Positions 1 through 64,000 of a stretch of DNA of 64,000 nt are shown in pieces; the stretch's first letter is position 1; each line of letters opens with the position of its first letter. The position numbers and the translations under genes are program-made. The notes beneath the pieces are model-generated. The model made no database searches. It was not told the DNA's origin and was given only the letters and a program-made list of their open reading frames with translations. Origin of the DNA: Schleiferia thermophila (GTDB lineage: Bacteria; Bacteroidota; Bacteroidia; Flavobacteriales; Schleiferiaceae); assembly GCF_003337435.1 (NCBI RefSeq), contig NZ_QPJS01000005.1, positions 1-64,000 on the forward strand, read 5' to 3'.

Positions 1-84
1 ATATTCCTGTTTAACACTTCTTTTGCCTTCTCGCCTCCCAATTCGCCTCTCCAAAGAACTACCCGCTTCTAAAAAAACGGGCTG

Positions 85-116
85 CAAAGGTAAAGATGTA
101 TAATTCAAACTGGCAA
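85..116 (-). promoter_or_regulatory. Putative Bacteroidota promoter reading off the left edge
   Basis: On the minus strand TACCTTTG (85-92) matches the Bacteroidota -7 consensus TAnnTTTG, and a TTG at 114-116 lies 21 bases upstream as a -33 element. Transcription would start near base 78 and run leftward out of the window, so the gene it serves is not visible. The rest of bases 1-217 holds no gene that I can support. Confidence 0.45.
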
Positions 117-217
117 TACTCCACAATACTATTTTTACAAAAAACTTTTTTATTTAGAAATCATTAATGACCAAGAAGAGAAATACCTTGGCAACCCGTT
201 GCAGAATATGAGGTTAT

Positions 218-2395
218 TTATTTGAACTTGAATATTTTGGCTATTGTTTTCCCCAGGTCATCCAATTTTTCAATTGAGTCAGTCATCGAAGGATTTTTCA
301 AATCCAGGTTTTCTGAATGCTCGGTAATATATTGGATTGGATACACCAGTATAAAGTTGTTTTGCATGAAATATTTATTGAGATAATGAGGCACCTTCAC
401 CATGTTGAGTTGGTAAGAAGGCTTGTGAGGGCGGCTCAATTGAATAATTATATTATCATCTATCCTTACATCCCTGGATAATATCAGAAAGTCATCCCAG
501 TCATCAAATACATTAAATTCGCAATTGATAGGTTGGCGCTCGTTGATACTTTTAATGATTTTGGAGGTGTTTTCGGTGGAATAAAATACAACTTTGGCTC
601 CTGAGTTTTTTGAAATGTTCCATATCTTATACATCCAAAATAAAAACCCTATTTCTTTTTCTGCTTTATCGGGCACTACGACCAAATGTCGTTTGATGGT
701 TGCTAATGGTTGTGCAGGTTTATAGATAAGTGTGGTGACGTTGTTTTTTGCCAGGATTCCTTCTGTCAGGTTTCCAAGGAAATTTTTGGACAGGCCTTTC
801 TGGGGATTTAGTCCGAGTATCAGTTCGGTTATTTTCTTTTCTTTTATCGTTCCCGTAATGGCATTAACAACATTTACGTCATATCGCAAAATGTCTTGCA
901 GCCTGACGTCAGCCCCGGATGCAGTAATTACCGCTTTTTCAAGAATTCTTTTTGCTGCTTTATCCGTAATCTCATCTCCATACTCTTCAACTACAGTGAG
1001 CCCATACAGACCCGATTTATTTTTGGGAGATTTAATTAAAAGTGCCAGCTGAACTAATTCTTCAACTTGTTTTTCCTGATGAGAGGCTATGAGTATACGC
1101 TCTTCTTCTTCTGTCTGTTCATCGCTTTCTTCATTGCTCATTTCTTTTAAAGCGAGTGCCTGCGCTCCTTTCTGTGCTGCAAATGAAGCGATAGTGCAAG
1201 TGACGAGAATCATCAAAATTGTACCGTTCAATACGCTGTCGTTTAAAAGCCGGACGGGCTCTATTACTTCACCAATTGCCTCGGCAGCTTTGATTTCTTC
1301 TACATTGAGAATGATATTGTACCCCACCAAAACAGCGGCAAGTGTGGCAGCTGCCTGAGCATTGGACAATCCAAAAATGACCAAGCGCTCGTCTTTTGAA
1401 AAACCAAAAATCTTTTGAGTCAGGAAAGCAGCTAGAAATTTTGAAGAAGTGGCAGCAACTATCATTACCGCTGCTACAAGTAGTGTTTCATACCCGTGAA
1501 AAAATACCCGGTAATCAATAAGCATCCCGACTCCAATAAGAAAAAAAGGAATAAAAAGTGCGTTTCCTACGAATTCGATTCTATTCATTAAAGGAGAGGT
1601 ATGAGGAATTAATTTGTTAAGGGCTAAACCCACTAAAAAGGCCCCTATAATTGCTTCAAGTCCTGCAACCTCTGCAGCAAATGCACCGAGGAACAACAGA
1701 GCCAGCACAAAAATGTATTGGGAAATACTGTCATCGAAGTTTTTAAAAAACCATCTGGCAAGAATAGGAAATCCAACTAGTACAACGGTGCCAAAAATTA
1801 TTACTGATATGATCAACCGATACCAAAAGCTTTCATCCACATTGCCGGTAGCCATACCAGCTATTACTGCCAACACCAAGAGAGCCATCGTGTCAGTAAT
1901 CACCGTACCTCCAACCGTAATGTTTACCGCTCTGTTTTTTGTAATTCCAAATTTGCTGATTAAAGGATAAGTAAGTAAAGTGTGCGAGGCATACATGCTG
2001 GCGAGCAACACAGAGGTCATTAATGAAAATTTCAATATGTATTGGCCCGAAAAAATCCCCAAAATCATTGGAATCGAAAAAGTAAGCAGTCCAAAAACAA
2101 GGCTTTTTCCACTGTTCTTTTTAAATTCTGCCAGATCTATTTCAAGACCCGCCAAAAACATTATGTACAACAAGCCGGCATTACCAAATAAAATAATGCT
2201 GCTATCACGATCCATAATGTAAAACCCATTAGGACCTATTAATGCACCTGCTATAATTAATCCTATTAAATGAGGAATTCTGATTTTGTTGAGTAGTAGC
2301 GGTGCAAATAATATAATGAATAAAATGAGAGAGAATATTAGAACGGGATTCTTCAGTGGAATGGAAAAATTTGTATCAAGTGCCAAAAATGTCAT
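218..2395 (-). CDS. CPA2-type cation:proton antiporter with cytoplasmic C-terminal domain
   Basis: A 725-residue integral membrane protein. About residues 15-410 form a dozen hydrophobic helices of the Na+/H+ exchanger fold, with the early helix around GALIGPNGF and the paired-helix segment typical of CPA2 (KefB/NhaS type) exchangers. It would exchange Na+ or K+ for protons across the inner membrane. After an acidic linker (EESDEQTEEEE, about 425-435) there are roughly 290 soluble residues resembling tandem universal-stress-protein-like domains rather than a TrkA-N/RCK domain, presumably regulatory. The ATG at 2395 gives a plausible short N-terminus before the first helix. It stands alone, divergent from yicC. 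The family is secure; ion specificity is not determinable here. Confidence 0.85.
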   Translation of the reverse strand: MTFLALDTNFSIPLKNPVLIFSLILFIILFAPLLLNKIRIPHLIGLIIAGALIGPNGFYIMDRDSSIILFGNAGLLYIMFLAGLEIDLAEFKKNSGKSLVFGLLTFSIPMILGIFSGQYILKFSLMTSVLLASMYASHTLLTYPLISKFGITKNRAVNITVGGTVITDTMALLVLAVIAGMATGNVDESFWYRLIISVIIFGTVVLVGFPILARWFFKNFDDSISQYIFVLALLFLGAFAAEVAGLEAIIGAFLVGLALNKLIPHTSPLMNRIEFVGNALFIPFFLIGVGMLIDYRVFFHGYETLLVAAVMIVAATSSKFLAAFLTQKIFGFSKDERLVIFGLSNAQAAATLAAVLVGYNIILNVEEIKAAEAIGEVIEPVRLLNDSVLNGTILMILVTCTIASFAAQKGAQALALKEMSNEESDEQTEEEERILIASHQEKQVEELVQLALLIKSPKNKSGLYGLTVVEEYGDEITDKAAKRILEKAVITASGADVRLQDILRYDVNVVNAITGTIKEKKITELILGLNPQKGLSKNFLGNLTEGILAKNNVTTLIYKPAQPLATIKRHLVVVPDKAEKEIGFLFWMYKIWNISKNSGAKVVFYSTENTSKIIKSINERQPINCEFNVFDDWDDFLILSRDVRIDDNIIIQLSRPHKPSYQLNMVKVPHYLNKYFMQNNFILVYPIQYITEHSENLDLKNPSMTDSIEKLDDLGKTIAKIFKFK

Positions 2396-2573
2396 AACCT
2401 TCTTTCAAAATTTTCAGTCGCAAGATATAGAAATATTCGAAATAGCACAGGTCCTGAGTAAATTAAATAGGTTTACACAAAATTTTATCTGCGAGGTCAA
2501 AAATTTATCTACCTGAATATCAACAAAAAGTAGGTCTACACTACATGCTCGTATCTGGCCCGATTGAAAACCA

Positions 2574-2581
2574 TACCTTTG
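2574..2581 (+). promoter_or_regulatory. -7 promoter element of yicC
   Basis: TACCTTTG, an exact TAnnTTTG match. The implied transcription start near 2588 lies 15 bases before the ATG at 2603. It also shows that the longer frame beginning with TTG at 2564 cannot be the translated start, because it lies upstream of the transcript. No good TTG -33 box is seen at the usual distance. Confidence 0.55.
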
Positions 2582-2602
2582 CCCTCTAAAAATTCAGCAA
2601 AC

Positions 2603-3472
2603 ATGCCCGTGTTTTCAATGACAGGCTTCGGCAAACACTCTTTTCAAGTAAAAAATAAGAACTATACTATTGAAATTAAAACCTTAAACAGCAAACAATT
2701 AGATCTCACTCTAAGGATACCTCCCGAATTCAGACCCCTTGAACCTACTATTCGAAAAATCATGTCCTCTGCTCTCGAAAGGGGTAAGGTAGATGTGGCA
2801 ATATATGCCGAAAACTGTTTTGATTATCTTCCATTTGACGAAAAAACATTGCTTAAATACGTTTCGTATTTTAAAAAACTTTCGGAAAGTCAAAGCATCC
2901 ACTCAGATCCGCTGCTTGCTGCACTGCGCATGCCCGATTTGTTTAGTTCGCCTATTTCCGAAGATTTCAGCACTGATGAAATTTTTCTGATTGAAAGTGA
3001 AATTTTTCAATGTGTATCATCTGTAATAACGCATCGCAAGGAAGAGGGTCAAAGTTTAAAAACTGAATTTCAAAGGGCTTTGGGAGAAATTAAAAAGCTC
3101 CTGAGTCAGATTGAACCTTATGAACAATCCCGTATTGCTCACGTGCGCAGTAAACTAATGAGCAATCTAAAATCTCTGGGCGATGAGTGTTCTTTCGACA
3201 CCAACCGTTTTGAGCAAGAACTCATCTATTATCTCGAGAAAATGGACTTCACTGAGGAAAAAGTCAGACTTGCGAGTCATTTGAATTACTTTGAAACGAC
3301 CATGGAAAATGAAGCTTCTTGCGGCCGCAAACTCAATTTTATTGCTCAGGAAATGGGAAGAGAAATTAATACTCTTGGTGCCAAGGCCAATCACGCTGAA
3401 ATCCAAAAAATAGTAGTTCAGATGAAAGATGAGCTTGAGAAAATCAAAGAGCAAGTTTTGAATGTATTGTAA
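2603..3472 (+). CDS. yicC: YicC/YloC family endoribonuclease
   Basis: The 289-residue product begins MPVFSMTGFG, the hallmark N-terminus of YicC proteins, and ends with the conserved DUF1732 region (MGREINTLGAKAN, about 255-270). The family acts as an RNase on structured or regulatory RNA (E. coli YicC, B. subtilis YloC) and very often sits just upstream of gmk, as here. The start is the ATG at 2603: it aligns with the family N-terminus and lies just downstream of a -7 element. It is the first gene of a yicC-gmk-nadD operon, with 18 bases to gmk. Confidence 0.92.
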   Translation: MPVFSMTGFGKHSFQVKNKNYTIEIKTLNSKQLDLTLRIPPEFRPLEPTIRKIMSSALERGKVDVAIYAENCFDYLPFDEKTLLKYVSYFKKLSESQSIHSDPLLAALRMPDLFSSPISEDFSTDEIFLIESEIFQCVSSVITHRKEEGQSLKTEFQRALGEIKKLLSQIEPYEQSRIAHVRSKLMSNLKSLGDECSFDTNRFEQELIYYLEKMDFTEEKVRLASHLNYFETTMENEASCGRKLNFIAQEMGREINTLGAKANHAEIQKIVVQMKDELEKIKEQVLNVL

Positions 3473-3490
3473 AACCAAGAAACCAAAACC

Positions 3491-4063
3491 TTGAAAAAGC
3501 TTCTCATATTTTCTGCCCCATCGGGAGCTGGGAAAACCACGATTGTACGACATTTACTCAATAAATATCCGGATCACCTGGAATTTTCGATCTCTGCAAC
3601 CAGCAGACAGCCCAGAGCTCAGGAAGTAGATGGCAGAGATTATTACTTTCTATCCAAAGAAGCATTTCTTGAAAAAGTCAAAAATGACGAATTTGCTGAG
3701 TGGGAGGAGGTATATACCCAGACATATTACGGAACATTAAAAAGTGAAATTGAAAGGATTTTTAAAAAAAATAAATCAGTGATATTTGACATTGACGTGA
3801 TCGGTGGGCTAAATTTGAAATCAAAATTTGGCAACAATGCATTGGCAGTTTTCATAGAGCCGCCTTCAATTGAAGAGTTGAAAAAAAGATTGATGGAAAG
3901 AAATACCGAAACGCCGGAAAAGCTAAAGCAAAGAATTGAAAAGGCGTCTAGAGAGTTGAAATACAAAAGTTATTTTGATGCGATAATTGTAAATGAAAAT
4001 CTCGATGCTGCTTTACGCTTGGCAGAAAAATTAACAGAAGAATTTCTTGAAATCAGAAAATGA
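3491..4063 (+). CDS. gmk: Guanylate kinase
   Basis: Converts GMP and ATP to GDP and ADP. The 190-residue product has the P-loop SAPSGAGKTT near residue 8, the GMP-binding stretch SRQPRAQEVDGRDYYF (about 38-54) and the lid region; its length is normal for bacterial Gmk. The start codon is TTG at 3491; the protein then reads MKKLLIFSAPSG, the usual Gmk N-terminus, and no in-frame ATG could replace it. The 3' end overlaps nadD by four bases (ATGA), indicating translational coupling. Confidence 0.95.
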   Translation: MKKLLIFSAPSGAGKTTIVRHLLNKYPDHLEFSISATSRQPRAQEVDGRDYYFLSKEAFLEKVKNDEFAEWEEVYTQTYYGTLKSEIERIFKKNKSVIFDIDVIGGLNLKSKFGNNALAVFIEPPSIEELKKRLMERNTETPEKLKQRIEKASRELKYKSYFDAIIVNENLDAALRLAEKLTEEFLEIRK

Positions 4064-4635
4064 AAAAAATTGGATTGTACTTCGGTACTTTTAACCCAAT
4101 TCATATCGGGCATCTGATTATTGCTCAATACTTTTACAATGAAACCGATCTGTATGAAGTTTGGCTGATTTTAAGCCCCAGAAGCCCTTTTAAAATAAAA
4201 GAAACAATCGCTGACGACCGCCAAAGGCTTTACATGGCTCAACTAGCTTTGGATGGAATAAGCGGAATAAAAGTATCCGACATTGAATTCACGCTTCCCA
4301 AGCCATCATATTCGGCCACTACTTTAAAAGCTCTTAAAGACAGATATCCCGAAACGGAATTTGTATTGCTTATGGGTGCTGATAATGTAAAAAGTATTAA
4401 AAAATGGCATTTGTATGAAGAAGTAATCAGTAAACATCAAATTTACATATACCCAAGGCCCTACATACGGTTAGATGCAGATGAGGCTGAACTAGGCGTA
4501 TTCTTCGAAAAAGCACCTTTAATCGACATTTCTTCAACCTATATCAGGGATTGTCTTAAAAAAAAGAAAGACATCAGGTTTTTACTTCATCACAAAGTGT
4601 GGAATTACATTGATTCTACCGGGCTATACCGATGA
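4060..4635 (+). CDS. nadD: Nicotinate-nucleotide adenylyltransferase
   Basis: Adenylylates nicotinate mononucleotide to deamido-NAD in NAD synthesis. The 191-residue product carries GTFNPIHIGHL (residues 9-19), the (H/T)xGH nucleotidyltransferase motif, and the C-terminal ISSTYIRDCL that matches the conserved ISST-x-IR signature. Its start overlaps the gmk stop codon by four bases. It is the last gene of the operon; nupC ends 17 bases beyond on the other strand. Confidence 0.93.
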   Translation: MKKIGLYFGTFNPIHIGHLIIAQYFYNETDLYEVWLILSPRSPFKIKETIADDRQRLYMAQLALDGISGIKVSDIEFTLPKPSYSATTLKALKDRYPETEFVLLMGADNVKSIKKWHLYEEVISKHQIYIYPRPYIRLDADEAELGVFFEKAPLIDISSTYIRDCLKKKKDIRFLLHHKVWNYIDSTGLYR

Positions 4636-4652
4636 TTTGATGAATACGAATT

Positions 4653-6167
4653 TTATATCAGCACACCTACAATAATAGCGGTGAACATAGAGGCCATATT
4701 GCCACCAATGAGTGCATATATTCCGAGTCTGCTCAGATCACTTTTCCTGTTTGGAGCCAATGAGCCGATGCCGCCAATTTGAATGCCGATGCTTGCAAAA
4801 TTCGCGAAACCACACAGAATGTATGTAGCAATGATGATGGACTTTGGATCGACAAATCCGCCAGACTGAATGATTTGACTCATCGAAACATAAGCAACAA
4901 ATTCGTTCAAAATGGATTTTTCGCCCAATAGCTGTCCAACCAGCACGATGTCTGTGCCATTTACTCCCATAAGCCAGGTCAGGGGAGCCAAAATGTACCC
5001 AAGAATAAATTGCAAGGATAAGCCTTGATATTGCCCTTTGGTAAGTGTTTTAATCGCCTCATTGATACCGGCCAATTCCCCAACTGCATTCATCAAAATG
5101 TAGTTCATAAGGGCTATTAAAGAAATAAATACCAACAGCATCGCTGCCACATTTACAGCCAGCTTCAAACCATCTGTAGTTCCGTTTGCAATGGCTTCGA
5201 GAGCGTTGGAGCCAATTTTGTTCTGCTCTATGTGCATTTCTTCTGAGAATTTTTCTGTTTCAGGTAATAAGAGCTTCGATGCGACAATTGCCCCTGGAGC
5301 AGCCATTACGGAAGCTGTGATGAGATGTTTTGCAAAAAAAACCTGCATTTCCGGGTCATTTCCTCCCAAAAATCCAATATATGCTGCAAGTACTCCTCCT
5401 GCTATGGTAGCCATTCCTCCTGTCATTACACAAAGCAATTCCGAACGCGTCATTTTGCTCAGATAGGGTTTGACCAGAAGTGGTGACTCGGTTTGACCAA
5501 GAAAAATATTTCCTGCGGCAGATAAGCTCTCAGCTCCACTGAGCCTAAGAGTGTATTTCATAAACCAGGCGAAGGCATACACAACTTTTTGAAGAATACC
5601 ATAGTAAAAAAGCAAACTGGTCAAAGCTGAAAAGAATATCACTGTAGGCAGCACCTGAAATGCAAATATGAACCCAAATGATTCGGTATTTTCGATGATG
5701 CTCCCAAATAGAAACCGTGCCCCGTTTTGGGTAAAAGAGAGCAACAACACAAACTTTTGACTGATGAAGTTTACAACATTTTGAACCCATACTAACTTAA
5801 GCACTGAAATGGCAATCAGAATTTGAATTGCCAGGCCTTTGCCAATCAACCACCAATTGATTTGTTTCCGGTCTTTTGAAATCAAAGCGCCAATTATCAA
5901 AAGGACCGTAAGCCCAAGTATACCTCTCAGTAGCGATTGAAGTGAAAAGCTTCCGGTATTGAATGTTCGTATGGCCGACGACAGATTGTTATTCTCTGAA
6001 ACAACAGGCCGTTCTGCTGGAATATTTTCTGACATATTGATCAGCAAACCCTCAGTATGGCCATCTAAAGAGTCCAACTGCACCTCAGCAGACTGAGCAA
6101 AGCAGTAAGCAAAATGGAGTAAAAAAAACAGGATTACGGTCAGGAGTAGTCTTGTCTTTGTATTCAT
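4653..6167 (-). CDS. NupC/CNT family nucleoside transporter
   Basis: A 504-residue concentrative nucleoside transporter. After an N-terminal signal-like segment (1-25) and a polar linker of about 50 residues, the conserved core starts at about residue 85. It shows the CNT features: GQTESPLLVKPYL, a gate region with FIGFLGGND-like sequence, and FANFASIGIQIGGIGSLAP near 435-455, which fits the Na+- and nucleoside-binding C-terminal domain. It would couple Na+ or H+ entry to nucleoside uptake. The N-terminal extension is longer than in E. coli NupC, as is usual in Bacteroidota. It is the last gene after the etfBA/bifunctional nuclease run, 37 bases downstream of its neighbour. Confidence 0.9.
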   Translation of the reverse strand: MNTKTRLLLTVILFFLLHFAYCFAQSAEVQLDSLDGHTEGLLINMSENIPAERPVVSENNNLSSAIRTFNTGSFSLQSLLRGILGLTVLLIIGALISKDRKQINWWLIGKGLAIQILIAISVLKLVWVQNVVNFISQKFVLLLSFTQNGARFLFGSIIENTESFGFIFAFQVLPTVIFFSALTSLLFYYGILQKVVYAFAWFMKYTLRLSGAESLSAAGNIFLGQTESPLLVKPYLSKMTRSELLCVMTGGMATIAGGVLAAYIGFLGGNDPEMQVFFAKHLITASVMAAPGAIVASKLLLPETEKFSEEMHIEQNKIGSNALEAIANGTTDGLKLAVNVAAMLLVFISLIALMNYILMNAVGELAGINEAIKTLTKGQYQGLSLQFILGYILAPLTWLMGVNGTDIVLVGQLLGEKSILNEFVAYVSMSQIIQSGGFVDPKSIIIATYILCGFANFASIGIQIGGIGSLAPNRKSDLSRLGIYALIGGNMASMFTAIIVGVLI

Positions 6168-6204
6168 TATTTTGTTCAGAGATTAAACAGGCAATATTAA
6201 CTAG

Positions 6205-6813
6205 TTAATAATTATTTTTTTGTTCCCGCCTGTTCATCTCATCTCGTATACGCGCTGCTAATTCATAGTCTTCTGTTTCTACGGCTTTTTGTAGCATTTT
6301 TTTCAGTTGTTCTGTGGTTTTATTGGTCAAAGATGTCTTTTTCTCAGGTTCATTGGTTGAAGTTTTGTCAGTATGAATTGGTCTATTGGATTGCTCGGGG
6401 TTTTCCAAAACTACACCTGCCTTTTCAAGAATTTCCTCGGTTGTGTAAATCGGGCAATTGAATCTGATAGCAAGGGCAACTGCATCTGAAGGTCTTGAAT
6501 CGATCAAAACTTCCTGATCACCTTGATGGCAAACGATATATGCATAAAAAATCCCCTCTTCAAGTTTATGGATGACTACTTCTGTAATTTCTATTCCAAA
6601 TGTCTCAGCGAATGATTTGAACAAATCATGGGTGAGGGGTCGGGGCACGGCCATTTCATACTCCACGGCCATTGCAATGCTCTGTGCCTCAAATCCTCCG
6701 ATGATAATAGGAAGGCGTCTATTTTGAACATCTTCGCCCAATACGAGCGCATAGGCACCGGATTGAGTCTGACTATACGACAGACCTTTCAGATAAAGTT
6801 GCACCTTTGTCAT
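6205..6813 (-). CDS. Bifunctional nuclease family protein (DUF151) with C-terminal UVR motif
   Basis: The 202-residue product has a DUF151 bifunctional nuclease domain at residues 1-135 (LPIIIGGFEAQSIA and DSRPSDAVALAIR are the signature segments). A Thr/Lys-rich linker follows, then a UvrB/UvrC-type coiled-coil motif at about 165-198 (LAARIRDEMNRRE). This two-domain form is common in Bacteroidota. The enzymatic role is not settled; relatives have DNase/RNase activity in vitro. It lies 21 bases after etfA. A TAATTTTG at 6819-6826 would place a transcription start almost on the ATG, which could be chance. Confidence 0.85.
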   Translation of the reverse strand: MTKVQLYLKGLSYSQTQSGAYALVLGEDVQNRRLPIIIGGFEAQSIAMAVEYEMAVPRPLTHDLFKSFAETFGIEITEVVIHKLEEGIFYAYIVCHQGDQEVLIDSRPSDAVALAIRFNCPIYTTEEILEKAGVVLENPEQSNRPIHTDKTSTNEPEKKTSLTNKTTEQLKKMLQKAVETEDYELAARIRDEMNRREQKNNY

Positions 6814-6834
6814 GGGTGCAAAATTACGTCAACA

Positions 6835-7797
6835 TTATTGGGCTTTAAATTTTCTTATTGCCTCTGTCAATGCAGGTACTACTTTAAAAGCATCGCCCAC
6901 GACTCCATAATCTGCAGCTTTAAAAAACGGTGCTTCCGGATCGCTGTTGATGACGACGATGGTCTTTGAACCACTGACTCCGGCTAAATGCTGTATGGCA
7001 CCTGAAATACCTATGGCGATGTACAGCTGAGGATTAATGGTAATACCCGTCTGGCCTACGTGTTCGCTGTGAGGTCTCCAGTGCATATCGCTCACAGGTT
7101 TTGAACACGCTGTACTTGCACCTAATGCTTCTGCAAGTTCTTCAATCATCCCCCAGTTATCAGGAGATTTTAATCCTCTTCCAGCAGATACCACAATTTC
7201 AGCCTCAGGCAGTGGTACTTTTCCTTTTACTTTATCAATTTCAACAATTTGTATTTCAATGTTTGTTTCCGGGGTGTGGACAATTTCTTCTACTTCTCCC
7301 TGGCCTGTTGATTCGGAAACGCCAAGGGCATTTGGTAAAATGGAAAGAATATTTACTTCAGACTGACTTTCATAGTATACAAAACCCTTATTCGAAAATG
7401 CACTTCTCTTTACGGTCAGAGGGGTGACTTCTTGAGGGTCACTTACCACGTTGGTTATCAATGCTGCATTGATTTTTACGGCAAGTAGGGGTGCCACCAT
7501 CTTTCCTGTAAATGTTCCTGACAATACCAAGGCTTTAGCCTGAATTTGTTCTGCCACATGAGCAATGGCCTCTACATATTTATAATTGTGAAAATGCTGG
7601 AAATGCTCCCCTTTTACAGAAAATGTTTTTTTTATTCCGTATTTGCCCAGTACTGATGCGTCATCAGAGGCATTTAGAACAATTGCGTAGGCATCTGTCC
7701 CCAGTCTGCTTGCAAGTCTTGCGCCGTATGAGGCGGCTTCGTAGGAAGCTTTTTTCAATTTTCCTTCCCAGGTTTCTACATACACTAGTACACTCAT
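6835..7797 (-). CDS. etfA: Electron transfer flavoprotein, alpha subunit
   Basis: The FAD-binding subunit that passes electrons from acyl-CoA dehydrogenases to the quinone pool through ETF dehydrogenase. The 320-residue product has an N-terminal adenine-nucleotide-alpha-hydrolase-like fold and the C-terminal FAD domain: VSAGRG near residue 205, GQTG around 248-252, ISGAIQH near 265-272, and [12 protein letters not shown] around 281-292, all signature ETF-alpha segments. It follows etfB by 19 bases. Confidence 0.95.
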
Positions 7798-7816
7798 GAC
7801 AAAAATTTTTTTAAAT

Positions 7817-8563
7817 TTAAATTACTTTGGCTTCTTCATGAAGCAGGCGGACCAACTCTTCGATATTATCTGGATCGACCAGTTTTACAGATGCTTTTGA
7901 GGCTGGTTTTTCGAATAAAACAGCTTTGGTTTTACGCTCGCTTTCAACTGGTGCAACCACTTTGAGAGGTTTGGTTCTTGCCTGCATTATGCCTCTCATA
8001 TTTGGTATTCTAAGGTCGCTTTCTTCTACAAGTCCTTTCTGACCGGCAATTACGGCAGGTAGAGATATAATACTTTTTTCCTTTCCCCCATCGATTTCTC
8101 TAATTACAGTGGCTTTTCCGCCATCTACTTCCAACCCCACACACGCATTTACAAACGGTACTCCCAACATGGCAGCAACCATTCCCGGGACTTGAGAGCC
8201 GTTGTAGTCAATCGATTCTCTTCCACCGATGATCAGGTCATATCCTCCCTCTTTTGCCTGAGCGGCTATCTGTGATGCGACAAACCAGGCATCAGTTGGC
8301 TCAGCATCTATTCGTATAGCATCATTTGCTCCTATGGCCAGTGCTTTTCGGAGCGTGGGTTCGGTTTCAGATGTACCGACATTAATTACCGTGATATGGG
8401 CACCTTGCTTTTCCTGCAACCAAATGGCCCTGGTAAGGCCAAATTCGTCGTAGGGATTTATTATAAAGGTAATTCCGGATTTATCAAACTCCGTATTGTT
8501 GTTGGTAAAATTTATTTTAGAGGTTGTATCGGGCACATGACTAATGCAGACAAGTACTTTCAT
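7817..8563 (-). CDS. etfB: Electron transfer flavoprotein, beta subunit
   Basis: The 248-residue partner of EtfA. It begins MKVLVCISHVPDT and contains NPYDEFGLTRA (about 37-47) and the signature region GRESIDYNGSQVPGMVA (about 117-133), which fits AMP/FAD-interacting ETF-beta. It leads the etfB-etfA pair. Upstream, TACCTTCG on the minus strand at about 8592-8599 is one base off the -7 consensus and is the best promoter candidate. Confidence 0.95.
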   Translation of the reverse strand: MKVLVCISHVPDTTSKINFTNNNTEFDKSGITFIINPYDEFGLTRAIWLQEKQGAHITVINVGTSETEPTLRKALAIGANDAIRIDAEPTDAWFVASQIAAQAKEGGYDLIIGGRESIDYNGSQVPGMVAAMLGVPFVNACVGLEVDGGKATVIREIDGGKEKSIISLPAVIAGQKGLVEESDLRIPNMRGIMQARTKPLKVVAPVESERKTKAVLFEKPASKASVKLVDPDNIEELVRLLHEEAKVI

Positions 8564-8631
8564 TATTGCTTATTTTTGATGTCAAGTTGGTTGCGAAGGT
8601 AATGTTGATGTTTAAAAAATTAAAATTTATA

Positions 8632-8660
8632 TGCATGCATAACATTTTATTTAGCATGCA
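8632..8660 (-). terminator. Probable rho-independent terminator after the DUF4340 gene
   Basis: Read on the minus strand, TGCATGC and GCATGCA form a 7-bp stem around a 15-base AT-rich loop, followed by a TATAAATTTTAATTTTTT tract. It lies immediately after the stop of the DUF4340 gene (8664), separating it from etfB. Each arm is itself palindromic, so a cruciform or binding-site reading is also possible. Confidence 0.45.
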
Positions 8661-8663
8661 GGT

Positions 8664-9683
8664 TCAACTTTTTTTCAAATCGTTGAAGGTTCTGAGCACG
8701 GGTGCTAAACCATAGTATTGAACGAGTACAAAACGCTCTTTTCCAGTTTGGTCAGTGATATATGCATGCAGTCTGTCAGGATCATACTTACCTAAGTTGG
8801 TATAAAATTCCTCTGATTCTTCACTTGCTTTGATGTGATAGGTTGTGAGTTTTCTCCAATATCCATTGGATTTCCAGACGGTGATTTCAAAGGCAGGTAC
8901 TGACGCTTTTAATGAATCCTGCCTATTGTAGATAGGGTCCTGAGGCAGAATAACTCCTTCGTATTCTACAACCCTAAAACCACCCAGGTAAACAGCACTT
9001 TTGATTGTATCAGCTACAGCCGTCTTTCCGGTTCGATCCGTGAGAAGGAAACCGTCTTCCTTGACAACCAATTCAAAAGATTCCTGAGGTTGATCGTAGT
9101 TAACGTATTTTACTTTTGAGATTTCCAGGTTGTCAAACCCCCAAATAATTTTTTTAATCCAAAGTGCTTCGTTTGCAAAAAAGCGTGTAGATAAGAACCC
9201 ATTAAATCCAGGTATAAACATGGCATACGGATTTTTTCCATTTTTGAGCATCATATAGGTGCCCATTTCATCCATTGTTTCAGTGCCCACGTAAAAATGT
9301 CTAATTAATTTATTTCCAGCATATACTTTAACTTCTTTGCCTGCGCTAGCCATACGTTTCAGCACATTGTCTCGTGCGGATTCCGGAACGAAATTTTTGA
9401 GGCGTACCCTGTACAGGGTTTCGAGCAATGTTTCAATAGCATCTTTTCTGGTTAGTTCTCCGGAACCCGTTCGCCACACATTTCCATCGCGTACCAAGGT
9501 GACTGATTGGGGTGTTTTGTCACTGATTATAATCCTGGTTATTGAGGCTGTATCTTCTATGTGAATGGTGTAATCTTTTTTAAGTCTTTCCAAATCATCT
9601 TTTTTATTGAAGAGGTTCCACACAATCCAAAGTAACATCAAGAGCGCTACGGCAACCCCCACAAACTTTGCCATTCCTTTCAT
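8664..9683 (-). CDS. DUF4340 domain-containing membrane-anchored protein
   Basis: The 339-residue product has one N-terminal transmembrane helix (about 6-24). The remainder is predicted extracytoplasmic and resembles DUF4340: repeats beginning IHIEDTASITRIIISD near residue 41 and a tail with VKYVNY and YRKLTTYHIK-type strands. DUF4340 proteins often accompany gliding or ABC-type export genes, but no such partner is next to it here. It appears monocistronic between a lipoprotein gene and etfB, with a hairpin terminator just after its stop. Function unknown. Confidence 0.7.
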   Translation of the reverse strand: MKGMAKFVGVAVALLMLLWIVWNLFNKKDDLERLKKDYTIHIEDTASITRIIISDKTPQSVTLVRDGNVWRTGSGELTRKDAIETLLETLYRVRLKNFVPESARDNVLKRMASAGKEVKVYAGNKLIRHFYVGTETMDEMGTYMMLKNGKNPYAMFIPGFNGFLSTRFFANEALWIKKIIWGFDNLEISKVKYVNYDQPQESFELVVKEDGFLLTDRTGKTAVADTIKSAVYLGGFRVVEYEGVILPQDPIYNRQDSLKASVPAFEITVWKSNGYWRKLTTYHIKASEESEEFYTNLGKYDPDRLHAYITDQTGKERFVLVQYYGLAPVLRTFNDLKKS

Positions 9684-9753
9684 TGCCTTGTAATTAAGGT
9701 GCTAAAGTACTGTGTTCTCGATAGCATTTCCTTTCAAAAAAATGTTAAGGAAA

Positions 9754-10335
9754 CTATTTGTATCGAAATGCAATCAGCCCCTCTCCGTTTGTAATTTCAG
9801 CTAGGGACGAATCATTTACTGAAATGAGGAAACAGGAAAAGCGTATTTCAGCTTCAATATATTTTTTTTCAGAAACTGTAAAGTCTCTCAATGATATGGT
9901 AAGTAATTTTTTATCTTCATTTAAAGCTATTTCTGTGGATTTGGTCAGTTGCTCACTGGCAAACATTTCGATAAGTACACTTCCGGGATGGTTTCCGGAG
10001 GAGGTTTTAAAGGGTAGCCCTTCAGAAGAATTTAGTAGGTGTACCAAATCTTTTTCTGGTCGTTCGGTGTTTTTTTTACTAAAGAAAGTGATTCTGAAAA
10101 ATTCATTTCCATCCAGGTGCAATTCATACACAAATTTCCGATTTCCGTCTGAGTTGATGAGAACAAAACTTCTGGAAAACATTGCATTTTCTCCGACCCG
10201 GTATTCATATTCAATTCCATTGATGTTCCATTTTAAATACAAGGGTATTACAAAAGCGTAATCAGGCAAACTATCTTTTTTGGAACAAGAATTGGCTAAA
10301 AAAGCCAGTACTATGTACAAAGTTATTTTTCTCAC
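9754..10335 (-). CDS. Hypothetical lipoprotein
   Basis: The 193-residue product starts with a type II signal peptide: MRKITLYIVLAFLANSC, cysteine at 17, with an imperfect lipobox (ANSC). The mature part is mostly beta-strand, polar, and has no domain I recognise. It lies six bases downstream of the barrel protein gene and is probably the third gene of the sigma-factor operon. Its placement suggests an envelope protein made together with, or in the same stress regulon as, that barrel. Confidence 0.6.
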   Translation of the reverse strand: MRKITLYIVLAFLANSCSKKDSLPDYAFVIPLYLKWNINGIEYEYRVGENAMFSRSFVLINSDGNRKFVYELHLDGNEFFRITFFSKKNTERPEKDLVHLLNSSEGLPFKTSSGNHPGSVLIEMFASEQLTKSTEIALNEDKKLLTISLRDFTVSEKKYIEAEIRFSCFLISVNDSSLAEITNGEGLIAFRYK

Positions 10336-10341
10336 AAAAAT

Positions 10342-11490
10342 TTAAAAATAATATTTCCATTCGAATCCTATATCCCAACCGTAAAATCTGTCTATATTGG
10401 CATTTTGTACACCGCCATATGGGCTTAACTTCGTGAATATCTCTATAGAGTTTTTTTCAGAAATTATCCAGCCCAGCTCAGTCCTGAAACCAGGATTGAT
10501 CCCGGGAATCCCTGCATCGTAGTTTGATGCTCTTTTTCTTCTTTCATCAGTCTCGACATTAAGAGAGGGAATCTGTGTTTTCATTCCTAAAATGGCTGAC
10601 TGGTATAGCAGGATATCTGCAGTAAATGCACCTCCAATATAGGTTCTGCTGTTATTCAAATAATATTGAATGCCAAGTGGAATTTCAAGCCAATAGGTAC
10701 TTTGTACATAGAGTGTGTAAATATTTATTTGTTCTACATCGTATATTTCTCTTGTCTTTGAAAAAATATTGAGATCTTGATTGCCTCTGTGGACATATCT
10801 GAATCCTGTGTTCCATCGGATATTTTTTCGAAGGACACCTGAGAATTGTACGCCTAAACCGGGATGATTGCCTCCCATAAAATTACCTCCATCGATAAAG
10901 TGATTGTGCAGCATATAGCCCAATGAAAGATTTACTGAAAATTTCTTTCCGTATGTATTGCCACTCGATTGATAATCGGCAATCATATTTCGTAATCCTA
11001 AGGTGTTTTGATGAAATTCTGTCATTCTCTGAACTGCTTCGATATGTTTTGATGCATCAGTTACATCTGGATGGGATAAAATTTGAGGTATTTCTTCCCA
11101 TTCCTTGGGATTTTCATCGACCGAAACATTGGATATAATTGTTTCTTTAATCTGTTTTTTTTGTGTGCTTTGAGATGTTTTTTGGAGGATATCTATAGGT
11201 ATTTCTTTCTCAGTGCTGGTAACTGTCGGAGCAGAGTCCATTTTATCGTTGGTTACTGGTTTTAATATGTGTAAATCACCCTGGTGATGGCTAAATCGAT
11301 TTGAGACATAGAAAAATCCTGCTAAAGCAATCATTAATGGAGGCAATATCAAATAGGACATTACCGACCGATTTCTTTTTCTCTGAAATTTTTTCCAGGC
11401 AGAATGCTCATCAGGGGCACTATTGTATATTCTTTCAAATGCCTCTTTAAACAACCGGTCAAGCTCGTTGTAATCTTTTTCGATTTTCAT
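10342..11490 (-). CDS. Membrane-anchored protein with C-terminal outer-membrane-type beta-barrel, coupled to sigma factor
   Basis: The 382-residue product has three parts. Residues 1-40 are charged and presumably cytoplasmic, one hydrophobic helix spans about 44-63, and a polar linker runs to about 165. From about 170 onward it shows the alternating aromatic/glycine pattern of outer-membrane beta-barrels (NLSLGYMLHNHF, GLGVQFSGVLRK, WLEIPLGIQYYL, IGFEWKYYF at the end). The N-terminus plus helix resembles a minimal anti-sigma arrangement, and the ATG overlaps the sigma-factor stop by four bases. How an inner-membrane anchor and an outer-membrane barrel coexist is unresolved. It could instead be a barrel whose N-terminal segment is cleaved or spans the periplasm. 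Confidence 0.7.
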   Translation of the reverse strand: MKIEKDYNELDRLFKEAFERIYNSAPDEHSAWKKFQRKRNRSVMSYLILPPLMIALAGFFYVSNRFSHHQGDLHILKPVTNDKMDSAPTVTSTEKEIPIDILQKTSQSTQKKQIKETIISNVSVDENPKEWEEIPQILSHPDVTDASKHIEAVQRMTEFHQNTLGLRNMIADYQSSGNTYGKKFSVNLSLGYMLHNHFIDGGNFMGGNHPGLGVQFSGVLRKNIRWNTGFRYVHRGNQDLNIFSKTREIYDVEQINIYTLYVQSTYWLEIPLGIQYYLNNSRTYIGGAFTADILLYQSAILGMKTQIPSLNVETDERRKRASNYDAGIPGINPGFRTELGWIISEKNSIEIFTKLSPYGGVQNANIDRFYGWDIGFEWKYYF

Positions 11491-12092
11491 TTGGATTTTT
11501 TGAGCTTTTGCTGCAACATTTTACGCGCCTCATGAAGGAGCAGCTTGCTGTTTCCCTCAGTGATTCCAAGTGCTTCGGCTATCTCTTTGTGAGAGAATCC
11601 TTCAATAGCAAAGAGCATAAAAACCATACGTCTGCGTTCGGGTAATTGATGGACAAGGTTAATTAAGTACTTGTAATCATACTCTACTTCGGGAGCAGTA
11701 TTATGGTCTGCTATTTTTCTGATCGCATCATCCATAGGCTGGAAAAATTCTTTGTTCTTTTTATTAGCCCTTAGAGAGTCTAGTGCGGTATTTACAATTA
11801 CTTTTCTGATCCAGCTTTCTACTTTTTCATAATCCTCTAGTGTATTGATGTGCCTGAACACCTTAATCATTGCTGTGTTAAAAACCTCTAAAGCATCGTC
11901 GTGATTGGGGATATATCTGAGAACAACCGAGTAAAATTTCTTGTAAGAATATTTGTAAAGTTCTTCTTCGGACTTACTATTTCCACGGGATAAACCGGCT
12001 ATCCAATCAAGAACCGACTCAGCGGTACTTGATTGACCAATATCATGGGTCAGAGGTATTGACAGGCTGTCCAATTTATCCCGTTTACCCAT
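11487..12092 (-). CDS. ECF-type RNA polymerase sigma factor
   Basis: The 201-residue product has region 2 at about 45-110 (YKYSYKKFYSVVLRYIPN then DDALEVFNTAMIKVF) and region 4 at about 145-198 with the helix-turn-helix FSHKEIAEALGITEGNSKLLLHEAR, here quoted only as FSHKEIAEALGIT. It is a Bacteroidota ECF sigma that redirects RNA polymerase. Translational coupling (ATGA) to the downstream TM-anchored protein suggests that protein is its membrane partner. A TACATTTG at 12127-12134 provides a housekeeping-type -7 box about 35 bases before the ATG. About 30 residues precede region 2, a little longer than usual. Confidence 0.88.
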   Translation of the reverse strand: MGKRDKLDSLSIPLTHDIGQSSTAESVLDWIAGLSRGNSKSEEELYKYSYKKFYSVVLRYIPNHDDALEVFNTAMIKVFRHINTLEDYEKVESWIRKVIVNTALDSLRANKKNKEFFQPMDDAIRKIADHNTAPEVEYDYKYLINLVHQLPERRRMVFMLFAIEGFSHKEIAEALGITEGNSKLLLHEARKMLQQKLKKSK

Positions 12093-12126
12093 TATGTAAC
12101 GGAGTAAGTACGCAATTCGTTAGAAA

Positions 12127-12134
12127 CAAATGTA
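12127..12134 (-). promoter_or_regulatory. -7 promoter element of the sigma-factor operon
   Basis: TACATTTG on the minus strand matches TAnnTTTG, with the implied start near 12120, a 28-base leader before the sigma-factor ATG. No clear TTG -33 box is seen. Confidence 0.4.
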
Positions 12135-12165
12135 AAACAGAAGTACGAAGTCACTCCCTTGAATC

Positions 12166-14184
12166 TTATTTAGGATATTGAATTCTATTGTGATAGATGT
12201 TCATTATTTTCTTTTTGAGCGTTTTATTTACTTCACTTATTTCTGATAGGGTAATGTTGGCATGATCAAATTGTTTTTGTTCCATGAGGCTTTCAAATAT
12301 CTGATCTATTTGTTTTTCCATTTGCGCCTTATCTGCTCCGGCTTGTGCAAGACTACGACACGATGCCTCAACACTGTCTGCCAGCATCAGTATAGCCGTC
12401 TCTTTTGAGAAAGGTGTGGGTCCGGGATATCGAAACCGCTCCTCCGATGATGTGATGTTTGGGAAATTTTTCAGGTACAGTTTGTAAAAATAGTGCACTT
12501 TGGTGGTTCCGTGATGGGTTCGTATAAAATCGATGATTGATTCGGGTAGTTTTCGTTCTCTGGCTATTTTGATGCCTTCTTTTACATGGTCTATGATCAC
12601 ACGGGCACTTTCTTCAAAAGACAGTTCGTCATGAGGATTGTACCCTGTGATTTGATTTTCGATAAAATATTGCGGGTGGTTCATTTTACCGATGTCGTGA
12701 TACAATGCAGCCGTCCGGACCAATAAGGTATTGGCACCGATGGCAGATGCTGCACTTTCAGCCAGATTGGATACCTGTAAGCTGTGGTGAAAGGTGCCGG
12801 GAGCTTTTTCTGCCAATTCTTTAAGCAATGGCATATTAGTATCTAAAAGCTCCAGTAGACTCAAATCGGAAATCAACCCAAAGATTTTCTCAATACTGTA
12901 AATCAGTGGAAAAGCAAGCAAAATCAAAAAGGCATTTATCACCAGTTTAATGTAATTGTTCACTCCATACTCAAACACCTCCCCACTTGTGAGTTGAAGA
13001 GCAAAATAAATTAAAATATACACTGCTATAATCTTAAATACGGAAGTGAAAAGCTGACTTCTTTTATAAATAGATTCGACGGTAATGATGGAAAAAACTC
13101 CTGCAGTAAAATGCAGAATGTAAAATGAATAAACATTGTGCAGGAAAATACCTAACAATAAAAGCAAAAGGAAGTGTGTGAATAATGCAAGTCTTGTGTC
13201 AAAAAAAGCTTTTAACACTATTGGCACTATTGGTAAAGGGATAAAATAAATCCAATCTTTGTCCTTGAGATATGCCTGAAGCGTAGCAACAAAAAAAATC
13301 AAAACAAGACTAAGAATCATCAGTAACTTTGAGCTGTCTTCAAAAATATTCGGTCTGAAAAACAACAAGAATTGATGGAGCATTATCAGTACAAAAGCTA
13401 CCAGAATCCAACGTCCAAGCAACACCCAATATTTGTTTATTCCATTAGGGTATCCGGTGATATATAATTCTCTGTAGTACTTAATCAAATCGTCTAAATT
13501 TCGGTCGATAAATTGTCCCTTTTTTACCAGTAATTGACCTTCAGAAATCACAATGTTTCCTTGCATTCTACTTAAGGATATATCGGATTCCCCAGATGAT
13601 TTTTGAAGTAAAAATGCATTGTGTCTTATTTGAATTTTCAAGTGTGAGGATAGGGTTTCATCGACCAGACCATTTTGTCTGAGCATTGAAAGTATAAAGC
13701 TTATCACCTGGGCTTTACTGTGAAAATCACCTGCGTCAGCTTCCATTGTGTCTCCTCGCGGGCCAAACAAGAACAGACGTGAATTGTCTGAAATCTCTAA
13801 AAAATCGGAGTCTTCAAGTACAAAGCGATATTTCTGACCGACAATTTTTTTAATATCAAGGGTAAGTTTGTCATCCATCAAGTTGCTCAATCCACTTAAA
13901 TCTACAGAGGGCTTTTCACCAGTGTAGTAAAAAAATTTTAATGTTTCGGAATTTTGTGTTTGAGAGATGCTGAACGGCTTTTTTATGCTTTGGTATACAA
14001 AAGAGAATTCGGCGTACAAATCTTGATTTTCCCACTGTGAATTTATTTTCCAATCATAGGGAAATCTTCTCGTATCGGGCAGGAGGAATGTGATGATAAG
14101 AGAGAACAGTCCAAATAAAAATAGCTCTTTGTTTTTTATGAAAGAATTTTTTAGGAAGATGATGATTTTTTTAATTGTTTTCAT
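12166..14184 (-). CDS. 7TM-HD family cyclic-di-AMP phosphodiesterase-like protein (PgpH type)
   Basis: A 672-residue product. One N-terminal helix, an extracytoplasmic domain of roughly 250 residues, seven closely spaced transmembrane helices (about 270-450), then a cytoplasmic HD domain with HHSLQVSNLAE and ALYHDIGKMNHP (His-Asp pair) around 475-510. This order is that of PgpH/7TMR-HD proteins, which hydrolyse c-di-AMP in Firmicutes and Bacteroidota. I choose the ATG at 14184 rather than the TTG three codons upstream. It is the third gene of truA-ABC-HD, 18 bases after the ABC exporter. Confidence 0.9.
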   Translation of the reverse strand: MKTIKKIIIFLKNSFIKNKELFLFGLFSLIITFLLPDTRRFPYDWKINSQWENQDLYAEFSFVYQSIKKPFSISQTQNSETLKFFYYTGEKPSVDLSGLSNLMDDKLTLDIKKIVGQKYRFVLEDSDFLEISDNSRLFLFGPRGDTMEADAGDFHSKAQVISFILSMLRQNGLVDETLSSHLKIQIRHNAFLLQKSSGESDISLSRMQGNIVISEGQLLVKKGQFIDRNLDDLIKYYRELYITGYPNGINKYWVLLGRWILVAFVLIMLHQFLLFFRPNIFEDSSKLLMILSLVLIFFVATLQAYLKDKDWIYFIPLPIVPIVLKAFFDTRLALFTHFLLLLLLGIFLHNVYSFYILHFTAGVFSIITVESIYKRSQLFTSVFKIIAVYILIYFALQLTSGEVFEYGVNNYIKLVINAFLILLAFPLIYSIEKIFGLISDLSLLELLDTNMPLLKELAEKAPGTFHHSLQVSNLAESAASAIGANTLLVRTAALYHDIGKMNHPQYFIENQITGYNPHDELSFEESARVIIDHVKEGIKIARERKLPESIIDFIRTHHGTTKVHYFYKLYLKNFPNITSSEERFRYPGPTPFSKETAILMLADSVEASCRSLAQAGADKAQMEKQIDQIFESLMEQKQFDHANITLSEISEVNKTLKKKIMNIYHNRIQYPK

Positions 14185-14202
14185 GCAAAACAATCGGCTA
14201 AA

Positions 14203-15966
14203 TTAATCTGCAATATGGGCAAACTGAATTTCATATAATTTACTGTAGTATCCATTATTTTTCATCAATTGCTGATGGGTTCCCATTTCTACTATTTTGC
14301 CTTTTTTAAGTACGAGTATGTTATTGGCATGTTGAATGGTGCTCAATCGATGTGCAATGATGATGCTGGTGCGGCCCTGAGTGATTTTTTCAATAGCTCC
14401 CTGTACGAGGAGCTCTGTTTGACTGTCAATACTGGAAGTAGCTTCATCTAAAATAAAAATGGCGGGTCTGGCCAGATAAGCCCTAAGAAAGGCAATGAGC
14501 TGACGCTGACCGGTACTGAGTGTTGCTCCCCTTTCCCTTACATTGTAGTTCCATCCGCCAGGCAGTGATTCAATAAAGGACAGAATACCGATCTGGCGGG
14601 CAGCCTCTTCTACTTCCTTTTGTGCATACTGCTGACCCAGCGTGATATTTTTCAATATGGTATCTGAGAAAAGAAATACATCCTGCAGGACTACGGCCAT
14701 CTGGCTGCGCAAACTGCTGAGGGACACTGTGCTGATATCTATGCCGTCTATGTAAATCCTTCCTGATTGCTGTTCATAGAAGCGGGAGAGAAGCTGTATG
14801 ATGGTGGATTTTCCTGCGCCGGTAGCTCCAACTATTGCCAGCGAAGTGCCTGAGGGTATTTCAAAGCTCAGATCTTTAAGTACCCATTCATTTGGTTTGT
14901 ATCCAAAAGTCACTTTGTCAAATACGATGTGCCCTTTAATGGGCGGCATCACCTTACCTTGTTCTTTTTCGGGCTCGTGCTGGTCATCCAGCAGGTTAAA
15001 GACTCTAGAAGAGGCCACTATACCCATCTGAAGGGAATTGACACGGTCAGCCAGCTGTCTCAATGGTCTGAAGATCATATTGATGAACATAATCAAGGAG
15101 GTAAGCTCCCCAAGTGAAACGTCCATTCCAGATACGGCCCACCACGAGCCTACACTCACTACCAGTGCAATGGATACAGCTGACAACAGCTCCAAGAGGG
15201 GAAGAAAGATGCTAAAGTACCAGATTCCTTTAATGTTGGCATCTCTATGTCGGGCATTAATGCGCTTAAACTTTTCGTATTCTTCTTTTTCGCGACCAAA
15301 GATCTGTACTATGCTCATGCCGGTAAGCCTTTCCTGTACAAAGGCATTGAGATTAGCTACTTCGTTTCGTACTTGCTGAAAAGAGATTTTTATGTTTTTC
15401 TGAAACCAACGTGTGGCGATGTACAATAAAGGTAATACTGAAAGTGAAATCAGAACCAGTCTGTAATCGATGAAATAAAACATTGCAAAAAGCATAGCCG
15501 CAACTTTCAGCAAATCGCCTATGATTACCAGAAGACCTTCTGAAAAAATTTCAGATATTACCTCGATATCACTGATGGATCTGGTGACGAGATTGCCTAC
15601 AGGAGTTCGGTCATAAAACGAGAGTCTGAAGCTCATCAATTGCTTGTAAAGAGAGGCTCTTATATCCTTGATAATGTTTTGACCGAGAAAGTTTGCCAGA
15701 TATGTATAAAAGTATTGTCCGATACTTTCGGCAATCATCAGCAGCAGGATACCCACTGAGAAATTGAGCAGGAGTCTGTAATCTGAAAGCAAAATGGCGT
15801 CATCAATAGCTTTTTGCACCAGGATTGGTCTGGCGGAAGTGACCACCGAAAGCAGGATGACCAATCCCATACCTGCATAAAATTTCTTTTTGTAAGGTCC
15901 CAGGAATCTGAAGACTTTACGCAGGGCGGTTAGATCAAATGTATTATTTCTGTCTTGTTTTTTCAT
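14203..15966 (-). CDS. ABC-type multidrug/lipid exporter (fused permease and ATPase)
   Basis: The 587-residue half-transporter has six helices in residues 25-320 (ABC transporter type 1 fold), followed by a nucleotide-binding domain. That domain has Walker A GATGAGKST near 377-385, Q-loop LQDVFLF, signature LSTGQ (in place of LSGGQ), Walker B IFILDEATSSID and the H-loop IIAHRLSTI. It resembles MsbA/LmrA/BmrA exporters and works as a homo- or heterodimer at the inner membrane; the substrate cannot be read from the sequence. Its start lies inside the 3' end of truA (23-base overlap). Confidence 0.92.
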   Translation of the reverse strand: MKKQDRNNTFDLTALRKVFRFLGPYKKKFYAGMGLVILLSVVTSARPILVQKAIDDAILLSDYRLLLNFSVGILLLMIAESIGQYFYTYLANFLGQNIIKDIRASLYKQLMSFRLSFYDRTPVGNLVTRSISDIEVISEIFSEGLLVIIGDLLKVAAMLFAMFYFIDYRLVLISLSVLPLLYIATRWFQKNIKISFQQVRNEVANLNAFVQERLTGMSIVQIFGREKEEYEKFKRINARHRDANIKGIWYFSIFLPLLELLSAVSIALVVSVGSWWAVSGMDVSLGELTSLIMFINMIFRPLRQLADRVNSLQMGIVASSRVFNLLDDQHEPEKEQGKVMPPIKGHIVFDKVTFGYKPNEWVLKDLSFEIPSGTSLAIVGATGAGKSTIIQLLSRFYEQQSGRIYIDGIDISTVSLSSLRSQMAVVLQDVFLFSDTILKNITLGQQYAQKEVEEAARQIGILSFIESLPGGWNYNVRERGATLSTGQRQLIAFLRAYLARPAIFILDEATSSIDSQTELLVQGAIEKITQGRTSIIIAHRLSTIQHANNILVLKKGKIVEMGTHQQLMKNNGYYSKLYEIQFAHIAD

Positions 15967-16714
15967 GCAAAAAAATGGTATCCGGATAACATACTTCTGT
16001 CAGATAAAGTGCATAAGGTGCAGCGGATGAACCCGCTATTTTGCGGTCGCCACTTTGTAAGATGCACGCAAAGTCTCGGGATTTTAGTTTTCCGGTGGAT
16101 ACATCCAGCATGGTCCCTACGATGGCGCGCACCATATTTCGCAGAAACCTGTTGGCCGTAATAGTAAATACAGCACCATGCTTAGTAGGTTTCCAGTTGG
16201 CGTAGCTCACATTGCACAAAGAGTGGCTGTTGCTACCCCCTACTTTTTCAAAACAGGAAAAATCCTTTTCGCCGAGAAGCAGTTCACACAAGGTATTGAG
16301 AACTTGAAGATCCAGTGGAGTCCAAAGCCAAAGCAAACTGCGGTGATGCAGGAAAGGATTGGGAGAATAATGGACAAAGTATTTATAAGTACGGCTCAAT
16401 GCGCTGAACCTGGCATGGGCATCCCCAGGCACCTCAAATATTTGTTTCACTGCTACGTCGGGGTATAACACTCCGTTAAGGGATCTTACTATTTTGTTTG
16501 AATCAGGAATACGTTCAGCCAGGTCAAAGTGTGCAAACATCTGCAGAGCATGAACTCCTGTATCGGTGCGGCCAGCTCCTACGGCATAAACTTTTTGTCT
16601 GAGCACCAAAGAAAGAGCCTCATTTAGTCTTTGCTGTACTGTTACGGCATTTGGCTGAATCTGCCAGCCGTGAAAGGCCATTCCATTGTAGGCAATTTCT
16701 ATAAAATAGCGCAA
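15944..16714 (-). CDS. truA: tRNA pseudouridine38-40 synthase
   Basis: Converts U38-U40 in tRNA anticodon stems to pseudouridine. The catalytic motif AVGAGRTDTGVHA (Asp in RTD) is present, as are FHGWQ near the start and the RFLRNMVRAIVG segment. I place the start at the TTG at 16714 so that the protein begins (M)RYFIEIAYNG, the typical TruA N-terminus. The only ATG (16747) lies upstream of a -7 box at 16737-16744 and would not be transcribed from it. The gene leads the truA-ABC-HD run. The start is my inference; the family is certain. Confidence 0.9.
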   Translation of the reverse strand: MRYFIEIAYNGMAFHGWQIQPNAVTVQQRLNEALSLVLRQKVYAVGAGRTDTGVHALQMFAHFDLAERIPDSNKIVRSLNGVLYPDVAVKQIFEVPGDAHARFSALSRTYKYFVHYSPNPFLHHRSLLWLWTPLDLQVLNTLCELLLGEKDFSCFEKVGGSNSHSLCNVSYANWKPTKHGAVFTITANRFLRNMVRAIVGTMLDVSTGKLKSRDFACILQSGDRKIAGSSAAPYALYLTEVCYPDTIFLHEKTRQK

Positions 16715-16728
16715 CGATTTCAGTACTT

Positions 16729-16744
16729 TACCTTTGCAAAGGTA
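16729..16744. promoter_or_regulatory. Palindromic divergent promoter: head-to-head -7 boxes
   Basis: TACCTTTGCAAAGGTA is a perfect 16-base palindrome, so each strand carries an exact TACCTTTG -7 element. The minus-strand copy also has a TTG 22 bases upstream (inside the start of the metallophosphatase gene) and would begin truA transcripts near 16730. The plus-strand copy would begin metallophosphatase transcripts near 16743 but lacks a clear TTG. RNA polymerase could not occupy both at once. A repressor site of the same shape is an alternative. Confidence 0.55.
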
Positions 16745-16764
16745 CATGTAAACGACTCCATACC

Positions 16765-17271
16765 ATCAAAAAGATATTCTTACTTTCGGACACACACTCT
16801 TATATAGACACTGCCATAAGCCGATATGCCTCTACGGCAGACGAGGTTTGGCATGCCGGCGACATAGGATCAGTAGAAGTCACCGATACTCTGGCTGCAC
16901 TGTCGCCCCAACTTCGGGCTGTGTATGGCAATATTGACGACACCTCACTGAGGTTGCGCTTTCCTCTAGATCAGGTTTTCGAGATAGAAGGTCTTAAGGT
17001 CTGGATCACACACATTGGGGGCTATCCGGGGCGCTATTCAAAACGCGTCAAAGACCTTTGGCCAGAAATTAGACCTAATTTGTTCATTTGCGGGCATTCC
17101 CACATTTTAAAGGTCATCAAGGATACAAAAAAACAATGCCTGCATTTGAATCCCGGGGCTGTCGGTCATCATGGTTTTCATCAGATGCGCACAGCTCTCC
17201 TTTTTGAACTATCTGAGGGCACTGTCAGAAATCTGGAGATCATCGAATTCGGTAAACGCGGTATGCTTTAA
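16765..17271 (+). CDS. YfcE/MJ0936-type metallophosphoesterase with apparent ATC start
   Basis: The 168-residue product belongs to the calcineurin-like phosphoesterase family. Metal-ligand motifs are visible in order: SDTHS (about 9-13), AGDIGS (about 39-44), YGNID (about 63-67), THIGG (about 86-90) and CGHSH (about 111-115), with NPGAVG. The frame is open upstream to 16705 but has no ATG, GTG or TTG before the DTH motif. The position where the family Met belongs (16765) is ATC, giving (M)KKIFLLSDTHS. The first canonical start, GTG at 16921, would delete two metal motifs. It overlaps the next gene by one base (TAATG). Confidence 0.85.
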   Translation: MKKIFLLSDTHSYIDTAISRYASTADEVWHAGDIGSVEVTDTLAALSPQLRAVYGNIDDTSLRLRFPLDQVFEIEGLKVWITHIGGYPGRYSKRVKDLWPEIRPNLFICGHSHILKVIKDTKKQCLHLNPGAVGHHGFHQMRTALLFELSEGTVRNLEIIEFGKRGML

Positions 17272-17795
17272 TGAAAATAGCTGTTGTAGGTCCGGAATCA
17301 ACCGGAAAAACCCAATTGTGCAAAAGACTCGCCCACTACTATGGAGGTCACTGGGTCCCCGAATATGCTCGTTACTACCTGGCGACACGCAACCATCAAT
17401 ACCAGGCAGAAGATCTTACACAAATGGCTGGAGGCCAATTATTTTGGAGGGAGCTGTACAGCACTTGCTTTCCTTCAGGCTATCTCTTTTTCGATACTGC
17501 ACTAATCACTTACTGCATCTGGAGCCAATGGAAGTACCATTACACGCCATCTTTCATTGAAAAAAACTTTGAAAACGAGCACTTTGACCTCGTTCTGCTC
17601 ACCTATCCCGACCTTCCCTGGACCTATGACCCCCAGCGCGAGAATCCTGACGACCGGGAAGCACTCTTTGAACGACACCTGAAAATCCTTACCGAGCGAA
17701 ATACAAACTTTCATGTCGTAAGTGGATTTCAACACTATAGAATACTGAATGCCATACAAATTATCGAAATGGAGAAAAAAAATCTCCACATTTAA
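17271..17795 (+). CDS. NadR-like AAA/P-loop kinase
   Basis: The 174-residue product has Walker A GPESTGKT at residues 7-14 and the YARYYL segment near 37. These match the C-terminal ribosylnicotinamide-kinase-like domain of NadR (AAA_28 family) without the adenylyltransferase half. It may phosphorylate nicotinamide riboside, but no PnuC transporter is adjacent, so the substrate is uncertain. It overlaps the metallophosphatase stop by one base and is probably co-transcribed with it. Confidence 0.75.
   Translation: MKIAVVGPESTGKTQLCKRLAHYYGGHWVPEYARYYLATRNHQYQAEDLTQMAGGQLFWRELYSTCFPSGYLFFDTALITYCIWSQWKYHYTPSFIEKNFENEHFDLVLLTYPDLPWTYDPQRENPDDREALFERHLKILTERNTNFHVVSGFQHYRILNAIQIIEMEKKNLHI
17770..17790 (+). 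terminator. Possible terminator hairpin overlapping the end of the NadR-like gene
   Basis: TGGAGA and TCTCCA form a 6-bp stem with an A-rich 7-base loop, followed by an AT-rich stretch (CATTTAAAATTTTTCC). The hairpin lies within the last codons of the kinase gene. Moderate stem, weak T tract. Confidence 0.3.
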
Positions 17796-17830
17796 AATTT
17801 TTCCCTTTGTTTTGTAAAAATTTATCTAAC

Positions 17831-18814
17831 ATGAAAAAAATTTACACGCTTGGATTGGCCCTTTGCATCGCATTCACAGCTTTTGGCCAGCAGAGAAAGA
17901 CAGGTAAAACCACTTACAAAAACCACCAAAATTTAACTCAACACTTCAAAAGTACAGGTGCCGAGGCAGTCAACGACACACTTTCGGCCAATGTTCTTCC
18001 TGGATGTAACCTTGGACCTACGCTCCTTCAGTCAACAAATGGAGGTTTTGTAGCCGGTACCAATGGATATGGAGATGTAGAAAAAGCTCAGCGCATTCAA
18101 ACCAATACACTGGGTACTATTCACTCAGTGCTGGTAGCTTTTGGCGCCAAGAAAATAGTTGGTACAGCTGACAATATTAATGCTATCATTTATAACGTAA
18201 ATGCAACCAGTGGCTCACCAAGTGGCACCGGCGTAGCTACTTCAGAAGCTGTAAGCGTATCCAATATTGATACCTCTGGACAATTCACTCGGTTTTCTTT
18301 TGCTACACCGGTCAGCTATTCGGGCGATTTCTTTGCCAGTATTGTGGTGTCTGGCGGCACCATCAACGATACTGTGGGAATATTGCATACCGGTGGAAAT
18401 TGTGGTGGCGGTTCGGCCTGGGAGCGTTGGGATACCGGTCAATGGTATGCCTTTAACGATCCTAACTCATGGGGCCCTAATACGGATATTGTGCTTTACA
18501 TCTTTGTCGAAGTAGAAAAATCTGGCAATATCGGTCTTGACAATGCATTTCTGCTCGACAGAAATTCTGTAAAAGTATTCCCCAACCCGGCACATGACCT
18601 GATTACCGTATCATACAAGCTGGCACAAGGTACTAAAGCGCTCTTTACCATTCACGACCTTACTGGCCGTACTGTTCTCTCCGAAGAGCTATCAGCCGCT
18701 TACAACGGTCTCAATGCTAAAAATATCCGAATTGGCCATCTGCCTGCCGGTGTATTCACCTACACGCTGAAGACTGCTACCCAATCCATCAGCGGAAAGT
18801 TGGTAATCCGGTAA
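17831..18814 (+). CDS. T9SS-sorted secreted protein of unknown function
   Basis: The 327-residue product starts with signal peptide MKKIYTLGLALCIAFTAFGQ. The body (about 40-240) is a beta-rich, Gly/Ser/Thr-rich domain, possibly a choice-of-anchor-like sandwich. The C-terminal 75 residues form a T9SS type A sorting domain: KVFPNPAHDLITVSY near 258, then GRTVLSEEL, LPAGVFTYTL and final GKLVIR. The ATG at 17831 is chosen over a TTG at 17807 because it starts directly with the signal peptide. A strong terminator follows. Confidence 0.82.
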   Translation: MKKIYTLGLALCIAFTAFGQQRKTGKTTYKNHQNLTQHFKSTGAEAVNDTLSANVLPGCNLGPTLLQSTNGGFVAGTNGYGDVEKAQRIQTNTLGTIHSVLVAFGAKKIVGTADNINAIIYNVNATSGSPSGTGVATSEAVSVSNIDTSGQFTRFSFATPVSYSGDFFASIVVSGGTINDTVGILHTGGNCGGGSAWERWDTGQWYAFNDPNSWGPNTDIVLYIFVEVEKSGNIGLDNAFLLDRNSVKVFPNPAHDLITVSYKLAQGTKALFTIHDLTGRTVLSEELSAAYNGLNAKNIRIGHLPAGVFTYTLKTATQSISGKLVIR

Positions 18815-18844
18815 ACCAGGTTTAAATTTATTTAAAGGTTGCTG

Positions 18845-18879
18845 ACCCGGAATCCCAGTGATTTCGGGTCTTTTATTTT
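18845..18879 (+). terminator. Rho-independent terminator of the T9SS protein gene
   Basis: ACCCGGAAT pairs with ATTTCGGGT (9 bp, one G-T wobble) around a 7-base loop, directly followed by CTTTTATTTT. It lies 30 bases after the stop codon. Confidence 0.75.
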
Positions 18880-19509
18880 CATGACAGGTGATCGCCGGTG
18901 ATTTGATCGGCTGATCGGGTTTTCTTTTTGTTTATGTTCTTTTTACAGACGTGTTTCGAATCATAGGCCAGTGTACTATTTGATTAATTGAATTTTTTGG
19001 ACCGTGGAAAAAGAGCAGGAAGTTCCTTCGGCTACTTGGGTTAAAAATCTGTAGTTGACTTGAATGGTTATTTGGGTTTTTGGTGCAGAACTTCATCTGT
19101 AATCTTCTGGTTGGATGTGATGCGGAGGAAGTAGTTATCAGTTTATGCATGCGTGCGTGTAGTCAACCTGCTGAAAACTGCTGTACACCTTTGGTGTAAA
19201 TATTTTTTTAGGTGCAGAGGGTGGTGCATCCGTTTAAACTTATGGCTTTTGAATGCTGGACCTGTAGGAATTATATCAGATGCTATGGTTGGGGCGGAAC
19301 TCTCTAATGAGCGGGAGATGAGTTGGTCTTTATATGCAAAGATTGCATATAGCAGTGATTTAATGATTTTTCTTAAATTCGAAAATTTTTAAGCAGGGTG
19401 TGGTGCCAAATGGTTTGCAGACAATGAGACCGGATGCTGATTGAAAATGTGTTGGGTAATTTGTGTTGTGGGTGGCATTCTGAAGGCACCTGTGCCGGAG
19501 TGATGTATT
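18880..19509. other. Gene-free interval with hairpins and a possible relic
   Basis: No coding region that I can support. A second, bulged GATC/CCG hairpin followed by GGGTTTTCTTTTTGTTT (about 18888-18931) looks like a backup terminator. TACACC-TTT-GGTGTA (19184-19198) is a tight hairpin followed by AATATTTTTTT. On the minus strand around 19070-19140 a short frame reads DNYFLRITSNQKITDEVL, reminiscent of the last strands of a T9SS tail, but it is preceded and followed by stops. This may be a decayed gene or chance. Confidence 0.4.
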
Positions 19510-19632
19510 GCGTGAGGGATGCGTAGGGCGCCCGCAGGGCGGTGCGCAGCACGGGAGCGAAGCGTACCCCGGAGCAGCCCGACCCCGCGCGGTAAGGCCG
19601 ACGGCAGGAGGCCGGCGCACGGGGGCACGCCC
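19510..19632 (-). repeat. GC-rich structured intergenic element (Bacteroidota GGGCGTGCCC...CCCTCACGC type)
   Basis: A 123-base block about three-quarters G+C in an AT-rich gap. Read on the minus strand it begins GGGCGTGCCCCC, has an internal GGGGTCGGGCTGCTCC, and ends GCATCCCTCACGC. It contains nested inverted repeats, e.g. CGCCC/GGGCG with a 3-base loop at 19529-19541 and GCCG/CGGC near 19597-19604. From memory, elements with the same ends and internal GGGTCGGGCT occur many times in other Bacteroidota genomes, always outside genes. No coding frame is credible. I see one copy in this window. Its function and mobility are unknown to me. Confidence 0.6.
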
Positions 19633-19666
19633 AAAAAATTTAAAATGAAGAAAATGGTGCAATAAA

Positions 19667-19674
19667 TATATTTG
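19667..19674 (+). promoter_or_regulatory. -7 promoter element of the BNR-repeat protein gene
   Basis: TATATTTG matches TAnnTTTG, with implied start near 19681 and ATG at 19699. The TTG at 19672 that opens the longest frame falls inside this element and so is not a likely start. No good -33 TTG is present, and the GC-rich element lies just upstream. Confidence 0.4.
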
Positions 19675-19698
19675 AAGGGTTTTAAGAAAAATGTGGCG

Positions 19699-22212
19699 AT
19701 GAGATTGCTGTGTTTGGTTTTTGCATTAATGGTCTGCGGCTCGGTCGATGGGCAGGTCTGGTATGATATGATTTTGAATGGGGAGCGAGATTTTCGGAAG
19801 ATTAGGGCACATGCTGAGGAGTTTTTTTCGCAGAAAGTCACCCGGGAGAGAGGGATTGGATACAATTGGTACAAACGGTGGGAATACCATCAGCTGCAGG
19901 CTATAGGGGAGGACAGTCTGCTGCCGGTGGTGGATGTAGCGGATGAATGGACTGCTTACATCAGCCGGCAAAGGAATAGACCTGAAAGCTTTGCGGGCAA
20001 TTGGGAACCATTGGGTCCTGTGGCCTGGTCCGTGCTGAACAACGGATACAGTCCGGGCCTTGGTCGGGTAAATTACATCTACCTTGATACGCTATACAGC
20101 GGAACGATGTATGTGTGTACGCCTTCAGGTGGACTTTGGCGCAGCTACGACGGAGGGGTCACCTATACGGTGCTTACCGACCAGCTGGCTTCAATAGGTT
20201 GTGGTATGGTGGTAGTGAATCCACTGGATACCAATGTATTGTATTTGGCTACGGGCGATAATTTCGGGTCGGATACCTACTCGATAGGGGTGCTTAAATC
20301 GACGGACTATGGCCAGACCTGGCAGCCAACGGGTCTTAGTTACGTGCAGTCGCAAATGGTGAGAATATTCAGATTGGTCATGCATCCAGTGGATACAGCT
20401 ACGCTTTTGGCGAGTACATCGCAAGGTATCTTTCGCACGACGGACGGGGGCTTGACATGGGCGCTGGTGAGCAGCCTGCAGGCGCGAAGTCTTGTGTATA
20501 ATCCAAAAAACCCGAATACGGTATTTGCTGCCTTTAAAACACTGATCAGAAGTCACGATTTTGGGGCTACTTGGATTCAGGTGACGGATACTGTGCCTCC
20601 GGCAAGCGCTGTGTCGAGAATGGAGGTGGCGATTTCTCCGTCAGATACGAGTGTGGTCTATCTGCTGATTGGAAATTCGGAGAATGGCTTTTTGAATGTG
20701 AGCCGTTCGGCTGATGGGGGTCATACTTTTGAAGTAAGGGCTACAACACCCAACATACTTCATCATTCGCTGCAGGGTACTGGTACGGGTGGACAGGCCT
20801 GGTACGATTTGGCCATCGCGGTGGATCCGGTAAATCCAAATATCGTTTACACTGGTGGTATCAACATCTGGAAATCGGTAAACGGGGGGCAGTCATTTGC
20901 CATTAATACGCATTGGGTATATACCAATCAAGGTTTGCCGTATGTGCATGCGGACATTCACTATCTGGGATTTTACAACGGGGCACTATATGCGGGCTGC
21001 GACGGGGGTGTCTATCGCACTACCAATGGAGGGGCCAGTTGGACGGATTTGTCGGAAGGATTAAAGATTACACAGGTCTATCGGCTGGGCACGTCGCATA
21101 CGCATCCGGACATAGTGCAGTTTGGGGCTCAGGACAACGGGAGCATGAGGAGATTTCCGGCTGGTACCTGGAAACAGGCCTTCGGAGCTGATGGAATGGA
21201 GACGGTGATTGACTATTCAAATCCAAATATTGCGGTGATTAGCTATCAGAATGGAGGCTTGCTGCTGACTATGGACGGTGGAAATTCGTTTACTGAATTT
21301 ATGAATGGAGTAAATCAGCCTTCTGGCTGGATTACGCCGTTTGTACTACATCCTACTGATCCGGAGCGCTGGCTGGTGGGTAGGCGTGCTGTGTGGGAAA
21401 CGTACGACCGTGGTGTAAGCTGGGGGACTATATCGCCGTCTGATAACGTAAACATAGGCGCTTTGGCCTGGTCAAAGTCTGATCCTCTGGTGATATACTT
21501 TTCGAAGGGCAATGTGCTGAGAAAAACTACCGATGGAGGTGGAACCTGGAGTATTGTGAATCAAGGATTGCCGTTTCAAAATATTTCGAGTATTGCCATC
21601 CACCCCACTCATCCAGATCATGTAGTGATCACGTATAGTTCATTTGCAGCCGGACAAAAGGTATATCGCACGCTGAACGGTGGTGCCACATGGACTAATA
21701 TTTCTGAGAACCTACCGAATTTGCAGGCTTGGTCGGTGATTTTTCAGGAGAATAGTCCATTGGATGCCATGTACCTGGGCATGGGAATCGGGGTGTATTA
21801 CCGCGACAGCACCATGGCGCAGTGGGAGCCTTTTTTCGATGGTTTGCCCAATGTGGCAGTAAGAGAGCTGGAAATAAATTACAATAACGGCAAGCTTTAT
21901 GCGGCCACCTATGGACGTGGTGTATGGTATAGCGATTTGAAATTGATAACTTCCGGCCTTTCAGATGGTGGTCTCTTACCTGCTGTGGAGGTCTATCCGA
22001 ATCCCTTCCGTTCGGAATTCAAGATAGCCGTGAGTTCCACCGGTGTAGTGGAAATATGCGACTTGTCTGGCAGAGTGATCTACGAAAGCCCGATAGAGAG
22101 TGATAAGGCTGTTCTCAAGCCAGGAAAACTGCCAGCAAGCATCTATCTACTAAAATTTCAAGATCGGCATGGACGCACTGTGATCAAAAAAATCGTCAGC
22201 CGAGGTGACTGA
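19699..22212 (+). CDS. Sortilin/BNR-repeat beta-propeller protein with T9SS sorting domain
   Basis: An 837-residue secreted protein: signal peptide MRLLCLVFALMVCGSVDGQ, then a long propeller region with about eleven Asp-box/BNR motifs (SYDGGVTY, STDYGQTW, TTDGGLTW, SHDFGATW, TTNGGASW, TTDGGGTW, TLNGGATW among them) spread over about 130-720. It ends with a T9SS type A sorting tail (VYPNPFRSEFKIAV near residue 767, GRVIYESPI, LPASIYLLKF). Such VPS10/sortilin-like propellers on T9SS tails are surface or secreted proteins; some are glycosidases (sialidase or xyloglucanase folds), but no catalytic site is evident. The ATG at 19699 is supported by the signal peptide and the -7 box. Confidence 0.88.
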   Translation: MRLLCLVFALMVCGSVDGQVWYDMILNGERDFRKIRAHAEEFFSQKVTRERGIGYNWYKRWEYHQLQAIGEDSLLPVVDVADEWTAYISRQRNRPESFAGNWEPLGPVAWSVLNNGYSPGLGRVNYIYLDTLYSGTMYVCTPSGGLWRSYDGGVTYTVLTDQLASIGCGMVVVNPLDTNVLYLATGDNFGSDTYSIGVLKSTDYGQTWQPTGLSYVQSQMVRIFRLVMHPVDTATLLASTSQGIFRTTDGGLTWALVSSLQARSLVYNPKNPNTVFAAFKTLIRSHDFGATWIQVTDTVPPASAVSRMEVAISPSDTSVVYLLIGNSENGFLNVSRSADGGHTFEVRATTPNILHHSLQGTGTGGQAWYDLAIAVDPVNPNIVYTGGINIWKSVNGGQSFAINTHWVYTNQGLPYVHADIHYLGFYNGALYAGCDGGVYRTTNGGASWTDLSEGLKITQVYRLGTSHTHPDIVQFGAQDNGSMRRFPAGTWKQAFGADGMETVIDYSNPNIAVISYQNGGLLLTMDGGNSFTEFMNGVNQPSGWITPFVLHPTDPERWLVGRRAVWETYDRGVSWGTISPSDNVNIGALAWSKSDPLVIYFSKGNVLRKTTDGGGTWSIVNQGLPFQNISSIAIHPTHPDHVVITYSSFAAGQKVYRTLNGGATWTNISENLPNLQAWSVIFQENSPLDAMYLGMGIGVYYRDSTMAQWEPFFDGLPNVAVRELEINYNNGKLYAATYGRGVWYSDLKLITSGLSDGGLLPAVEVYPNPFRSEFKIAVSSTGVVEICDLSGRVIYESPIESDKAVLKPGKLPASIYLLKFQDRHGRTVIKKIVSRGD

Positions 22213-22320
22213 TGTAAAATGGGGTACATAGGACGAAAATTTGACTTCTTGAAAAAATCATTTGGTATCCTGAACGGAAACCGGATGAACCGAAAGACTC
22301 TATGATTTACTTACGTGTGA

Positions 22321-24603
22321 TCAGACTTCAATCAGTTGGCCTTTGAGGTCAAGCCGGAGGGGATCACCTGTGTGCCGTGTAATGGTGGTTCCTTGGTGAG
22401 AGGTGTTGATTTCGAGGATTCTGCCGTGAAAAATGATTTTAAAACTAAGTCGCTTCCAGTGGCGCGGCAAGACTGGATTGAAGTACAGTTGTTGGTTTCG
22501 CACGCGCATGCCTCCGAAACCTTCGACTACGCTCATCCAGGTACCGGCCATTGAGGTAATGTGCAAACCTTCGTGAACTTCCTTATTGTAATCGTCGAGG
22601 TCAAGTCGAGAGGTTCGAAGGTAAAGCTCATAAGCCTTGTCCAACTTGCCGAGTTTGGCAGCCAGGACTACGTGTACACAAGGACTAAGAGAGGATTCGT
22701 GTACTGTGCGGGGCTCGTAAAAGTCAAAATGGCGTTGGTGTTCATCGGTTGTGAAGTGGTCTTCGAAGAAGTAAAAGGCCTGCAAGGTGTCTGCCTGTTT
22801 TATAAAGCATGATCGCAGGATTCGGTCCCAACTCCAATGCTGATTGATAGGGCGCTGGGTATGTGGTATTTCGGATGCCAGTTGTTGTATTTTGTCCAGG
22901 TAACCTTCTTGCTGTAGGTAGATTTGATACTTTTCAGAATAGGGGAAATAGATATTTGAAATGATTTTTTTCCAGAGAATGGGCTCTGATTGTGTATCAA
23001 AATTGGTTTTTTGAAAGACATCGCTGAGCTCTTTTGGGTACTGGTTTTTTAGCAGTTCAATGGTTTGGAGGGTATACTCCAGGCACCATCGGGCGATGTA
23101 GGAAGTGTAAAAGTTGTTGTTGATGTTGTTTTCGTATTCATTTGGTCCGGTTACACCGAGCATTACATACTGCTGCTTCTCTTCACTCCAGTTAAAGCGC
23201 TGTGCCCAGAACCTTGCGATGGCGATCATCACTTCAAGGCCATAATCAGCCAGATACCGGAAGTCGCCTGTGTATTCGACGTATCGGTGTATGGCTTTTA
23301 CCATGGCTCCATTGCGGTGAATTTCTTCGAAGGTAATTTCCCATTCGTTGTGGCACTCTTCTCCATTGATGGTGACCATGGGATAGAGGGCTGCTCCATC
23401 CGTGAAGCCAAGTTTGCAGGCATTTTCTATTGCTTTGGGCAAGTGACGGTAGCGATAGAGCAGCAGATTACGGGCGACCTGCGGGTCACGGGTACTGAGG
23501 TAAAAGGGGAAGCAATAGGCTTCGGTATCCCAATAAGTGACTCCGCCGTACTTTTCACCGGTGAAGCCTTTAGGTCCGATGTTAAGGCGTTCGTCTTCGC
23601 CGGTATAGGTCTGATTGAGTTGGAAGATATTGAAACGTATGCCTTGTTGCGCTTCCGGATCGCCTTCAATGACGATATCGGATGTTTCCCAGATGGCAGC
23701 CCATGCTTTTTTTTGTTCTTCAAGCAGTGCATCAAATCCGGCCCGCATTGCTTCCGAGGCTTTGTAATCGGCTTCTTCCGCGATTTTTTCAATGGGATAG
23801 TTGAGGGAAGAAGTAATGGCTGCATACTTATAAAGGGTATAGGTAGTGCCGGCCTGGGCATTGATTTCAAAGCGATTGGCTACATATTTTTCGCGTTTGA
23901 TGTTTTCGGGATACAGTGTAAGGTGTCTGCTGTCGGCTTCGAGTTCATAGCGCATGGCAGCTGCTACGTGAAAGTTGGTTTTCTTGGTTGCGGCTACATT
24001 GATGGCTTTCTGGGAGGCTACAGAGGTAAATACTTCATCCCAGAATTTTTCTCCATAGTTGGAATCTTCGTTGTACACATCAAAATCCAGATAAGGTGTA
24101 TAGGAAATTTTTGGAGAAAAGCCCCTGGGCGTAATGGAATAGCGGATGGCTCCTATTTCATGTCTTTTCATGGAGATGAAGCGAAGGGCTTCAACCTCAA
24201 GAGTTTTAAATTCGTCGAATTGTGCGGTAAATTTTCTCAGCAGATAGCCTTCTTTCATATTTAGCTCTCGATAGAAGCCGGAAACTTTCACTTTGGCAAG
24301 GTCAAGTGGCTGGCCGTCGATGGAAATGTCAATTCCAATCCAGTTGACAGAATTGATGACTTTGGCGAAGTACTCCGGATAGCCATTTTTCCACCATCCC
24401 ACTCTGGTTTTATCGGGATAATATACTCCCCCGATATAACTGCCTTGCATGGAACGACCTGAGTAAGTCTCTTCAAAATTTGCCCTTTGTCCCATCCGGC
24501 CATTGCCGATTGAAAAAAGGCTTTCGGAGCAAGGATGAAGAGCTGGGTCAAAGCCCTTTTCGATGATTTTCCATTCGTCGGTGATGATGTATTTTCTGTG
24601 CAT
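22321..24603 (-). CDS. GH65 disaccharide phosphorylase, maltose-phosphorylase-like
   Basis: Phosphorolyses an alpha-glucoside disaccharide to beta-glucose-1-phosphate and glucose. The 760-residue length matches GH65 phosphorylases (about 750-790). Residues 1-270 form the N-terminal beta-sandwich; an (alpha/alpha)6 barrel follows with CHNEWEITFEE (417-427) and VTGPNEYENN (484-493). Glu489 in GPNEYE aligns with the general acid of the Lactobacillus maltose phosphorylase. The run NNINNNFYT after it also favours maltose over trehalose or kojibiose, but specificity is an inference. It is cytoplasmic (no signal peptide) and 18 bases after the beta-phosphoglucomutase gene. Confidence 0.88.
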   Translation of the reverse strand: MHRKYIITDEWKIIEKGFDPALHPCSESLFSIGNGRMGQRANFEETYSGRSMQGSYIGGVYYPDKTRVGWWKNGYPEYFAKVINSVNWIGIDISIDGQPLDLAKVKVSGFYRELNMKEGYLLRKFTAQFDEFKTLEVEALRFISMKRHEIGAIRYSITPRGFSPKISYTPYLDFDVYNEDSNYGEKFWDEVFTSVASQKAINVAATKKTNFHVAAAMRYELEADSRHLTLYPENIKREKYVANRFEINAQAGTTYTLYKYAAITSSLNYPIEKIAEEADYKASEAMRAGFDALLEEQKKAWAAIWETSDIVIEGDPEAQQGIRFNIFQLNQTYTGEDERLNIGPKGFTGEKYGGVTYWDTEAYCFPFYLSTRDPQVARNLLLYRYRHLPKAIENACKLGFTDGAALYPMVTINGEECHNEWEITFEEIHRNGAMVKAIHRYVEYTGDFRYLADYGLEVMIAIARFWAQRFNWSEEKQQYVMLGVTGPNEYENNINNNFYTSYIARWCLEYTLQTIELLKNQYPKELSDVFQKTNFDTQSEPILWKKIISNIYFPYSEKYQIYLQQEGYLDKIQQLASEIPHTQRPINQHWSWDRILRSCFIKQADTLQAFYFFEDHFTTDEHQRHFDFYEPRTVHESSLSPCVHVVLAAKLGKLDKAYELYLRTSRLDLDDYNKEVHEGLHITSMAGTWMSVVEGFGGMRVRNQQLYFNPVLPRHWKRLSFKIIFHGRILEINTSHQGTTITRHTGDPLRLDLKGQLIEV

Positions 24604-24621
24604 GGGAATGTTGTAATCAAA

Positions 24622-25290
24622 TTATTTGTTTAATACTTCTGATATCACAATAGATGGGGTAAGAAACTCGAGTGAGCCGGCCTGAAAGTCGGCGATTCCT
24701 TTGGGCAACATGTAGCCGATGCCGACTGTGTACATGCCGGCACCTTTAGCGGCCTGAATTCCTGCCAGAGAATCTTCAAACACAATGCATGAGAGAGGGT
24801 CGACGTTCAGCTCACTGGCACCCAGCAGAAACACTTCCGGGTCGGGTTTGCTTTTGGTAGCTTTGTTACCATCGATCAAAACGTCGAATAAATGTTTAAC
24901 CCCGAGCTTTTCGACGATGGGGATGGCATTTTTACTGGCTGAGCCGAGGGCTGTTTTGATTCCGGCCTCCCGGGTAGCCAATAGAAATTCTCTGGCGCCA
25001 GGCAACAGGTCGTTTGCGGAAACTTCCTGGATATACTGCAGATACCATTGATTTTTTTGTTCTGCCAATCTGATTTTTTCTTCTTCAGATAAGGTGATTC
25101 CTCCCCACTGCAGGATTTTGTTGAGGCTTTCCAGACGGCCAACACCTTTGAGTTCTTCATTTTTTTCTTCACTGAAATCAAAACCAAGTTCATTGGCCAT
25201 TCTTCTCCAGGCTTTGAAGTGATAACGGGCTGTGTCGGTTATGACTCCATCGAGATCGAAGATAAATGCTTTGATTTGCTGATTCATCAT
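24622..25290 (-). CDS. pgmB: Beta-phosphoglucomutase
   Basis: Converts beta-glucose-1-phosphate to glucose-6-phosphate. The 222-residue HAD-family product has FDLDGVITDT (residues 11-20; Asp12 nucleophile, Asp14 acid/base), which is the beta-PGM form of motif I. It also has the cap region around YHFKAWRRMANELGF, LGSASKNA (motif II Ser/Thr), KSKPDPEVF (motif III Lys) and VFEDSLAGIQAA (motif IV). The pairing with a GH65 phosphorylase directly downstream strongly supports this role. It overlaps the methylglyoxal-synthase-like gene by four bases. Confidence 0.93.
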   Translation of the reverse strand: MMNQQIKAFIFDLDGVITDTARYHFKAWRRMANELGFDFSEEKNEELKGVGRLESLNKILQWGGITLSEEEKIRLAEQKNQWYLQYIQEVSANDLLPGAREFLLATREAGIKTALGSASKNAIPIVEKLGVKHLFDVLIDGNKATKSKPDPEVFLLGASELNVDPLSCIVFEDSLAGIQAAKGAGMYTVGIGYMLPKGIADFQAGSLEFLTPSIVISEVLNK

Positions 25291-25676
25291 CTGCGGGCGG
25301 TTTCCTTTTTAATCAGGCCAATAATGATCAGCTCGGCTGCCAGGGCGTTGGTAGCTATAGGTACATTATGGTTGTCGCAGGCATCGAGCAGAGCCTGAAT
25401 ATCTTCGTGATTGGCTTGTTTGATGGAAGGGTCCCTGAAGAAGATGACAAAGCTAATTTCACCACTTTTGATCATTCGGGTAATTTCCTGATAACCGCCA
25501 CTTTCACCCTTATTTACATGGAGTATATCAAGCCCTGGAGAGGCTTTTTCAAGGGCTTCGGCTGTACGTCCTGTAGCTACAAGTGATTTGCCCCACAACC
25601 AGTCTTTTCGCTCTGCAAGGAAACTGCAGAGCATTGGTTTGAATCTATCGTGAGCGATCACGGCTATTTTTTTCAT
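25287..25676 (-). CDS. Methylglyoxal-synthase-like protein lacking the catalytic Asp
   Basis: The 129-residue product aligns along its length with methylglyoxal synthase (MgsA), which turns DHAP into methylglyoxal and phosphate: VIAHDRFKPML (7-17), LVATGRTAEAL (32-42), IFFRDPSI (78-85), and VPIATN (105-110). His90 fits E. coli His98 and Asp10 fits Asp20. The catalytic base Asp71 of E. coli (in GGDQQ) is replaced by Tyr62 (ESGGYQEI). It may therefore be inactive, altered in reaction, or a sensor of a phosphosugar. It overlaps both neighbours by four bases, so it is tightly coupled within the phosphorolysis operon. Confidence 0.82.
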   Translation of the reverse strand: MKKIAVIAHDRFKPMLCSFLAERKDWLWGKSLVATGRTAEALEKASPGLDILHVNKGESGGYQEITRMIKSGEISFVIFFRDPSIKQANHEDIQALLDACDNHNVPIATNALAAELIIIGLIKKETARR

Positions 25677-26545
25677 GCTTCGGAATTTTCGAGAATTTTC
25701 ATGTATTTGATATGATAGTTGATCAATCCTTCCAAGGGTTTTTGAATCACATTTGTAATTTTTAAACCAAGGGAATCTGCTACTTCAAAAAGATATTTTC
25801 GGAAATGGTATGCTACGGAGCCTACAAAGTTGATTTCAACTTCACGAGCGTTTTTATAGCTGAGAACGTGAGTTTTTAAAAACAGCTCAAAACCTTCTTT
25901 TACAATTTGTTGAAAGATAGGTAAATTTATGTGTTTATACACAAAAAGGCTGAAACTGGCGAGAAAAACATTGGCGTAGGGTTCGTTGTAAACTCGTCTG
26001 AAAATATCAGCCTTTTCCATTTTATAGGTATTGCGGAAATCCTCAGACACCTCTTTGGGTAGTTGCTTATAGAAATACATGGCAATCAATTTTTTGCCCA
26101 ACCAACTGGCACTGCCTTCATCGCCAAGGATATAAGCCAGGGCAGGTACTTCCTGAAACAATTCGTTTCCGTCGAAATAACAGCTGTTTGACCCGGTGCC
26201 TATTATGCATGCAATTTCAGGATTGCCATTGTAGGTTGCATAAGCAGCCGCTTTCAAGTCGTGATCTACATGAACCGTAGCATTTGAAAACACCTTTCTT
26301 AGACCGGCAGCTATGATTTCGTTGTAATATGGTGATTCGCACCCTGCACCATAAAAGAATACTTTTGAAATTTTATCAGCATACATGCGAATTGTCTCAA
26401 TTTTTGACAACTCATTGAACACTAATTCGCTGCTGTGAAAAAAGGGGTTAAACCCCATGTGCTTGATTTCTTCGAATACAGTTCCATCTTCGTTGATAAG
26501 CACTGCATCGCATTTTGTTGATCCGCTTTCTGCCAGATAAATCAT
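25673..26545 (-). CDS. BadF/BadG-type sugar kinase (N-acetylglucosamine/glucokinase-like)
   Basis: The 290-residue actin-fold kinase has phosphate-1 motif AESGSTKCDAV near residue 4, GAGCESPYYNE near 72, IIGTGSNSCYF near 110 and a second GDEGSASWLG motif near 135-145, as in eukaryote-like GlcNAc kinases. In this operon it could phosphorylate the free glucose released by the phosphorylase; that is an inference from context. I start at the ATG at 26545 (MIYLAESGSTK), because the longer frame opens with TTG and adds nine residues not seen in the family. Confidence 0.82.
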   Translation of the reverse strand: MIYLAESGSTKCDAVLINEDGTVFEEIKHMGFNPFFHSSELVFNELSKIETIRMYADKISKVFFYGAGCESPYYNEIIAAGLRKVFSNATVHVDHDLKAAAYATYNGNPEIACIIGTGSNSCYFDGNELFQEVPALAYILGDEGSASWLGKKLIAMYFYKQLPKEVSEDFRNTYKMEKADIFRRVYNEPYANVFLASFSLFVYKHINLPIFQQIVKEGFELFLKTHVLSYKNAREVEINFVGSVAYHFRKYLFEVADSLGLKITNVIQKPLEGLINYHIKYMKILENSEA

Positions 26546-26632
26546 CGGATGTGAGATTAAAAGAGGTGTCAAAAATACACTTAGTCAGATAAGGATTCAA
26601 TCCCTTTGATTCCTATATGTATGAAATTCAAC

Positions 26633-26640
26633 CAAAGGTA
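26633..26640 (-). promoter_or_regulatory. -7 promoter element of the phosphorolysis operon
   Basis: TACCTTTG on the minus strand. The implied start near 26627 leaves a leader of about 80 bases before the kinase ATG. No clear -33 TTG is present. Nothing else is recognisable in 26641-26747. Confidence 0.45.
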
Positions 26641-26747
26641 CGCAATTCTAAAAAATTTGAGACTCCGAGAGAATGTATAAGTCTGATAGAGAGTTAAATT
26701 AAGATGAAAAATTCTCCATTGCCTGCATTGTTGAACTATTTTAACGG

Positions 26748-27338
26748 TTAGCCCAGATGTTTCTTAATCCACTTTCTGGAATCCGGAACAATATCCAGGA
26801 GCAGGTCTTTGAAATGTTTTTCCAACTCTTCTTTGTATTCATATATGACGGCAGCCGCTTCGCTGAGTCGATTAGAGTATTTGGTTCGGCGACTCATACC
26901 GTCAAATGCCTTTTGCAAGCCTTCAATAGTGCTGTACGATTGAAGCCAGTTGTAACGAATCATATAGGTCATCACAGTCCGAAACTGAGCAGGGAGTTCG
27001 CCTTTGTATTCAAGATATTCATTGTAAAAACCTCGCACATACTCGTCGAGAGCAATCTCAGAATACACATCCCAATTCAGCGCCAGAAAGTGGTCATACG
27101 CCAGATCAACAACGACGGCGGCATAGTGCCCCTGATGTGGAGACAGCAAAGCCTTACTTCTCTTAAAACCATGGTGACCATCTGTATATTCATCAATCCA
27201 ATGATGATAGCGATATCCAAGCTGCATCATTGGCGGATAGCCAGATAGCTGAGATGCCGGAAGGCCGTCTGCCATGAGATTGCCTATTCTAAACTCAGTG
27301 TTGTCAATGGAAAGAAATAAATGCCCCAAAAAATTCAT
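26748..27338 (-). CDS. acpH: ACP phosphodiesterase (DUF479) family protein
   Basis: The 196-residue product starts MNFLGHLFLS and contains GNLMADG, YHHWIDEYTD, VVDLAYDHFLALNW and MSRR. This is the spacing of E. coli AcpH (MNFLAHL, GNLLADF, HRRIDVLTD, MWDHFLSRHW). AcpH removes the 4'-phosphopantetheine arm from acyl carrier protein; the family belongs to the HD-like metal phosphohydrolases. It is monocistronic and minus strand. The enzyme activity in Bacteroidota relatives is less certain than the family. Confidence 0.82.
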   Translation of the reverse strand: MNFLGHLFLSIDNTEFRIGNLMADGLPASQLSGYPPMMQLGYRYHHWIDEYTDGHHGFKRSKALLSPHQGHYAAVVVDLAYDHFLALNWDVYSEIALDEYVRGFYNEYLEYKGELPAQFRTVMTYMIRYNWLQSYSTIEGLQKAFDGMSRRTKYSNRLSEAAAVIYEYKEELEKHFKDLLLDIVPDSRKWIKKHLG

Positions 27339-27417
27339 ATTGTAAAGCTAAGGTTTGAAAAGATACAATTAAACCAATCTGAAGGCAGAAATTTGAAAAA
27401 ATGGATAATGAACAAAA

Positions 27418-27449
27418 TTGTTTCTTTTGCAATTGTATCATTATTTTTG
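27418..27449 (+). promoter_or_regulatory. Promoter of the choice-of-anchor V protein gene
   Basis: TTG at 27418-27420, 21 bases, then TATTTTTG at 27442-27449: a good match to the Bacteroidota -33/-7 arrangement. Transcription would start near 27456, ten bases before the ATG. Confidence 0.5.
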
Positions 27450-27465
27450 ACCAATAGTTTCACAA

Positions 27466-28728
27466 ATGAGGAGGAAGTACAGCATTGGATTAGGTATTGG
27501 ATTAATTGCAATAATATATGGCAAATTGGCCAGTTACAGCGGTGGATTTTTTAGTACAGGATATACCGGTTCACCTGGTGATAATGGAATGAGCTGTGTA
27601 TCCTGCCATGCAGGATCACCGGTAACTTCGACACAAGGGGCCATTACTACCAACATACCACAGGCAGGTTATGTGCCCGGACAAAGCTATACTGTGACTG
27701 TGACCGCCCAGCATCCTACTTTTAATGTTTTCGGATTTATGTTGACTGCAGAAACTTCGACAGGAGCAAAGGCAGGGACCTGGTCCATTCTTAACGCAAC
27801 AGAAACTCAGCTCACTGCAGGCGGCAATTATGTTTCCCACACTTCATCAGGCATTTTTGGCTCATCAAACAGCAAGAGCTGGACAGTCCAATGGACAGCG
27901 CCCACACCTGGTGTTGGGCCTGTGACATTTTATGTCGCCATTAACAGAGCCAATGGAAACTCAACCACATCCGGCGATCATATACAGATTGCTTCTTTAC
28001 AAGTTATGCAATACACTCCACCTCCTCCACCGCCGGTTTCTGTCAAAATCGACACTGTACTTGACGAAAGATGTTTGAATGGTTGTAATGGAAGTATTCA
28101 GGCATCGGCTACAGGAGGAATTCCACCGATCACGCTGTCAATCACGGGCAATAGTTTCACTAATCTATGTGGTGGTCAATATTGGGTAATTGCAACCGAC
28201 AGTATCGGACAGACAGATTCTGTGTTAGTACAAGTCAAAAACGGTTCAAATCCGCCGATACCCGATATTCACTATGACCAGGCCTATTCATTGCTTTATA
28301 CTACCGCAAAGGCTCAGGGATATGAGTGGTATTATTTTGGTCAAGCCATCCCAAACAGCAATAATGACACATTAAGTCTTACAGGAATGCAAGCAGGAGA
28401 GTACTCTGTAGAAATATCTGACTCCCTCAGCTGTAGAAGTATGTCTCAGGTCTTAAGCATTATCTTTGGAAATATTGCGGAAGGCAATGCTTACAGGTGT
28501 GTTGTTTATCCCAATCCGGTTTTATCGGGAGATTGGTTGTTTATTAAATATGAGGGAGGGCCGGCTACAATTCAAATACTAAGTATTGAAGGTCGCTTGG
28601 TATTATCCGATAAAATTTATCACGGAATTCATTCGATAAACACCCATACTATAGCACCTGGAGTATATCTTTTGTTTTTGAAAAGCAGCAAAGGCGATCT
28701 GAGGACTGTAAAATTTCTGGTAAAATAA
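27466..28728 (+). CDS. T9SS-sorted protein with choice-of-anchor V domain and CxxCH motif
   Basis: The 420-residue product has an N-terminal signal-like helix (to about residue 25). A choice-of-anchor V (Reeler-like) domain follows, with YTGSPGDNGMSCVSCHAG near 34-51 and the sandwich to about 180. After that come a proline run (TPPPPPPV, about 185-192), a SprB-like repeat fragment, and a C-terminal T9SS tail (VVYPNPVLSGDWLF near 345, final VKFLVK). CVSCH has the form of a c-type haem site, a recurrent feature of these domains; whether haem is bound is unknown. The stop codon touches that of the convergent HIT gene with no gap. Confidence 0.85.
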   Translation: MRRKYSIGLGIGLIAIIYGKLASYSGGFFSTGYTGSPGDNGMSCVSCHAGSPVTSTQGAITTNIPQAGYVPGQSYTVTVTAQHPTFNVFGFMLTAETSTGAKAGTWSILNATETQLTAGGNYVSHTSSGIFGSSNSKSWTVQWTAPTPGVGPVTFYVAINRANGNSTTSGDHIQIASLQVMQYTPPPPPPVSVKIDTVLDERCLNGCNGSIQASATGGIPPITLSITGNSFTNLCGGQYWVIATDSIGQTDSVLVQVKNGSNPPIPDIHYDQAYSLLYTTAKAQGYEWYYFGQAIPNSNNDTLSLTGMQAGEYSVEISDSLSCRSMSQVLSIIFGNIAEGNAYRCVVYPNPVLSGDWLFIKYEGGPATIQILSIEGRLVLSDKIYHGIHSINTHTIAPGVYLLFLKSSKGDLRTVKFLVK

Positions 28729-29124
28729 CTACGACATAAATGCACTTATTTTCAACCTTGAATTTTCGAAAACTTCAGGAGAAAGTTTAAGCTTTGGCTT
28801 TGAAAAATTTAAATCATCTATCTGATTGATTGGCATGAGGTGTATATGTGCATGCGGAACTTCTAATCCTACAACTGCTACCCCTACTTTTATACAGGGA
28901 TAAGCTGATTTGATTGCAAAAGCTACTTTTTTGGCCAGGGTCCACAGTTCGGAATAAATTTCGTCAGGAAGGTCGAATAAATCGTCTACCTCAATTTTTG
29001 GAATTACTAAAGTATGACCCTCGACTAAGGGGAAAATATCCAGAAAAGCAATGCAATTTTCGGTTTCTGCCACGATGTAGGCCGGAACCTCTCCTTTGAC
29101 AATTTTTGTGAAAATAGAGGCCAT
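28729..29124 (-). CDS. HIT family hydrolase
   Basis: The 131-residue product has the histidine triad HAHIHL near residue 95 and the HINT-type N-terminus SIFTKIVKGEVPA. The family hydrolyses adenosine 5'-monophosphoramidates and related nucleotides. It lies 13 bases downstream of greA, a common Bacteroidota pairing (greA-hit). Confidence 0.93.
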   Translation of the reverse strand: MASIFTKIVKGEVPAYIVAETENCIAFLDIFPLVEGHTLVIPKIEVDDLFDLPDEIYSELWTLAKKVAFAIKSAYPCIKVGVAVVGLEVPHAHIHLMPINQIDDLNFSKPKLKLSPEVFENSRLKISAFMS

Positions 29125-29137
29125 AAGTGTTTAGTTT

Positions 29138-29614
29138 TTATTCTACAGAAATTTCAAGAATTTCAAACTCGAGGATACCCGCAGGCACCTTGATAGCTAC
29201 TTTCTCACCCACTTTTTTACCGACAAGACCTTGTCCGATGGGCGAGTTGATTGATATTTTTCCCTTTTTCAGATCAGCTTCAGATTCAGAGACCAAGGTG
29301 TACGAAACCACTTGTTTAGTTTTCAAATTTTTTAGCTTAACAGTGCTCATCACCATTACTTTGGAAACATCCACATCGCTTTTGTCCATAATCTTGGCAT
29401 TGGCAATAAGGTCCTCTAATTTGGCTATTTTCAGTTCCAGTAATCCTTGTGCTTCTTTTGCCGCATCGTACTCTGCGTTTTCGGAGAGGTCTCCTTTATC
29501 ACGTGCTTCAGCTATTTGCTGAGAGATTTTAGGCCTTTCAACATTTTTAAGATATTCAAGCTCTTCTTTTAATTTTTTCAAACCTTCAGCTGTCAGATAT
29601 GATACTTTGGTCAT
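29138..29614 (-). CDS. greA: Transcription elongation factor GreA
   Basis: The 158-residue product has the N-terminal coiled coil tipped by the acidic GDLSENAEYDAAKE (about 41-54), which rescues backtracked RNA polymerase. The C-terminal FKBP-like domain has SPIGQGLVGKKVGE (about 124-137). Length and motifs are standard. First gene of greA-hit. Confidence 0.96.
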   Translation of the reverse strand: MTKVSYLTAEGLKKLKEELEYLKNVERPKISQQIAEARDKGDLSENAEYDAAKEAQGLLELKIAKLEDLIANAKIMDKSDVDVSKVMVMSTVKLKNLKTKQVVSYTLVSESEADLKKGKISINSPIGQGLVGKKVGEKVAIKVPAGILEFEILEISVE

Positions 29615-29639
29615 ACGTCTTAATAATTGATAATGAAGT

Positions 29640-29680
29640 TAAACAATAAAAGAATGAGACCTCAAGCAGAGGCCTCATTC
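29640..29680 (-). terminator. Strong rho-independent terminator of the TonB receptor/PorV-like operon
   Basis: On the minus strand GAATGAGGCCTC pairs with GAGGTCTCATTC, a 12-bp stem with one G-T wobble, around a 5-base loop. It is followed immediately by TTTTATTGTTT. It lies 25 bases beyond the stop of the PorV/Q-like gene. Confidence 0.85.
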
Positions 29681-29705
29681 GGGCGACAAATATAATGAGA
29701 AATCG

Positions 29706-30746
29706 TCAGAGCGTTAGACGTATTCCCAGTGAGTGTGTGCCTAAGAATGGAGTACGGGTAGCTCTGAAGGAATAGTCCAGTGCAAGATTGTTGCCACCGG
29801 CGTCTTTTGACATTGGTAACATAAATGAAACACCTGCTGCAAGGCCGGTATGCACATTGGTTTGTTGGCGGTCAATTCTATTGTCAAAGATTGTGTAACC
29901 GACCCGTGCCATAAAAGTTTGCCTGAAACTATACTCAAGACCGAGTCCATATTCATCTTTTTGTAGAGAATTTGACTGGAAGTTGATGGCAGCGGTAAGC
30001 ATTTGATCCGAACCCAGGTAAAAGTCGTAGCTACCACCGATTACAAGGTTTGAGGGAAATTCAAATTTAGCTGATCGGCTGCTAAATGTCTGAGAATACC
30101 CTCCTCCCGGAACCGTCGCCTGTATGGACAGTCCGTCTCCGCCAAATGCAGCAGAGGGGCCAATATTTCTGAGTGTAATTCCAAACTTTAAGCGATTGTC
30201 TTTACCGGTATGGTATTGTACACCGGCATCCACCAACAAGGCTGAAACGGATAAGTTTGGAAGACCTTGGTTATAGAATTTTAAATTAACCCCTCCAAAA
30301 ATACTTTCGGTGAATTTTTGAGCATAACCACCCGTAATAATTGCTGCATATGGTGATATTGTAGATATTCCTCCATCTGGCTGTGCCTCAGTTCTGACGA
30401 TCAGGTCACCATAGGAAAAATTACTTAAAGAGATGGCTAACGCTCCACTACCTCCTACAGTTTTAACTAATCCAATAGAATTGATTGTGATATCACTTCC
30501 TGAAAGCCACTGGGTATTGCTGAAGGCAAGCTCAAGATTTTCGACATTAGCTATGCCTGCAATGTTCAGAAAAACAGACTCAACACCACGTACTCCTGCA
30601 GTATTCACATTGCCCCAGCCAGAATTTCTCGCCCATGAATTGTTGAGCAATTCACTTGCACCAGCTGAACCCACCCGTTGGGGGTTTCCGGCAAACAGTG
30701 AGCCTGACACCAGGCTCACTATTGTTAATATGCTGATTTTCTTCAC
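29706..30746 (-). CDS. PorV/PorQ family outer-membrane beta-barrel protein
   Basis: The 346-residue product has a signal peptide (1-19, ending SLFA) and then NPQRVGSAGASELL. The body has FLNIAGIANV, VGLVKTV and repeated amphipathic strands that end ...HSLGIRLTL, as in the PorV/PorQ (UPF0164) FadL-like barrels. In T9SS, PorV ferries cargo to the surface and PorQ helps release it. This copy follows a large candidate cargo gene by 21 bases, suggesting a dedicated partner. It is not necessarily the general PorV of the cell. Confidence 0.8.
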   Translation of the reverse strand: MKKISILTIVSLVSGSLFAGNPQRVGSAGASELLNNSWARNSGWGNVNTAGVRGVESVFLNIAGIANVENLELAFSNTQWLSGSDITINSIGLVKTVGGSGALAISLSNFSYGDLIVRTEAQPDGGISTISPYAAIITGGYAQKFTESIFGGVNLKFYNQGLPNLSVSALLVDAGVQYHTGKDNRLKFGITLRNIGPSAAFGGDGLSIQATVPGGGYSQTFSSRSAKFEFPSNLVIGGSYDFYLGSDQMLTAAINFQSNSLQKDEYGLGLEYSFRQTFMARVGYTIFDNRIDRQQTNVHTGLAAGVSFMLPMSKDAGGNNLALDYSFRATRTPFLGTHSLGIRLTL

Positions 30747-30767
30747 TTTTTTAGTTAAATTATTGTT

Positions 30768-33700
30768 TTAGAATGCGTTTAAGTCCACTGGTCTCATGGC
30801 ACCGAACCATTTAATGACCTTATGTCCTATTCCTGGAGCATCTACATGAATTATGTACATACCACTGGCGATGGGTATGCCATAATTATTTCGTAAATCC
30901 CATTCTACCCAAGTATCGGAATTATCTTTTGTAATGGTTCGCACAAGTTCACCGTTGGTGGTAAATATATTCACGTTGCAACGGATAGGCAGATTGATGA
31001 TTTTGACTCTGTTGTCGAGCTGCGATGTTTCATACAGAGAATACGCAAAGTAGGGATTAGGAACAACTCCGATCAGATCCAAAGCATTTTTTGCGGTTTG
31101 CAGATCGTTGTTTTTAGCTGCTATGTTCTTTGTGCTGAATTTGTACATCGGAAATCCTCCGTTGCCATCAGGGTTGGAGCTAAAAGATGTTTCATATCTG
31201 TCAAACGTCCGCGAGACTCTCAGCTTGATTTTTACTTCCGCCGGCATACTGACGTTGGGATCCACATTATATCCCGGAGCTGTTAGCGGAATATTGGCCC
31301 AATCGATATTTCTGAAAACGGCTGCTCTGGCGATCGGTTGGCTGAGGTTGTTAATTTCATTGAAGAGAGGAAAATCCTCTGGGGCATCGCCTCTGTAAGT
31401 TAAGTCAATAGGTTGTCCTTGTCCGTTAAGCCCGTCGGCAGCAAACACATAGACATAGTGCTGACCTCCGAAGACAAAATTTCCGAGTTTGTCCTGTACT
31501 TCCGAAGTGGGATTCCATTTCATATCGTTACCCCTTTGTCCTACTCTGAAAGAGTTTTCGCCAAAGGCCATGCATAGTCTTCTTCCGGTTTCTACATCGA
31601 TTGCATATCCAGGGAAGAATGACCAGCCTTGTGGTATGGAGGGATCTTCCACCAATTGGCCATTAACGAGACTTAGGGACGTACTTTTTCTCAATTCAAA
31701 TTTGGCTGCATTTCCAATCGCAAGTGGCGGCTCTTCACAAAGCTCAAACACCGGTACGCGTGTCCATTTTGAACGGTCATTGGTAATGACGACGTTTATG
31801 GAACGAAGTAATGAAATATCCCTCCTCGGTGTCTGTGCTCTGGCAGGTCCCATTCCGAGATTGTTGGGTAAAGCCAGCGTGTTGGTTCTGGCGAAAACGT
31901 AAGGACCCCATGTACCATCCACAAATGTTGCAAAATACCTGCACGGATCCATGGGCTCCGTCACATTGCTGTTTGGCAATACAAACGTGGCATCAGGATA
32001 CAGGTTTGCCGGGGGAGATGTAGCTACTGTATTTGTTCCTACGGCAATCCAGTTTCTCGGGGTAAAGGAGGTGTTGTCGCTTACACCGGACAGCCATGCC
32101 TGAGTAGGAACGCTAAATTCAATACTTGAGCCAACTACGCCATTTCTGTACGTGCATTGCCAATCTCTTCCTGGATTGTTAAAATTTGAAACGGTAACGG
32201 ATAACCCCAACTCAGGAATTATTTGTTCATTTGGGAAGCTCAAAGTTGTGTCACTAAAAATCGGATTGACTAGAGTTCCTCCACTGATCACCCATTTAGC
32301 TGTGTCACCCATACCCAGCAATCGGAGGGTAAAGTCACCTGCTGGTACTCTCTTTGGATCAACAACTTTAATATTTACAGGACCAAAACCTGGTAGGTAG
32401 GCCAATTCGTCTGCTCTTCCTTCTCTAACTATTTTTTCCTCAATATCTGGTCTTAGTTCAATAAAATTACCCATATTGCCAAGTCCTTCATATCGAATGA
32501 TCTCAGGTGAATCGCCATAGTTGGCACCGAGAACCAACCCATTTTGTTCAGGTTTTGTGATACGAGGTATTCCTTTAAAGACGACGATACCTTCCGCACC
32601 GGAGGTTTTCCGACCAGGCAAGAAAGGAGTTTGTTGCGTTAATTCGGGTCTGGCTGGATCGAAAGGAGCAAATTGGTTTACTGCATACGCTATAGCAATA
32701 AAATAATAATCCTTATGATTTATTAACCTTCTGTTTGTACCTGTAGCGAATGCATCCTCAATTATCCTAAACGACATTTGTATCCCATCGTTATTTGCTT
32801 GAATGGTCATATCTTGAGGCACAAGTGCATTCATGCTTGCATCTCGGGTGTAATTGATGAGTTGCGCATGTTGATTTTTAATATCGCACTGAGCAACGAG
32901 TCGTGAGAGAGAAGGATTGTATAAGTCGGCCACACTTACATTGGCATCTCTGAGTTGGAATATTTGAAATCCTTCAAATTTGTAATCATAATACCCTGTA
33001 TCGCGGGCTTCTTGAATTTGTTGGGGAGTAGCACCAGGAGGATCTGGAATTAATGGATCTCTCTGACGATATCTGAGATTGAAGTTATTGGAGGTCTCAT
33101 CATACATCAAGTTAAGAATTAATTCTCTATCCAGTTCCACGATTTCCAATTTAGGACCATCTGGACCATCAAGCAATTGGAAGCAATTATCGAAAAGTTT
33201 TTGAGCCTTATCGTCAGCAATGATTACAAGTTCCATGGAGGCGAACAGATCGTCTGAGAAAAAGTTTCTGGCCCATACAGCCCCTGTAGTAATAAAGTTG
33301 AGAGCTCCTGGTGCCAGAGAGAAGGGACCCGCGCAGTGAAGACCCCTTTTGTCAGCCTTATTTGCGGGTGACTCCCACCAGCCACCATTGGGCAGTGGAG
33401 CATCTGGCTTATAGGCTCCTGTGGTATCGTAAGACAATCCGGGATAAGCAAAGAAAGTCCTCTCTCCACTTCCATCGACAGTAAAACCATCACCATTATT
33501 GGTGTTGCCTTTGCCACTTGGATTTTCTATGACTAATGGGTTTCCGTTTCTCCAGATGCACTGCAGGTATTGATAAAATTCAGCTGCATTTCGCGGGTCA
33601 GTCGTATTGGGATTTACCCCTGGGCTTCCTGTATTGTTGTAATACATAAACCCACTCATGATAATTCTTTCATTTCTTCCAATTGAAGGATCTTCGGGCT

Positions 33701-34838
33701 GGCAAACTCCGAAATCGTCTCTGACACCATCAACACATCCATCTCTGTCGTTGTCGATTCCATCAAAGTAATCAGCAAAAGGTCCCTGGAAAAAGTCAAG
33801 ACCTATAGCAGGTGGAAAGGGTCCATACCCCAGTGGACCGGCATCGACGGGTTCAGCATTATATACATATCCGAGTCCTCTTGCTATATCGCATCCAATG
33901 ATATCATCATAAGGATTGCCCAGGTCTGCATCAAACCAGGTCCCGAAAAATGTATTGGTAAGTCTGAAGGTGGATTTATTGAGAATGCGATAGTTGTAAA
34001 AAGTCATGTTGTTGATTTCATCATTGGTGGAAAAAGCAAAAGCCTGTGCTCTGATTTCAAAACCTAAAGCACCGGCCTGCGTTTCTGTGTGTATATTTCC
34101 TCTGTCGTTGTATACCCACCAAATGGTCATGTCCCCGTAGAGCAAATCCACTTCTTTTATGCGGCAGTCGAATGATCGGTCTAAATCGTATGCCGGGTAA
34201 TCAAATCTGTAATCGTACAAATCGTTGCCATCTAAATCCATAAATGGAGCCAATCGAAAATCCAGCTCACCATTAATGCCATTACCTGGCCAATCGCGGA
34301 TGATGGTCGGCACTTCGTTCTCGTAGTTAGGATAACGGACTGATACATCGCAATCCGGGTCTTCCTGACATCTGAGCCATCCTCTGTGTTTTTCGACCTG
34401 TGAGCGGAAAATGATCCAGAATCTGTCATATGTCCGACACACTTCGGCATTGACGCTTGCCAGGCCGTCGTTTGACAAAGGGCCAGGCCAAAAGTCATTA
34501 CCTCTTTGACGATAGGTCATGGCCGCCATTTTCAATTGGTTTCCTTCGTCAAGGCCTCCCAGCCATAAGGCCCCGGCAAACATGGAATGCCTGTTAGACC
34601 CTTTGGGCACTTCGTACCTTGGCTGATTGAGGTTCCACCACATATCGCCAGCGGCTAATACGGTAGCTCTGACGTTGTTGAGATTTAAATCAGCCTGTGC
34701 TGTGGCCGGAGCACACAATTCAGAAAGTGTTCGACCAGTTCTTTTTTTAGGACTTCCGAGACCCGGAATTTCTCGGGCTCCCAAGTACACTGCATTGGCC
34801 AGAAAAGTAATGATCCACAAAAACCGCATATACTTCAT
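30768..34838 (-). CDS. 1356-residue secreted protein with FlgD/T9SS-like C-terminal domain
   Basis: The protein has a signal peptide (about 1-22). Residues 60-160 hold a conserved-looking block (MWWNLNQPRYEVPKGSN, GALWLGGLDEGNQL, MTYRQRGNDFWPGPLS in sequence). Acidic Ca-binding-like loops near 360-375 include DGIDNDRDGCVDG. Long beta-rich stretches follow, and the C-terminus (VVPNPYFAYSLYE, then IFTTNGELVRTI, IASGMYIIHV) resembles FlgD-Ig or T9SS tails. It ends NAF after MRPVDL, not with the usual short basic tail. I know of similar proteins beside TonB receptors in Saprospirales but no function. It starts 10 bases after the TonB receptor stop. Confidence 0.7.
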   Translation of the reverse strand: MKYMRFLWIITFLANAVYLGAREIPGLGSPKKRTGRTLSELCAPATAQADLNLNNVRATVLAAGDMWWNLNQPRYEVPKGSNRHSMFAGALWLGGLDEGNQLKMAAMTYRQRGNDFWPGPLSNDGLASVNAEVCRTYDRFWIIFRSQVEKHRGWLRCQEDPDCDVSVRYPNYENEVPTIIRDWPGNGINGELDFRLAPFMDLDGNDLYDYRFDYPAYDLDRSFDCRIKEVDLLYGDMTIWWVYNDRGNIHTETQAGALGFEIRAQAFAFSTNDEINNMTFYNYRILNKSTFRLTNTFFGTWFDADLGNPYDDIIGCDIARGLGYVYNAEPVDAGPLGYGPFPPAIGLDFFQGPFADYFDGIDNDRDGCVDGVRDDFGVCQPEDPSIGRNERIIMSGFMYYNNTGSPGVNPNTTDPRNAAEFYQYLQCIWRNGNPLVIENPSGKGNTNNGDGFTVDGSGERTFFAYPGLSYDTTGAYKPDAPLPNGGWWESPANKADKRGLHCAGPFSLAPGALNFITTGAVWARNFFSDDLFASMELVIIADDKAQKLFDNCFQLLDGPDGPKLEIVELDRELILNLMYDETSNNFNLRYRQRDPLIPDPPGATPQQIQEARDTGYYDYKFEGFQIFQLRDANVSVADLYNPSLSRLVAQCDIKNQHAQLINYTRDASMNALVPQDMTIQANNDGIQMSFRIIEDAFATGTNRRLINHKDYYFIAIAYAVNQFAPFDPARPELTQQTPFLPGRKTSGAEGIVVFKGIPRITKPEQNGLVLGANYGDSPEIIRYEGLGNMGNFIELRPDIEEKIVREGRADELAYLPGFGPVNIKVVDPKRVPAGDFTLRLLGMGDTAKWVISGGTLVNPIFSDTTLSFPNEQIIPELGLSVTVSNFNNPGRDWQCTYRNGVVGSSIEFSVPTQAWLSGVSDNTSFTPRNWIAVGTNTVATSPPANLYPDATFVLPNSNVTEPMDPCRYFATFVDGTWGPYVFARTNTLALPNNLGMGPARAQTPRRDISLLRSINVVITNDRSKWTRVPVFELCEEPPLAIGNAAKFELRKSTSLSLVNGQLVEDPSIPQGWSFFPGYAIDVETGRRLCMAFGENSFRVGQRGNDMKWNPTSEVQDKLGNFVFGGQHYVYVFAADGLNGQGQPIDLTYRGDAPEDFPLFNEINNLSQPIARAAVFRNIDWANIPLTAPGYNVDPNVSMPAEVKIKLRVSRTFDRYETSFSSNPDGNGGFPMYKFSTKNIAAKNNDLQTAKNALDLIGVVPNPYFAYSLYETSQLDNRVKIINLPIRCNVNIFTTNGELVRTITKDNSDTWVEWDLRNNYGIPIASGMYIIHVDAPGIGHKVIKWFGAMRPVDLNAF

Positions 34839-34848
34839 TTTAACTCGA

Positions 34849-37800
34849 TTAAAAATTAAACATAATACCTAGGCGAATACGTCTGGGCAACCCAAAATTA
34901 AATGGACTTAATAGTCTTACATTATACAGGTCAATGTAAGATTGGGCACTTACCTGTGAATTAATCGCGTTTATTGCCTGAGGAGAGGTCAGGTAACCAT
35001 CGTCATCGGGCAATCCGGTGTAGGGATAAACCGCTACAACATTTCTTGTGTTCAAGGCATTGAGCACCTGAAGATAAACATCCAGTTGTTGTGATTTTTT
35101 GCTGTCTTTATTCAATTTAACATCAAATATTTTATTTACACGAAGATCGACTCTCAACTGCCAGGGAAGTCTTGAACCATTTACCTGGCCGATCAATGGG
35201 GATTGTGTTTCTGATGCATTGATAGGGTAGGCAAACAATCTTCTGGAATAAGGGGTCCCTGAGTTTGCAGTGACCAGAATGTTTACCCCGGCATTTTCAA
35301 AAACTTTTTTGTTAAACCATACTGGCCCATTGTAATTGACTCCTTTTCCGTAGCGATAATCGAGTCTGGTTACAATCCTGTGTCTGGTATCAAAGCTAAG
35401 AGGAAGAATGTATCTGATGTTGGGTTGACCTGATCTTGCAAGGTTGGCTCCTGAGTTAGGGCCAGAACCTGTTCCATCTGCAAACTGCAAAGTATAATTG
35501 GCCGTAAGCGACACATTACCGGTTCTTCTCAGGTCGTATTCAAATGTAAATCCTTTCACAGTTCCAAAGTCTCTGTTTCCATAGGTAATATAGGTATTTG
35601 GATACGCTTGGGTCAGAGCTATTGTCTGCATCATATCGCGCATCTCGCGGTAGAAAGATGCAATTTTTAGTACCGACCTTGCAGAAAGCACCTGTTGAAA
35701 ACCTATTTCATAGTCAGTGGTTCTCTGTGGCCTTAAGTTTGGATTGTTGATAGGATCTAATAGATTTTTACCAAATTCCAGTTCGAGATATTCAATAGGG
35801 TTGAACCTCGATAGCCCTACATCAGGACGCTGAGCCAACACATCGTAGTGCGCATAAAACAAAGCTACATCGGAAATCGGGAAGTTGAAGCTAATCCGGG
35901 GCATCACAACGACCTGCGGACGGTAATCAGTGAAAGAATTTGGCCCGAGTCTTTGATTTTCTGGTCTGTCGTATAGGACTGGTCTCACGTTTCCTCCCCC
36001 GAGGTCGGCAATCAGTTTGGGGTTGTCAATTCTACGGCCTTGTACATCGTACCAGTCATTGCCATTTCGAAAACCTACTACATTAGAGAATTCATTTCCA
36101 CCAATGAAATAATTGTAGTTGTCTACATATACGGCAAAGTTGTCGCCGATATTGGAGGGAATGGTACCTCTGATGTTGGGGAATATGCCATTTCTGACTT
36201 CGCCTACAGACACTCCAGGATAAAGGTTGTAAGGATCTTTTAGTACCGGCTGGTTCAGATCGAAATAGTCAACACGAACTCCTACGTTGAATCTCAAATC
36301 GTAAAATTCAAATTGGTCTTGAATGTAACCGGCTACATATATAGGTTCGAAGGCTCCTATAGGTCTAAGAAGTCTTCCGTCGGCTCCCCTTCTTGTAAAA
36401 AAGTCATTGATGGAGACTCGGCGGTCGGATATTCGACCTGTATGATCAAATCCATAATAATTCACCAGTCTCGAACCACTTAGGTTAATAAGTTCATCTG
36501 CAGCAAACAAATCCAATGAAAAAATAGAGGGGTCGTGACTAAAGACATTCAAAAAGTCAAGACCATTCGGATCTAGTCCTAATCTTCTACGAAATCTTTC
36601 GTCAAATGCATTTTGCTTTCCGGCATCAAACTTTCTCGGATAAAAAATGGTATCTAAAAAAACGCCATTTTCATCGCGAACCGGCATGGGATTTCCAAAA
36701 TCCAATTCCCTGATGTGATCGTTTTGAAGCTGTTGCATGAGAGTCCACAATCCATTGGCTCCTACACTAAAAGCCCGGTCTACCCTCTGTTCAAATTCAA
36801 AGCCGGTGATAATTTGATGACGTTCATATTCAAATGAAAAGGACCCTGTAACTCTGAATTGCGAAAATCTTCCTTTGCTGTAGCCAGCGATCTGGGCACC
36901 GACGTTACCCCACAGGCCATTGTAAACGGTTTGAGGATTATCCCCGTTCCACAATGCACGACCTTGACGAAGAGCATCGTAGGTGCGTGTATTGCCTAGG
37001 AAGGGATTTTGACGAACAGTCTCGTAAAAAATTTCAGTATAGCGCGCTCTTATCGGATTATATGGACCTGGTCTAAAAGTAATTGCCGTGTCAAAAGGAA
37101 CAATAGCCAGCCAACCTGTCAGCCCGGTCGCCGTGTCTGTGCCGTATGTGTAAAAGAAATCTTGGAATCTATCGAAATACCCAATGTGACCGTAAGCAAA
37201 AATGTTGTCGCCAAAGCGAGGGTCAAAACTTCTCCTTTCATTTCTTTGGTAATCCACTTGTATTTGATAGAAGGCATTCTTTAGCTTAGAAGATCCTTGA
37301 TTGCTGCCAAGGGTTTGCTGAAAGCGTCCAAACACGGCCCAGTCAGTATTTCTGGATTCTCCGTAAAACTCATAATTAAAGAGAGAATTGAGAAAACTCG
37401 GATCTTTTCCCCATCGCGATGAAAGACGAACTCCCATCAATATTCCTGTATTGTCATTAAGTTTAATATTAAAATTTGTTTGCATTCTGAAATCATTTCT
37501 AGCTGCATTCAGGCGTGCCGGAATCTCTTCCAAATCATCCATTGTGATAAATTCGGAATTGTAGAGCACACCTTGCCCAAGATTAGCAGGTCTCACTGGT
37601 GTTTTTTGCAGATCTCTTAATACATCCTCTCTGACGCGATACTGCTTTGTATAAAAGGGGCGAGGGTCAGCCTGGTATTCATATTCGGATGAAAACAGAA
37701 ATCCTACGATAGGTTTACCCTTCTTTTTGATCAATGGGCCTCCGGCCGTAAAGCCGAACAGGTTGTAGTGATAAGGGTCAAAAAGTGAGGAGGATAATAT

Positions 37801-38496
37801 TTCTGCTTCTCCATAATATACCGGAGAGGGTCCTTTGGTGGTTGTGGATATAACCCCCCCGATGGCATCACCAAATTGCGCCGGGACTCCGCCGGTATAA
37901 ACCTGTTGCTGAGCAATGGCACCTTGCGGAAGCGAAAGGCTTCCTCTGACCTTAACACCATCTATAAAATAAGTCGTGGCGTCTTCACGACCTCCACGAA
38001 TACTGATACCACCTCCCTCAACTGCCTGAAAGGCTCCGGCTGCAGTAGCTGCCACGGCTGCCACATCGCGGATGGCCATGTTGACGATTTCTTCGGAGGT
38101 CACTACAGTTTTGTTGTCAACCAATGGTTTCTCCCACGTAATGGTGACTTCGGTTAGCATCTCAGTGGCTTCCTGAAGTGGAATATTGAGTGTGGTAGCT
38201 TCATTAGGTTTGATCAAAATACCGGCAATTGTAGCTTTAGCATACCCAACAGCCGTCACTTCAACATAATAGGTTCCAGGATTTAGCGGAGATATGTTGT
38301 AATTGCCATTATCATCTGCAGCTGTTCCCTTTACTATGGCCCCGGCTTTGTCCTTGACCACTACATTGGCAAACGGTACTGGCTCTCTTGGATTGGTTTT
38401 TTCAAATACTCTCCCCAGCAAACGACCCGGACGTTCCTGTGCATAAACATTTAAAGCAAACACTACACAGAAAAAAATGAGTAATCTATTCGCCAT
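34849..38496 (-). CDS. TonB-dependent receptor with N-terminal carboxypeptidase-regulatory-like domain
   Basis: A 1215-residue outer-membrane receptor: signal peptide (1-20), a CarboxypepD_reg-like domain (about 22-115, GRLLGRVFEKTN to the NIPLQEATE strand), a plug domain with SIRGGREDATTYFIDGVKV (about 165-185), and a 22-strand barrel ending GIMFNF with the terminal Phe expected for BAM insertion. No SusD partner is adjacent. Instead the next genes are a giant secreted protein and a PorV/Q-like barrel, so a role in export or surface assembly is as plausible as nutrient uptake. First gene of the three-gene operon. Confidence 0.88.
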   Translation of the reverse strand: MANRLLIFFCVVFALNVYAQERPGRLLGRVFEKTNPREPVPFANVVVKDKAGAIVKGTAADDNGNYNISPLNPGTYYVEVTAVGYAKATIAGILIKPNEATTLNIPLQEATEMLTEVTITWEKPLVDNKTVVTSEEIVNMAIRDVAAVAATAAGAFQAVEGGGISIRGGREDATTYFIDGVKVRGSLSLPQGAIAQQQVYTGGVPAQFGDAIGGVISTTTKGPSPVYYGEAEILSSSLFDPYHYNLFGFTAGGPLIKKKGKPIVGFLFSSEYEYQADPRPFYTKQYRVREDVLRDLQKTPVRPANLGQGVLYNSEFITMDDLEEIPARLNAARNDFRMQTNFNIKLNDNTGILMGVRLSSRWGKDPSFLNSLFNYEFYGESRNTDWAVFGRFQQTLGSNQGSSKLKNAFYQIQVDYQRNERRSFDPRFGDNIFAYGHIGYFDRFQDFFYTYGTDTATGLTGWLAIVPFDTAITFRPGPYNPIRARYTEIFYETVRQNPFLGNTRTYDALRQGRALWNGDNPQTVYNGLWGNVGAQIAGYSKGRFSQFRVTGSFSFEYERHQIITGFEFEQRVDRAFSVGANGLWTLMQQLQNDHIRELDFGNPMPVRDENGVFLDTIFYPRKFDAGKQNAFDERFRRRLGLDPNGLDFLNVFSHDPSIFSLDLFAADELINLSGSRLVNYYGFDHTGRISDRRVSINDFFTRRGADGRLLRPIGAFEPIYVAGYIQDQFEFYDLRFNVGVRVDYFDLNQPVLKDPYNLYPGVSVGEVRNGIFPNIRGTIPSNIGDNFAVYVDNYNYFIGGNEFSNVVGFRNGNDWYDVQGRRIDNPKLIADLGGGNVRPVLYDRPENQRLGPNSFTDYRPQVVVMPRISFNFPISDVALFYAHYDVLAQRPDVGLSRFNPIEYLELEFGKNLLDPINNPNLRPQRTTDYEIGFQQVLSARSVLKIASFYREMRDMMQTIALTQAYPNTYITYGNRDFGTVKGFTFEYDLRRTGNVSLTANYTLQFADGTGSGPNSGANLARSGQPNIRYILPLSFDTRHRIVTRLDYRYGKGVNYNGPVWFNKKVFENAGVNILVTANSGTPYSRRLFAYPINASETQSPLIGQVNGSRLPWQLRVDLRVNKIFDVKLNKDSKKSQQLDVYLQVLNALNTRNVVAVYPYTGLPDDDGYLTSPQAINAINSQVSAQSYIDLYNVRLLSPFNFGLPRRIRLGIMFNF

Positions 38497-38623
38497 TTTT
38501 AAAGTTTAAATTTGGGTAAATTTGGACGGGTTAAATTAAAAACATTTTAAATTAAGAGCCAAAAATGCTCTTTCATTTTTTTTAAGTGAAATTTTTAGTG
38601 TAACATTTTGATTTTATAATTGT

Positions 38624-38631
38624 TATCTTTG
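38624..38631 (+). promoter_or_regulatory. -7 promoter element of the Rieske-like lipoprotein gene
   Basis: TATCTTTG matches TAnnTTTG, implied start near 38638, 28 bases before the ATG at 38666. The interval 38497-38623 shared with the divergent TonB receptor shows no other clear motif. Confidence 0.4.
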
Positions 38632-38665
38632 ACCTACAAACAAAGGTTGTATTTGAAACTTTTTT

Positions 38666-39127
38666 ATGGGCTACCGGCGTTTAAATAGACTGCGCAAGAT
38701 GCTGCTTTTTTTCTCAATAAATGTATTATCTGTCGTGATGATTGGATGTCGAGAGCAGCGTCAGCATCAGGTTCCCAATGTACCAGTCGATGAGGTTATT
38801 TTTTTAAATCTTCCTTCGAGTCTACCACTGCAAGCACCGGGCGGGTGGATTTACCATCCCGGCGGGTTCAGAGGTCTTTTGATTTATCGTGCTTTCTTCA
38901 ATGGTAATGCCGACGATTTCCGAGCTTTTGACAGGACCTGCCCGTCACATATAAATGAGCCATGCGGATTGGTCCACGTCAGCGACGACAATATTATCAG
39001 TAGGTGTGGATGCGACAGTGCAGGATATATTCTCTTTGATGGCACTCCAGAAGCCGGGAATCAATCATTGCCTTTAAAACAATACCGCGTACAATTTTTT
39101 GGAAATAGCATCCGCGTTTTCAATTAG
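38666..39127 (+). CDS. Rieske-like lipoprotein with altered cluster ligands
   Basis: The 153-residue product has a lipoprotein signal with basic n-region (GYRRLNRLRK) and lipobox VMIGC (Cys28). The mature part resembles the Rieske [2Fe-2S] fold of small Bacteroidota lipoproteins: FRAFDRTCPSH, then ISRCGCDSAGYILFDG, then LPLKQYRVQF. A true Rieske site needs CxH and CxxH. Here I see CPSH and CGCD, so the second His is missing. Cluster binding is therefore doubtful and the site could have been lost or changed. The downstream barrel gene follows by 42 bases. Confidence 0.6.
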   Translation: MGYRRLNRLRKMLLFFSINVLSVVMIGCREQRQHQVPNVPVDEVIFLNLPSSLPLQAPGGWIYHPGGFRGLLIYRAFFNGNADDFRAFDRTCPSHINEPCGLVHVSDDNIISRCGCDSAGYILFDGTPEAGNQSLPLKQYRVQFFGNSIRVFN

Positions 39128-39169
39128 AAGTTACTTTTTCTTCTTTTTATTTGCTATAAAATTGAGTTT

Positions 39170-40039
39170 ATGAGAAAACTGTCTGGCATTTCCGCCTTCA
39201 CTATGGTATTGCTCTGCACTCTGAACGCCCAGAATTATTACCAGCAGGGATTTTTTCTGAGAGCTGGAAACTCTTACACCTTTAGCATGCCATATTCCTT
39301 ACCTTTCAATCAATGGGAAAACCGTACACTCACTGATTCAACTGCCAGCATCCAAACTCAATATTTCTCACCGGGTTCCGGACTTTACGCTCATTTGGGA
39401 TTTGGCTATCAGGTTAATGATATTTTCCGGTTTGGATTGGATATTGGATATCAGTACAGCAGTTCATCCACAGTAAAGGACATCTACTCTACGAGGATTG
39501 ACACCATTGATTTCTCTTTTGAATCGCCAAGGACATTGAAATCCAATGCCTTGCTCTTCACTCCGGAAATCACTTTTATGCTCCCGATGGAATATATTAC
39601 CAGGCCATACCTAAGAGTAGGTTTTCCGATACTTATCGGTGTACTGCAGGAAAAAAATACGGTGGTATTGCCTTCCAACAATAATTTTTTTGATGTAATA
39701 GAATCCCATACCAATCATGTCGGTAGGTTGACCTTTGGCTTCAGTGGGGCTATCGGCCTTGAATGGGTTTTGAGCGACAATTTGTTTTTCTTCACCGAAG
39801 TAAGAGCCTTAGGAGCTCATTTCACACCAAAAAGTTCTTCATTGGTGAAACTGGAGGTCAATGGCGTTGGTGAGCTAAATCAATTGGCCATTTACCAGAA
39901 AGAAACGGTGTATGAACGCAACCTGACATTTACAACCAATGACGAACTGGTGGCTAACCAGCCAACAAAAGCATCGCCCTTTAATCTTCCATTTAATCAC
40001 GTTGGAATTTCTGCAGGGCTGACCATACAGCTCTTTTGA
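39170..40039 (+). CDS. Outer-membrane beta-barrel protein
   Basis: The 289-residue product has a signal peptide (MRKLSGISAFTMVLLCTLNAQ). Alternating hydrophobic/aromatic strands include GLYAHLGFGYQVND, FRFGLDIGYQYS and RPYLRVGFPI, with a final GLTIQLF ending in Phe. It is typical of small OmpW/porin-family barrels with about 8-10 strands. It likely shares a transcript with the Rieske-like lipoprotein. No specific function can be read. Confidence 0.75.
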   Translation: MRKLSGISAFTMVLLCTLNAQNYYQQGFFLRAGNSYTFSMPYSLPFNQWENRTLTDSTASIQTQYFSPGSGLYAHLGFGYQVNDIFRFGLDIGYQYSSSSTVKDIYSTRIDTIDFSFESPRTLKSNALLFTPEITFMLPMEYITRPYLRVGFPILIGVLQEKNTVVLPSNNNFFDVIESHTNHVGRLTFGFSGAIGLEWVLSDNLFFFTEVRALGAHFTPKSSSLVKLEVNGVGELNQLAIYQKETVYERNLTFTTNDELVANQPTKASPFNLPFNHVGISAGLTIQLF

Positions 40040-40091
40040 CAGCAATTCAGACAATGTCTACTTTTATTTTTTAGTTATTCCAGAAAATAAC

Positions 40092-41063
40092 TTAAATGGA
40101 AAGTGTTGCAGCAATCTGCAATAGATGTTTGTTTAATTCCTTGTTGTGTTTTATTGCTTTTTCAAAGGGCACAAAGACAATCTCCCTTCCCTGTCTTCCT
40201 ACCATAGCATTGAATTTACCATCGAGCAAACCTTCAACTGCAGCATATCCCATCTCACTTGCGAGGACCCGGTCATAAGCCGATGGACTGCCACCGCGCT
40301 GAATGTGTCCAAGCACGGTAACTCTCACATCGTATCGGTCGAAATTCTGTTTTACTGCCTTGGCCACTTCGTATGCTCCTCCGCTTTCATCGCCTTCGGC
40401 TACAATTACTATGGAGGAGTGTTTCTGCCTGTTCCAGCCATCTCTCAGTTTTTGAATTAAGGCATCGATGTAAGTAGGAGTTTCAGGCACCAGAATGGCT
40501 TCAGCACCACAAGCGATCCCAGACCTCAGAGCGATAAATCCGGCATCTCTACCCATTACTTCTACAATAAATAACCTGTTATGCGAAGCTGCAGTATCAC
40601 GAAGCTTGTCCACTGCCTGAACTACCGTATTGACGGCAGTATCGTATCCGATGGTCGAATCAGTTCCGTACAAGTCGTTGTCAATGGTTCCCGGGGCTCC
40701 TATGGTCTTAATTCCGTGCTCTTCGTATAGAATTGAAGCACCTTTGAAAGAACCATCGCCACCTATACACACCAATCCCTCGATGCCGTACTTCCTCAAA
40801 TTTTCAGCTGCCTTTCTTCTTCCCTGCTCAGTGCGGAAATCATCGCTCCGGGCAGTTTTAAGAATGGTGCCGCCTCTCTGAATGATGTTGGAAACATCAC
40901 CCGAATTCATCGGTACAATATCGCCCTCAATCATTCCCTGGTAACCTCTGTAAATTCCGAAAACTTCGAGACCTCGGGATAAAGCGGTACGAACTGCAGC
41001 CCTGATACAGGCATTCATACCGGGTGCATCTCCTCCTGAAGTAAAGACTCCAATTCGTTTCAT
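40092..41063 (-). CDS. pfkA: ATP-dependent 6-phosphofructokinase
   Basis: Phosphorylates fructose-6-phosphate in glycolysis. The 323-residue product has TSGGDAPGMN (8-17), GGDGSFKGA (ATP site with Gly after the GGD, the ATP- rather than PPi-dependent form), PGTIDNDLYGTD (catalytic Asp in TIDND) and HIQRGGSPSAYDR. Length is standard for bacterial PfkA. It is the last gene of the eight-gene run, five bases after the THUMP methyltransferase. Confidence 0.96.
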   Translation of the reverse strand: MKRIGVFTSGGDAPGMNACIRAAVRTALSRGLEVFGIYRGYQGMIEGDIVPMNSGDVSNIIQRGGTILKTARSDDFRTEQGRRKAAENLRKYGIEGLVCIGGDGSFKGASILYEEHGIKTIGAPGTIDNDLYGTDSTIGYDTAVNTVVQAVDKLRDTAASHNRLFIVEVMGRDAGFIALRSGIACGAEAILVPETPTYIDALIQKLRDGWNRQKHSSIVIVAEGDESGGAYEVAKAVKQNFDRYDVRVTVLGHIQRGGSPSAYDRVLASEMGYAAVEGLLDGKFNAMVGRQGREIVFVPFEKAIKHNKELNKHLLQIAATLSI

Positions 41064-41067
41064 GACG

Positions 41068-42192
41068 TCAGTAAATTTTGAACTGTTGTAAAAGTACCGG
41101 AATTTTCCCGTTGTATAAAGCTATGGAATGGGAAGATTTCAAATCCATGTACTTGGTATGCTCTCTACCAGCTGATAAAACCCAGCATTCACCTCCTGGG
41201 AATGACTTTTTGAGCCGTTTACCAAGGTCTTTAAAAAATGGCTCATAATTAATTTTCAATCTATGGTTATAGGGAACATTAAGAATCACAAAAGCATCTT
41301 CCACAACCTTATCCCAGCGCAAAAAATCCCAGTGTATCAATTGTACCTGTTCGTTTTTTTGTATTTTTTGCAGGGTTACTTCAGTGGCTTTAAGGGCGTC
41401 CGCATCACTATCGATTCCGATAAATTGGGCAACCTTTTCGCGGAAGACATCCTTAAAATTCATCGTTATTTTGAGAAAGATTTCTTCAAAGTTATCCCAA
41501 TCAAATTTTCTGAAAGCATACGAAGTACGATACCGATTGGCGCATTCTTTCCTTTGAAGCAAAATTGCCTCAGAAATCAATGTCCCACTGCCACACATTG
41601 GATTGATAAATCTTTGCTCGCCGGAATATCCGGCTAATCTTAAAATTCCATGTGCCAATACCTCATTGATAGGTGCTTTTGCTCCCATCACCTTATAGCC
41701 TCTTCTGTACAGAGGAGCACCGGAAGTATTTATGTATACAGCTACTTTTGATTGATGTACGTATTGATAAAATTCTGCATCCGGGTATTCTCTGTCTACA
41801 TTGGATCTCTTACCAGATATATCTCTCTGCCGATCAGCAATTGCATCTTTTAACAGTAGAGAAGCATAAAGAGAATTGTCAAAGTAATTGCTTCCAAATA
41901 CATCACTTTTTATGGAAAATGTTTGAGTGGTAAGAAGGTAATTTTCCCATTTGAAATCCCTTATGCGAGTTGTGTACTCTCTCTTGTGATGCGCTTCAAA
42001 ATGATAAAGGAGAATATACACATATACTGCAACCCCGCTGCATACGTTTAATTTTACTACCAAATCTGCATCTCCCTGACAGATTATACTTCTTTTTTGT
42101 ACAGATATAACCACGCCACCGTACGCAAGGATGTCTTGCTCGAGAAGCTGCTCAAAACCTGATACCGTTTTGACTAATATGGTATACATCAT
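41068..42192 (-). CDS. THUMP-domain RNA N2-guanine methyltransferase (RlmL/Trm14-like)
   Basis: The 374-residue product has an N-terminal ferredoxin-like/THUMP region (1-155) and a Rossmann methyltransferase domain with FINPMCGSGTLISEA (about 195-210) and GIDSDADAL (about 248-256). It resembles the N-terminal half of E. coli RlmL, which makes m2G in 23S rRNA. The catalytic motif IV, normally NPPY, reads NVPY (305-308), so the first proline is lost. The start overlaps the previous stop by four bases. Confidence 0.85.
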   Translation of the reverse strand: MMYTILVKTVSGFEQLLEQDILAYGGVVISVQKRSIICQGDADLVVKLNVCSGVAVYVYILLYHFEAHHKREYTTRIRDFKWENYLLTTQTFSIKSDVFGSNYFDNSLYASLLLKDAIADRQRDISGKRSNVDREYPDAEFYQYVHQSKVAVYINTSGAPLYRRGYKVMGAKAPINEVLAHGILRLAGYSGEQRFINPMCGSGTLISEAILLQRKECANRYRTSYAFRKFDWDNFEEIFLKITMNFKDVFREKVAQFIGIDSDADALKATEVTLQKIQKNEQVQLIHWDFLRWDKVVEDAFVILNVPYNHRLKINYEPFFKDLGKRLKKSFPGGECWVLSAGREHTKYMDLKSSHSIALYNGKIPVLLQQFKIY

Positions 42193-42578
42193 TTATAAAT
42201 AAATTCCACTTTTGGCGGGTTGTTGTTGTCATATTCCAACTGAGTAAAAACAATGCTGGCTGTAGCAGAATCTCCTTTTTTGACGGCAAAACTCAGACTG
42301 TCCAAATACACCATATTTCCCTTATTGGCCTTTACTACTAGAATGAAAGCTGAGTCTTCGAAGATATTTTTCACATCGGTTTTAATTAAGGTTACCGTTT
42401 GTTCATCAGAAATTTCGTACGGTAAAATTTCATAAGTCACTAATGGGGTTTCTGTTTTTTTTGAGAGTTCCTGTGTATTTCTTAATGTGTGGTCGGCATC
42501 ACAAGCCAATAACACATACCCTAAAATGGTCAGATTAATGAAGGTTGTAAGCGCGAATAATGATTTCTTTTTGCTCAT
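42189..42578 (-). CDS. Hypothetical lipoprotein
   Basis: The 129-residue product has a long signal segment with lipobox LLAC (Cys26) and an acidic mature part (DADHTLRNTQEL) followed by beta-strands. No family recognised. It overlaps the THUMP gene by four bases and follows the kinase gene by nine, so it is part of the run. An envelope protein of unknown role. Confidence 0.6.
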   Translation of the reverse strand: MSKKKSLFALTTFINLTILGYVLLACDADHTLRNTQELSKKTETPLVTYEILPYEISDEQTVTLIKTDVKNIFEDSAFILVVKANKGNMVYLDSLSFAVKKGDSATASIVFTQLEYDNNNPPKVEFIYK

Positions 42579-42587
42579 ATTAAGTGG

Positions 42588-43448
42588 TTATAAATATTGA
42601 CGTATGCACTTGACGCATTCGGCCGGATAGCTTAAACCAAAAATAGCTGCATGGACCAGCAGGGGATAGAGCTGATATAGAGAGACTCTTTCCTTAAAAT
42701 CAGATAAAAGAGGGTTCGACGACTGATAGGCTTCGTAAAAGGATTGGCCAAAGCCTCCGAAAAGCATTGTCATGGCCAAATCTACTTCTCTATGACCATA
42801 ATACACTGCAGGGTCGATAAAATAAGGTTCACCCTCTTCGGATACCATCAAATTGCCTCCCCATAAATCGCCATGCAGAAGCGACGGATGTTCTTCCGGT
42901 AAAAGAGCCGGAAGTTTCTGTTCCAATCTTTCAAGCATCGAAAGCACGGAGGATGATAAATGACCCTTTGAATTAGCTCGTAAAGCCATAGGCCAAAGTT
43001 TACTGTGAAAATAGCACTCGTGCCAGGTCTTGAAGATTCCATTGACTTGTGGCTCTGAGCCGATGTAATTGGGATGTTCCAATCCATAAAAGTTATATTT
43101 TTTGCTGTGAAGTATGGCCAACGATTCACCGGCTCTATACAAGGATGTTTGCGTTTTAACTCCCTGATTAACCCAACTGAGAATTAGGAAATCTCGATCC
43201 ACAGCGATTATGGTTGGAACATTTCTCAATCCGCTGTCTTGCAGAAGTCTCAACCCTTCAGCCTCTTTGGCGAAAAAATCTCCCGGAGCCTTTTCAGAAG
43301 TTGTTTTTAAAAAATAAGAACCTCCGTCTCTAGTTATCAATTTGTAGGATTGGCCAATACATCCGCCATGTACCGGCTCAAAACTCAGCTGCGATTTGGG
43401 GACTTTTACCCTGACGGCAATGGACTCCAGGACCTCGTTCCTTATCAT
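42588..43448 (-). CDS. Fructosamine kinase family protein
   Basis: The 286-residue aminoglycoside-phosphotransferase-fold kinase has PVHGGCIGQSYKL (nucleotide loop, about 25-37), YFLKTT (Lys), LLHGDLWGGN near 190 (catalytic Asp in HGDLW) and FIDPAVYYGHREVD near 212-225 (metal Asp). The family phosphorylates ketoamines (glycated proteins or amino acids) or ribulosamines for deglycation. It overlaps the DHH gene by four bases. Confidence 0.9.
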   Translation of the reverse strand: MIRNEVLESIAVRVKVPKSQLSFEPVHGGCIGQSYKLITRDGGSYFLKTTSEKAPGDFFAKEAEGLRLLQDSGLRNVPTIIAVDRDFLILSWVNQGVKTQTSLYRAGESLAILHSKKYNFYGLEHPNYIGSEPQVNGIFKTWHECYFHSKLWPMALRANSKGHLSSSVLSMLERLEQKLPALLPEEHPSLLHGDLWGGNLMVSEEGEPYFIDPAVYYGHREVDLAMTMLFGGFGQSFYEAYQSSNPLLSDFKERVSLYQLYPLLVHAAIFGLSYPAECVKCIRQYL

Positions 43449-44452
43449 CTGGTCAATACTGCTTCATGCACTGTTTGTTCAAAAAGTTGCAATGCTTCAG
43501 CGACAGAGCCGTAAAAAGTTCCTCCTGCAGCATTCTTATGGCCACCTCCATTGAAGTATTTTCTGGCATACAGATTTACATCATGGTCGCCTTTGGACCT
43601 GAAAGAAATCCTGATTTTTCCATCCTCCTCCCGCATAAATGCTGAAATTACAACTCCCTTGAGTGATAATCCCATATTGGAAAAACCTTCAACATCTTCT
43701 CTGCGGCAACCTGTCGCCTGCAAGTCACATTCGGTGATGTAGGAAACCGACACTACACCGTCCAAAATCACCCTGAGATTGGAGAGCATGATGGTCATCA
43801 ATTTAAACCTCTCAAGGGAATTGGAATCATAGAGATATTCATGCACAGCGGTATGATTGAATCCCGTATCGAGGAGGCGTGCCACTTTTCGATGTGTTTC
43901 CGGTTTGACTGTATCAAATCTAAACGATCCGCTATCGGTAACAATGCCTGTATAAAGGCATTCTGCAATGTCTTTTGTAAGCCAGTTGATATGGCTGAAG
44001 GCTCCATCCAAAACATCAAAAAGCAATTCACAGGTACTGCATGAGGTACTATCAGAAAAAGCGAGATTAAATTCCTGATCCGGTTGCAAATGGTGATCGA
44101 TTAAGACTTTTGAAGCTGTCACGTCTGCAAGTACTGCCTTCATTGCCTCACCGGTGCGGCTCAGGGTGTTGAAATCCAAAGCAAACACCACATCTGCATT
44201 TTTCAGGGCCCTGGTGAGGTTGTCCGAATATTCAGTAAACGGCTGGTATACTTCAAATTCAGGTAAAAAACGTAGATTTTCAGGGGCATCGTTTGGACCT
44301 GCCACAATTACCTGCTTGCCTATATTTTTCAGGAAATGATACAATGCCAGACTGCTGCCTATTGCATCTCCATCGGGATTGATGTGGGTAGTTATTGCAA
44401 AATTGGTTTTTGTCTCAATCAGCTTTCGAAGTGATTTAAATTTTTCTTCCAT
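43445..44452 (-). CDS. DHH/DHHA1 phosphoesterase (NrnA/oligoribonuclease-pAp phosphatase type)
   Basis: The 335-residue product has THINPDGDAIGSS (about 22-34), FALDFN, VLIDHHLQPD (the DHH motif, about 116-125), GIVTDSGSFRF and, in the DHHA1 domain, GGGHKNAAGG near 305. NrnA enzymes degrade nanoRNA and dephosphorylate pAp. I start at the ATG at 44452; a longer frame to 44548 would intrude into the glycosyltransferase gene upstream and adds residues without family similarity. Confidence 0.92.
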   Translation of the reverse strand: MEEKFKSLRKLIETKTNFAITTHINPDGDAIGSSLALYHFLKNIGKQVIVAGPNDAPENLRFLPEFEVYQPFTEYSDNLTRALKNADVVFALDFNTLSRTGEAMKAVLADVTASKVLIDHHLQPDQEFNLAFSDSTSCSTCELLFDVLDGAFSHINWLTKDIAECLYTGIVTDSGSFRFDTVKPETHRKVARLLDTGFNHTAVHEYLYDSNSLERFKLMTIMLSNLRVILDGVVSVSYITECDLQATGCRREDVEGFSNMGLSLKGVVISAFMREEDGKIRISFRSKGDHDVNLYARKYFNGGGHKNAAGGTFYGSVAEALQLFEQTVHEAVLTR

Positions 44453-44502
44453 GGTTTTTAAAGGGTGTAAAATATGGCTTGTAAGGAGTTTGGGCTGAAC
44501 AG

Positions 44503-45627
44503 TTACAACGGCAAATATCCCTCCAGCAGTTCCAGTCTTCTGGCCCATGTGTTGTGCATAGCCTCTGAGATAGGTGCATTGGGTTCGTATGGTTTTTTTA
44601 AAAGAAAATACATCGCATCTCTCCAGCTTCTGGCATCTTCTGCTACAATCACATGAAGTGAATTTTTATCGACCAGGTCAGGCAGTGGAGTTGTAATTAC
44701 TGGTTTGTTACACGCCAGGTATTCATAGTATTTAGTTGGGAAAACTCCAGAAGTTTTTTCATTGATTAAATATGGAATGATTCCAATGTCGAGACTATTG
44801 ACTGCTTCATTCAGCTCGAAATACCCAATCCTGCCGGTGAATACTACATTCTTATACACATTTAGAGCCGTCTTAGTCGAGTTTTTAAAATTTCCAATAA
44901 ATACAAAGAATATTTCAGGACAAAGTCTGATCACCTCACTGAGCAATTGAAGGTCCACTGCTAGATCAGTGCCCATGTATCCGGCTATTCCTTTATATCC
45001 TTTGGCAAGGGATTTTATAGATTCCATTCCTGTAGTTGGGTAAAATCTTCCTGCATCCACACCTTGTGGCAGATATAGGATATCTTTTCGAATACTCATG
45101 TAATCCGATATGGTATTCACATTGTCTGCAGTGACCAGATCAGCTGTTTCAACTGCTTTTGCCTCCAAGTTTTTTGCTTTTACAGATAGCTCAGACATCT
45201 TTTGACGTCGGGCAAACAAATCAAGCCACTTAAATCCTCCCTTTTGAAAATATTTGAACATAAATCCATTGACATATCCAGAGTAAATCAAAGACTCCTC
45301 CGGCGGGAATGCTTTACTGCTTACAAGTTGATAATTGATGCAATCGCTCCACCAGGTATAATGAATTGGCAGGTAGAAATGATTTACAAAGTGAAAGTTT
45401 TCCGCTGTAGGATTGGCAAGCAATCCTTTTTCAATTTTTTGTCTGTTGACCCAATAGTCTTTAAACTTTTTCAATACATGTGGCAATGAATAATTGATCA
45501 ATCCATAGGGTTGGTGAATGTTAACCGCTTGAAACTTCCGGCTCAATCGGAAAATCAATTCGTGCTGCCTCTCCCAATTGTGATTCCAATGGACCGTAGG
45601 AAAAGCCGTTAAAAGATTGAATTTCAA
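44503..45627 (-). CDS. Glycosyltransferase, GT-B fold (GT4/GT1-like)
   Basis: The 374-residue product is GT-B-like. A loosely conserved N-terminal half (RQHELIFRLSRK, 19-30) is followed by a C-terminal UDP/GDP-sugar domain with IAGYMGTDLAVDL near 233-245 and the acidic Glu region SGVFPTKYYEYLACNKPVITTPLPDL near 302-327 (quoted as KYYEYLACNKPVITT). It probably transfers a sugar to a cell-surface or lipid acceptor. It abuts the upstream small gene by one base and lies among metabolic genes, apart from the main glycan cluster. Confidence 0.82.
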   Translation of the reverse strand: MKFNLLTAFPTVHWNHNWERQHELIFRLSRKFQAVNIHQPYGLINYSLPHVLKKFKDYWVNRQKIEKGLLANPTAENFHFVNHFYLPIHYTWWSDCINYQLVSSKAFPPEESLIYSGYVNGFMFKYFQKGGFKWLDLFARRQKMSELSVKAKNLEAKAVETADLVTADNVNTISDYMSIRKDILYLPQGVDAGRFYPTTGMESIKSLAKGYKGIAGYMGTDLAVDLQLLSEVIRLCPEIFFVFIGNFKNSTKTALNVYKNVVFTGRIGYFELNEAVNSLDIGIIPYLINEKTSGVFPTKYYEYLACNKPVITTPLPDLVDKNSLHVIVAEDARSWRDAMYFLLKKPYEPNAPISEAMHNTWARRLELLEGYLPL

Positions 45628-46026
45628 CTATTTTTTCTTTTTCTTTCTGTAAAGTACAAACACATGCATAGGAAAACCCTGAACATCTTGACTATATGCC
45701 GAATGCAGTATCCAGCCTTGTGAAGCAGCCGCATTTAACACCTCTGCTGCCGTTGTAAAGTTGGGTGAAATCAGCTGTCTCAACTCTGCCTTTGCAGTTG
45801 ATGCGGCAGAAATTTCTGCAATCAACCCCATGTTTTTCATATCGGTGAGCTTTCTGTCTACATCGGTCTGGGCTGTGTGAAGCTGCAGAGCCGTCCTCAA
45901 TACATCCGATTGGGGTGGCTCATAGACCGAAACAATGGCAAATTCCGGATTCTTTAGTGCTTTTTGTCCAAAAACCGGAATGGCAAGAAGTGCAAGAAGC
46001 ACCAGAGCAACTACATTTTTATTCAT
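45628..46026 (-). CDS. Hypothetical exported protein
   Basis: The 132-residue product from the ATG at 46026 has a signal peptide (MNKNVVALVLLALLAIPVFGQ). The rest, about 110 residues, includes AEVLNAAASQGWILHSAYSQ and a lysine-rich end (RKKKKK). The AEVLNxxxxQGW segment is seen in DUF4177-like small proteins, but here it would be exported. The longer start at 46056 would overlap the carbonic anhydrase gene. Ten bases downstream of it. Confidence 0.6.
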   Translation of the reverse strand: MNKNVVALVLLALLAIPVFGQKALKNPEFAIVSVYEPPQSDVLRTALQLHTAQTDVDRKLTDMKNMGLIAEISAASTAKAELRQLISPNFTTAAEVLNAAASQGWILHSAYSQDVQGFPMHVFVLYRKKKKK

Positions 46027-46036
46027 CCTAAAAAAT

Positions 46037-46549
46037 TTATTTAAACCATGAAGCATACATCACGTAATTGTTGGCGATTCTCATTATTTCACCTTCAAAG
46101 AGGGATTGATCGAGATCTTTAACTTTTTTTGCCGGTACACCCGCTAAGATACTACCGGAAGGAACTCTGGTACCTTCCAGCACTACAGCACCTGCTGCGA
46201 TGATACAGTTGCTTTCGATCACACAGCCATCCATCACAATAGCTCCCATACCTATAAGCACGTTGTCGAAAATGGTGCATCCATGAACTATGGCATTGTG
46301 ACCGATTGAAACATTGTTGCCAATATTGGTGGGTGCTTTTTGATAAGTGCAGTGAATGGTCGCATTGTCCTGCACATTTACTCTGTTTCCCATTTTGATG
46401 TAATGGACATCACCTCGTACCACAGCATTGAACCATACAGAACACTCGTTACCCATCACCACATCACCAACTACTACAGCGGTGTCAGCCAGAAAGCAGT
46501 TGCTTCCAAAGCGAGGTGACTTGCCATTAACAGATTTTACTATTGCCAT
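46037..46549 (-). CDS. Gamma carbonic anhydrase family protein
   Basis: The 170-residue left-handed beta-helix (hexapeptide repeat) protein has His residues in ATIHCTY (about 70-76) and NIGNNVSIGHNAIVHGC (about 82-98) in the CAM/YrdA arrangement. The family binds Zn or Fe and may hydrate CO2 or be a structural protein (PaaY/YrdA). First gene of the run down to pfkA, with a -7 box 24 bases upstream. Confidence 0.92.
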   Translation of the reverse strand: MAIVKSVNGKSPRFGSNCFLADTAVVVGDVVMGNECSVWFNAVVRGDVHYIKMGNRVNVQDNATIHCTYQKAPTNIGNNVSIGHNAIVHGCTIFDNVLIGMGAIVMDGCVIESNCIIAAGAVVLEGTRVPSGSILAGVPAKKVKDLDQSLFEGEIMRIANNYVMYASWFK

Positions 46550-46572
46550 TATAAAAGTGTGAAATCAGTGTA

Positions 46573-46580
46573 CAAAGGTA
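46573..46580 (-). promoter_or_regulatory. -7 promoter element of the carbonic anhydrase to pfkA run
   Basis: TACCTTTG on the minus strand, implied start near 46566 and a 17-base leader. A TTG lies about 23 bases upstream of it. This is one of the best promoters in the window. The divergent nfu promoter lies just beyond. Confidence 0.55.
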
Positions 46581-46613
46581 TTTTAGTACACTCTCAATCG
46601 AACCAATACCAGA

Positions 46614-46621
46614 TACTTTTG
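46614..46621 (+). promoter_or_regulatory. -7 promoter element of nfu
   Basis: TACTTTTG matches TAnnTTTG; implied start near 46628 and ATG at 46644. It is back to back with the minus-strand promoter of the carbonic anhydrase gene in a 94-base divergent interval. Confidence 0.45.
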
Positions 46622-46643
46622 TACTGATTTAAAGATTTGACTA

Positions 46644-47279
46644 ATGCAAACCAAAAAAATACCAGTAAGCGTCTATGCCGAAAGCACACCCAACCCCGCG
46701 GTAATGAAATTTGTAGCCAACAAAATGCTGGTAGAAGAAGGGGCTTATGAGTTTAAAAACATTGAAGAGGCTCAGATCTCACCTTTGGCCAGTCAGTTAT
46801 TTCATTTTCCATTTGTAAAAGAAGTATTTATCACTGCCAATTTTATCGCTATTGCCAAATACAACATCACAGACTGGAACGAAGTAGTTCAGGAAATCAG
46901 AGAGTTTATTTACCAATACCTGGCAGAAGGGAGGGCTGTAGTGCTTCCGGCAGCAAAATCATCCGATATAAATGAGCCGGATTCCGGTACACATAGTTCC
47001 TACAGCCTTTCCGGCATTGAACTGCCTGATCCGGACACATTAGATGAGGTTGAACGTCGCATCGTGGAGATCTTAGATGAATATGTAAAGCCAGCCGTCG
47101 AACAAGACGGCGGAAACATTGCCTTCGCAGGCTACAAGGATGGCATCGTGAAAGTTGTGCTTCGGGGCGCCTGTTCGGGGTGTCCATCATCTACACTGAC
47201 TCTCAAAAACGGGATTTTGTCGCTGCTACAGAGGTTGCTTCCTACTTTGGTCAAGGATGTAGAGGCAATTAATGGCTGA
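46644..47279 (+). CDS. NFU1-type iron-sulfur cluster carrier
   Basis: Transfers [4Fe-4S] clusters to client enzymes. The 211-residue product has an Nfu_N domain (about 8-90: ESTPNPAVMKFVANKML, LFHFPFVKEVFITANF), an acidic linker, and a NifU-like C-terminal domain (about 130-210) with GACSGCPSS providing the CxxC that bridges the cluster in a dimer, within the PAVEQDGGNI context. Plus-strand, starting an nfu-pgi/pmi-lipB group. Confidence 0.93.
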   Translation: MQTKKIPVSVYAESTPNPAVMKFVANKMLVEEGAYEFKNIEEAQISPLASQLFHFPFVKEVFITANFIAIAKYNITDWNEVVQEIREFIYQYLAEGRAVVLPAAKSSDINEPDSGTHSSYSLSGIELPDPDTLDEVERRIVEILDEYVKPAVEQDGGNIAFAGYKDGIVKVVLRGACSGCPSSTLTLKNGILSLLQRLLPTLVKDVEAING

Positions 47280-47351
47280 TTCCTGAAGCATTCACCATGG
47301 GATATTGTATTTGTCTCTAATTTCGCCACATGTTAAAAAATACCTTTTAAA

Positions 47352-48338
47352 ATGCTAACTCTGATTGAAAATTTTCCCAAACATCTGGTAGATGCAATGA
47401 TCACTGCGAAGAAGGCCTCGTTCAAGCAGTCCAATAGAGCAATAAAGAATGTGATCATTACCGGATTAGGAGGCAGCGGAATTGGTGCCTCTATGGTGCA
47501 AGACCTCCTGTCGCCTCATGCTGAAATTCCCATCATCGTCAATAAAGATTACCACCTGCCGGCTTTTGCTGACGAAAATACTCTGGTTATTGCCTGCAGC
47601 TACAGCGGTGAAACTGAAGAAACCCTCGCTGCACTGGCAGAAGCCGAAGAGCACAGCTGCGAAATCGCCATTATCACATCCGGTGGCACACTCCTCCAAA
47701 TGGCCAAAAGCAAAAACTACAATTACCTGCAGATGCCAGAGGGCAACCCTCCGCGATCTATGATTGGATACAGCCTGGTATATCAGCTCTACATGCTGGC
47801 ATATTACGGAATTTCCAGGCTGGCCTTGGATAACGATATCATACTCAGCTCCAATTATCTCCTCGAATTCAGGGAAAAAATCCAATCACAAGCTAGATAC
47901 ATAGCTGTGAGACTGCATAAAAAAATACCGGCTGTATATGCCTGCAGCGGATTCGGAAGTCTGGCAGAGCGGTTCAGACAACAACTCAATGAAAATTCAA
48001 AAATGCTTGCATGGAACGGAACGGTTCCCGAAATGAACCACAACGAACTGGTCGGATGGAAAGGCGGGGACGAACACTTTGCAGCCATATTCATCCATAC
48101 CCCCTTTGACGACAACAGAAACGCCAAAAGGACAGAAATAAGCTCAAACATCATCCAGAACTTTACCTCTGGAGTTTTTCACATCCACTCCGAAGGCGAA
48201 ACTCCACTGAGAGCTTTCTTTTACCTCATCCATATTACAGATTGGATTTCGTATTATCTAAGCGAGTTGAACGGGGTAGATGTAATGGATATATCAGCCA
48301 TAAACCAACTAAAAGGTGAATTAGCCAATTTCAATTGA
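47352..48338 (+). CDS. Bifunctional phosphoglucose/phosphomannose isomerase
   Basis: The 328-residue SIS-domain protein has ITGLGGSGIGASMV (about 36-49), CSYSGETEET (about 79-88, Ser/Thr sugar-phosphate contacts) and MNHNELVGW (about 226-234). These are the marks of the PGI/PMI family of archaea and Bacteroidota. It interconverts glucose-6-P, fructose-6-P and mannose-6-P, supplying both glycolysis and sugar nucleotides. It overlaps lipB by four bases. Confidence 0.9.
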   Translation: MLTLIENFPKHLVDAMITAKKASFKQSNRAIKNVIITGLGGSGIGASMVQDLLSPHAEIPIIVNKDYHLPAFADENTLVIACSYSGETEETLAALAEAEEHSCEIAIITSGGTLLQMAKSKNYNYLQMPEGNPPRSMIGYSLVYQLYMLAYYGISRLALDNDIILSSNYLLEFREKIQSQARYIAVRLHKKIPAVYACSGFGSLAERFRQQLNENSKMLAWNGTVPEMNHNELVGWKGGDEHFAAIFIHTPFDDNRNAKRTEISSNIIQNFTSGVFHIHSEGETPLRAFFYLIHITDWISYYLSELNGVDVMDISAINQLKGELANFN

Positions 48339-49054
48339 CAGAGCTACAAAGCACAAGGCGAAAAGTTAAAATTCTTCGCCGGGGACTCACCGAATATGCC
48401 ACTGCCTGGGCAGAGCAAGAGGCTTTGTTCAAGGTCGTAGAACAAGGCAAACTGCTCCGTCGAAAGGGTCAAACAGACTTCTTTCCGGTCAACTATCTCA
48501 TTACCGTAGAGCATCCACCGGTGTACACCCTAGGTAAAAGTGCCAATTCAGGCAATCTGATTTATCCAGAGGAATTCTACACAAGCAAAGGTGCACAAAT
48601 ATTTCACATCAACAGAGGCGGTGATGTCACCTTTCACGGACATGGACAGCTTGTCGTCTATCCGATTTTTGACCTCGACCAATTCTTTACCGACATTCAC
48701 CGCTACTTGCGATATCTGGAAGAAGCCGTCATCAATACCCTGGCAGATTATGGGGTTCAAGGTGAAAGGTCACCGGGTGAAACCGGTGTATGGCTCGACC
48801 CGAAAGGAAAAAATCCAAGAAAAATCTGCGCTATGGGTGTGAGAGCAGCCCGATGGATTACCATGCACGGTCTGGCTCTTAATGTTAACACGGATTTGAG
48901 TTGGTTTGACTATATAATTCCCTGTGGAATCAAAGGAAAAAGCGTCACCTCTATGGCCAAGGAAACCAATCAATATATTCCATTAACTGAAATTGAAGAA
49001 AAACTCCTCAAACATCTAAAAAACCTCTTTGAATTTGAGGAGATTTCAGACTAA
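48335..49054 (+). CDS. lipB: Octanoyl-(acyl carrier protein) transferase
   Basis: Transfers octanoyl from ACP to lipoyl domains. The 239-residue product has GGDVTFHGHGQLVVYPI (about 89-105), the KIC-AMGVRA region and FDYIIPCGIKGKSVTSM with the catalytic Cys in PCGI (about 192). No ATG precedes the conserved region; the TTG at 48335 overlapping the upstream stop (TTGA) is the likely start. No lipA is visible here. Its stop overlaps that of the convergent HupE-like gene. Confidence 0.94.
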   Translation: MTELQSTRRKVKILRRGLTEYATAWAEQEALFKVVEQGKLLRRKGQTDFFPVNYLITVEHPPVYTLGKSANSGNLIYPEEFYTSKGAQIFHINRGGDVTFHGHGQLVVYPIFDLDQFFTDIHRYLRYLEEAVINTLADYGVQGERSPGETGVWLDPKGKNPRKICAMGVRAARWITMHGLALNVNTDLSWFDYIIPCGIKGKSVTSMAKETNQYIPLTEIEEKLLKHLKNLFEFEEISD

Positions 49055-49623
49055 AACGGTGCATTTTCCAATGCAAGCCAGAGTGCCAATGAAAACCCTC
49101 CTCCTGATACAAAAATCAACCAATCCCTGTGTTTATAATTTAGTAAATTCTGAACCAATAACGATATTCCCAGTATAAAAGCCACAACCACTAGTTGCCC
49201 CCACTCAATACCAAGATTAAAAGGAATCAAAGCAGACCAAAAAGAATCCGTTGATTCTGTAAGCATCGAGTAGTAATTGGAAAAACCAAAACCATGGATT
49301 AAACCAAAGAAAAAGGAAGTCCATCGAGCAAGCTTTGCTGACTTTTTTTCAAGTGCTACAAGATTACTTACTGCCGTAATTACAATAGTAATTGGTATAA
49401 AAAATTCTATCCAAACTTTTGAAGGCTGATACAACTGCAATGCTGAGACAATTAAGGTAAGTGAATGCCCTATGGTAAAAAGGGTAACAACGATCAGTAT
49501 GTTTAGCAACTCCCTGGGCTGATACCTGACTATCAGCACTAAAAGAAATAGAATATGGTCTAATGCAGCCAGGTCTGTTATATGTCCATACCCCAACCAA
49601 AAATATACTGAAAAATTTTCCAT
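49051..49623 (-). CDS. HupE/UreJ family membrane protein
   Basis: The 190-residue product with about six helices has WLGYGHITDLAALDHILFLL (quoted from residue 9) and FFFGLIHGFGFSNYY near 110. These His/Asp motifs are HupE/UreJ hallmarks, as in nickel or cobalt entry or other envelope functions. In Bacteroidota these usually pair with a DUF6702 protein, as here (2 bases away), with no hydrogenase or urease genes in view. Substrate unknown. Confidence 0.85.
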   Translation of the reverse strand: MENFSVYFWLGYGHITDLAALDHILFLLVLIVRYQPRELLNILIVVTLFTIGHSLTLIVSALQLYQPSKVWIEFFIPITIVITAVSNLVALEKKSAKLARWTSFFFGLIHGFGFSNYYSMLTESTDSFWSALIPFNLGIEWGQLVVVAFILGISLLVQNLLNYKHRDWLIFVSGGGFSLALWLALENAPF

Positions 49624-49625
49624 TT

Positions 49626-50072
49626 TCAGAATGTATGCGTTTTTCTATTTCGATAAAAAATGACAGTATTTGTTTTTGCTTGCCTCTTCAAGTAGACAAT
49701 ATTTATCTGATTGGCAAATTCAGATAAAAATATGGTATTTGTCACTGTTAACTTCTGGTTCTCTTCAAAGTGAAATTCGGAAGTGACAACAACAGATTCC
49801 CCCTGGTCTGTCACATTTTTAAAATGTATTTTCACATCATTATCATTCGAAGAAATTTTAAAGTTTTCCCTGAAATATTCAAAGACCTTTTCCTTTATAT
49901 TAACACTCAAATCATCCAATGAAACATCCAAAACCTTTTCCAGGTCATCCTTAAACACTTTTATTTCCAAAACAGCCTTATCTCCATAAATCGAAATTGT
50001 GGAAACACTCATATAAAAATCGTGTGCTATACCAATAAATGCAACTTTTAAAAAGATAAATATTAAGGACAT
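49626..50072 (-). CDS. DUF6702 family protein
   Basis: The 148-residue product has a short hydrophobic N-terminus (MSLIFIFLKVAFIGIAHDFY) and a beta-rich soluble part with MSVSTISIYGDKAVLEIKVF near 21-40. The HDFYxS opening and the following strands match the small family found upstream of HupE/UreJ genes in Bacteroidota. Probably periplasmic; function unknown. It overlaps the next gene by ten bases. Confidence 0.7.
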   Translation of the reverse strand: MSLIFIFLKVAFIGIAHDFYMSVSTISIYGDKAVLEIKVFKDDLEKVLDVSLDDLSVNIKEKVFEYFRENFKISSNDNDVKIHFKNVTDQGESVVVTSEFHFEENQKLTVTNTIFLSEFANQINIVYLKRQAKTNTVIFYRNRKTHTF

Positions 50073-50452
50073 CGTACACTGGTAGTTTTAGTTGTATCCA
50101 TGTAAATAATAATTGCCTCCTCTACACAATTACGAACGACGAAATATACCTTATCAACCCCTTTGGATTCGAACAAATATTCCGGACAGTCAACGCCTCT
50201 AATCCTACTTTCGCTGAAGAGAACTTTTGACACACCAAGTAGACTATCAACATCCAACAACCCCTTCATTTCTAGCCTGTTTACCTGACATAAAGCAAAC
50301 TCGGACCAGGTAAAGCTTTTTCGACGAAGGTTATCCACTACTCTGTCCTGCGGAAAGTAGGTACACGAAATATTTCTTCCACCAAATAAAAAATTTACAA
50401 GAAAGACGCCTAAAATGACACCTGAAAGGTAAAGGATGATTTTCTTTGCCAT
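50063..50452 (-). CDS. Hypothetical membrane-anchored protein
   Basis: The 129-residue product has an N-terminal anchor (about 6-23, LYLSGVILGVFLVNFLFGG) and a mixed soluble domain with four Cys (SCTYFP, ALCQV, VDCPEY, RNCVEE). I do not recognise it beyond its resemblance to small Bacteroidota proteins starting with a helix and an FFGxRNxSC-like turn. First in the group with the DUF6702 and HupE-like genes, divergent from the sensor kinase. Confidence 0.6.
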   Translation of the reverse strand: MAKKIILYLSGVILGVFLVNFLFGGRNISCTYFPQDRVVDNLRRKSFTWSEFALCQVNRLEMKGLLDVDSLLGVSKVLFSESRIRGVDCPEYLFESKGVDKVYFVVRNCVEEAIIIYMDTTKTTSVRCP

Positions 50453-50462
50453 AAGTACATGG

Positions 50463-50470
50463 CAAAAATA
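50463..50470 (-). promoter_or_regulatory. Possible -7 element for the minus-strand HupE group
   Basis: TATTTTTG on the minus strand, with start near 50456, close to the ATG at 50452. Only moderate support in AT-rich DNA. Confidence 0.3.
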
Positions 50471-50491
50471 CTTTCATCCATTGATAAAACG

Positions 50492-53401
50492 ATGAGAAAC
50501 CCACTAGTGTCGCTTTTTATTTCCATCGTTTTGAACCTGACAGCCATCGGTCAGAGTCAGCAAATTCCTGCTCCCGATATATTCACTCAAGAAATCAGCG
50601 TATTTAGTGGTTCGTTCAATACGCCTATCTATTCCATTAATACGGATTCCTTGGGTTTTATCTATCTATCAACTGACCGGGGAATGTTTAGATATAATGG
50701 AATTAATTTTCAAAAGATCAATGATGGTGAATTGCTAGACCCTTCATTTAATTCCATTACATTTTTAAGTGACAAAAGGGTTATGGCGATTAATTTTTAT
50801 GAAGGAGTTTTTGAGGTAATAAATAATACATTTTTTAAAAAAGATATACTTGGCATTAAAAGCAATAAATATACTTTCCTGGATTTGGCTGAAAAAGATG
50901 GAAAAATATACTTACTTACGGATAAAGCACTATTTATTTTAAATAGAAATTTTGATATTCTTCACAGAATTGATCCAGACACAAAAGATGAGACTGTAAA
51001 AGAATTTTCTCAATTGCATATCCACAAAAAATCTGTATTTATTACAACTTCTGGAAAATACTTATATAAAATTAATCCTGATGGAAATTTTTTAACATAC
51101 GAATTGCCATATTATTGCAAATGGATAATTACCTCAGATCAAGAAAATATTTATATTAAGTGCAGAGATTTGAATTCCCCTGTTTACATATTTAAAAACA
51201 ATGTACTTCAAAATTATTTTGAAGTTTTTCAAAACAGTGAAATCACTACATTTAAAATGAATAAAATTGGAAGTGAATTCTTCTTTTGTTCATCCTCAGG
51301 TCTCTTTTCATATCATCCAAAGAAGGGTATTTTTAAACAGATAATAAAGGATAAGAAAATCAGCGATATAATGATAGATAGAGTAGGAAACTACTGGGCC
51401 ACATCTTTAGATGGAAAGCTGATTACATGGAAGACAGAGGACAAGAAAAAATTCACCCTTCCAATTAACGATGAATTTGCATTTACCACAAAATTAGACC
51501 GAAATAAGTTTATAAGTGCATCCAGTCAAAATAGATTTTACAAAATAGATTTTAAGAACAATCTATTTCATTACCTGGGCAGGTTTGGCGTAGATGACAT
51601 AAAGTTTCTACACTACACGAAAGACGACGATCATGTGTACTTTAAATATGGAAAAATTGATTTGAAATCCCAATCGTATACATTTATGTATCTGGGAAAT
51701 GACATGATTACAACACCACTCGGAGAAAAAGTTTTTTTATTAAACAATCGAGTGTATTACCAGCCAGCGGGAAAAGATTGTATGGCACTCAATCAAAAGA
51801 AAAAATTTATCGAATGTCTTACACTTCTACATGAGTCCAGAGCAAAAAGAGCCGTTTGGTTGGATAGTTCTATATATATCTTATCACTGGATGGACTATT
51901 AAAATACAAAAGAGATACTTTGGTAGAAGTAACCGATAAATCCACAGGCAAAAGAATCAAAGGTGTTGACCTAATAGCAGACTCAGAAAATAAATATTGG
52001 GTAGCAACTAATCATTCGACTATCGATGTATATTATCTGGATTTTCATAAAAAAACTTTTGATTTGAAGTATATTTTTCCGGAAAACAATTCCATTGTAA
52101 AACTAAAATATTACAAACCCTATGTTCTTGTCATCTTTAGAAACGGGGCATTGCTGATTGACCAAAAATCGTATGAAATATTCGATGTATCGAGTATTTT
52201 AAGCGCTTCAGATATGCAAGTGAGTGATGTGGAAATAGAAGACGATTTCATTTACTTTTTCTTCAGTAATAAAATTATTGTTAGTCCGATCAAGTCAGAC
52301 AAAAAGATTTTATCCAAAATATTTGTAACAGGCATTTCAGACCTTAAGGCAAAAAAATATAATTTAAATTCACCTTCTGTAAAACTCAAAAACAACAGTT
52401 TCTTCGTAGAGTTTGACTATTTATGTCTAGGTGAATCTGCTGGCATTCGTATAGCTTACCGCATAAAGGATATTGATACAAACTGGAATTTTATCATTGC
52501 AGATGCCAACAAAATCTTTTTTCCCTACATGGAGTCAGGGGATCATTTATTGGAGTTGAGCGTTGTTGACCAAACGGGAAAAATCATTTCAAACCTGGCA
52601 AGCATAAGCGTATCCGTTCCGAAACCTTTTTATTATTCGACGTATTTCTTTGTAGTTATGCTGATATTGATGGTCATGGCATCAGCTCTCATTATTTACT
52701 TCAATGAGCAAAAATCCAGGAAAAAAGAATTATTGAATAGTCAAATTAGAATTTCAAAACTCACAGCATTAAGGTCCCGGATGAATCCACATTTTGTCTA
52801 CAATATTCTCAATTCCATACAAAGTCTGATCTACATTGGAGACAAACGTTCAGCTAGCAGTTATTTGACAAAATTTTCAGAATTGATGCGTAAGGTGCTA
52901 GACTTATCGGAAAACGAAAATATTTCACTCGTTGAAGAGCTGAATGTCATTGAGTTATATCTTGAGCTCGAAAAGCTTCGACTTGGTGAGGACTTTAAAT
53001 ACAGCATAGAAGTTGACAATGAACTTAAATATTTAAATCCTGAAATTCCCGGATTTTTCATACAGCCTTTTGTTGAAAACTCGATAAAACACGGGCTTAT
53101 GCACAAAAGAGATGAAAAAAGACTCCTGATCAAAGTAGAAAAGGGTACCAACAACGACATTCGCATCATAGTAGACGACAATGGGATTGGACGAAAAAAA
53201 GCTGAAGAAATCAATGCCCGGAGAAATGTAAAAAAGTCATCATTTGCACTGGAAGCTATCCGAAATAGAATACAATTAATAAATTCGCGTCTTAAACGAA
53301 AGATTGTGTTACAGATATTTGATAAGGTTGACCTGAATAACCAGCCCTCCGGCACTACTGTAATCTTAAGTATACCAATCGAATTTGACCTTGAATCCTG
53401 A
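50492..53401 (+). CDS. Sensor histidine kinase with periplasmic propeller and LytS-type kinase domain
   Basis: A 969-residue sensor. It has a signal peptide (MRNPLVSLFISIVLNLTAIG), a long extracytoplasmic part likely made of beta-propeller repeats (IYSINTDSLGFIYLSTDRGMF in the first; similar SLGxIYxST units), a Y_Y_Y-like domain (about 620-700), and one transmembrane helix (about 717-737). A His_kinase (PF06580) domain follows with MNPHFVYN (His767) and an HATPase part (FFIQPFVENSIKHGL, VDDNGIG). The ATG at 50459, 11 codons upstream, is an alternative. It forms a pair with the LytTR regulator 12 bases downstream. The ligand is unknown; the gene is markedly AT-rich. Confidence 0.85.
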   Translation: MRNPLVSLFISIVLNLTAIGQSQQIPAPDIFTQEISVFSGSFNTPIYSINTDSLGFIYLSTDRGMFRYNGINFQKINDGELLDPSFNSITFLSDKRVMAINFYEGVFEVINNTFFKKDILGIKSNKYTFLDLAEKDGKIYLLTDKALFILNRNFDILHRIDPDTKDETVKEFSQLHIHKKSVFITTSGKYLYKINPDGNFLTYELPYYCKWIITSDQENIYIKCRDLNSPVYIFKNNVLQNYFEVFQNSEITTFKMNKIGSEFFFCSSSGLFSYHPKKGIFKQIIKDKKISDIMIDRVGNYWATSLDGKLITWKTEDKKKFTLPINDEFAFTTKLDRNKFISASSQNRFYKIDFKNNLFHYLGRFGVDDIKFLHYTKDDDHVYFKYGKIDLKSQSYTFMYLGNDMITTPLGEKVFLLNNRVYYQPAGKDCMALNQKKKFIECLTLLHESRAKRAVWLDSSIYILSLDGLLKYKRDTLVEVTDKSTGKRIKGVDLIADSENKYWVATNHSTIDVYYLDFHKKTFDLKYIFPENNSIVKLKYYKPYVLVIFRNGALLIDQKSYEIFDVSSILSASDMQVSDVEIEDDFIYFFFSNKIIVSPIKSDKKILSKIFVTGISDLKAKKYNLNSPSVKLKNNSFFVEFDYLCLGESAGIRIAYRIKDIDTNWNFIIADANKIFFPYMESGDHLLELSVVDQTGKIISNLASISVSVPKPFYYSTYFFVVMLILMVMASALIIYFNEQKSRKKELLNSQIRISKLTALRSRMNPHFVYNILNSIQSLIYIGDKRSASSYLTKFSELMRKVLDLSENENISLVEELNVIELYLELEKLRLGEDFKYSIEVDNELKYLNPEIPGFFIQPFVENSIKHGLMHKRDEKRLLIKVEKGTNNDIRIIVDDNGIGRKKAEEINARRNVKKSSFALEAIRNRIQLINSRLKRKIVLQIFDKVDLNNQPSGTTVILSIPIEFDLES

Positions 53402-53413
53402 AAACGAATCTCT

Positions 53414-54184
53414 ATGGAAGATATCAAAATAACAGCCTTAATTGTAGATGATGAACTACATGCAAGAAATGTATTGCACAGCTTGCTCTCGGAATATTTT
53501 CCTGAAATCGAAGTAGTAGGTGAGGCTAAAACTCTACCTGAAGCCGTCAGACTTATCTCGGATTTAAATCCCACAGTAGTTTTTTTGGACGTAGAAATGC
53601 CGGAATACAACGGGACCCAAATATTTGAGTTCTTTCCGGAAGGCAATATACATTTCAAAATAATCTTTGTAACTGCTTACAGCGAATATGCCGTCACAGC
53701 ATTTGAGCTCAGTGCCGTCGACTACATCCTCAAACCCATATCTCCAGAGGCTCTTTCCAGGGCAATTACCAAATTGAAAGCCACTTTAAACAATGATATC
53801 ACCATAGAAAGAGAGCGGCTAAATGCTCTGATTGCAAATATTAAGAATCCTGAAGAAGCAAAACTCGTACTTCCCTCCAGCGATGGTCAGGCGGTGGTCA
53901 GGCTAAACGATATTGTGTTTCTGAAGGCGGACAGTTCCTATACTGAAATTTATCTTGCAGATGGTTCGAAACTTTTTTTAAGCCGCAAATTGCTGGAATT
54001 TGAAAAATTACAAAACATTGGACCTTTTTTACGAACTCATCGGTCCTATATCGTAAATCTGAACAGGATAAAAAAAATTCTGAGAAACGATGGAGGATTG
54101 GTCATGGACAATGGCAAAGAAGTATCCTTGGCATCTGATAAAAAGCAATTGCTTTATGAAAAACTGAATGCTATCAAATTTTGA
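53414..54184 (+). CDS. LytTR family response regulator
   Basis: The 256-residue product has a receiver domain (VDDE at 11-14, phosphoacceptor Asp59 in FLDVEMP, Lys in LKPIS) and a LytTR DNA-binding domain (about 150-250: IVFLKADSSYTEIYLADG, LRTHRSYIVNLNRI). It is the output of the adjacent kinase. Targets unknown; LytTR sites near the glycan genes would be a natural place to look. Its 3' end overlaps a convergent small gene by 11 bases. Confidence 0.93.
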   Translation: MEDIKITALIVDDELHARNVLHSLLSEYFPEIEVVGEAKTLPEAVRLISDLNPTVVFLDVEMPEYNGTQIFEFFPEGNIHFKIIFVTAYSEYAVTAFELSAVDYILKPISPEALSRAITKLKATLNNDITIERERLNALIANIKNPEEAKLVLPSSDGQAVVRLNDIVFLKADSSYTEIYLADGSKLFLSRKLLEFEKLQNIGPFLRTHRSYIVNLNRIKKILRNDGGLVMDNGKEVSLASDKKQLLYEKLNAIKF

Positions 54185-54440
54185 CTTCTTCCCCAAATAA
54201 TTTTTTGAAAAGCTCAGAAATTATCCCTTTCATAGCTCCATACAGATCGTCGATTGCCGTATCATATCCGGGGAAAACATCTATGGAATAATATCTCTTT
54301 AATTCCAACAACAGAAAGAGAAAAAAGAATAAAAAAACAATGACATAGATGATTTCGAGTACAATTTTTACATCTTCCAAAAGCAATAAAAGTTTGGAAA
54401 AGCGGGAAGGGCTCTTTTTCTTTTGATTCTCATTATCCAT
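54174..54440 (-). CDS. Small membrane protein of unknown function
   Basis: The 88-residue product has a charged N-terminus (DNENQKKKSPSRFSK), one long hydrophobic helix (about 30-48) and a soluble tail. Fifteen bases after a glycosyltransferase gene on the same strand, and overlapping the LytTR gene end by 11 bases. The codon pattern and position suggest a real gene; no family recognised. Confidence 0.5.
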   Translation of the reverse strand: MDNENQKKKSPSRFSKLLLLLEDVKIVLEIIYVIVFLFFFLFLLLELKRYYSIDVFPGYDTAIDDLYGAMKGIISELFKKLFGEEVKI

Positions 54441-54455
54441 TCATGTGAACAAAAA

Positions 54456-55625
54456 TTAAATAGTGGCACGCCTGGCGCGTTCCCAGGTTGCTTTTTGTGT
54501 TCCCCTCAACCATCTGAAAAATCCAGCAAACACAGCATAATTCATCAGCGTGAAGTAAAACGGAACAAACAGCAATTTTACTTTCATTTTTTTGCTTTGA
54601 AGATACCATCCCAGGAGAGCCAGTACGTAAAAAATTATCTGAGCAATTAGGAGAAAAACATAGACTCCCCCCCTGTTTGCTAAAAAAATGTTCAGTATAA
54701 AAATTATCGGCAATACAAAAGCAGCAATACTCCATCTGAGTACCCGGTGAGATGTGTAAAGGAATGTCAGCAACGGATGTCTGAAAACATTGAATGCAGG
54801 CAATAGCCTTGACATGCTTTGCCATCCTCCGGCACAAATTCGAACTTTGCGCTTTAGCTCTTCCTTTACATCGGCTGAGGCTGTTTCCATAGCATATGCT
54901 TCAGGCTCATATATCACTCTATATCCTTTTAATGCAATGCGCATGCTTTGCATGAAATCGTCCAGTATTGTGTCTTCTTCCAGGTCCTCCACCAGATCGG
55001 TCCTAAAGGAAATGAGTTCTCCGGCCGCTCCTACTACGGTGCGCATTTCCGAATCCATTTTTTTTAAGGTGCTTTCATACTTCCAATACAGCCCTTCACC
55101 GGCTGCTGATGCGCCCTCTGCTTCTTGATTCATGATCCTTTTCTCTCCACTTACAGCCCCTACTTCAGGGTCTTTATAGTGTTTTACCAATTCGCGAATC
55201 GCATTTTTATTGAGCAGTGTATTGGCATCACAAAATACTACTATGTCGGATTTTACAAACCTCATCGCCCTGTTTTCGGCGGCTGCCTTGCCGGCCCTTC
55301 TGTCTTCGTGCAGCACTTTAACCCTTCCATCTTTTTCAAGTAGCTCTTTAGTGCGATCCGTAGATCCATCTGTGATAAAAATGATTTCAAATTTATCTTT
55401 CGGATAATCGAGCTGGAGACAGTTTTCTACTTTTTTAAGAATAAAATCTTCCTCATTGTAAGCTGGCACGACCAGTGTGACCGTAGGCTCAAAGACTTCG
55501 TTGCGTTCAGGTGTGGTCTTTTTGCTAAATAAGCGCTTTATTCTCAAGAGAATAAAGAGTATCATTCCATAGCCCACATAGGCATAAAACACAATGAAGA
55601 GCAAAAGCCAAAAAACCGTTTCCAT
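54456..55625 (-). CDS. Membrane-bound family 2 glycosyltransferase
   Basis: The 389-residue GT2 has an N-terminal helix (about 3-25), a GT-A domain with VTLVVPAYNEEDFI (50-63), FITDGSTDRT, FCDANTLL (the DxD-like site), EKRIMN and a Q/RxxRW-like end (CAGGWQSM), then three C-terminal helices. This is the layout of processive or poly-saccharide GT2 enzymes such as IcaA. It works at the inner membrane with the other glycan genes of this cluster. Confidence 0.9.
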   Translation of the reverse strand: METVFWLLLFIVFYAYVGYGMILFILLRIKRLFSKKTTPERNEVFEPTVTLVVPAYNEEDFILKKVENCLQLDYPKDKFEIIFITDGSTDRTKELLEKDGRVKVLHEDRRAGKAAAENRAMRFVKSDIVVFCDANTLLNKNAIRELVKHYKDPEVGAVSGEKRIMNQEAEGASAAGEGLYWKYESTLKKMDSEMRTVVGAAGELISFRTDLVEDLEEDTILDDFMQSMRIALKGYRVIYEPEAYAMETASADVKEELKRKVRICAGGWQSMSRLLPAFNVFRHPLLTFLYTSHRVLRWSIAAFVLPIIFILNIFLANRGGVYVFLLIAQIIFYVLALLGWYLQSKKMKVKLLFVPFYFTLMNYAVFAGFFRWLRGTQKATWERARRATI

Positions 55626-55628
55626 GTT

Positions 55629-56483
55629 TTATCTTTTTTTCTGAGCAGAAAAGTAATGCGTGAAATATTTGAGATTGTATTTCAAACGGATCCAAAGCGC
55701 TTTTGCTATCGGTCCATCGGCTTTCATCCGCCTGGCAGATGTGTAAATAAAAGCTTTTGCCGATGGTACCATTCGAATCTTGCCAAATTTACTGAGTTCA
55801 AAGGCCAAAGTCCCATCACTACCTCTTTTCAGTCTTTCGTCGTAACCGCCAATTTGCAAGGCGACATCTCTGACATACGCGCTACTGGCACCTCCGCAGT
55901 TGAGGTGAGGTCTTTTAAAATTTTTCAGATAAACACCTAAAAGTTTGATGTATTGATAGATGTAAAGCGATATGGGATACTGATTGTCGTCGTCGTAAAA
56001 CACATGAAGGCTATAGGTACAGACCACGTGGCTGTCTTTGAGCATGGGTTGAATCATCAGCTCCGGCCATTTGGGCTGGTAAATGGTGTCTACATCTCCT
56101 GAAATTACAAATTTGCCTTTAGCAGCTTTTAGTCCAGCGTTTCGTGCCCGGGCAATTCCAGGTGTTGGTTCGAAAACTGACTTCACGCCACATCTGTCGA
56201 GAAATTCCTGAGTCTTGTCGGTGCTGTTGTTATTGACTACAATGATTTCAATCGGATACTTGCTCTCAATATCTGCCAAACTGGCCAGGGTTGGCAATAT
56301 GTTTTCTTGTTCATTCCAGGCGATTAACACTATCGAAATTAGAGGGTCAGCTGGCTGAAACTTTTTGAATTTTTGGTGAATAGACTCAAAAATTGTCGGA
56401 TCTACCTGTTCGAAAGGGATTTTTCTGAGCTTTAGGTACGCCCTTATTGGTAACGGCACGTAAAATCTGGACAGTCTCAACAT
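55629..56483 (-). CDS. Family 2 glycosyltransferase (paralogue A)
   Basis: The 284-residue GT-A protein has ISIVLIAWNEQENI (about 49-62), VVNNNSTDKTQEFL, GIARARNAGLKAAKGKFV and a GDVDT metal motif (near 134-138). The C-terminal half holds HLNCGGASSAYVRDVA and GSDGTLAFELSK. It is cytoplasmic or peripheral. It shares its architecture and many identical segments with the next gene, so the two are tandem duplicates. Three bases upstream of the membrane GT2. Confidence 0.88.
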   Translation of the reverse strand: MLRLSRFYVPLPIRAYLKLRKIPFEQVDPTIFESIHQKFKKFQPADPLISIVLIAWNEQENILPTLASLADIESKYPIEIIVVNNNSTDKTQEFLDRCGVKSVFEPTPGIARARNAGLKAAKGKFVISGDVDTIYQPKWPELMIQPMLKDSHVVCTYSLHVFYDDDNQYPISLYIYQYIKLLGVYLKNFKRPHLNCGGASSAYVRDVALQIGGYDERLKRGSDGTLAFELSKFGKIRMVPSAKAFIYTSARRMKADGPIAKALWIRLKYNLKYFTHYFSAQKKR

Positions 56484-56493
56484 GGTAGCTGTG

Positions 56494-57336
56494 TTAATTT
56501 CTCAATTGGGTAAAATAATCAGTGAAGTTGTTTAACTGTTTTTTTACGCGGATAAAAAAAGCCCGGCCAATTTTGCCATCAGCTCTCATACGTCGGTTGC
56601 TGGTGTAAATGTAAGCCCGACGACTTTTGACCATTTTTAATTTGCCTTTTTTACTGAGTTCGAATGCCAAGGAGCCATCTTCCCATCGGATTAAGTCGAT
56701 ATTGTAGCCTCCCGCTGCCAAGGCATCTTCTCTTCGAAAAGCCATAGATGCACCACCACAATTGAGATGTGGCCTTTTGAGGCTGTGTAAAAATTTATTC
56801 GCGTGTTTAAGGTATTGATAAATATGTAGTTCCACCGGATACAGCATGTCGTCTGTGTAGAGTACGTGCATGGAGTAAGTGCCTGATACTTTTGGTTCTG
56901 AGACCAAGGGAGCCGTCATTTGAATGTGCCAATCTGGAAGATATACGGTATCTGTATCACCTGTTACGACATACTTACCTTTTGCCTGAGACAAACCACA
57001 TTGCCGAGCTGGACCTGCCCCGACTTTCTTTTCCACTATGGTCTTGACTCCAAGTCGTCTAAGTATTTCTGTTGTTTTGTCTGAGGAATCGTTGTTTACC
57101 ACCAAAAGTTCGATCGGTATGGAAGTATCAAATTCGGCTACACTTGACAGAGTACACAATATCCGATCTTCTTCATTTCTGGCAATGAGAACGACAGATA
57201 TTTCGGGATTTGGATGATTTAGTTGGGTCAACTTGTTGCGCCAGTAGGTCCATTGATTTTCAGGAATGGTCTCGATTGGTTTTTTGAGCCATATCAGATG
57301 TTGCTTTACGCTGCGTGGCAAGACAAACCGGGGCAT
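56494..57336 (-). CDS. Family 2 glycosyltransferase (paralogue B)
   Basis: The 280-residue product has ISVVLIARNEEDRI (about 44-57), VVNNDSSDKT, GPARQCGLSQAKGKYVVTGDTDTVYLPDW (metal site GDTDT), and HLNCGGASMAFRREDA. The last 90 residues match paralogue A closely (SLAFELSKKGKLKMV, YIYTSNRRMRADG). Likely transfers a different sugar or links in a different order. Ten bases from paralogue A. Confidence 0.88.
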   Translation of the reverse strand: MPRFVLPRSVKQHLIWLKKPIETIPENQWTYWRNKLTQLNHPNPEISVVLIARNEEDRILCTLSSVAEFDTSIPIELLVVNNDSSDKTTEILRRLGVKTIVEKKVGAGPARQCGLSQAKGKYVVTGDTDTVYLPDWHIQMTAPLVSEPKVSGTYSMHVLYTDDMLYPVELHIYQYLKHANKFLHSLKRPHLNCGGASMAFRREDALAAGGYNIDLIRWEDGSLAFELSKKGKLKMVKSRRAYIYTSNRRMRADGKIGRAFFIRVKKQLNNFTDYFTQLRN

Positions 57337-57347
57337 ACAATGGGAAT

Positions 57348-58478
57348 TTATGTTAGTTGTTTATAATGGTTCACCAGTTGGGAGGCTGAGTTTTCCCATT
57401 TGAATGTTTTGGCTCTTTCATATCCGCGCTCTATCAATGTGTTTTTTAATTCCTGATCTCTAAGAACTTTCCGGATAGCGGAGGCGATGATAGAAGGATT
57501 GTGAGGATCTACCAACAGTGCTGCCTGACCAGCCACCTCAGGCATTGAAGTCACATTGCTTGTAATCACCGGAGTTCCACAGGCCATTGCTTCCAGTATT
57601 GGAATTCCAAAAGATTCCCGAATGGAAGGGTAGAGAAACAAATCGGCTAATGACAAGATAGCCGGTAAATCTGTGTTTTTGATATAGCCGGTAAAATGTA
57701 TTTGACCGATGATCTCAGGGATTCCATTTTTTTCCAAAAGGTTCTTGACAAAATCCCGATTGAGGTCCCCCAAAAGCAATTTATGTGACTGATTTGATTG
57801 TTTACTGAATTCGGCAAATGCTTTCAGGGTGTTTTCTGTATTTTTTTTGGGATCTGTATTGCCCAGAAATACGATGTACCTCTCCGGAAGGCGATATTTT
57901 TCGGTCACTTCCTGCAATTTCCGGCGATCGGTAATTTTTTTGAAATGACTGCCCACTCCATTGTATATCACATATAGTCTATCCTTGATGGAAGGTAAAA
58001 AACGCAGGACATTTTCAACCTCGTACTGACTGACGGTAAGTACCCTGTTGGCCGCAGGTATGGCAGCTTTGACAACCCATCTCCTGTACATATTGCCAAA
58101 TCGCTGGTAGGGAGTATATCCTGGAGCAAACAAAGGAAACTTTTCCAGGTAGATGACATCGTGAAGTGTGACCAAAAGCGGGATGCTGTGCCAGACCGGT
58201 GCAGTATTGGAAGTGCAGTGCAACAAGTGCACCCGGTCGCGCTCTGCACGGCGAGGCAACCAGACTTGCTCCCACAGCGGATACGGCGCTTTATGCACTA
58301 TCACCTGAAAATTGCCTCCGGACTCGATGCACGGGTCATCGCCTTCATTTACATAGATAAAATATTCATTTTCATTGTCAATTTTTCTCAGTGCTTTCAA
58401 CAATTCCAAGGCAACGAAATCCATTCCGTGCTTTTTTCTTCTGAAAATCCGCTGAGCTTCAAATCCGATTCGAGCCAT
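57348..58478 (-). CDS. Family 4 glycosyltransferase
   Basis: The 376-residue GT-B protein has N-terminal ARIGFEAQRIFRRKKHG (about 2-18) and LLHCTSNTAPVW. Its GT4 C-terminal motif has YPSIRESFGIPILEAMACGTPVITS near 295-319 (quoted as ESFGIPILEAMACG), including the catalytic E-x7-E glutamates. Retaining enzyme using a nucleotide sugar. I start at the ATG at 58478 instead of a TTG 18 bases upstream that would overlap the preceding gene. Confidence 0.9.
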   Translation of the reverse strand: MARIGFEAQRIFRRKKHGMDFVALELLKALRKIDNENEYFIYVNEGDDPCIESGGNFQVIVHKAPYPLWEQVWLPRRAERDRVHLLHCTSNTAPVWHSIPLLVTLHDVIYLEKFPLFAPGYTPYQRFGNMYRRWVVKAAIPAANRVLTVSQYEVENVLRFLPSIKDRLYVIYNGVGSHFKKITDRRKLQEVTEKYRLPERYIVFLGNTDPKKNTENTLKAFAEFSKQSNQSHKLLLGDLNRDFVKNLLEKNGIPEIIGQIHFTGYIKNTDLPAILSLADLFLYPSIRESFGIPILEAMACGTPVITSNVTSMPEVAGQAALLVDPHNPSIIASAIRKVLRDQELKNTLIERGYERAKTFKWENSASQLVNHYKQLT

Positions 58479-58482
58479 CGCA

Positions 58483-59400
58483 TTAAATTTTTTCAACGAC
58501 CAAAGGCCTGACTTTGGCCGAATGTGTCAGATTCCAAAAAAATGCTTTCCAGAGGGCTTTGAGCAATCTGTATTCTCCTTTTGACAGAAATCTAAAAGTA
58601 TTTACAGGCATTGAGACGAGGGTAAAAAAAATCCAGGCCGAGAGCAATCGTGTGCCACTGAAATTCCTCCTGGCAAAAAGGAGTCTGTTTCTGTTGAGAT
58701 AATATACTTTGAGAGGACTCATTCCGCCCACTGACACAGACTCGCGGTGAATAATCTGCGATGTGCCCACATACCAGATTTCATAGCCGGCCTTCCTGAT
58801 TCGTTCATTCCAGTCCACCTCTTCATAATACAAAAAGTAATCTTCGTACATTTCTCCTACTTTTTCAATTACTTTACGTGGGACAATCATGGCAGCTCCA
58901 TGAATGTATGAAGTAGGTCGTATATCGCGATATTGACCCACGTCCGGCTCCTTGTAGCCGATTCCTTTGTTTCTCACAGTGTAAGGATTGATTGGCGTAG
59001 TACCGGCATACTGCAGCAATCCGGGAGGCTGATGATAGACTATTCGCGGACTGGCCATACCACATTCGGGGTGCTGTTGGAAGTGTGTGACCAGAGGTTC
59101 AAGAAATCCGGGTGTTACCAGCACATCGTTGTTGACAAAAAAAATATACTCTCCTGTGCAGTGCTTCAGACCAAAGTTATTGCCGCCGGCGAAGCCAAGG
59201 TTTTTACCAGTTTTTACAAACTTTATTTCGGGAAAAGTCTTCGGTATTGCATCAGGAGAATCCTTCTCACTGCCATTATCAACGATAACTATCTCTACAT
59301 TTGGGTAGCTGACTTTTTTTAGTGAGTCGATTAGCTCAAGTGTCATTTGTGTCTGATTAAAATTGACAGACAAGACACTTACCAGCGGAAAGGATTTCAT
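58483..59400 (-). CDS. Rhamnosyltransferase-like family 2 glycosyltransferase
   Basis: The 305-residue GT-A protein has VSVLSVNFNQTQMTLELI (about 7-24), IVDNGSEKDSP, LGFAGGNNFGLKH, FVNNDVLV (the DxD-like site) and EDYFLYYEEVDWNERIRKAGY. This matches the WcaA/RfbF-like GT2 proteins that add rhamnose or similar sugars to O-antigen. First gene of the minus-strand glycan run. No upstream promoter motif is clear in 59401-59640. Confidence 0.88.
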   Translation of the reverse strand: MKSFPLVSVLSVNFNQTQMTLELIDSLKKVSYPNVEIVIVDNGSEKDSPDAIPKTFPEIKFVKTGKNLGFAGGNNFGLKHCTGEYIFFVNNDVLVTPGFLEPLVTHFQQHPECGMASPRIVYHQPPGLLQYAGTTPINPYTVRNKGIGYKEPDVGQYRDIRPTSYIHGAAMIVPRKVIEKVGEMYEDYFLYYEEVDWNERIRKAGYEIWYVGTSQIIHRESVSVGGMSPLKVYYLNRNRLLFARRNFSGTRLLSAWIFFTLVSMPVNTFRFLSKGEYRLLKALWKAFFWNLTHSAKVRPLVVEKI

Positions 59401-59642
59401 TCAGGTAAATTCTGGCAGTAAATGTATTTAATCCCCTCAAATACAATAAATGATTTTCTACATAGAAGTTCTATGGGTTCGCAATAAAAAATCCACTTTT
59501 ATGCTGCGCAAAGGGGTTATTGCAGTCTGTAGTATCGAAATTTTTCAAGGTGTTAAGTGTTCAAAATTAAGTTTAGCCGCACATTGTTTGTTGACACTGA
59601 GCCTTTGGAAGAAAAAATAGTTAGATAGTAGCAACATCGAGG

Positions 59643-59650
59643 TATTTTTG
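59643..59650 (+). promoter_or_regulatory. -7 promoter element of the right-hand glycan group
   Basis: TATTTTTG matches TAnnTTTG, implied start near 59657 and ATG at 59671. No TTG lies at 19-23 bases upstream. The 270-base divergent gap holds no other feature I can support. Confidence 0.35.
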
Positions 59651-59670
59651 TGTGAAAGTTTTTCGAAGGA

Positions 59671-60483
59671 ATGAAGCAATTCCAATTGATACTGTTGTGC
59701 ATTGGTTTTTTGTCCACCCAAAGTCAGCCCAAAAATCCGGAGCCTCTGATTGAACCCCTTGGCAAAAAGTATGTTCTTATCGATCGTGGCATTACAGGTT
59801 TTATGTACAGCATCGATGGTCAGTGGATCAGCAGCCCGATGAAAATTCCTGCTCGACTAAATTCCAGAGATAAAGAGGGCTTTAAAGTAAAAGACAATTC
59901 TCTGGGTACAGACAATATCAAATATCTCTACATGCATCGAATCAAATACGGCAACACCCAACTCTATGTATTGTACAAATTTTACACTGTGGGGTATTAT
60001 AAATATGAAGCTACGAAGAAAGGTTGGAAAGAGGAAATCAGAGCATACTATTATGTACTTGATGATGAAGGGATTCAAAGTATTTTGAACTCTCCGAAAG
60101 AAGATGTGATGCTCAAAATAAAGATTTACGATTCTGGTGAAATTGGCCATACCAAACCCTCCAATGTTCAGAAAAAAGCATTGCTTCAAATCCGGATAAA
60201 AAAAGAATATGACAGGCAGTTGATCTTTCACATTGACAGGTCTCAGCCAGACGGATTGGTAAGGTTTTTCTTCTACTCACAGCACAAAGTATTTAAGGAT
60301 ACGGAAGGAGTTATTAAGCCTGATTTTAAGATTTCAGGCAGATCTCTATATGCTCAGCAAACCTTGCTTCAGTACATGTATTATCAGTTAGAGGCAGAGG
60401 AATTGGACAATTTTTTAAAATTGATCAATCCAAAGTTCAAAGACGACGAAGAAGAACATGTCTCAAACGCAGGACAGAATTAA
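59671..60483 (+). CDS. Secreted protein of unknown function
   Basis: The 270-residue product has a signal peptide (about 1-17, ending TQSQ) and a soluble part with alternating charged strands (YKYEATKKGWKEEIRAYYYV and similar) and a glutamate-rich end (KDDEEEHV). It overlaps the O-antigen-ligase-like gene by 26 bases, so the two are likely coupled. No family recognised; an envelope or glycan-associated role is a guess from position. Confidence 0.6.
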   Translation: MKQFQLILLCIGFLSTQSQPKNPEPLIEPLGKKYVLIDRGITGFMYSIDGQWISSPMKIPARLNSRDKEGFKVKDNSLGTDNIKYLYMHRIKYGNTQLYVLYKFYTVGYYKYEATKKGWKEEIRAYYYVLDDEGIQSILNSPKEDVMLKIKIYDSGEIGHTKPSNVQKKALLQIRIKKEYDRQLIFHIDRSQPDGLVRFFFYSQHKVFKDTEGVIKPDFKISGRSLYAQQTLLQYMYYQLEAEELDNFLKLINPKFKDDEEEHVSNAGQN

Positions 60484-61942
60484 TCGATTCTTTCAAAACG
60501 ATGTCGTAGCAGAACTGCTTCGATGGTTGGCTTTTTTGGGTTTAGCAGCTTTCACTGCTGTCCTCATCGCAAAAAAAGGCATCGCCATTGGGGCCGTACT
60601 ATTGGCATTGCCGGTAGTGGTCGCCTATTTTCTTCTGTTTTTCAGGTATCCCAAGTTGGGTATATATACTTCCCTGGTTATCAGTTTTGTGCTTCCGATG
60701 GTCAACCGCTGGGGCGATTATTACGGCATTCCTCTGCCTCCCCTTGGATTGGGGGTGGACATCCTGCTTGTACTTACCTACGTGGTTGTGATTCTGAAAT
60801 ACTGGAGGCGGGTTGATTTTTCGGCATTGAGCAATGATGTAATGCTTCTTCTTACCATATGGATGGCTTATATCATCCTACAAGTTGCCAACCCACTGGC
60901 CTACAGCTTCGCGGCCTGGTTTTACTCCATGAGGGGTATTGCATTGTACCAGTTGCTGATCATCGGGCTGGGATTTTGGATGTTCAATAGTAAAAAAGAC
61001 TTTTACAACTGGCTTCATTTGTTTCTCGCCTTCTCAGCCCTGGGCATTTTGTGGGCCATTAAACAAAAGTTCATCGGAGTATCTCCGGCTGAGCAAAAGT
61101 GGCTGGACGACGGAGAGGCCACCACACATGTGCTCTTTGGCAAGCTGAGAATTTTTTCCTATTATTTTGATGCGGGCACTTTTGGGGCAGCCATGGGGCA
61201 TGTAAGCATCGTGTCAGCGGTGCTTTTTCTAGGACCCTATTCCAGGGTAAGGAAGACCTTTTACTTCTTGATGGCATTGTTTGGTTTTTATGCGATGATG
61301 CTCAGCGGCACCCGTGGTGCACTGGCTGTACCCGGATTGGGCGGCATAGCTTTTTTGGTAATGTCAAAAAATGTGAGACTTCTGCTGGCTGGAGCATTGG
61401 TCATGATCAGCGGCTTTGTATTCTTGAAATACACCACTCTGCTCCAGAGCAACTATGAGGTCAATCGACTTCGAACAGCACTGGATAGCGACGATCCCTC
61501 ACTCAACACCCGAAAACGAAATCGAAAACGACTGACCGAATATCTTAGAGATAAACCTATAGGTGGAGGTGTGGGGACTACTGGTAGTTGGGGTAAAAGA
61601 TTTTCACCTGGCACCTGGCTGGCTGATTTTGAACCCGATGGTCTCTACACCCGAATCAGGGCGGAAACCGGCCTTATCGGCCGTCAGTTTTATGTTTGGA
61701 TGTGGCTGTATATACTCTTTAAAGCTATCTGGAAAATCTGGAAAATGCCTGCCGGCACAGAAGAGCACAATGTATCCATGGCTCTCATGGCCGGCTACGC
61801 CGGCATTCTGATGGCCAACTATGGCAATGCTGTCATGACACAGCACCCGATAAGCCTGGTCACTTTTCTGTCCATCTCCACAGTGTATACCATCCATCGC
61901 TGGAACAATCCGACCAAGCCCTATCGCGACAAGGAATGGTAG
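60458..61942 (+). CDS. O-antigen ligase/polymerase-like membrane protein (Wzy/WaaL type)
   Basis: The 494-residue product has about 11 hydrophobic helices and, between two late ones, a periplasmic loop of about 90 residues with RIFSYYFDAGTFGAAMGH and SGTRGALAVPG. These are typical of the O-antigen ligase (PF04932) family that joins or polymerises polysaccharide on lipid carriers in the periplasm. Together with the divergent GT cluster it fits a surface-polysaccharide locus. Start ATG at 60458 within the previous gene. Confidence 0.82.
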   Translation: MSQTQDRINRFFQNDVVAELLRWLAFLGLAAFTAVLIAKKGIAIGAVLLALPVVVAYFLLFFRYPKLGIYTSLVISFVLPMVNRWGDYYGIPLPPLGLGVDILLVLTYVVVILKYWRRVDFSALSNDVMLLLTIWMAYIILQVANPLAYSFAAWFYSMRGIALYQLLIIGLGFWMFNSKKDFYNWLHLFLAFSALGILWAIKQKFIGVSPAEQKWLDDGEATTHVLFGKLRIFSYYFDAGTFGAAMGHVSIVSAVLFLGPYSRVRKTFYFLMALFGFYAMMLSGTRGALAVPGLGGIAFLVMSKNVRLLLAGALVMISGFVFLKYTTLLQSNYEVNRLRTALDSDDPSLNTRKRNRKRLTEYLRDKPIGGGVGTTGSWGKRFSPGTWLADFEPDGLYTRIRAETGLIGRQFYVWMWLYILFKAIWKIWKMPAGTEEHNVSMALMAGYAGILMANYGNAVMTQHPISLVTFLSISTVYTIHRWNNPTKPYRDKEW

Positions 61943-61998
61943 CCTGTTGCCTGAAAACAAAAGAACCACATATGCCGTATCTAAGTAAACACAAAGCA

Positions 61999-62589
61999 AT
62001 GAACATTACCATCCTCTCCGGAGCTACGCGCGGTTACAGCAATTCTGTTTACGTGGCTACGCGAATCAAAGATATACTAACCTCTATTGATCGCAATCTG
62101 GATGTATTGCTGATCAACAACAGGGAAGTCCAGCTACCGGTATATGAAGACAACGATTTTCTCGACAGCCGGGAACTGGAAGCCATCCAAAAGGTTTCAT
62201 CCCAGCTAAAAAGCGCTGATGCGCTGGTCATCGTTTCTCCGGAATACAACGGAGGAATGGCAGGAGCTCTTAAAAACACCCTTGACTACTTCAGAAAAGA
62301 ATACGAATGGAAACCTATGGGCCTGGTCAGTGTCACATCTGGTACGCTTGGCGGCCAAAATGCCATGAATCAAATGGCTGCCTTCGCAAGCTATGTGGGA
62401 GCATGCCTGTGTCCTACCCGATTGCTCGTAAGCCAGGTCGATTCGGTGGTCAAAGCTCCGGCTTCTCCAGAAGCGTTGAGATTTGAAACCAATGCAAAAA
62501 AGTTTTGCAATGATTTGCTTTACTTTACAGAAGTTGTAAAAACCGGCATGTTAAATCTTAAAAACAAGGAATTTCTTAAGCAGATCTAA
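61999..62589 (+). CDS. NADPH-dependent FMN reductase family protein
   Basis: The 196-residue flavodoxin-fold protein has SGATRGYSNSVYV (about 6-18) for phosphate binding, VSPEYNGGMAGALKNTLDY (about 77-95) and SGTLGGQNAM, as in the NADPH:FMN/azoreductase-like family. It moves electrons to FMN or quinone-like acceptors. I start at MNITILSGATRG (61999); earlier ATGs at 61972 and a GTG/ATG-rich stretch overlap the ligase gene and lack family similarity. Confidence 0.85.
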   Translation: MNITILSGATRGYSNSVYVATRIKDILTSIDRNLDVLLINNREVQLPVYEDNDFLDSRELEAIQKVSSQLKSADALVIVSPEYNGGMAGALKNTLDYFRKEYEWKPMGLVSVTSGTLGGQNAMNQMAAFASYVGACLCPTRLLVSQVDSVVKAPASPEALRFETNAKKFCNDLLYFTEVVKTGMLNLKNKEFLKQI

Positions 62590-62590
62590 T

Positions 62591-62598
62591 TACCTTTG
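62591..62598 (+). promoter_or_regulatory. -7 promoter element of the His-rich lipoprotein gene
   Basis: TACCTTTG, starting two bases after the reductase stop codon. The implied start near 62605 lies 11 bases before the ATG at 62616 and makes the ATG at 62604 too early. No -33 TTG is clear. Confidence 0.5.
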
Positions 62599-62615
62599 TT
62601 AAAATGTTTACTCCC

Positions 62616-63089
62616 ATGAAAAAAATTAAAATTTTTGCTTTTGTCTCCGCATTAGCGCTCTTCTACGCCTGCAATTCCAGTCAAAAAGAGGAAGAAACCA
62701 GTGAACAAAACACGGAGATGTACGAAGAAGAAAATGAGGATGCGCATCACGACCACGATCACGACCACGGTCAACACACAGACCACCATGGTGCCGACCA
62801 GGCAAATGCAGATCAGTCAACTCCCGCCCAGCAACAGCAAACAAGCTCCCGTACCAAAAGAACTGCTACCAGCCAGGAAGAACAACCCGGACAAACAACT
62901 ACTCTAAAAGAAGCTATACAGCAACAAGGCACACAACTTCAAACGCCACAGACCCAGGAACCTGGGGAAAAAAAGACTCAGGCCTCTGATGATGCCCAAA
63001 AAGCCACTCAGGAGCAGCAGAAAGAGTACCGCAAAGATTTGATGCGCAGAAGCCGAAACAATACTGAAAAGACTGGCGAAGGCCAATAA
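62616..63089 (+). CDS. His-rich, Gln/Thr-rich lipoprotein
   Basis: The 157-residue product has a lipoprotein signal (MKKIKIFAFVSALALFYAC, lipobox FYAC). An acidic stretch follows, then a DHDHDHG-type His/Asp cluster (about 45-60) that could bind zinc, nickel or copper. A long low-complexity tail is rich in Gln, Thr, Ser and Glu with no globular domain. It has its own promoter and is followed by a strong terminator, so it is probably monocistronic. Metal binding is an inference from the sequence. Confidence 0.65.
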   Translation: MKKIKIFAFVSALALFYACNSSQKEEETSEQNTEMYEEENEDAHHDHDHDHGQHTDHHGADQANADQSTPAQQQQTSSRTKRTATSQEEQPGQTTTLKEAIQQQGTQLQTPQTQEPGEKKTQASDDAQKATQEQQKEYRKDLMRRSRNNTEKTGEGQ

Positions 63090-63111
63090 ATTATCTGCTT
63101 AATTTGGAAAG

Positions 63112-63143
63112 AAGCCGCCCCAAATGGTGGCTTTTTTATTTTT
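63112..63143 (+). terminator. Rho-independent terminator of the lipoprotein gene
   Basis: AAGCCGCC pairs with GGTGGCTT (8 bp with one G-T wobble) around a 6-base loop, followed by TTTTATTTTT. It lies 22 bases after the stop codon. Confidence 0.8.
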
Positions 63144-63172
63144 GAACACCCTATAAAGCCTGGTTGTCAGCT

Positions 63173-63922
63173 ATGCCGCTCTCTAAAAGTGAAATCAAAC
63201 TGATACGGTCCCTACGACTTAAAAAATACAGGTATCAGCACCAACTTTTCGTAGCCGAAGGAAAAAAATTAGTAGAAGATCTCTTGCTTTCGAACGCAAT
63301 TCCTTACAAACTACTCTCCACCGATGAAACAGACAGCCATACCTATCAATATATCAGCCCGAAGGATATGGCGTCGATTAGTCTACTGGAAGCACCCTCA
63401 ACTCATTTAGGCGTATTCCACATACCTGCTGAAGTCCATATTGAGCAACTACAACCCAAACAATTTTTTGCCCTTCATGCCCTGCAAGACCCTGGAAATC
63501 TCGGTACTATCATTCGCTCAATGGATTGGTTTGGTCCGGTACCTGTAGTCATTTTACCGGGCACTACCGATCCATTTTCACCCAAAGTAGTTCAGGCTTC
63601 AATGGGAAGTATCTACAGGGTCCCAATCATCAGATGCCGGCCTGATGAGCTGTTGAATTATCTAAAAAAAGAAAACATATCTCTCCTTGCTGCCCATATG
63701 ACCGGACATCCTATTGACCAGTTTTCGGTTCCAGCCCGTTTTTGTCTGGTTATAGGCAATGAGGGAAAAGGACTGACAGACTTTTCTCTTCTGCCAGACT
63801 TTTTGGTAAGCATCCCACCTTCGCCACTTTCAAAAGCCGAGAGCCTTAATGCCTCCGTATCGGCAGGAATCCTGGCTTACCGGCTATTTAGCTCAGGGAG
63901 CAGAGATATTCTTACAGTTTGA
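63173..63922 (+). CDS. TrmH/SpoU family RNA 2'-O-methyltransferase
   Basis: The 249-residue SPOUT enzyme has an N-terminal substrate-binding domain (LKKYRYQHQLFVAEGKKLV region, about 15-35). SPOUT motif 1 is ALQDPGNLGTIIR (about 100-113), motif 2 VIGNEGKGL (about 193-202) and motif 3 SLNASVSAGILAYRL (about 224-238). These form the trefoil knot and SAM site. It methylates a ribose in tRNA or rRNA. The ATG at 63173 is preferred to a TTG at 63164. Its last 11 bases overlap a minus-strand gene. Confidence 0.9.
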   Translation: MPLSKSEIKLIRSLRLKKYRYQHQLFVAEGKKLVEDLLLSNAIPYKLLSTDETDSHTYQYISPKDMASISLLEAPSTHLGVFHIPAEVHIEQLQPKQFFALHALQDPGNLGTIIRSMDWFGPVPVVILPGTTDPFSPKVVQASMGSIYRVPIIRCRPDELLNYLKKENISLLAAHMTGHPIDQFSVPARFCLVIGNEGKGLTDFSLLPDFLVSIPPSPLSKAESLNASVSAGILAYRLFSSGSRDILTV

Positions 63923-64000
63923 GAACCCCGTTTTGTGCGTCGCCTATACCAGCCGGCACCAGATCATCGGCCTGGCTGTCGTTGATGTAGTCGGTTCCGT
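63912..64000 (-). CDS. 3' end of an unidentified minus-strand gene (partial)
   Basis: On the minus strand an open frame runs from the right edge to a TAA at 63912-63914. It encodes a C-terminal tail reading GTDYINDSQADDLVPAGIGD and ending NGVLKL. The even composition and the overlap with the TrmH gene end suggest a real convergent gene, but too little is visible to name it. Confidence 0.5.
   Translation of the reverse strand, partial: GTDYINDSQADDLVPAGIGDAQNGVLKL

Follow-up and report, generated by a model that had tools for sequence, protein, structure and literature searches.

A folded intergenic repeat of Bacteroidota that shares an arm with Flavo-1 and may act as DNA

A GC-rich element between two genes

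The window (the whole 64,000-nt stretch of Schleiferia thermophila contig NZ_QPJS01000005.1 that was analysed) carries a gene for a T9SS-sorted protein that ends at 18814 and, as the next open reading frame (ORF), a gene for a sortilin-like BNR/T9SS protein that starts near 19672. Between them lies a compact element with a GC content of 0.79, whereas 22 of the 24 segments of 120 nt across 18800–20299 have values of 0.36–0.56 and the remaining two run into the element. A sequence-only reading had drawn attention to this GC-rich block in its lower-GC setting, and the boundaries it gave proved exact: a covariance model of the window type (R1), built from 30 copies with the window copy among them, matches 19510–19632 on the + strand with 108.3 bits, the span over which the GC content was taken. 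The minus-strand ends and the internal GGGGTCGGGCTGCTCC that it quoted are all found in the block.

BLASTN with the window copy returns 40 matches in the same genome (2.6 Mb, 23 contigs), 39 of them at least 105 nt long and one of 36 nt, a copy number far above chance. Two contigs (C2 and C6; L064, L065) stop at an identical base within a copy of the element, as though assembly had failed at the repeat.

Table 1 Parts of the window copy and its flanks
Feature	Position	Strand	Basis
Whole element, GCGTGAGGGATG ... GGGGCACGCCC	19510..19632	+	39 near-full genome copies; R1 match
Terminal stem P1, 5′ strand GCGTG, pairs with 19626–19630 CACGC	19510..19514	+	Fifth-pair covariation
Terminal stem P1, 3′ strand CACGC	19626..19630	+	Compensatory changes, fifth-pair covariation
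P2 arm: GGG/CCC, TGC/GCA, GNA/GGA internal loop, inner stem, three small hairpins	19516..19580	+	Covariation
Hairpin A, CGCCC-GCA-GGGCG	19529..19541	+	Copy comparison, loop survey
Hairpin B, GTGC-GCA-GCAC	19542..19552	+	GTGC/GCAC becomes GTAC/GTAC in L037
Hairpin C, GC-GAA-GC	19557..19563	+	AC-GAA-GT elsewhere in the family
P4 hairpin, free to vary in sequence while staying palindromic	19583..19624	+	Copy comparison
5′ flank ATT; family preference, pyrimidines	19507..19509	+	Flank survey of pattern matches
3′ flank A-run; family preference, AAA	19633..19638	+	Flank survey of pattern matches

Compensatory changes support the fold

The family shares a frame, GCGTKA-GGGAT ... AGCCCGACCC-hairpin-GGGKMACGCC, made up of a terminal stem (P1), a long arm (P2) and a second hairpin (P4). 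Its consensus is 5′-YYY|GCGTK A GGG AT N GNA ... GGA N′ A GCCC GA CCC[P4]GGG K M ACGCC|C AAA, in which M is the partner of the first K, and N′ that of N. In alignment A1, which holds 30 of the 51 window-type sequences from four genomes, 96.8% of 990 cells conform to a 33-pair structure, a percentage favoured by deriving that structure from the same sequences. Cells changed on both sides number 83, compared with 25.5 in shuffles (none of 500 as high) and 5–21 when the partners are slid.

Two other tests are alignment-free. A pattern search of named-genome and viral loci gave 144 matches; in eight of them (L100, L114, L136, L222, L223, L225, L237 and L239) GCGTKA is followed by neither GGGAT nor GGCAT, and these were discarded as chance, leaving 136, of which 132 are unique. 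The pattern permitted all four combinations at the fifth pair of P1, which is G–C in 75 and T–A in 61 of the 136 with no mismatches; among the eight set aside it is G–C in five and G–A in three. At the variable P2 pair, 118 of 132 matches are Watson–Crick, with all four types present, compared with 49 expected by independence. A 15-pair core gives a similar result in 43 phylum-wide copies (68 double-changed cells, compared with 25.6 shuffled and 3–13 slid), and in two copies of the genome itself (L067 and L068) P4 has been replaced wholly with its pairing intact. Hairpin C shows no covariation in alignment A1 because both of its pairs are invariant across the 30 rows. Judged by these compensatory changes, the predicted frame is strongly supported. 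The full alignment holds 37 of the 39 near-full copies, two cut at contig ends being unused, and excludes L032 and L034, whose 3′ ends were out of reach.

Folding energy tells a different story. Scored against dinucleotide shuffles, the z values are −1.03 and −0.26 for RNA of the + and minus strands, and −0.33 and +0.66 for the corresponding DNA. The energy is not clearly below that of shuffles, so the case for structure rests on comparison between copies; the block had been called highly folded, but by energy it is no more so than its composition gives. The minus strand had also been singled out. The + fold is the better supported, on slight strand evidence: the DNA fold of the + strand recovers P1, outer P2 and P4 in both the minimum and the centroid, and the minus-strand DNA centroid retains little of this fold.

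The arms vary in length and loop. One long variant (L043) has an element of 222 nt with a P2 arm of 171 nt; another (L032, in the genome G001) reaches 507 nt, its P4 consisting of eight tandem 41-nt units followed by the usual 3′ end, so the P4 arm tolerates several hundred nucleotides. The loops of hairpin A in 51 copies are GNA in 26, GNRA in 9, GNYA in 8 and other or unparsed in 8. Together with the GNA/GGA internal loop, these GNA loops resemble DNA mini-hairpins of the GCGNAGC type.

Distribution across the phylum

The window copy had been likened to a dispersed element seen in many Bacteroidota genomes, and this family is real. Besides the 39 near-full copies at home, a second genus (G001) has the repeat in 14 places (21 BLAST pieces). 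The window type (R1) is present in 13 of 395 phylum genomes and the general frame (model R2) in 8 of 41 genomes drawn across the phylum, S. thermophila counted, both being lower bounds on prevalence since stricter filters were applied and only some candidates were scored. Among ten chosen complete genomes nine have R2 matches, with numbers from 0 (G173) to 29 (G253); four of these genomes have 29, 21, 20 and 14 matches, of which 0, 5, 2 and 3, respectively, are partial and Flavo-1-only. A pattern scan of named genomes found at least 119 stretches, and among 80 with titles, 75 were read as Bacteroidota, one as a bacterium of unspecified group and four as other phyla. Three of the four are chance matches; the fourth is a well-formed element in a Fibrobacteraceae bin (L169), the sole non-chance titled match beyond Bacteroidota among the matches listed, and may reflect a binning error. 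Hosts among the matches listed include Flavobacterium, Pedobacter, Chryseobacterium, Aquimarina, Maribacter, Niabella and Algoriphagus.

Copies are intergenic: none of 183 lies inside a chosen ORF of more than 900 nt, as called by a simple ORF finder.

Flavo-1 occupies one arm of the frame in many members

In many flavobacterial members, P2 is the Rfam family RF01705, the Flavo-1 ‘RNA’, which is listed in a table of Weinberg et al. 2010 (PMC2864571). A copy in F. psychrophilum (L154, 4151–4225) scores 46.9 bits with RF01705. Full elements with both outer ends exceed the gathering cut-off of RF01705 at the element in 13 of 20 loci and in 7 of 15 further loci; thus about half of the members with the same frame match the Flavo-1 model and half do not. 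Partial R2 matches in Flavobacterium and Chryseobacterium-type genomes correspond to RF01705 in all six sources scanned. The window copy has no RF01705 match at the gathering score of 42 bits, and at E ≤ 10 Rfam gives only the unrelated IRES_mnt (12.6 bits). The window type therefore seems to be a GC-rich, unlabelled branch of a partly known family, joined to Flavo-1 through intermediates that combine the frame with a Flavo-1 arm; we infer the link from these sequences and not from a direct score. The element had been presented as one whose function is not known to be described: the dispersed family stands, and its flavobacterial part was already catalogued as Flavo-1.

Flavo-1 and the element have in common the P2 arm (GAT-N-GNA-GYGG ... 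CRRC-GGA-W-AGC) and the same kind of dispersed copies. In the Rfam model, however, P1 is unpaired and most of P4 falls outside, whereas both are paired in the element. The RF01705 alignment of one flavobacterial element (L104) confines the model pairs to the P2 arm, a frame position that 19516–19580 occupies in the window copy. P1 and P4 are missing from some Flavo-1 copies, which end differently (tagccc ... gggaaa). Such Flavo-1-only copies (L418–L429) have an outer pair that is C–G, T–A, A–T or G–C, and by their sequences appear to be the same head on another tail. At one G001 locus, two element types lie near each other, the second with a P4 nearly identical to that of copy L056, which suggests, at the sequence level, an exchange of modules between copies. 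Among top-ranked search results of the open-access literature we found no recognizable description of the full frame and did not meet a DNA reading of Flavo-1.

Wobble pairs are scarce

The Rfam label of Flavo-1 (Gene; sRNA) implies that the + strand is transcribed and that the element is a structured RNA, either an sRNA or a mobile untranslated-region module. In favour of this, RF01705 covers many flavobacterial members, and the median distance from the 3′ end to the next ORF is 45.5 nt among the 51 window-type copies (four genomes). These copies show a gene-orientation bias (21 versus 5, p 0.0025), which is absent in the phylum set (36 versus 29, p 0.46).

An RNA helix would tolerate G–U pairs, and these are nearly absent. 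Only 3 of the 990 cells are changed on one side, compared with the 83 changed on both. Of the 990 cells, GT and TG make up 5, whereas 15 tRNAs taken from the retrieved loci have 30 such pairs out of 321; counted among 958 standard pairs, the difference from the tRNAs has a Fisher p of 3e-14, and G–U pairs are about eighteen times rarer in the element. At the variable P2 pair, GT and TG are seen twice where eight are expected. In P4, single mismatches flanked by Watson–Crick pairs comprise 6 GT or TG and 5 CA beside 959 Watson–Crick pairs, and so show no strand preference for wobble there; this count extends helices by Watson–Crick pairs and sees only mismatches between two such pairs. One inner P2 pair runs the other way, with TG in 10 copies and CA in 2, a hint of + strand wobble that speaks against a DNA reading. 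Perfect arms of 15–16 bp, in six different sequences, occur in 10 of the 12 orthologous copies of one genus; the lack of one-sided changes among perfect arms follows from selecting perfect arms and carries no weight.

The loops and the neighbourhood also fit poorly with RNA. None of 35 tetraloops on long stems is GNRA or UNCG, and no gene or transposase recurs among 581 clustered flanking ORFs. A transcriptome study of F. psychrophilum (PMC9723704) found Flavo-1 hits at several 5′ transcribed regions and reports that this coincidence gave no real clues, the hits being sense or antisense and many lying outside transcribed regions. The evidence on RNA or DNA favours DNA roughly two to one, and we consider a structured RNA rather improbable. 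Scarce wobble could alternatively come from repair between the arms of the palindrome. Of the natures suggested from the sequence at the outset, a REP-like dispersed repeat fits best, and a folded RNA is disfavoured by the few G–U pairs and by the published Flavo-1 transcript data.

Filled and empty sites

Of 30 loci read at the site of copy L093 in one Chryseobacterium-type genus, 12 contain the element, 12 are bare (a gap of at most 60 nt) and 6 have another filler; the 30 are the best-scoring of 60 genomes and hence favour filled sites. Filled and empty orthologous sites, which the sequence-only reading had proposed to look for, thus exist; a precise joint was not seen, as the empty sites are too diverged for one to be read exactly, and no target duplication was seen at this locus. 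Mean identity is 0.90 within G000, 0.79 within G001 and 0.72 between them, as for lineage-wise spread judged by sequence, and in a tree the S. thermophila copies form neither one clean group nor a clean split. Comparing all retrieved loci with one another by BLASTN gave no flank match of at least 80 nt ending near the element between different copies of this genome.

Twelve elements are kept at the L093 locus across species, and this retention also fits a local function. A chromosomal protein-binding site, acting as a supercoiling, boundary or segregation hub and held in place with spread being secondary, would account for it and for the position at gene borders. In G113, inverted element copies stand just outside both ends of an rRNA operon of about 6 kb (L305, L314, L328), which would suit such a role; a second element pair there has the same spacing and is 99.9% identical over the 1.9 kb compared, which suggests another rRNA operon. 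The occurrence is nevertheless patchy across the phylum (8 of 41 genomes, none in G173 against 29 in G253), and sites are both filled and empty within one genus, so we regard such a hub as unlikely.

A terminator-like hairpin with a T-run on the minus strand was found at the 3′ end of 8 of 37 S. thermophila copies, at the other end of 6 of 37 and in 2 of 37 of one shuffle, counts too weak to claim terminator targeting.

Candidate enzymes

Linkage to a RAYT had been suggested as a sign of mobility. With a RAYT-type protein of G041 as query (L075, 188 aa, putative subclass read from motifs), 80 of 395 phylum genomes have a hit at E ≤ 1e-20, but the pattern finds no element in any of 30 RAYT-type loci (±1.5 kb). 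The R2 model gives one weak match (E 0.015, L070) in 36 loci of Y1 transposases and none in 30 further Y1 loci with flanks of about 1.5 kb, a set that partly overlaps the 36. No autonomous version, with a gene between element halves, occurs in the fetched loci. The suggested linkage was thus not found, save for the weak match, where a divergent copy (L070, 2022–2102) follows the Y1 gene. This gene (L070, C1:430382–431145) is the only Y1 transposase hit of S. thermophila, and four copies of a different palindrome, AACGATTAAAATCGTTGG, bracket it; the palindrome has no further match in this genome. Searching the loci with a profile built on six Y1 proteins added only two (L192 and L195).

These observations bear on the possibility that the element is a REP of a RAYT or IS200-like Y1 transposase. 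Its way of life resembles that of REPs; genomes rich in the element have Y1 hits in 7 of 8 cases, and genomes poor in it in 4 of 10; and Quentin et al. 2018 (PMC6006769) mention ‘atypical secondary structures’ of unspecified kind beside Bacteroidetes subclass 2.6 Y1 genes. Against this stand, besides the near-empty locus surveys, G001 and G085, which carry the repeat and have no Y1 hit. IS200/IS605-derived elements show a lagging-strand orientation bias, whereas 74 copies in four genomes divide 37:37, with origins only weakly determined because they were estimated from weak skew; a replication-strand bias seen by eye in G253 was lost under skew-based replichores. A Y1 origin is accordingly very unlikely in our judgement.

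A proposed dispersed DNA element

We favour a dispersed, non-autonomous DNA element of Bacteroidota with a REP-like way of life, and give this reading a probability of about one half. The fold itself would be the information: the terminal stem GCGTK/MACGC would close a junction of two arms, P2 (of Flavo-1 type in many members) and the freely varying P4 hairpin. A trans-acting protein would recognize the folded single strand or an extruded cruciform, and would copy or move the element to gene borders, into sites that are pyrimidine|A-rich; copies inserted there could then persist for long. In this reading selection would act on the DNA rather than the RNA, and a dedicated enzyme would spread the copies. 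A bolder version is possible but doubtful: Flavo-1 would be the inner arm of Bacteroidota-wide folded-single-strand DNA elements and not an RNA family, the enzyme would be neither a Y1 nor a RAYT protein, and P2 heads and P4 tails would be exchangeable on a fixed stem.

Comparison with known repeats places the element near REPs. Both have many short palindromic intergenic copies in which structure is kept while sequence drifts, and the element is, as REPs are, high in copy number and intergenic. A REP or REPIN, however, is built on one hairpin of 20–40 nt, whereas the element has three helices in about 80–160 nt. REPs of the kind defined by Di Nocera's CGTC and GTAG repeats (PMC3733652) carry GTAG or CGTC as a tag at the hairpin foot, whereas the element ends in GCGTKA and KMACGCC with no tag; REPs come with RAYTs, and no convincing RAYT is linked to the element. 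MITEs are likewise short, non-coding, multi-copy and precise in their ends, but the element has only about 5 bp of terminal complementarity and a covarying interior, and its flanks do not match (YYY on one side and AAA on the other).

Integron attC sites end in RYYYAAC ... GTTRRRY and have a linked integrase. They were set aside as a candidate: in the element GTT comes first and AAC last.

Through the frame, an orphan motif catalogued as RNA becomes part of a larger element whose ends are defined, and this offers a direct route to deciding between RNA and DNA for Flavo-1. Should the DNA reading be true, Rfam would have one family to relabel, and REPs would have a counterpart particular to Bacteroidota, served by a putative enzyme. 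The wobble test (changes on both sides compared with one, with a tRNA control) is applicable to other orphan dispersed ‘RNA’ motifs.

Copies in viral contigs

BLASTN found no match to the window copy in phages or plasmids. The pattern has matches in 23 viral contigs, five of them chance by sequence. In four phage-like contigs (L224, L226, L231 and L233) the element lies about 0.1–0.2 kb from a putative terminase small subunit gene, and in a fifth (L230) about 1.8 kb from one. Two viral contigs (L220 and L238) bear well-formed elements among genes that do not look flavobacterial, and their host may lie outside Bacteroidota.
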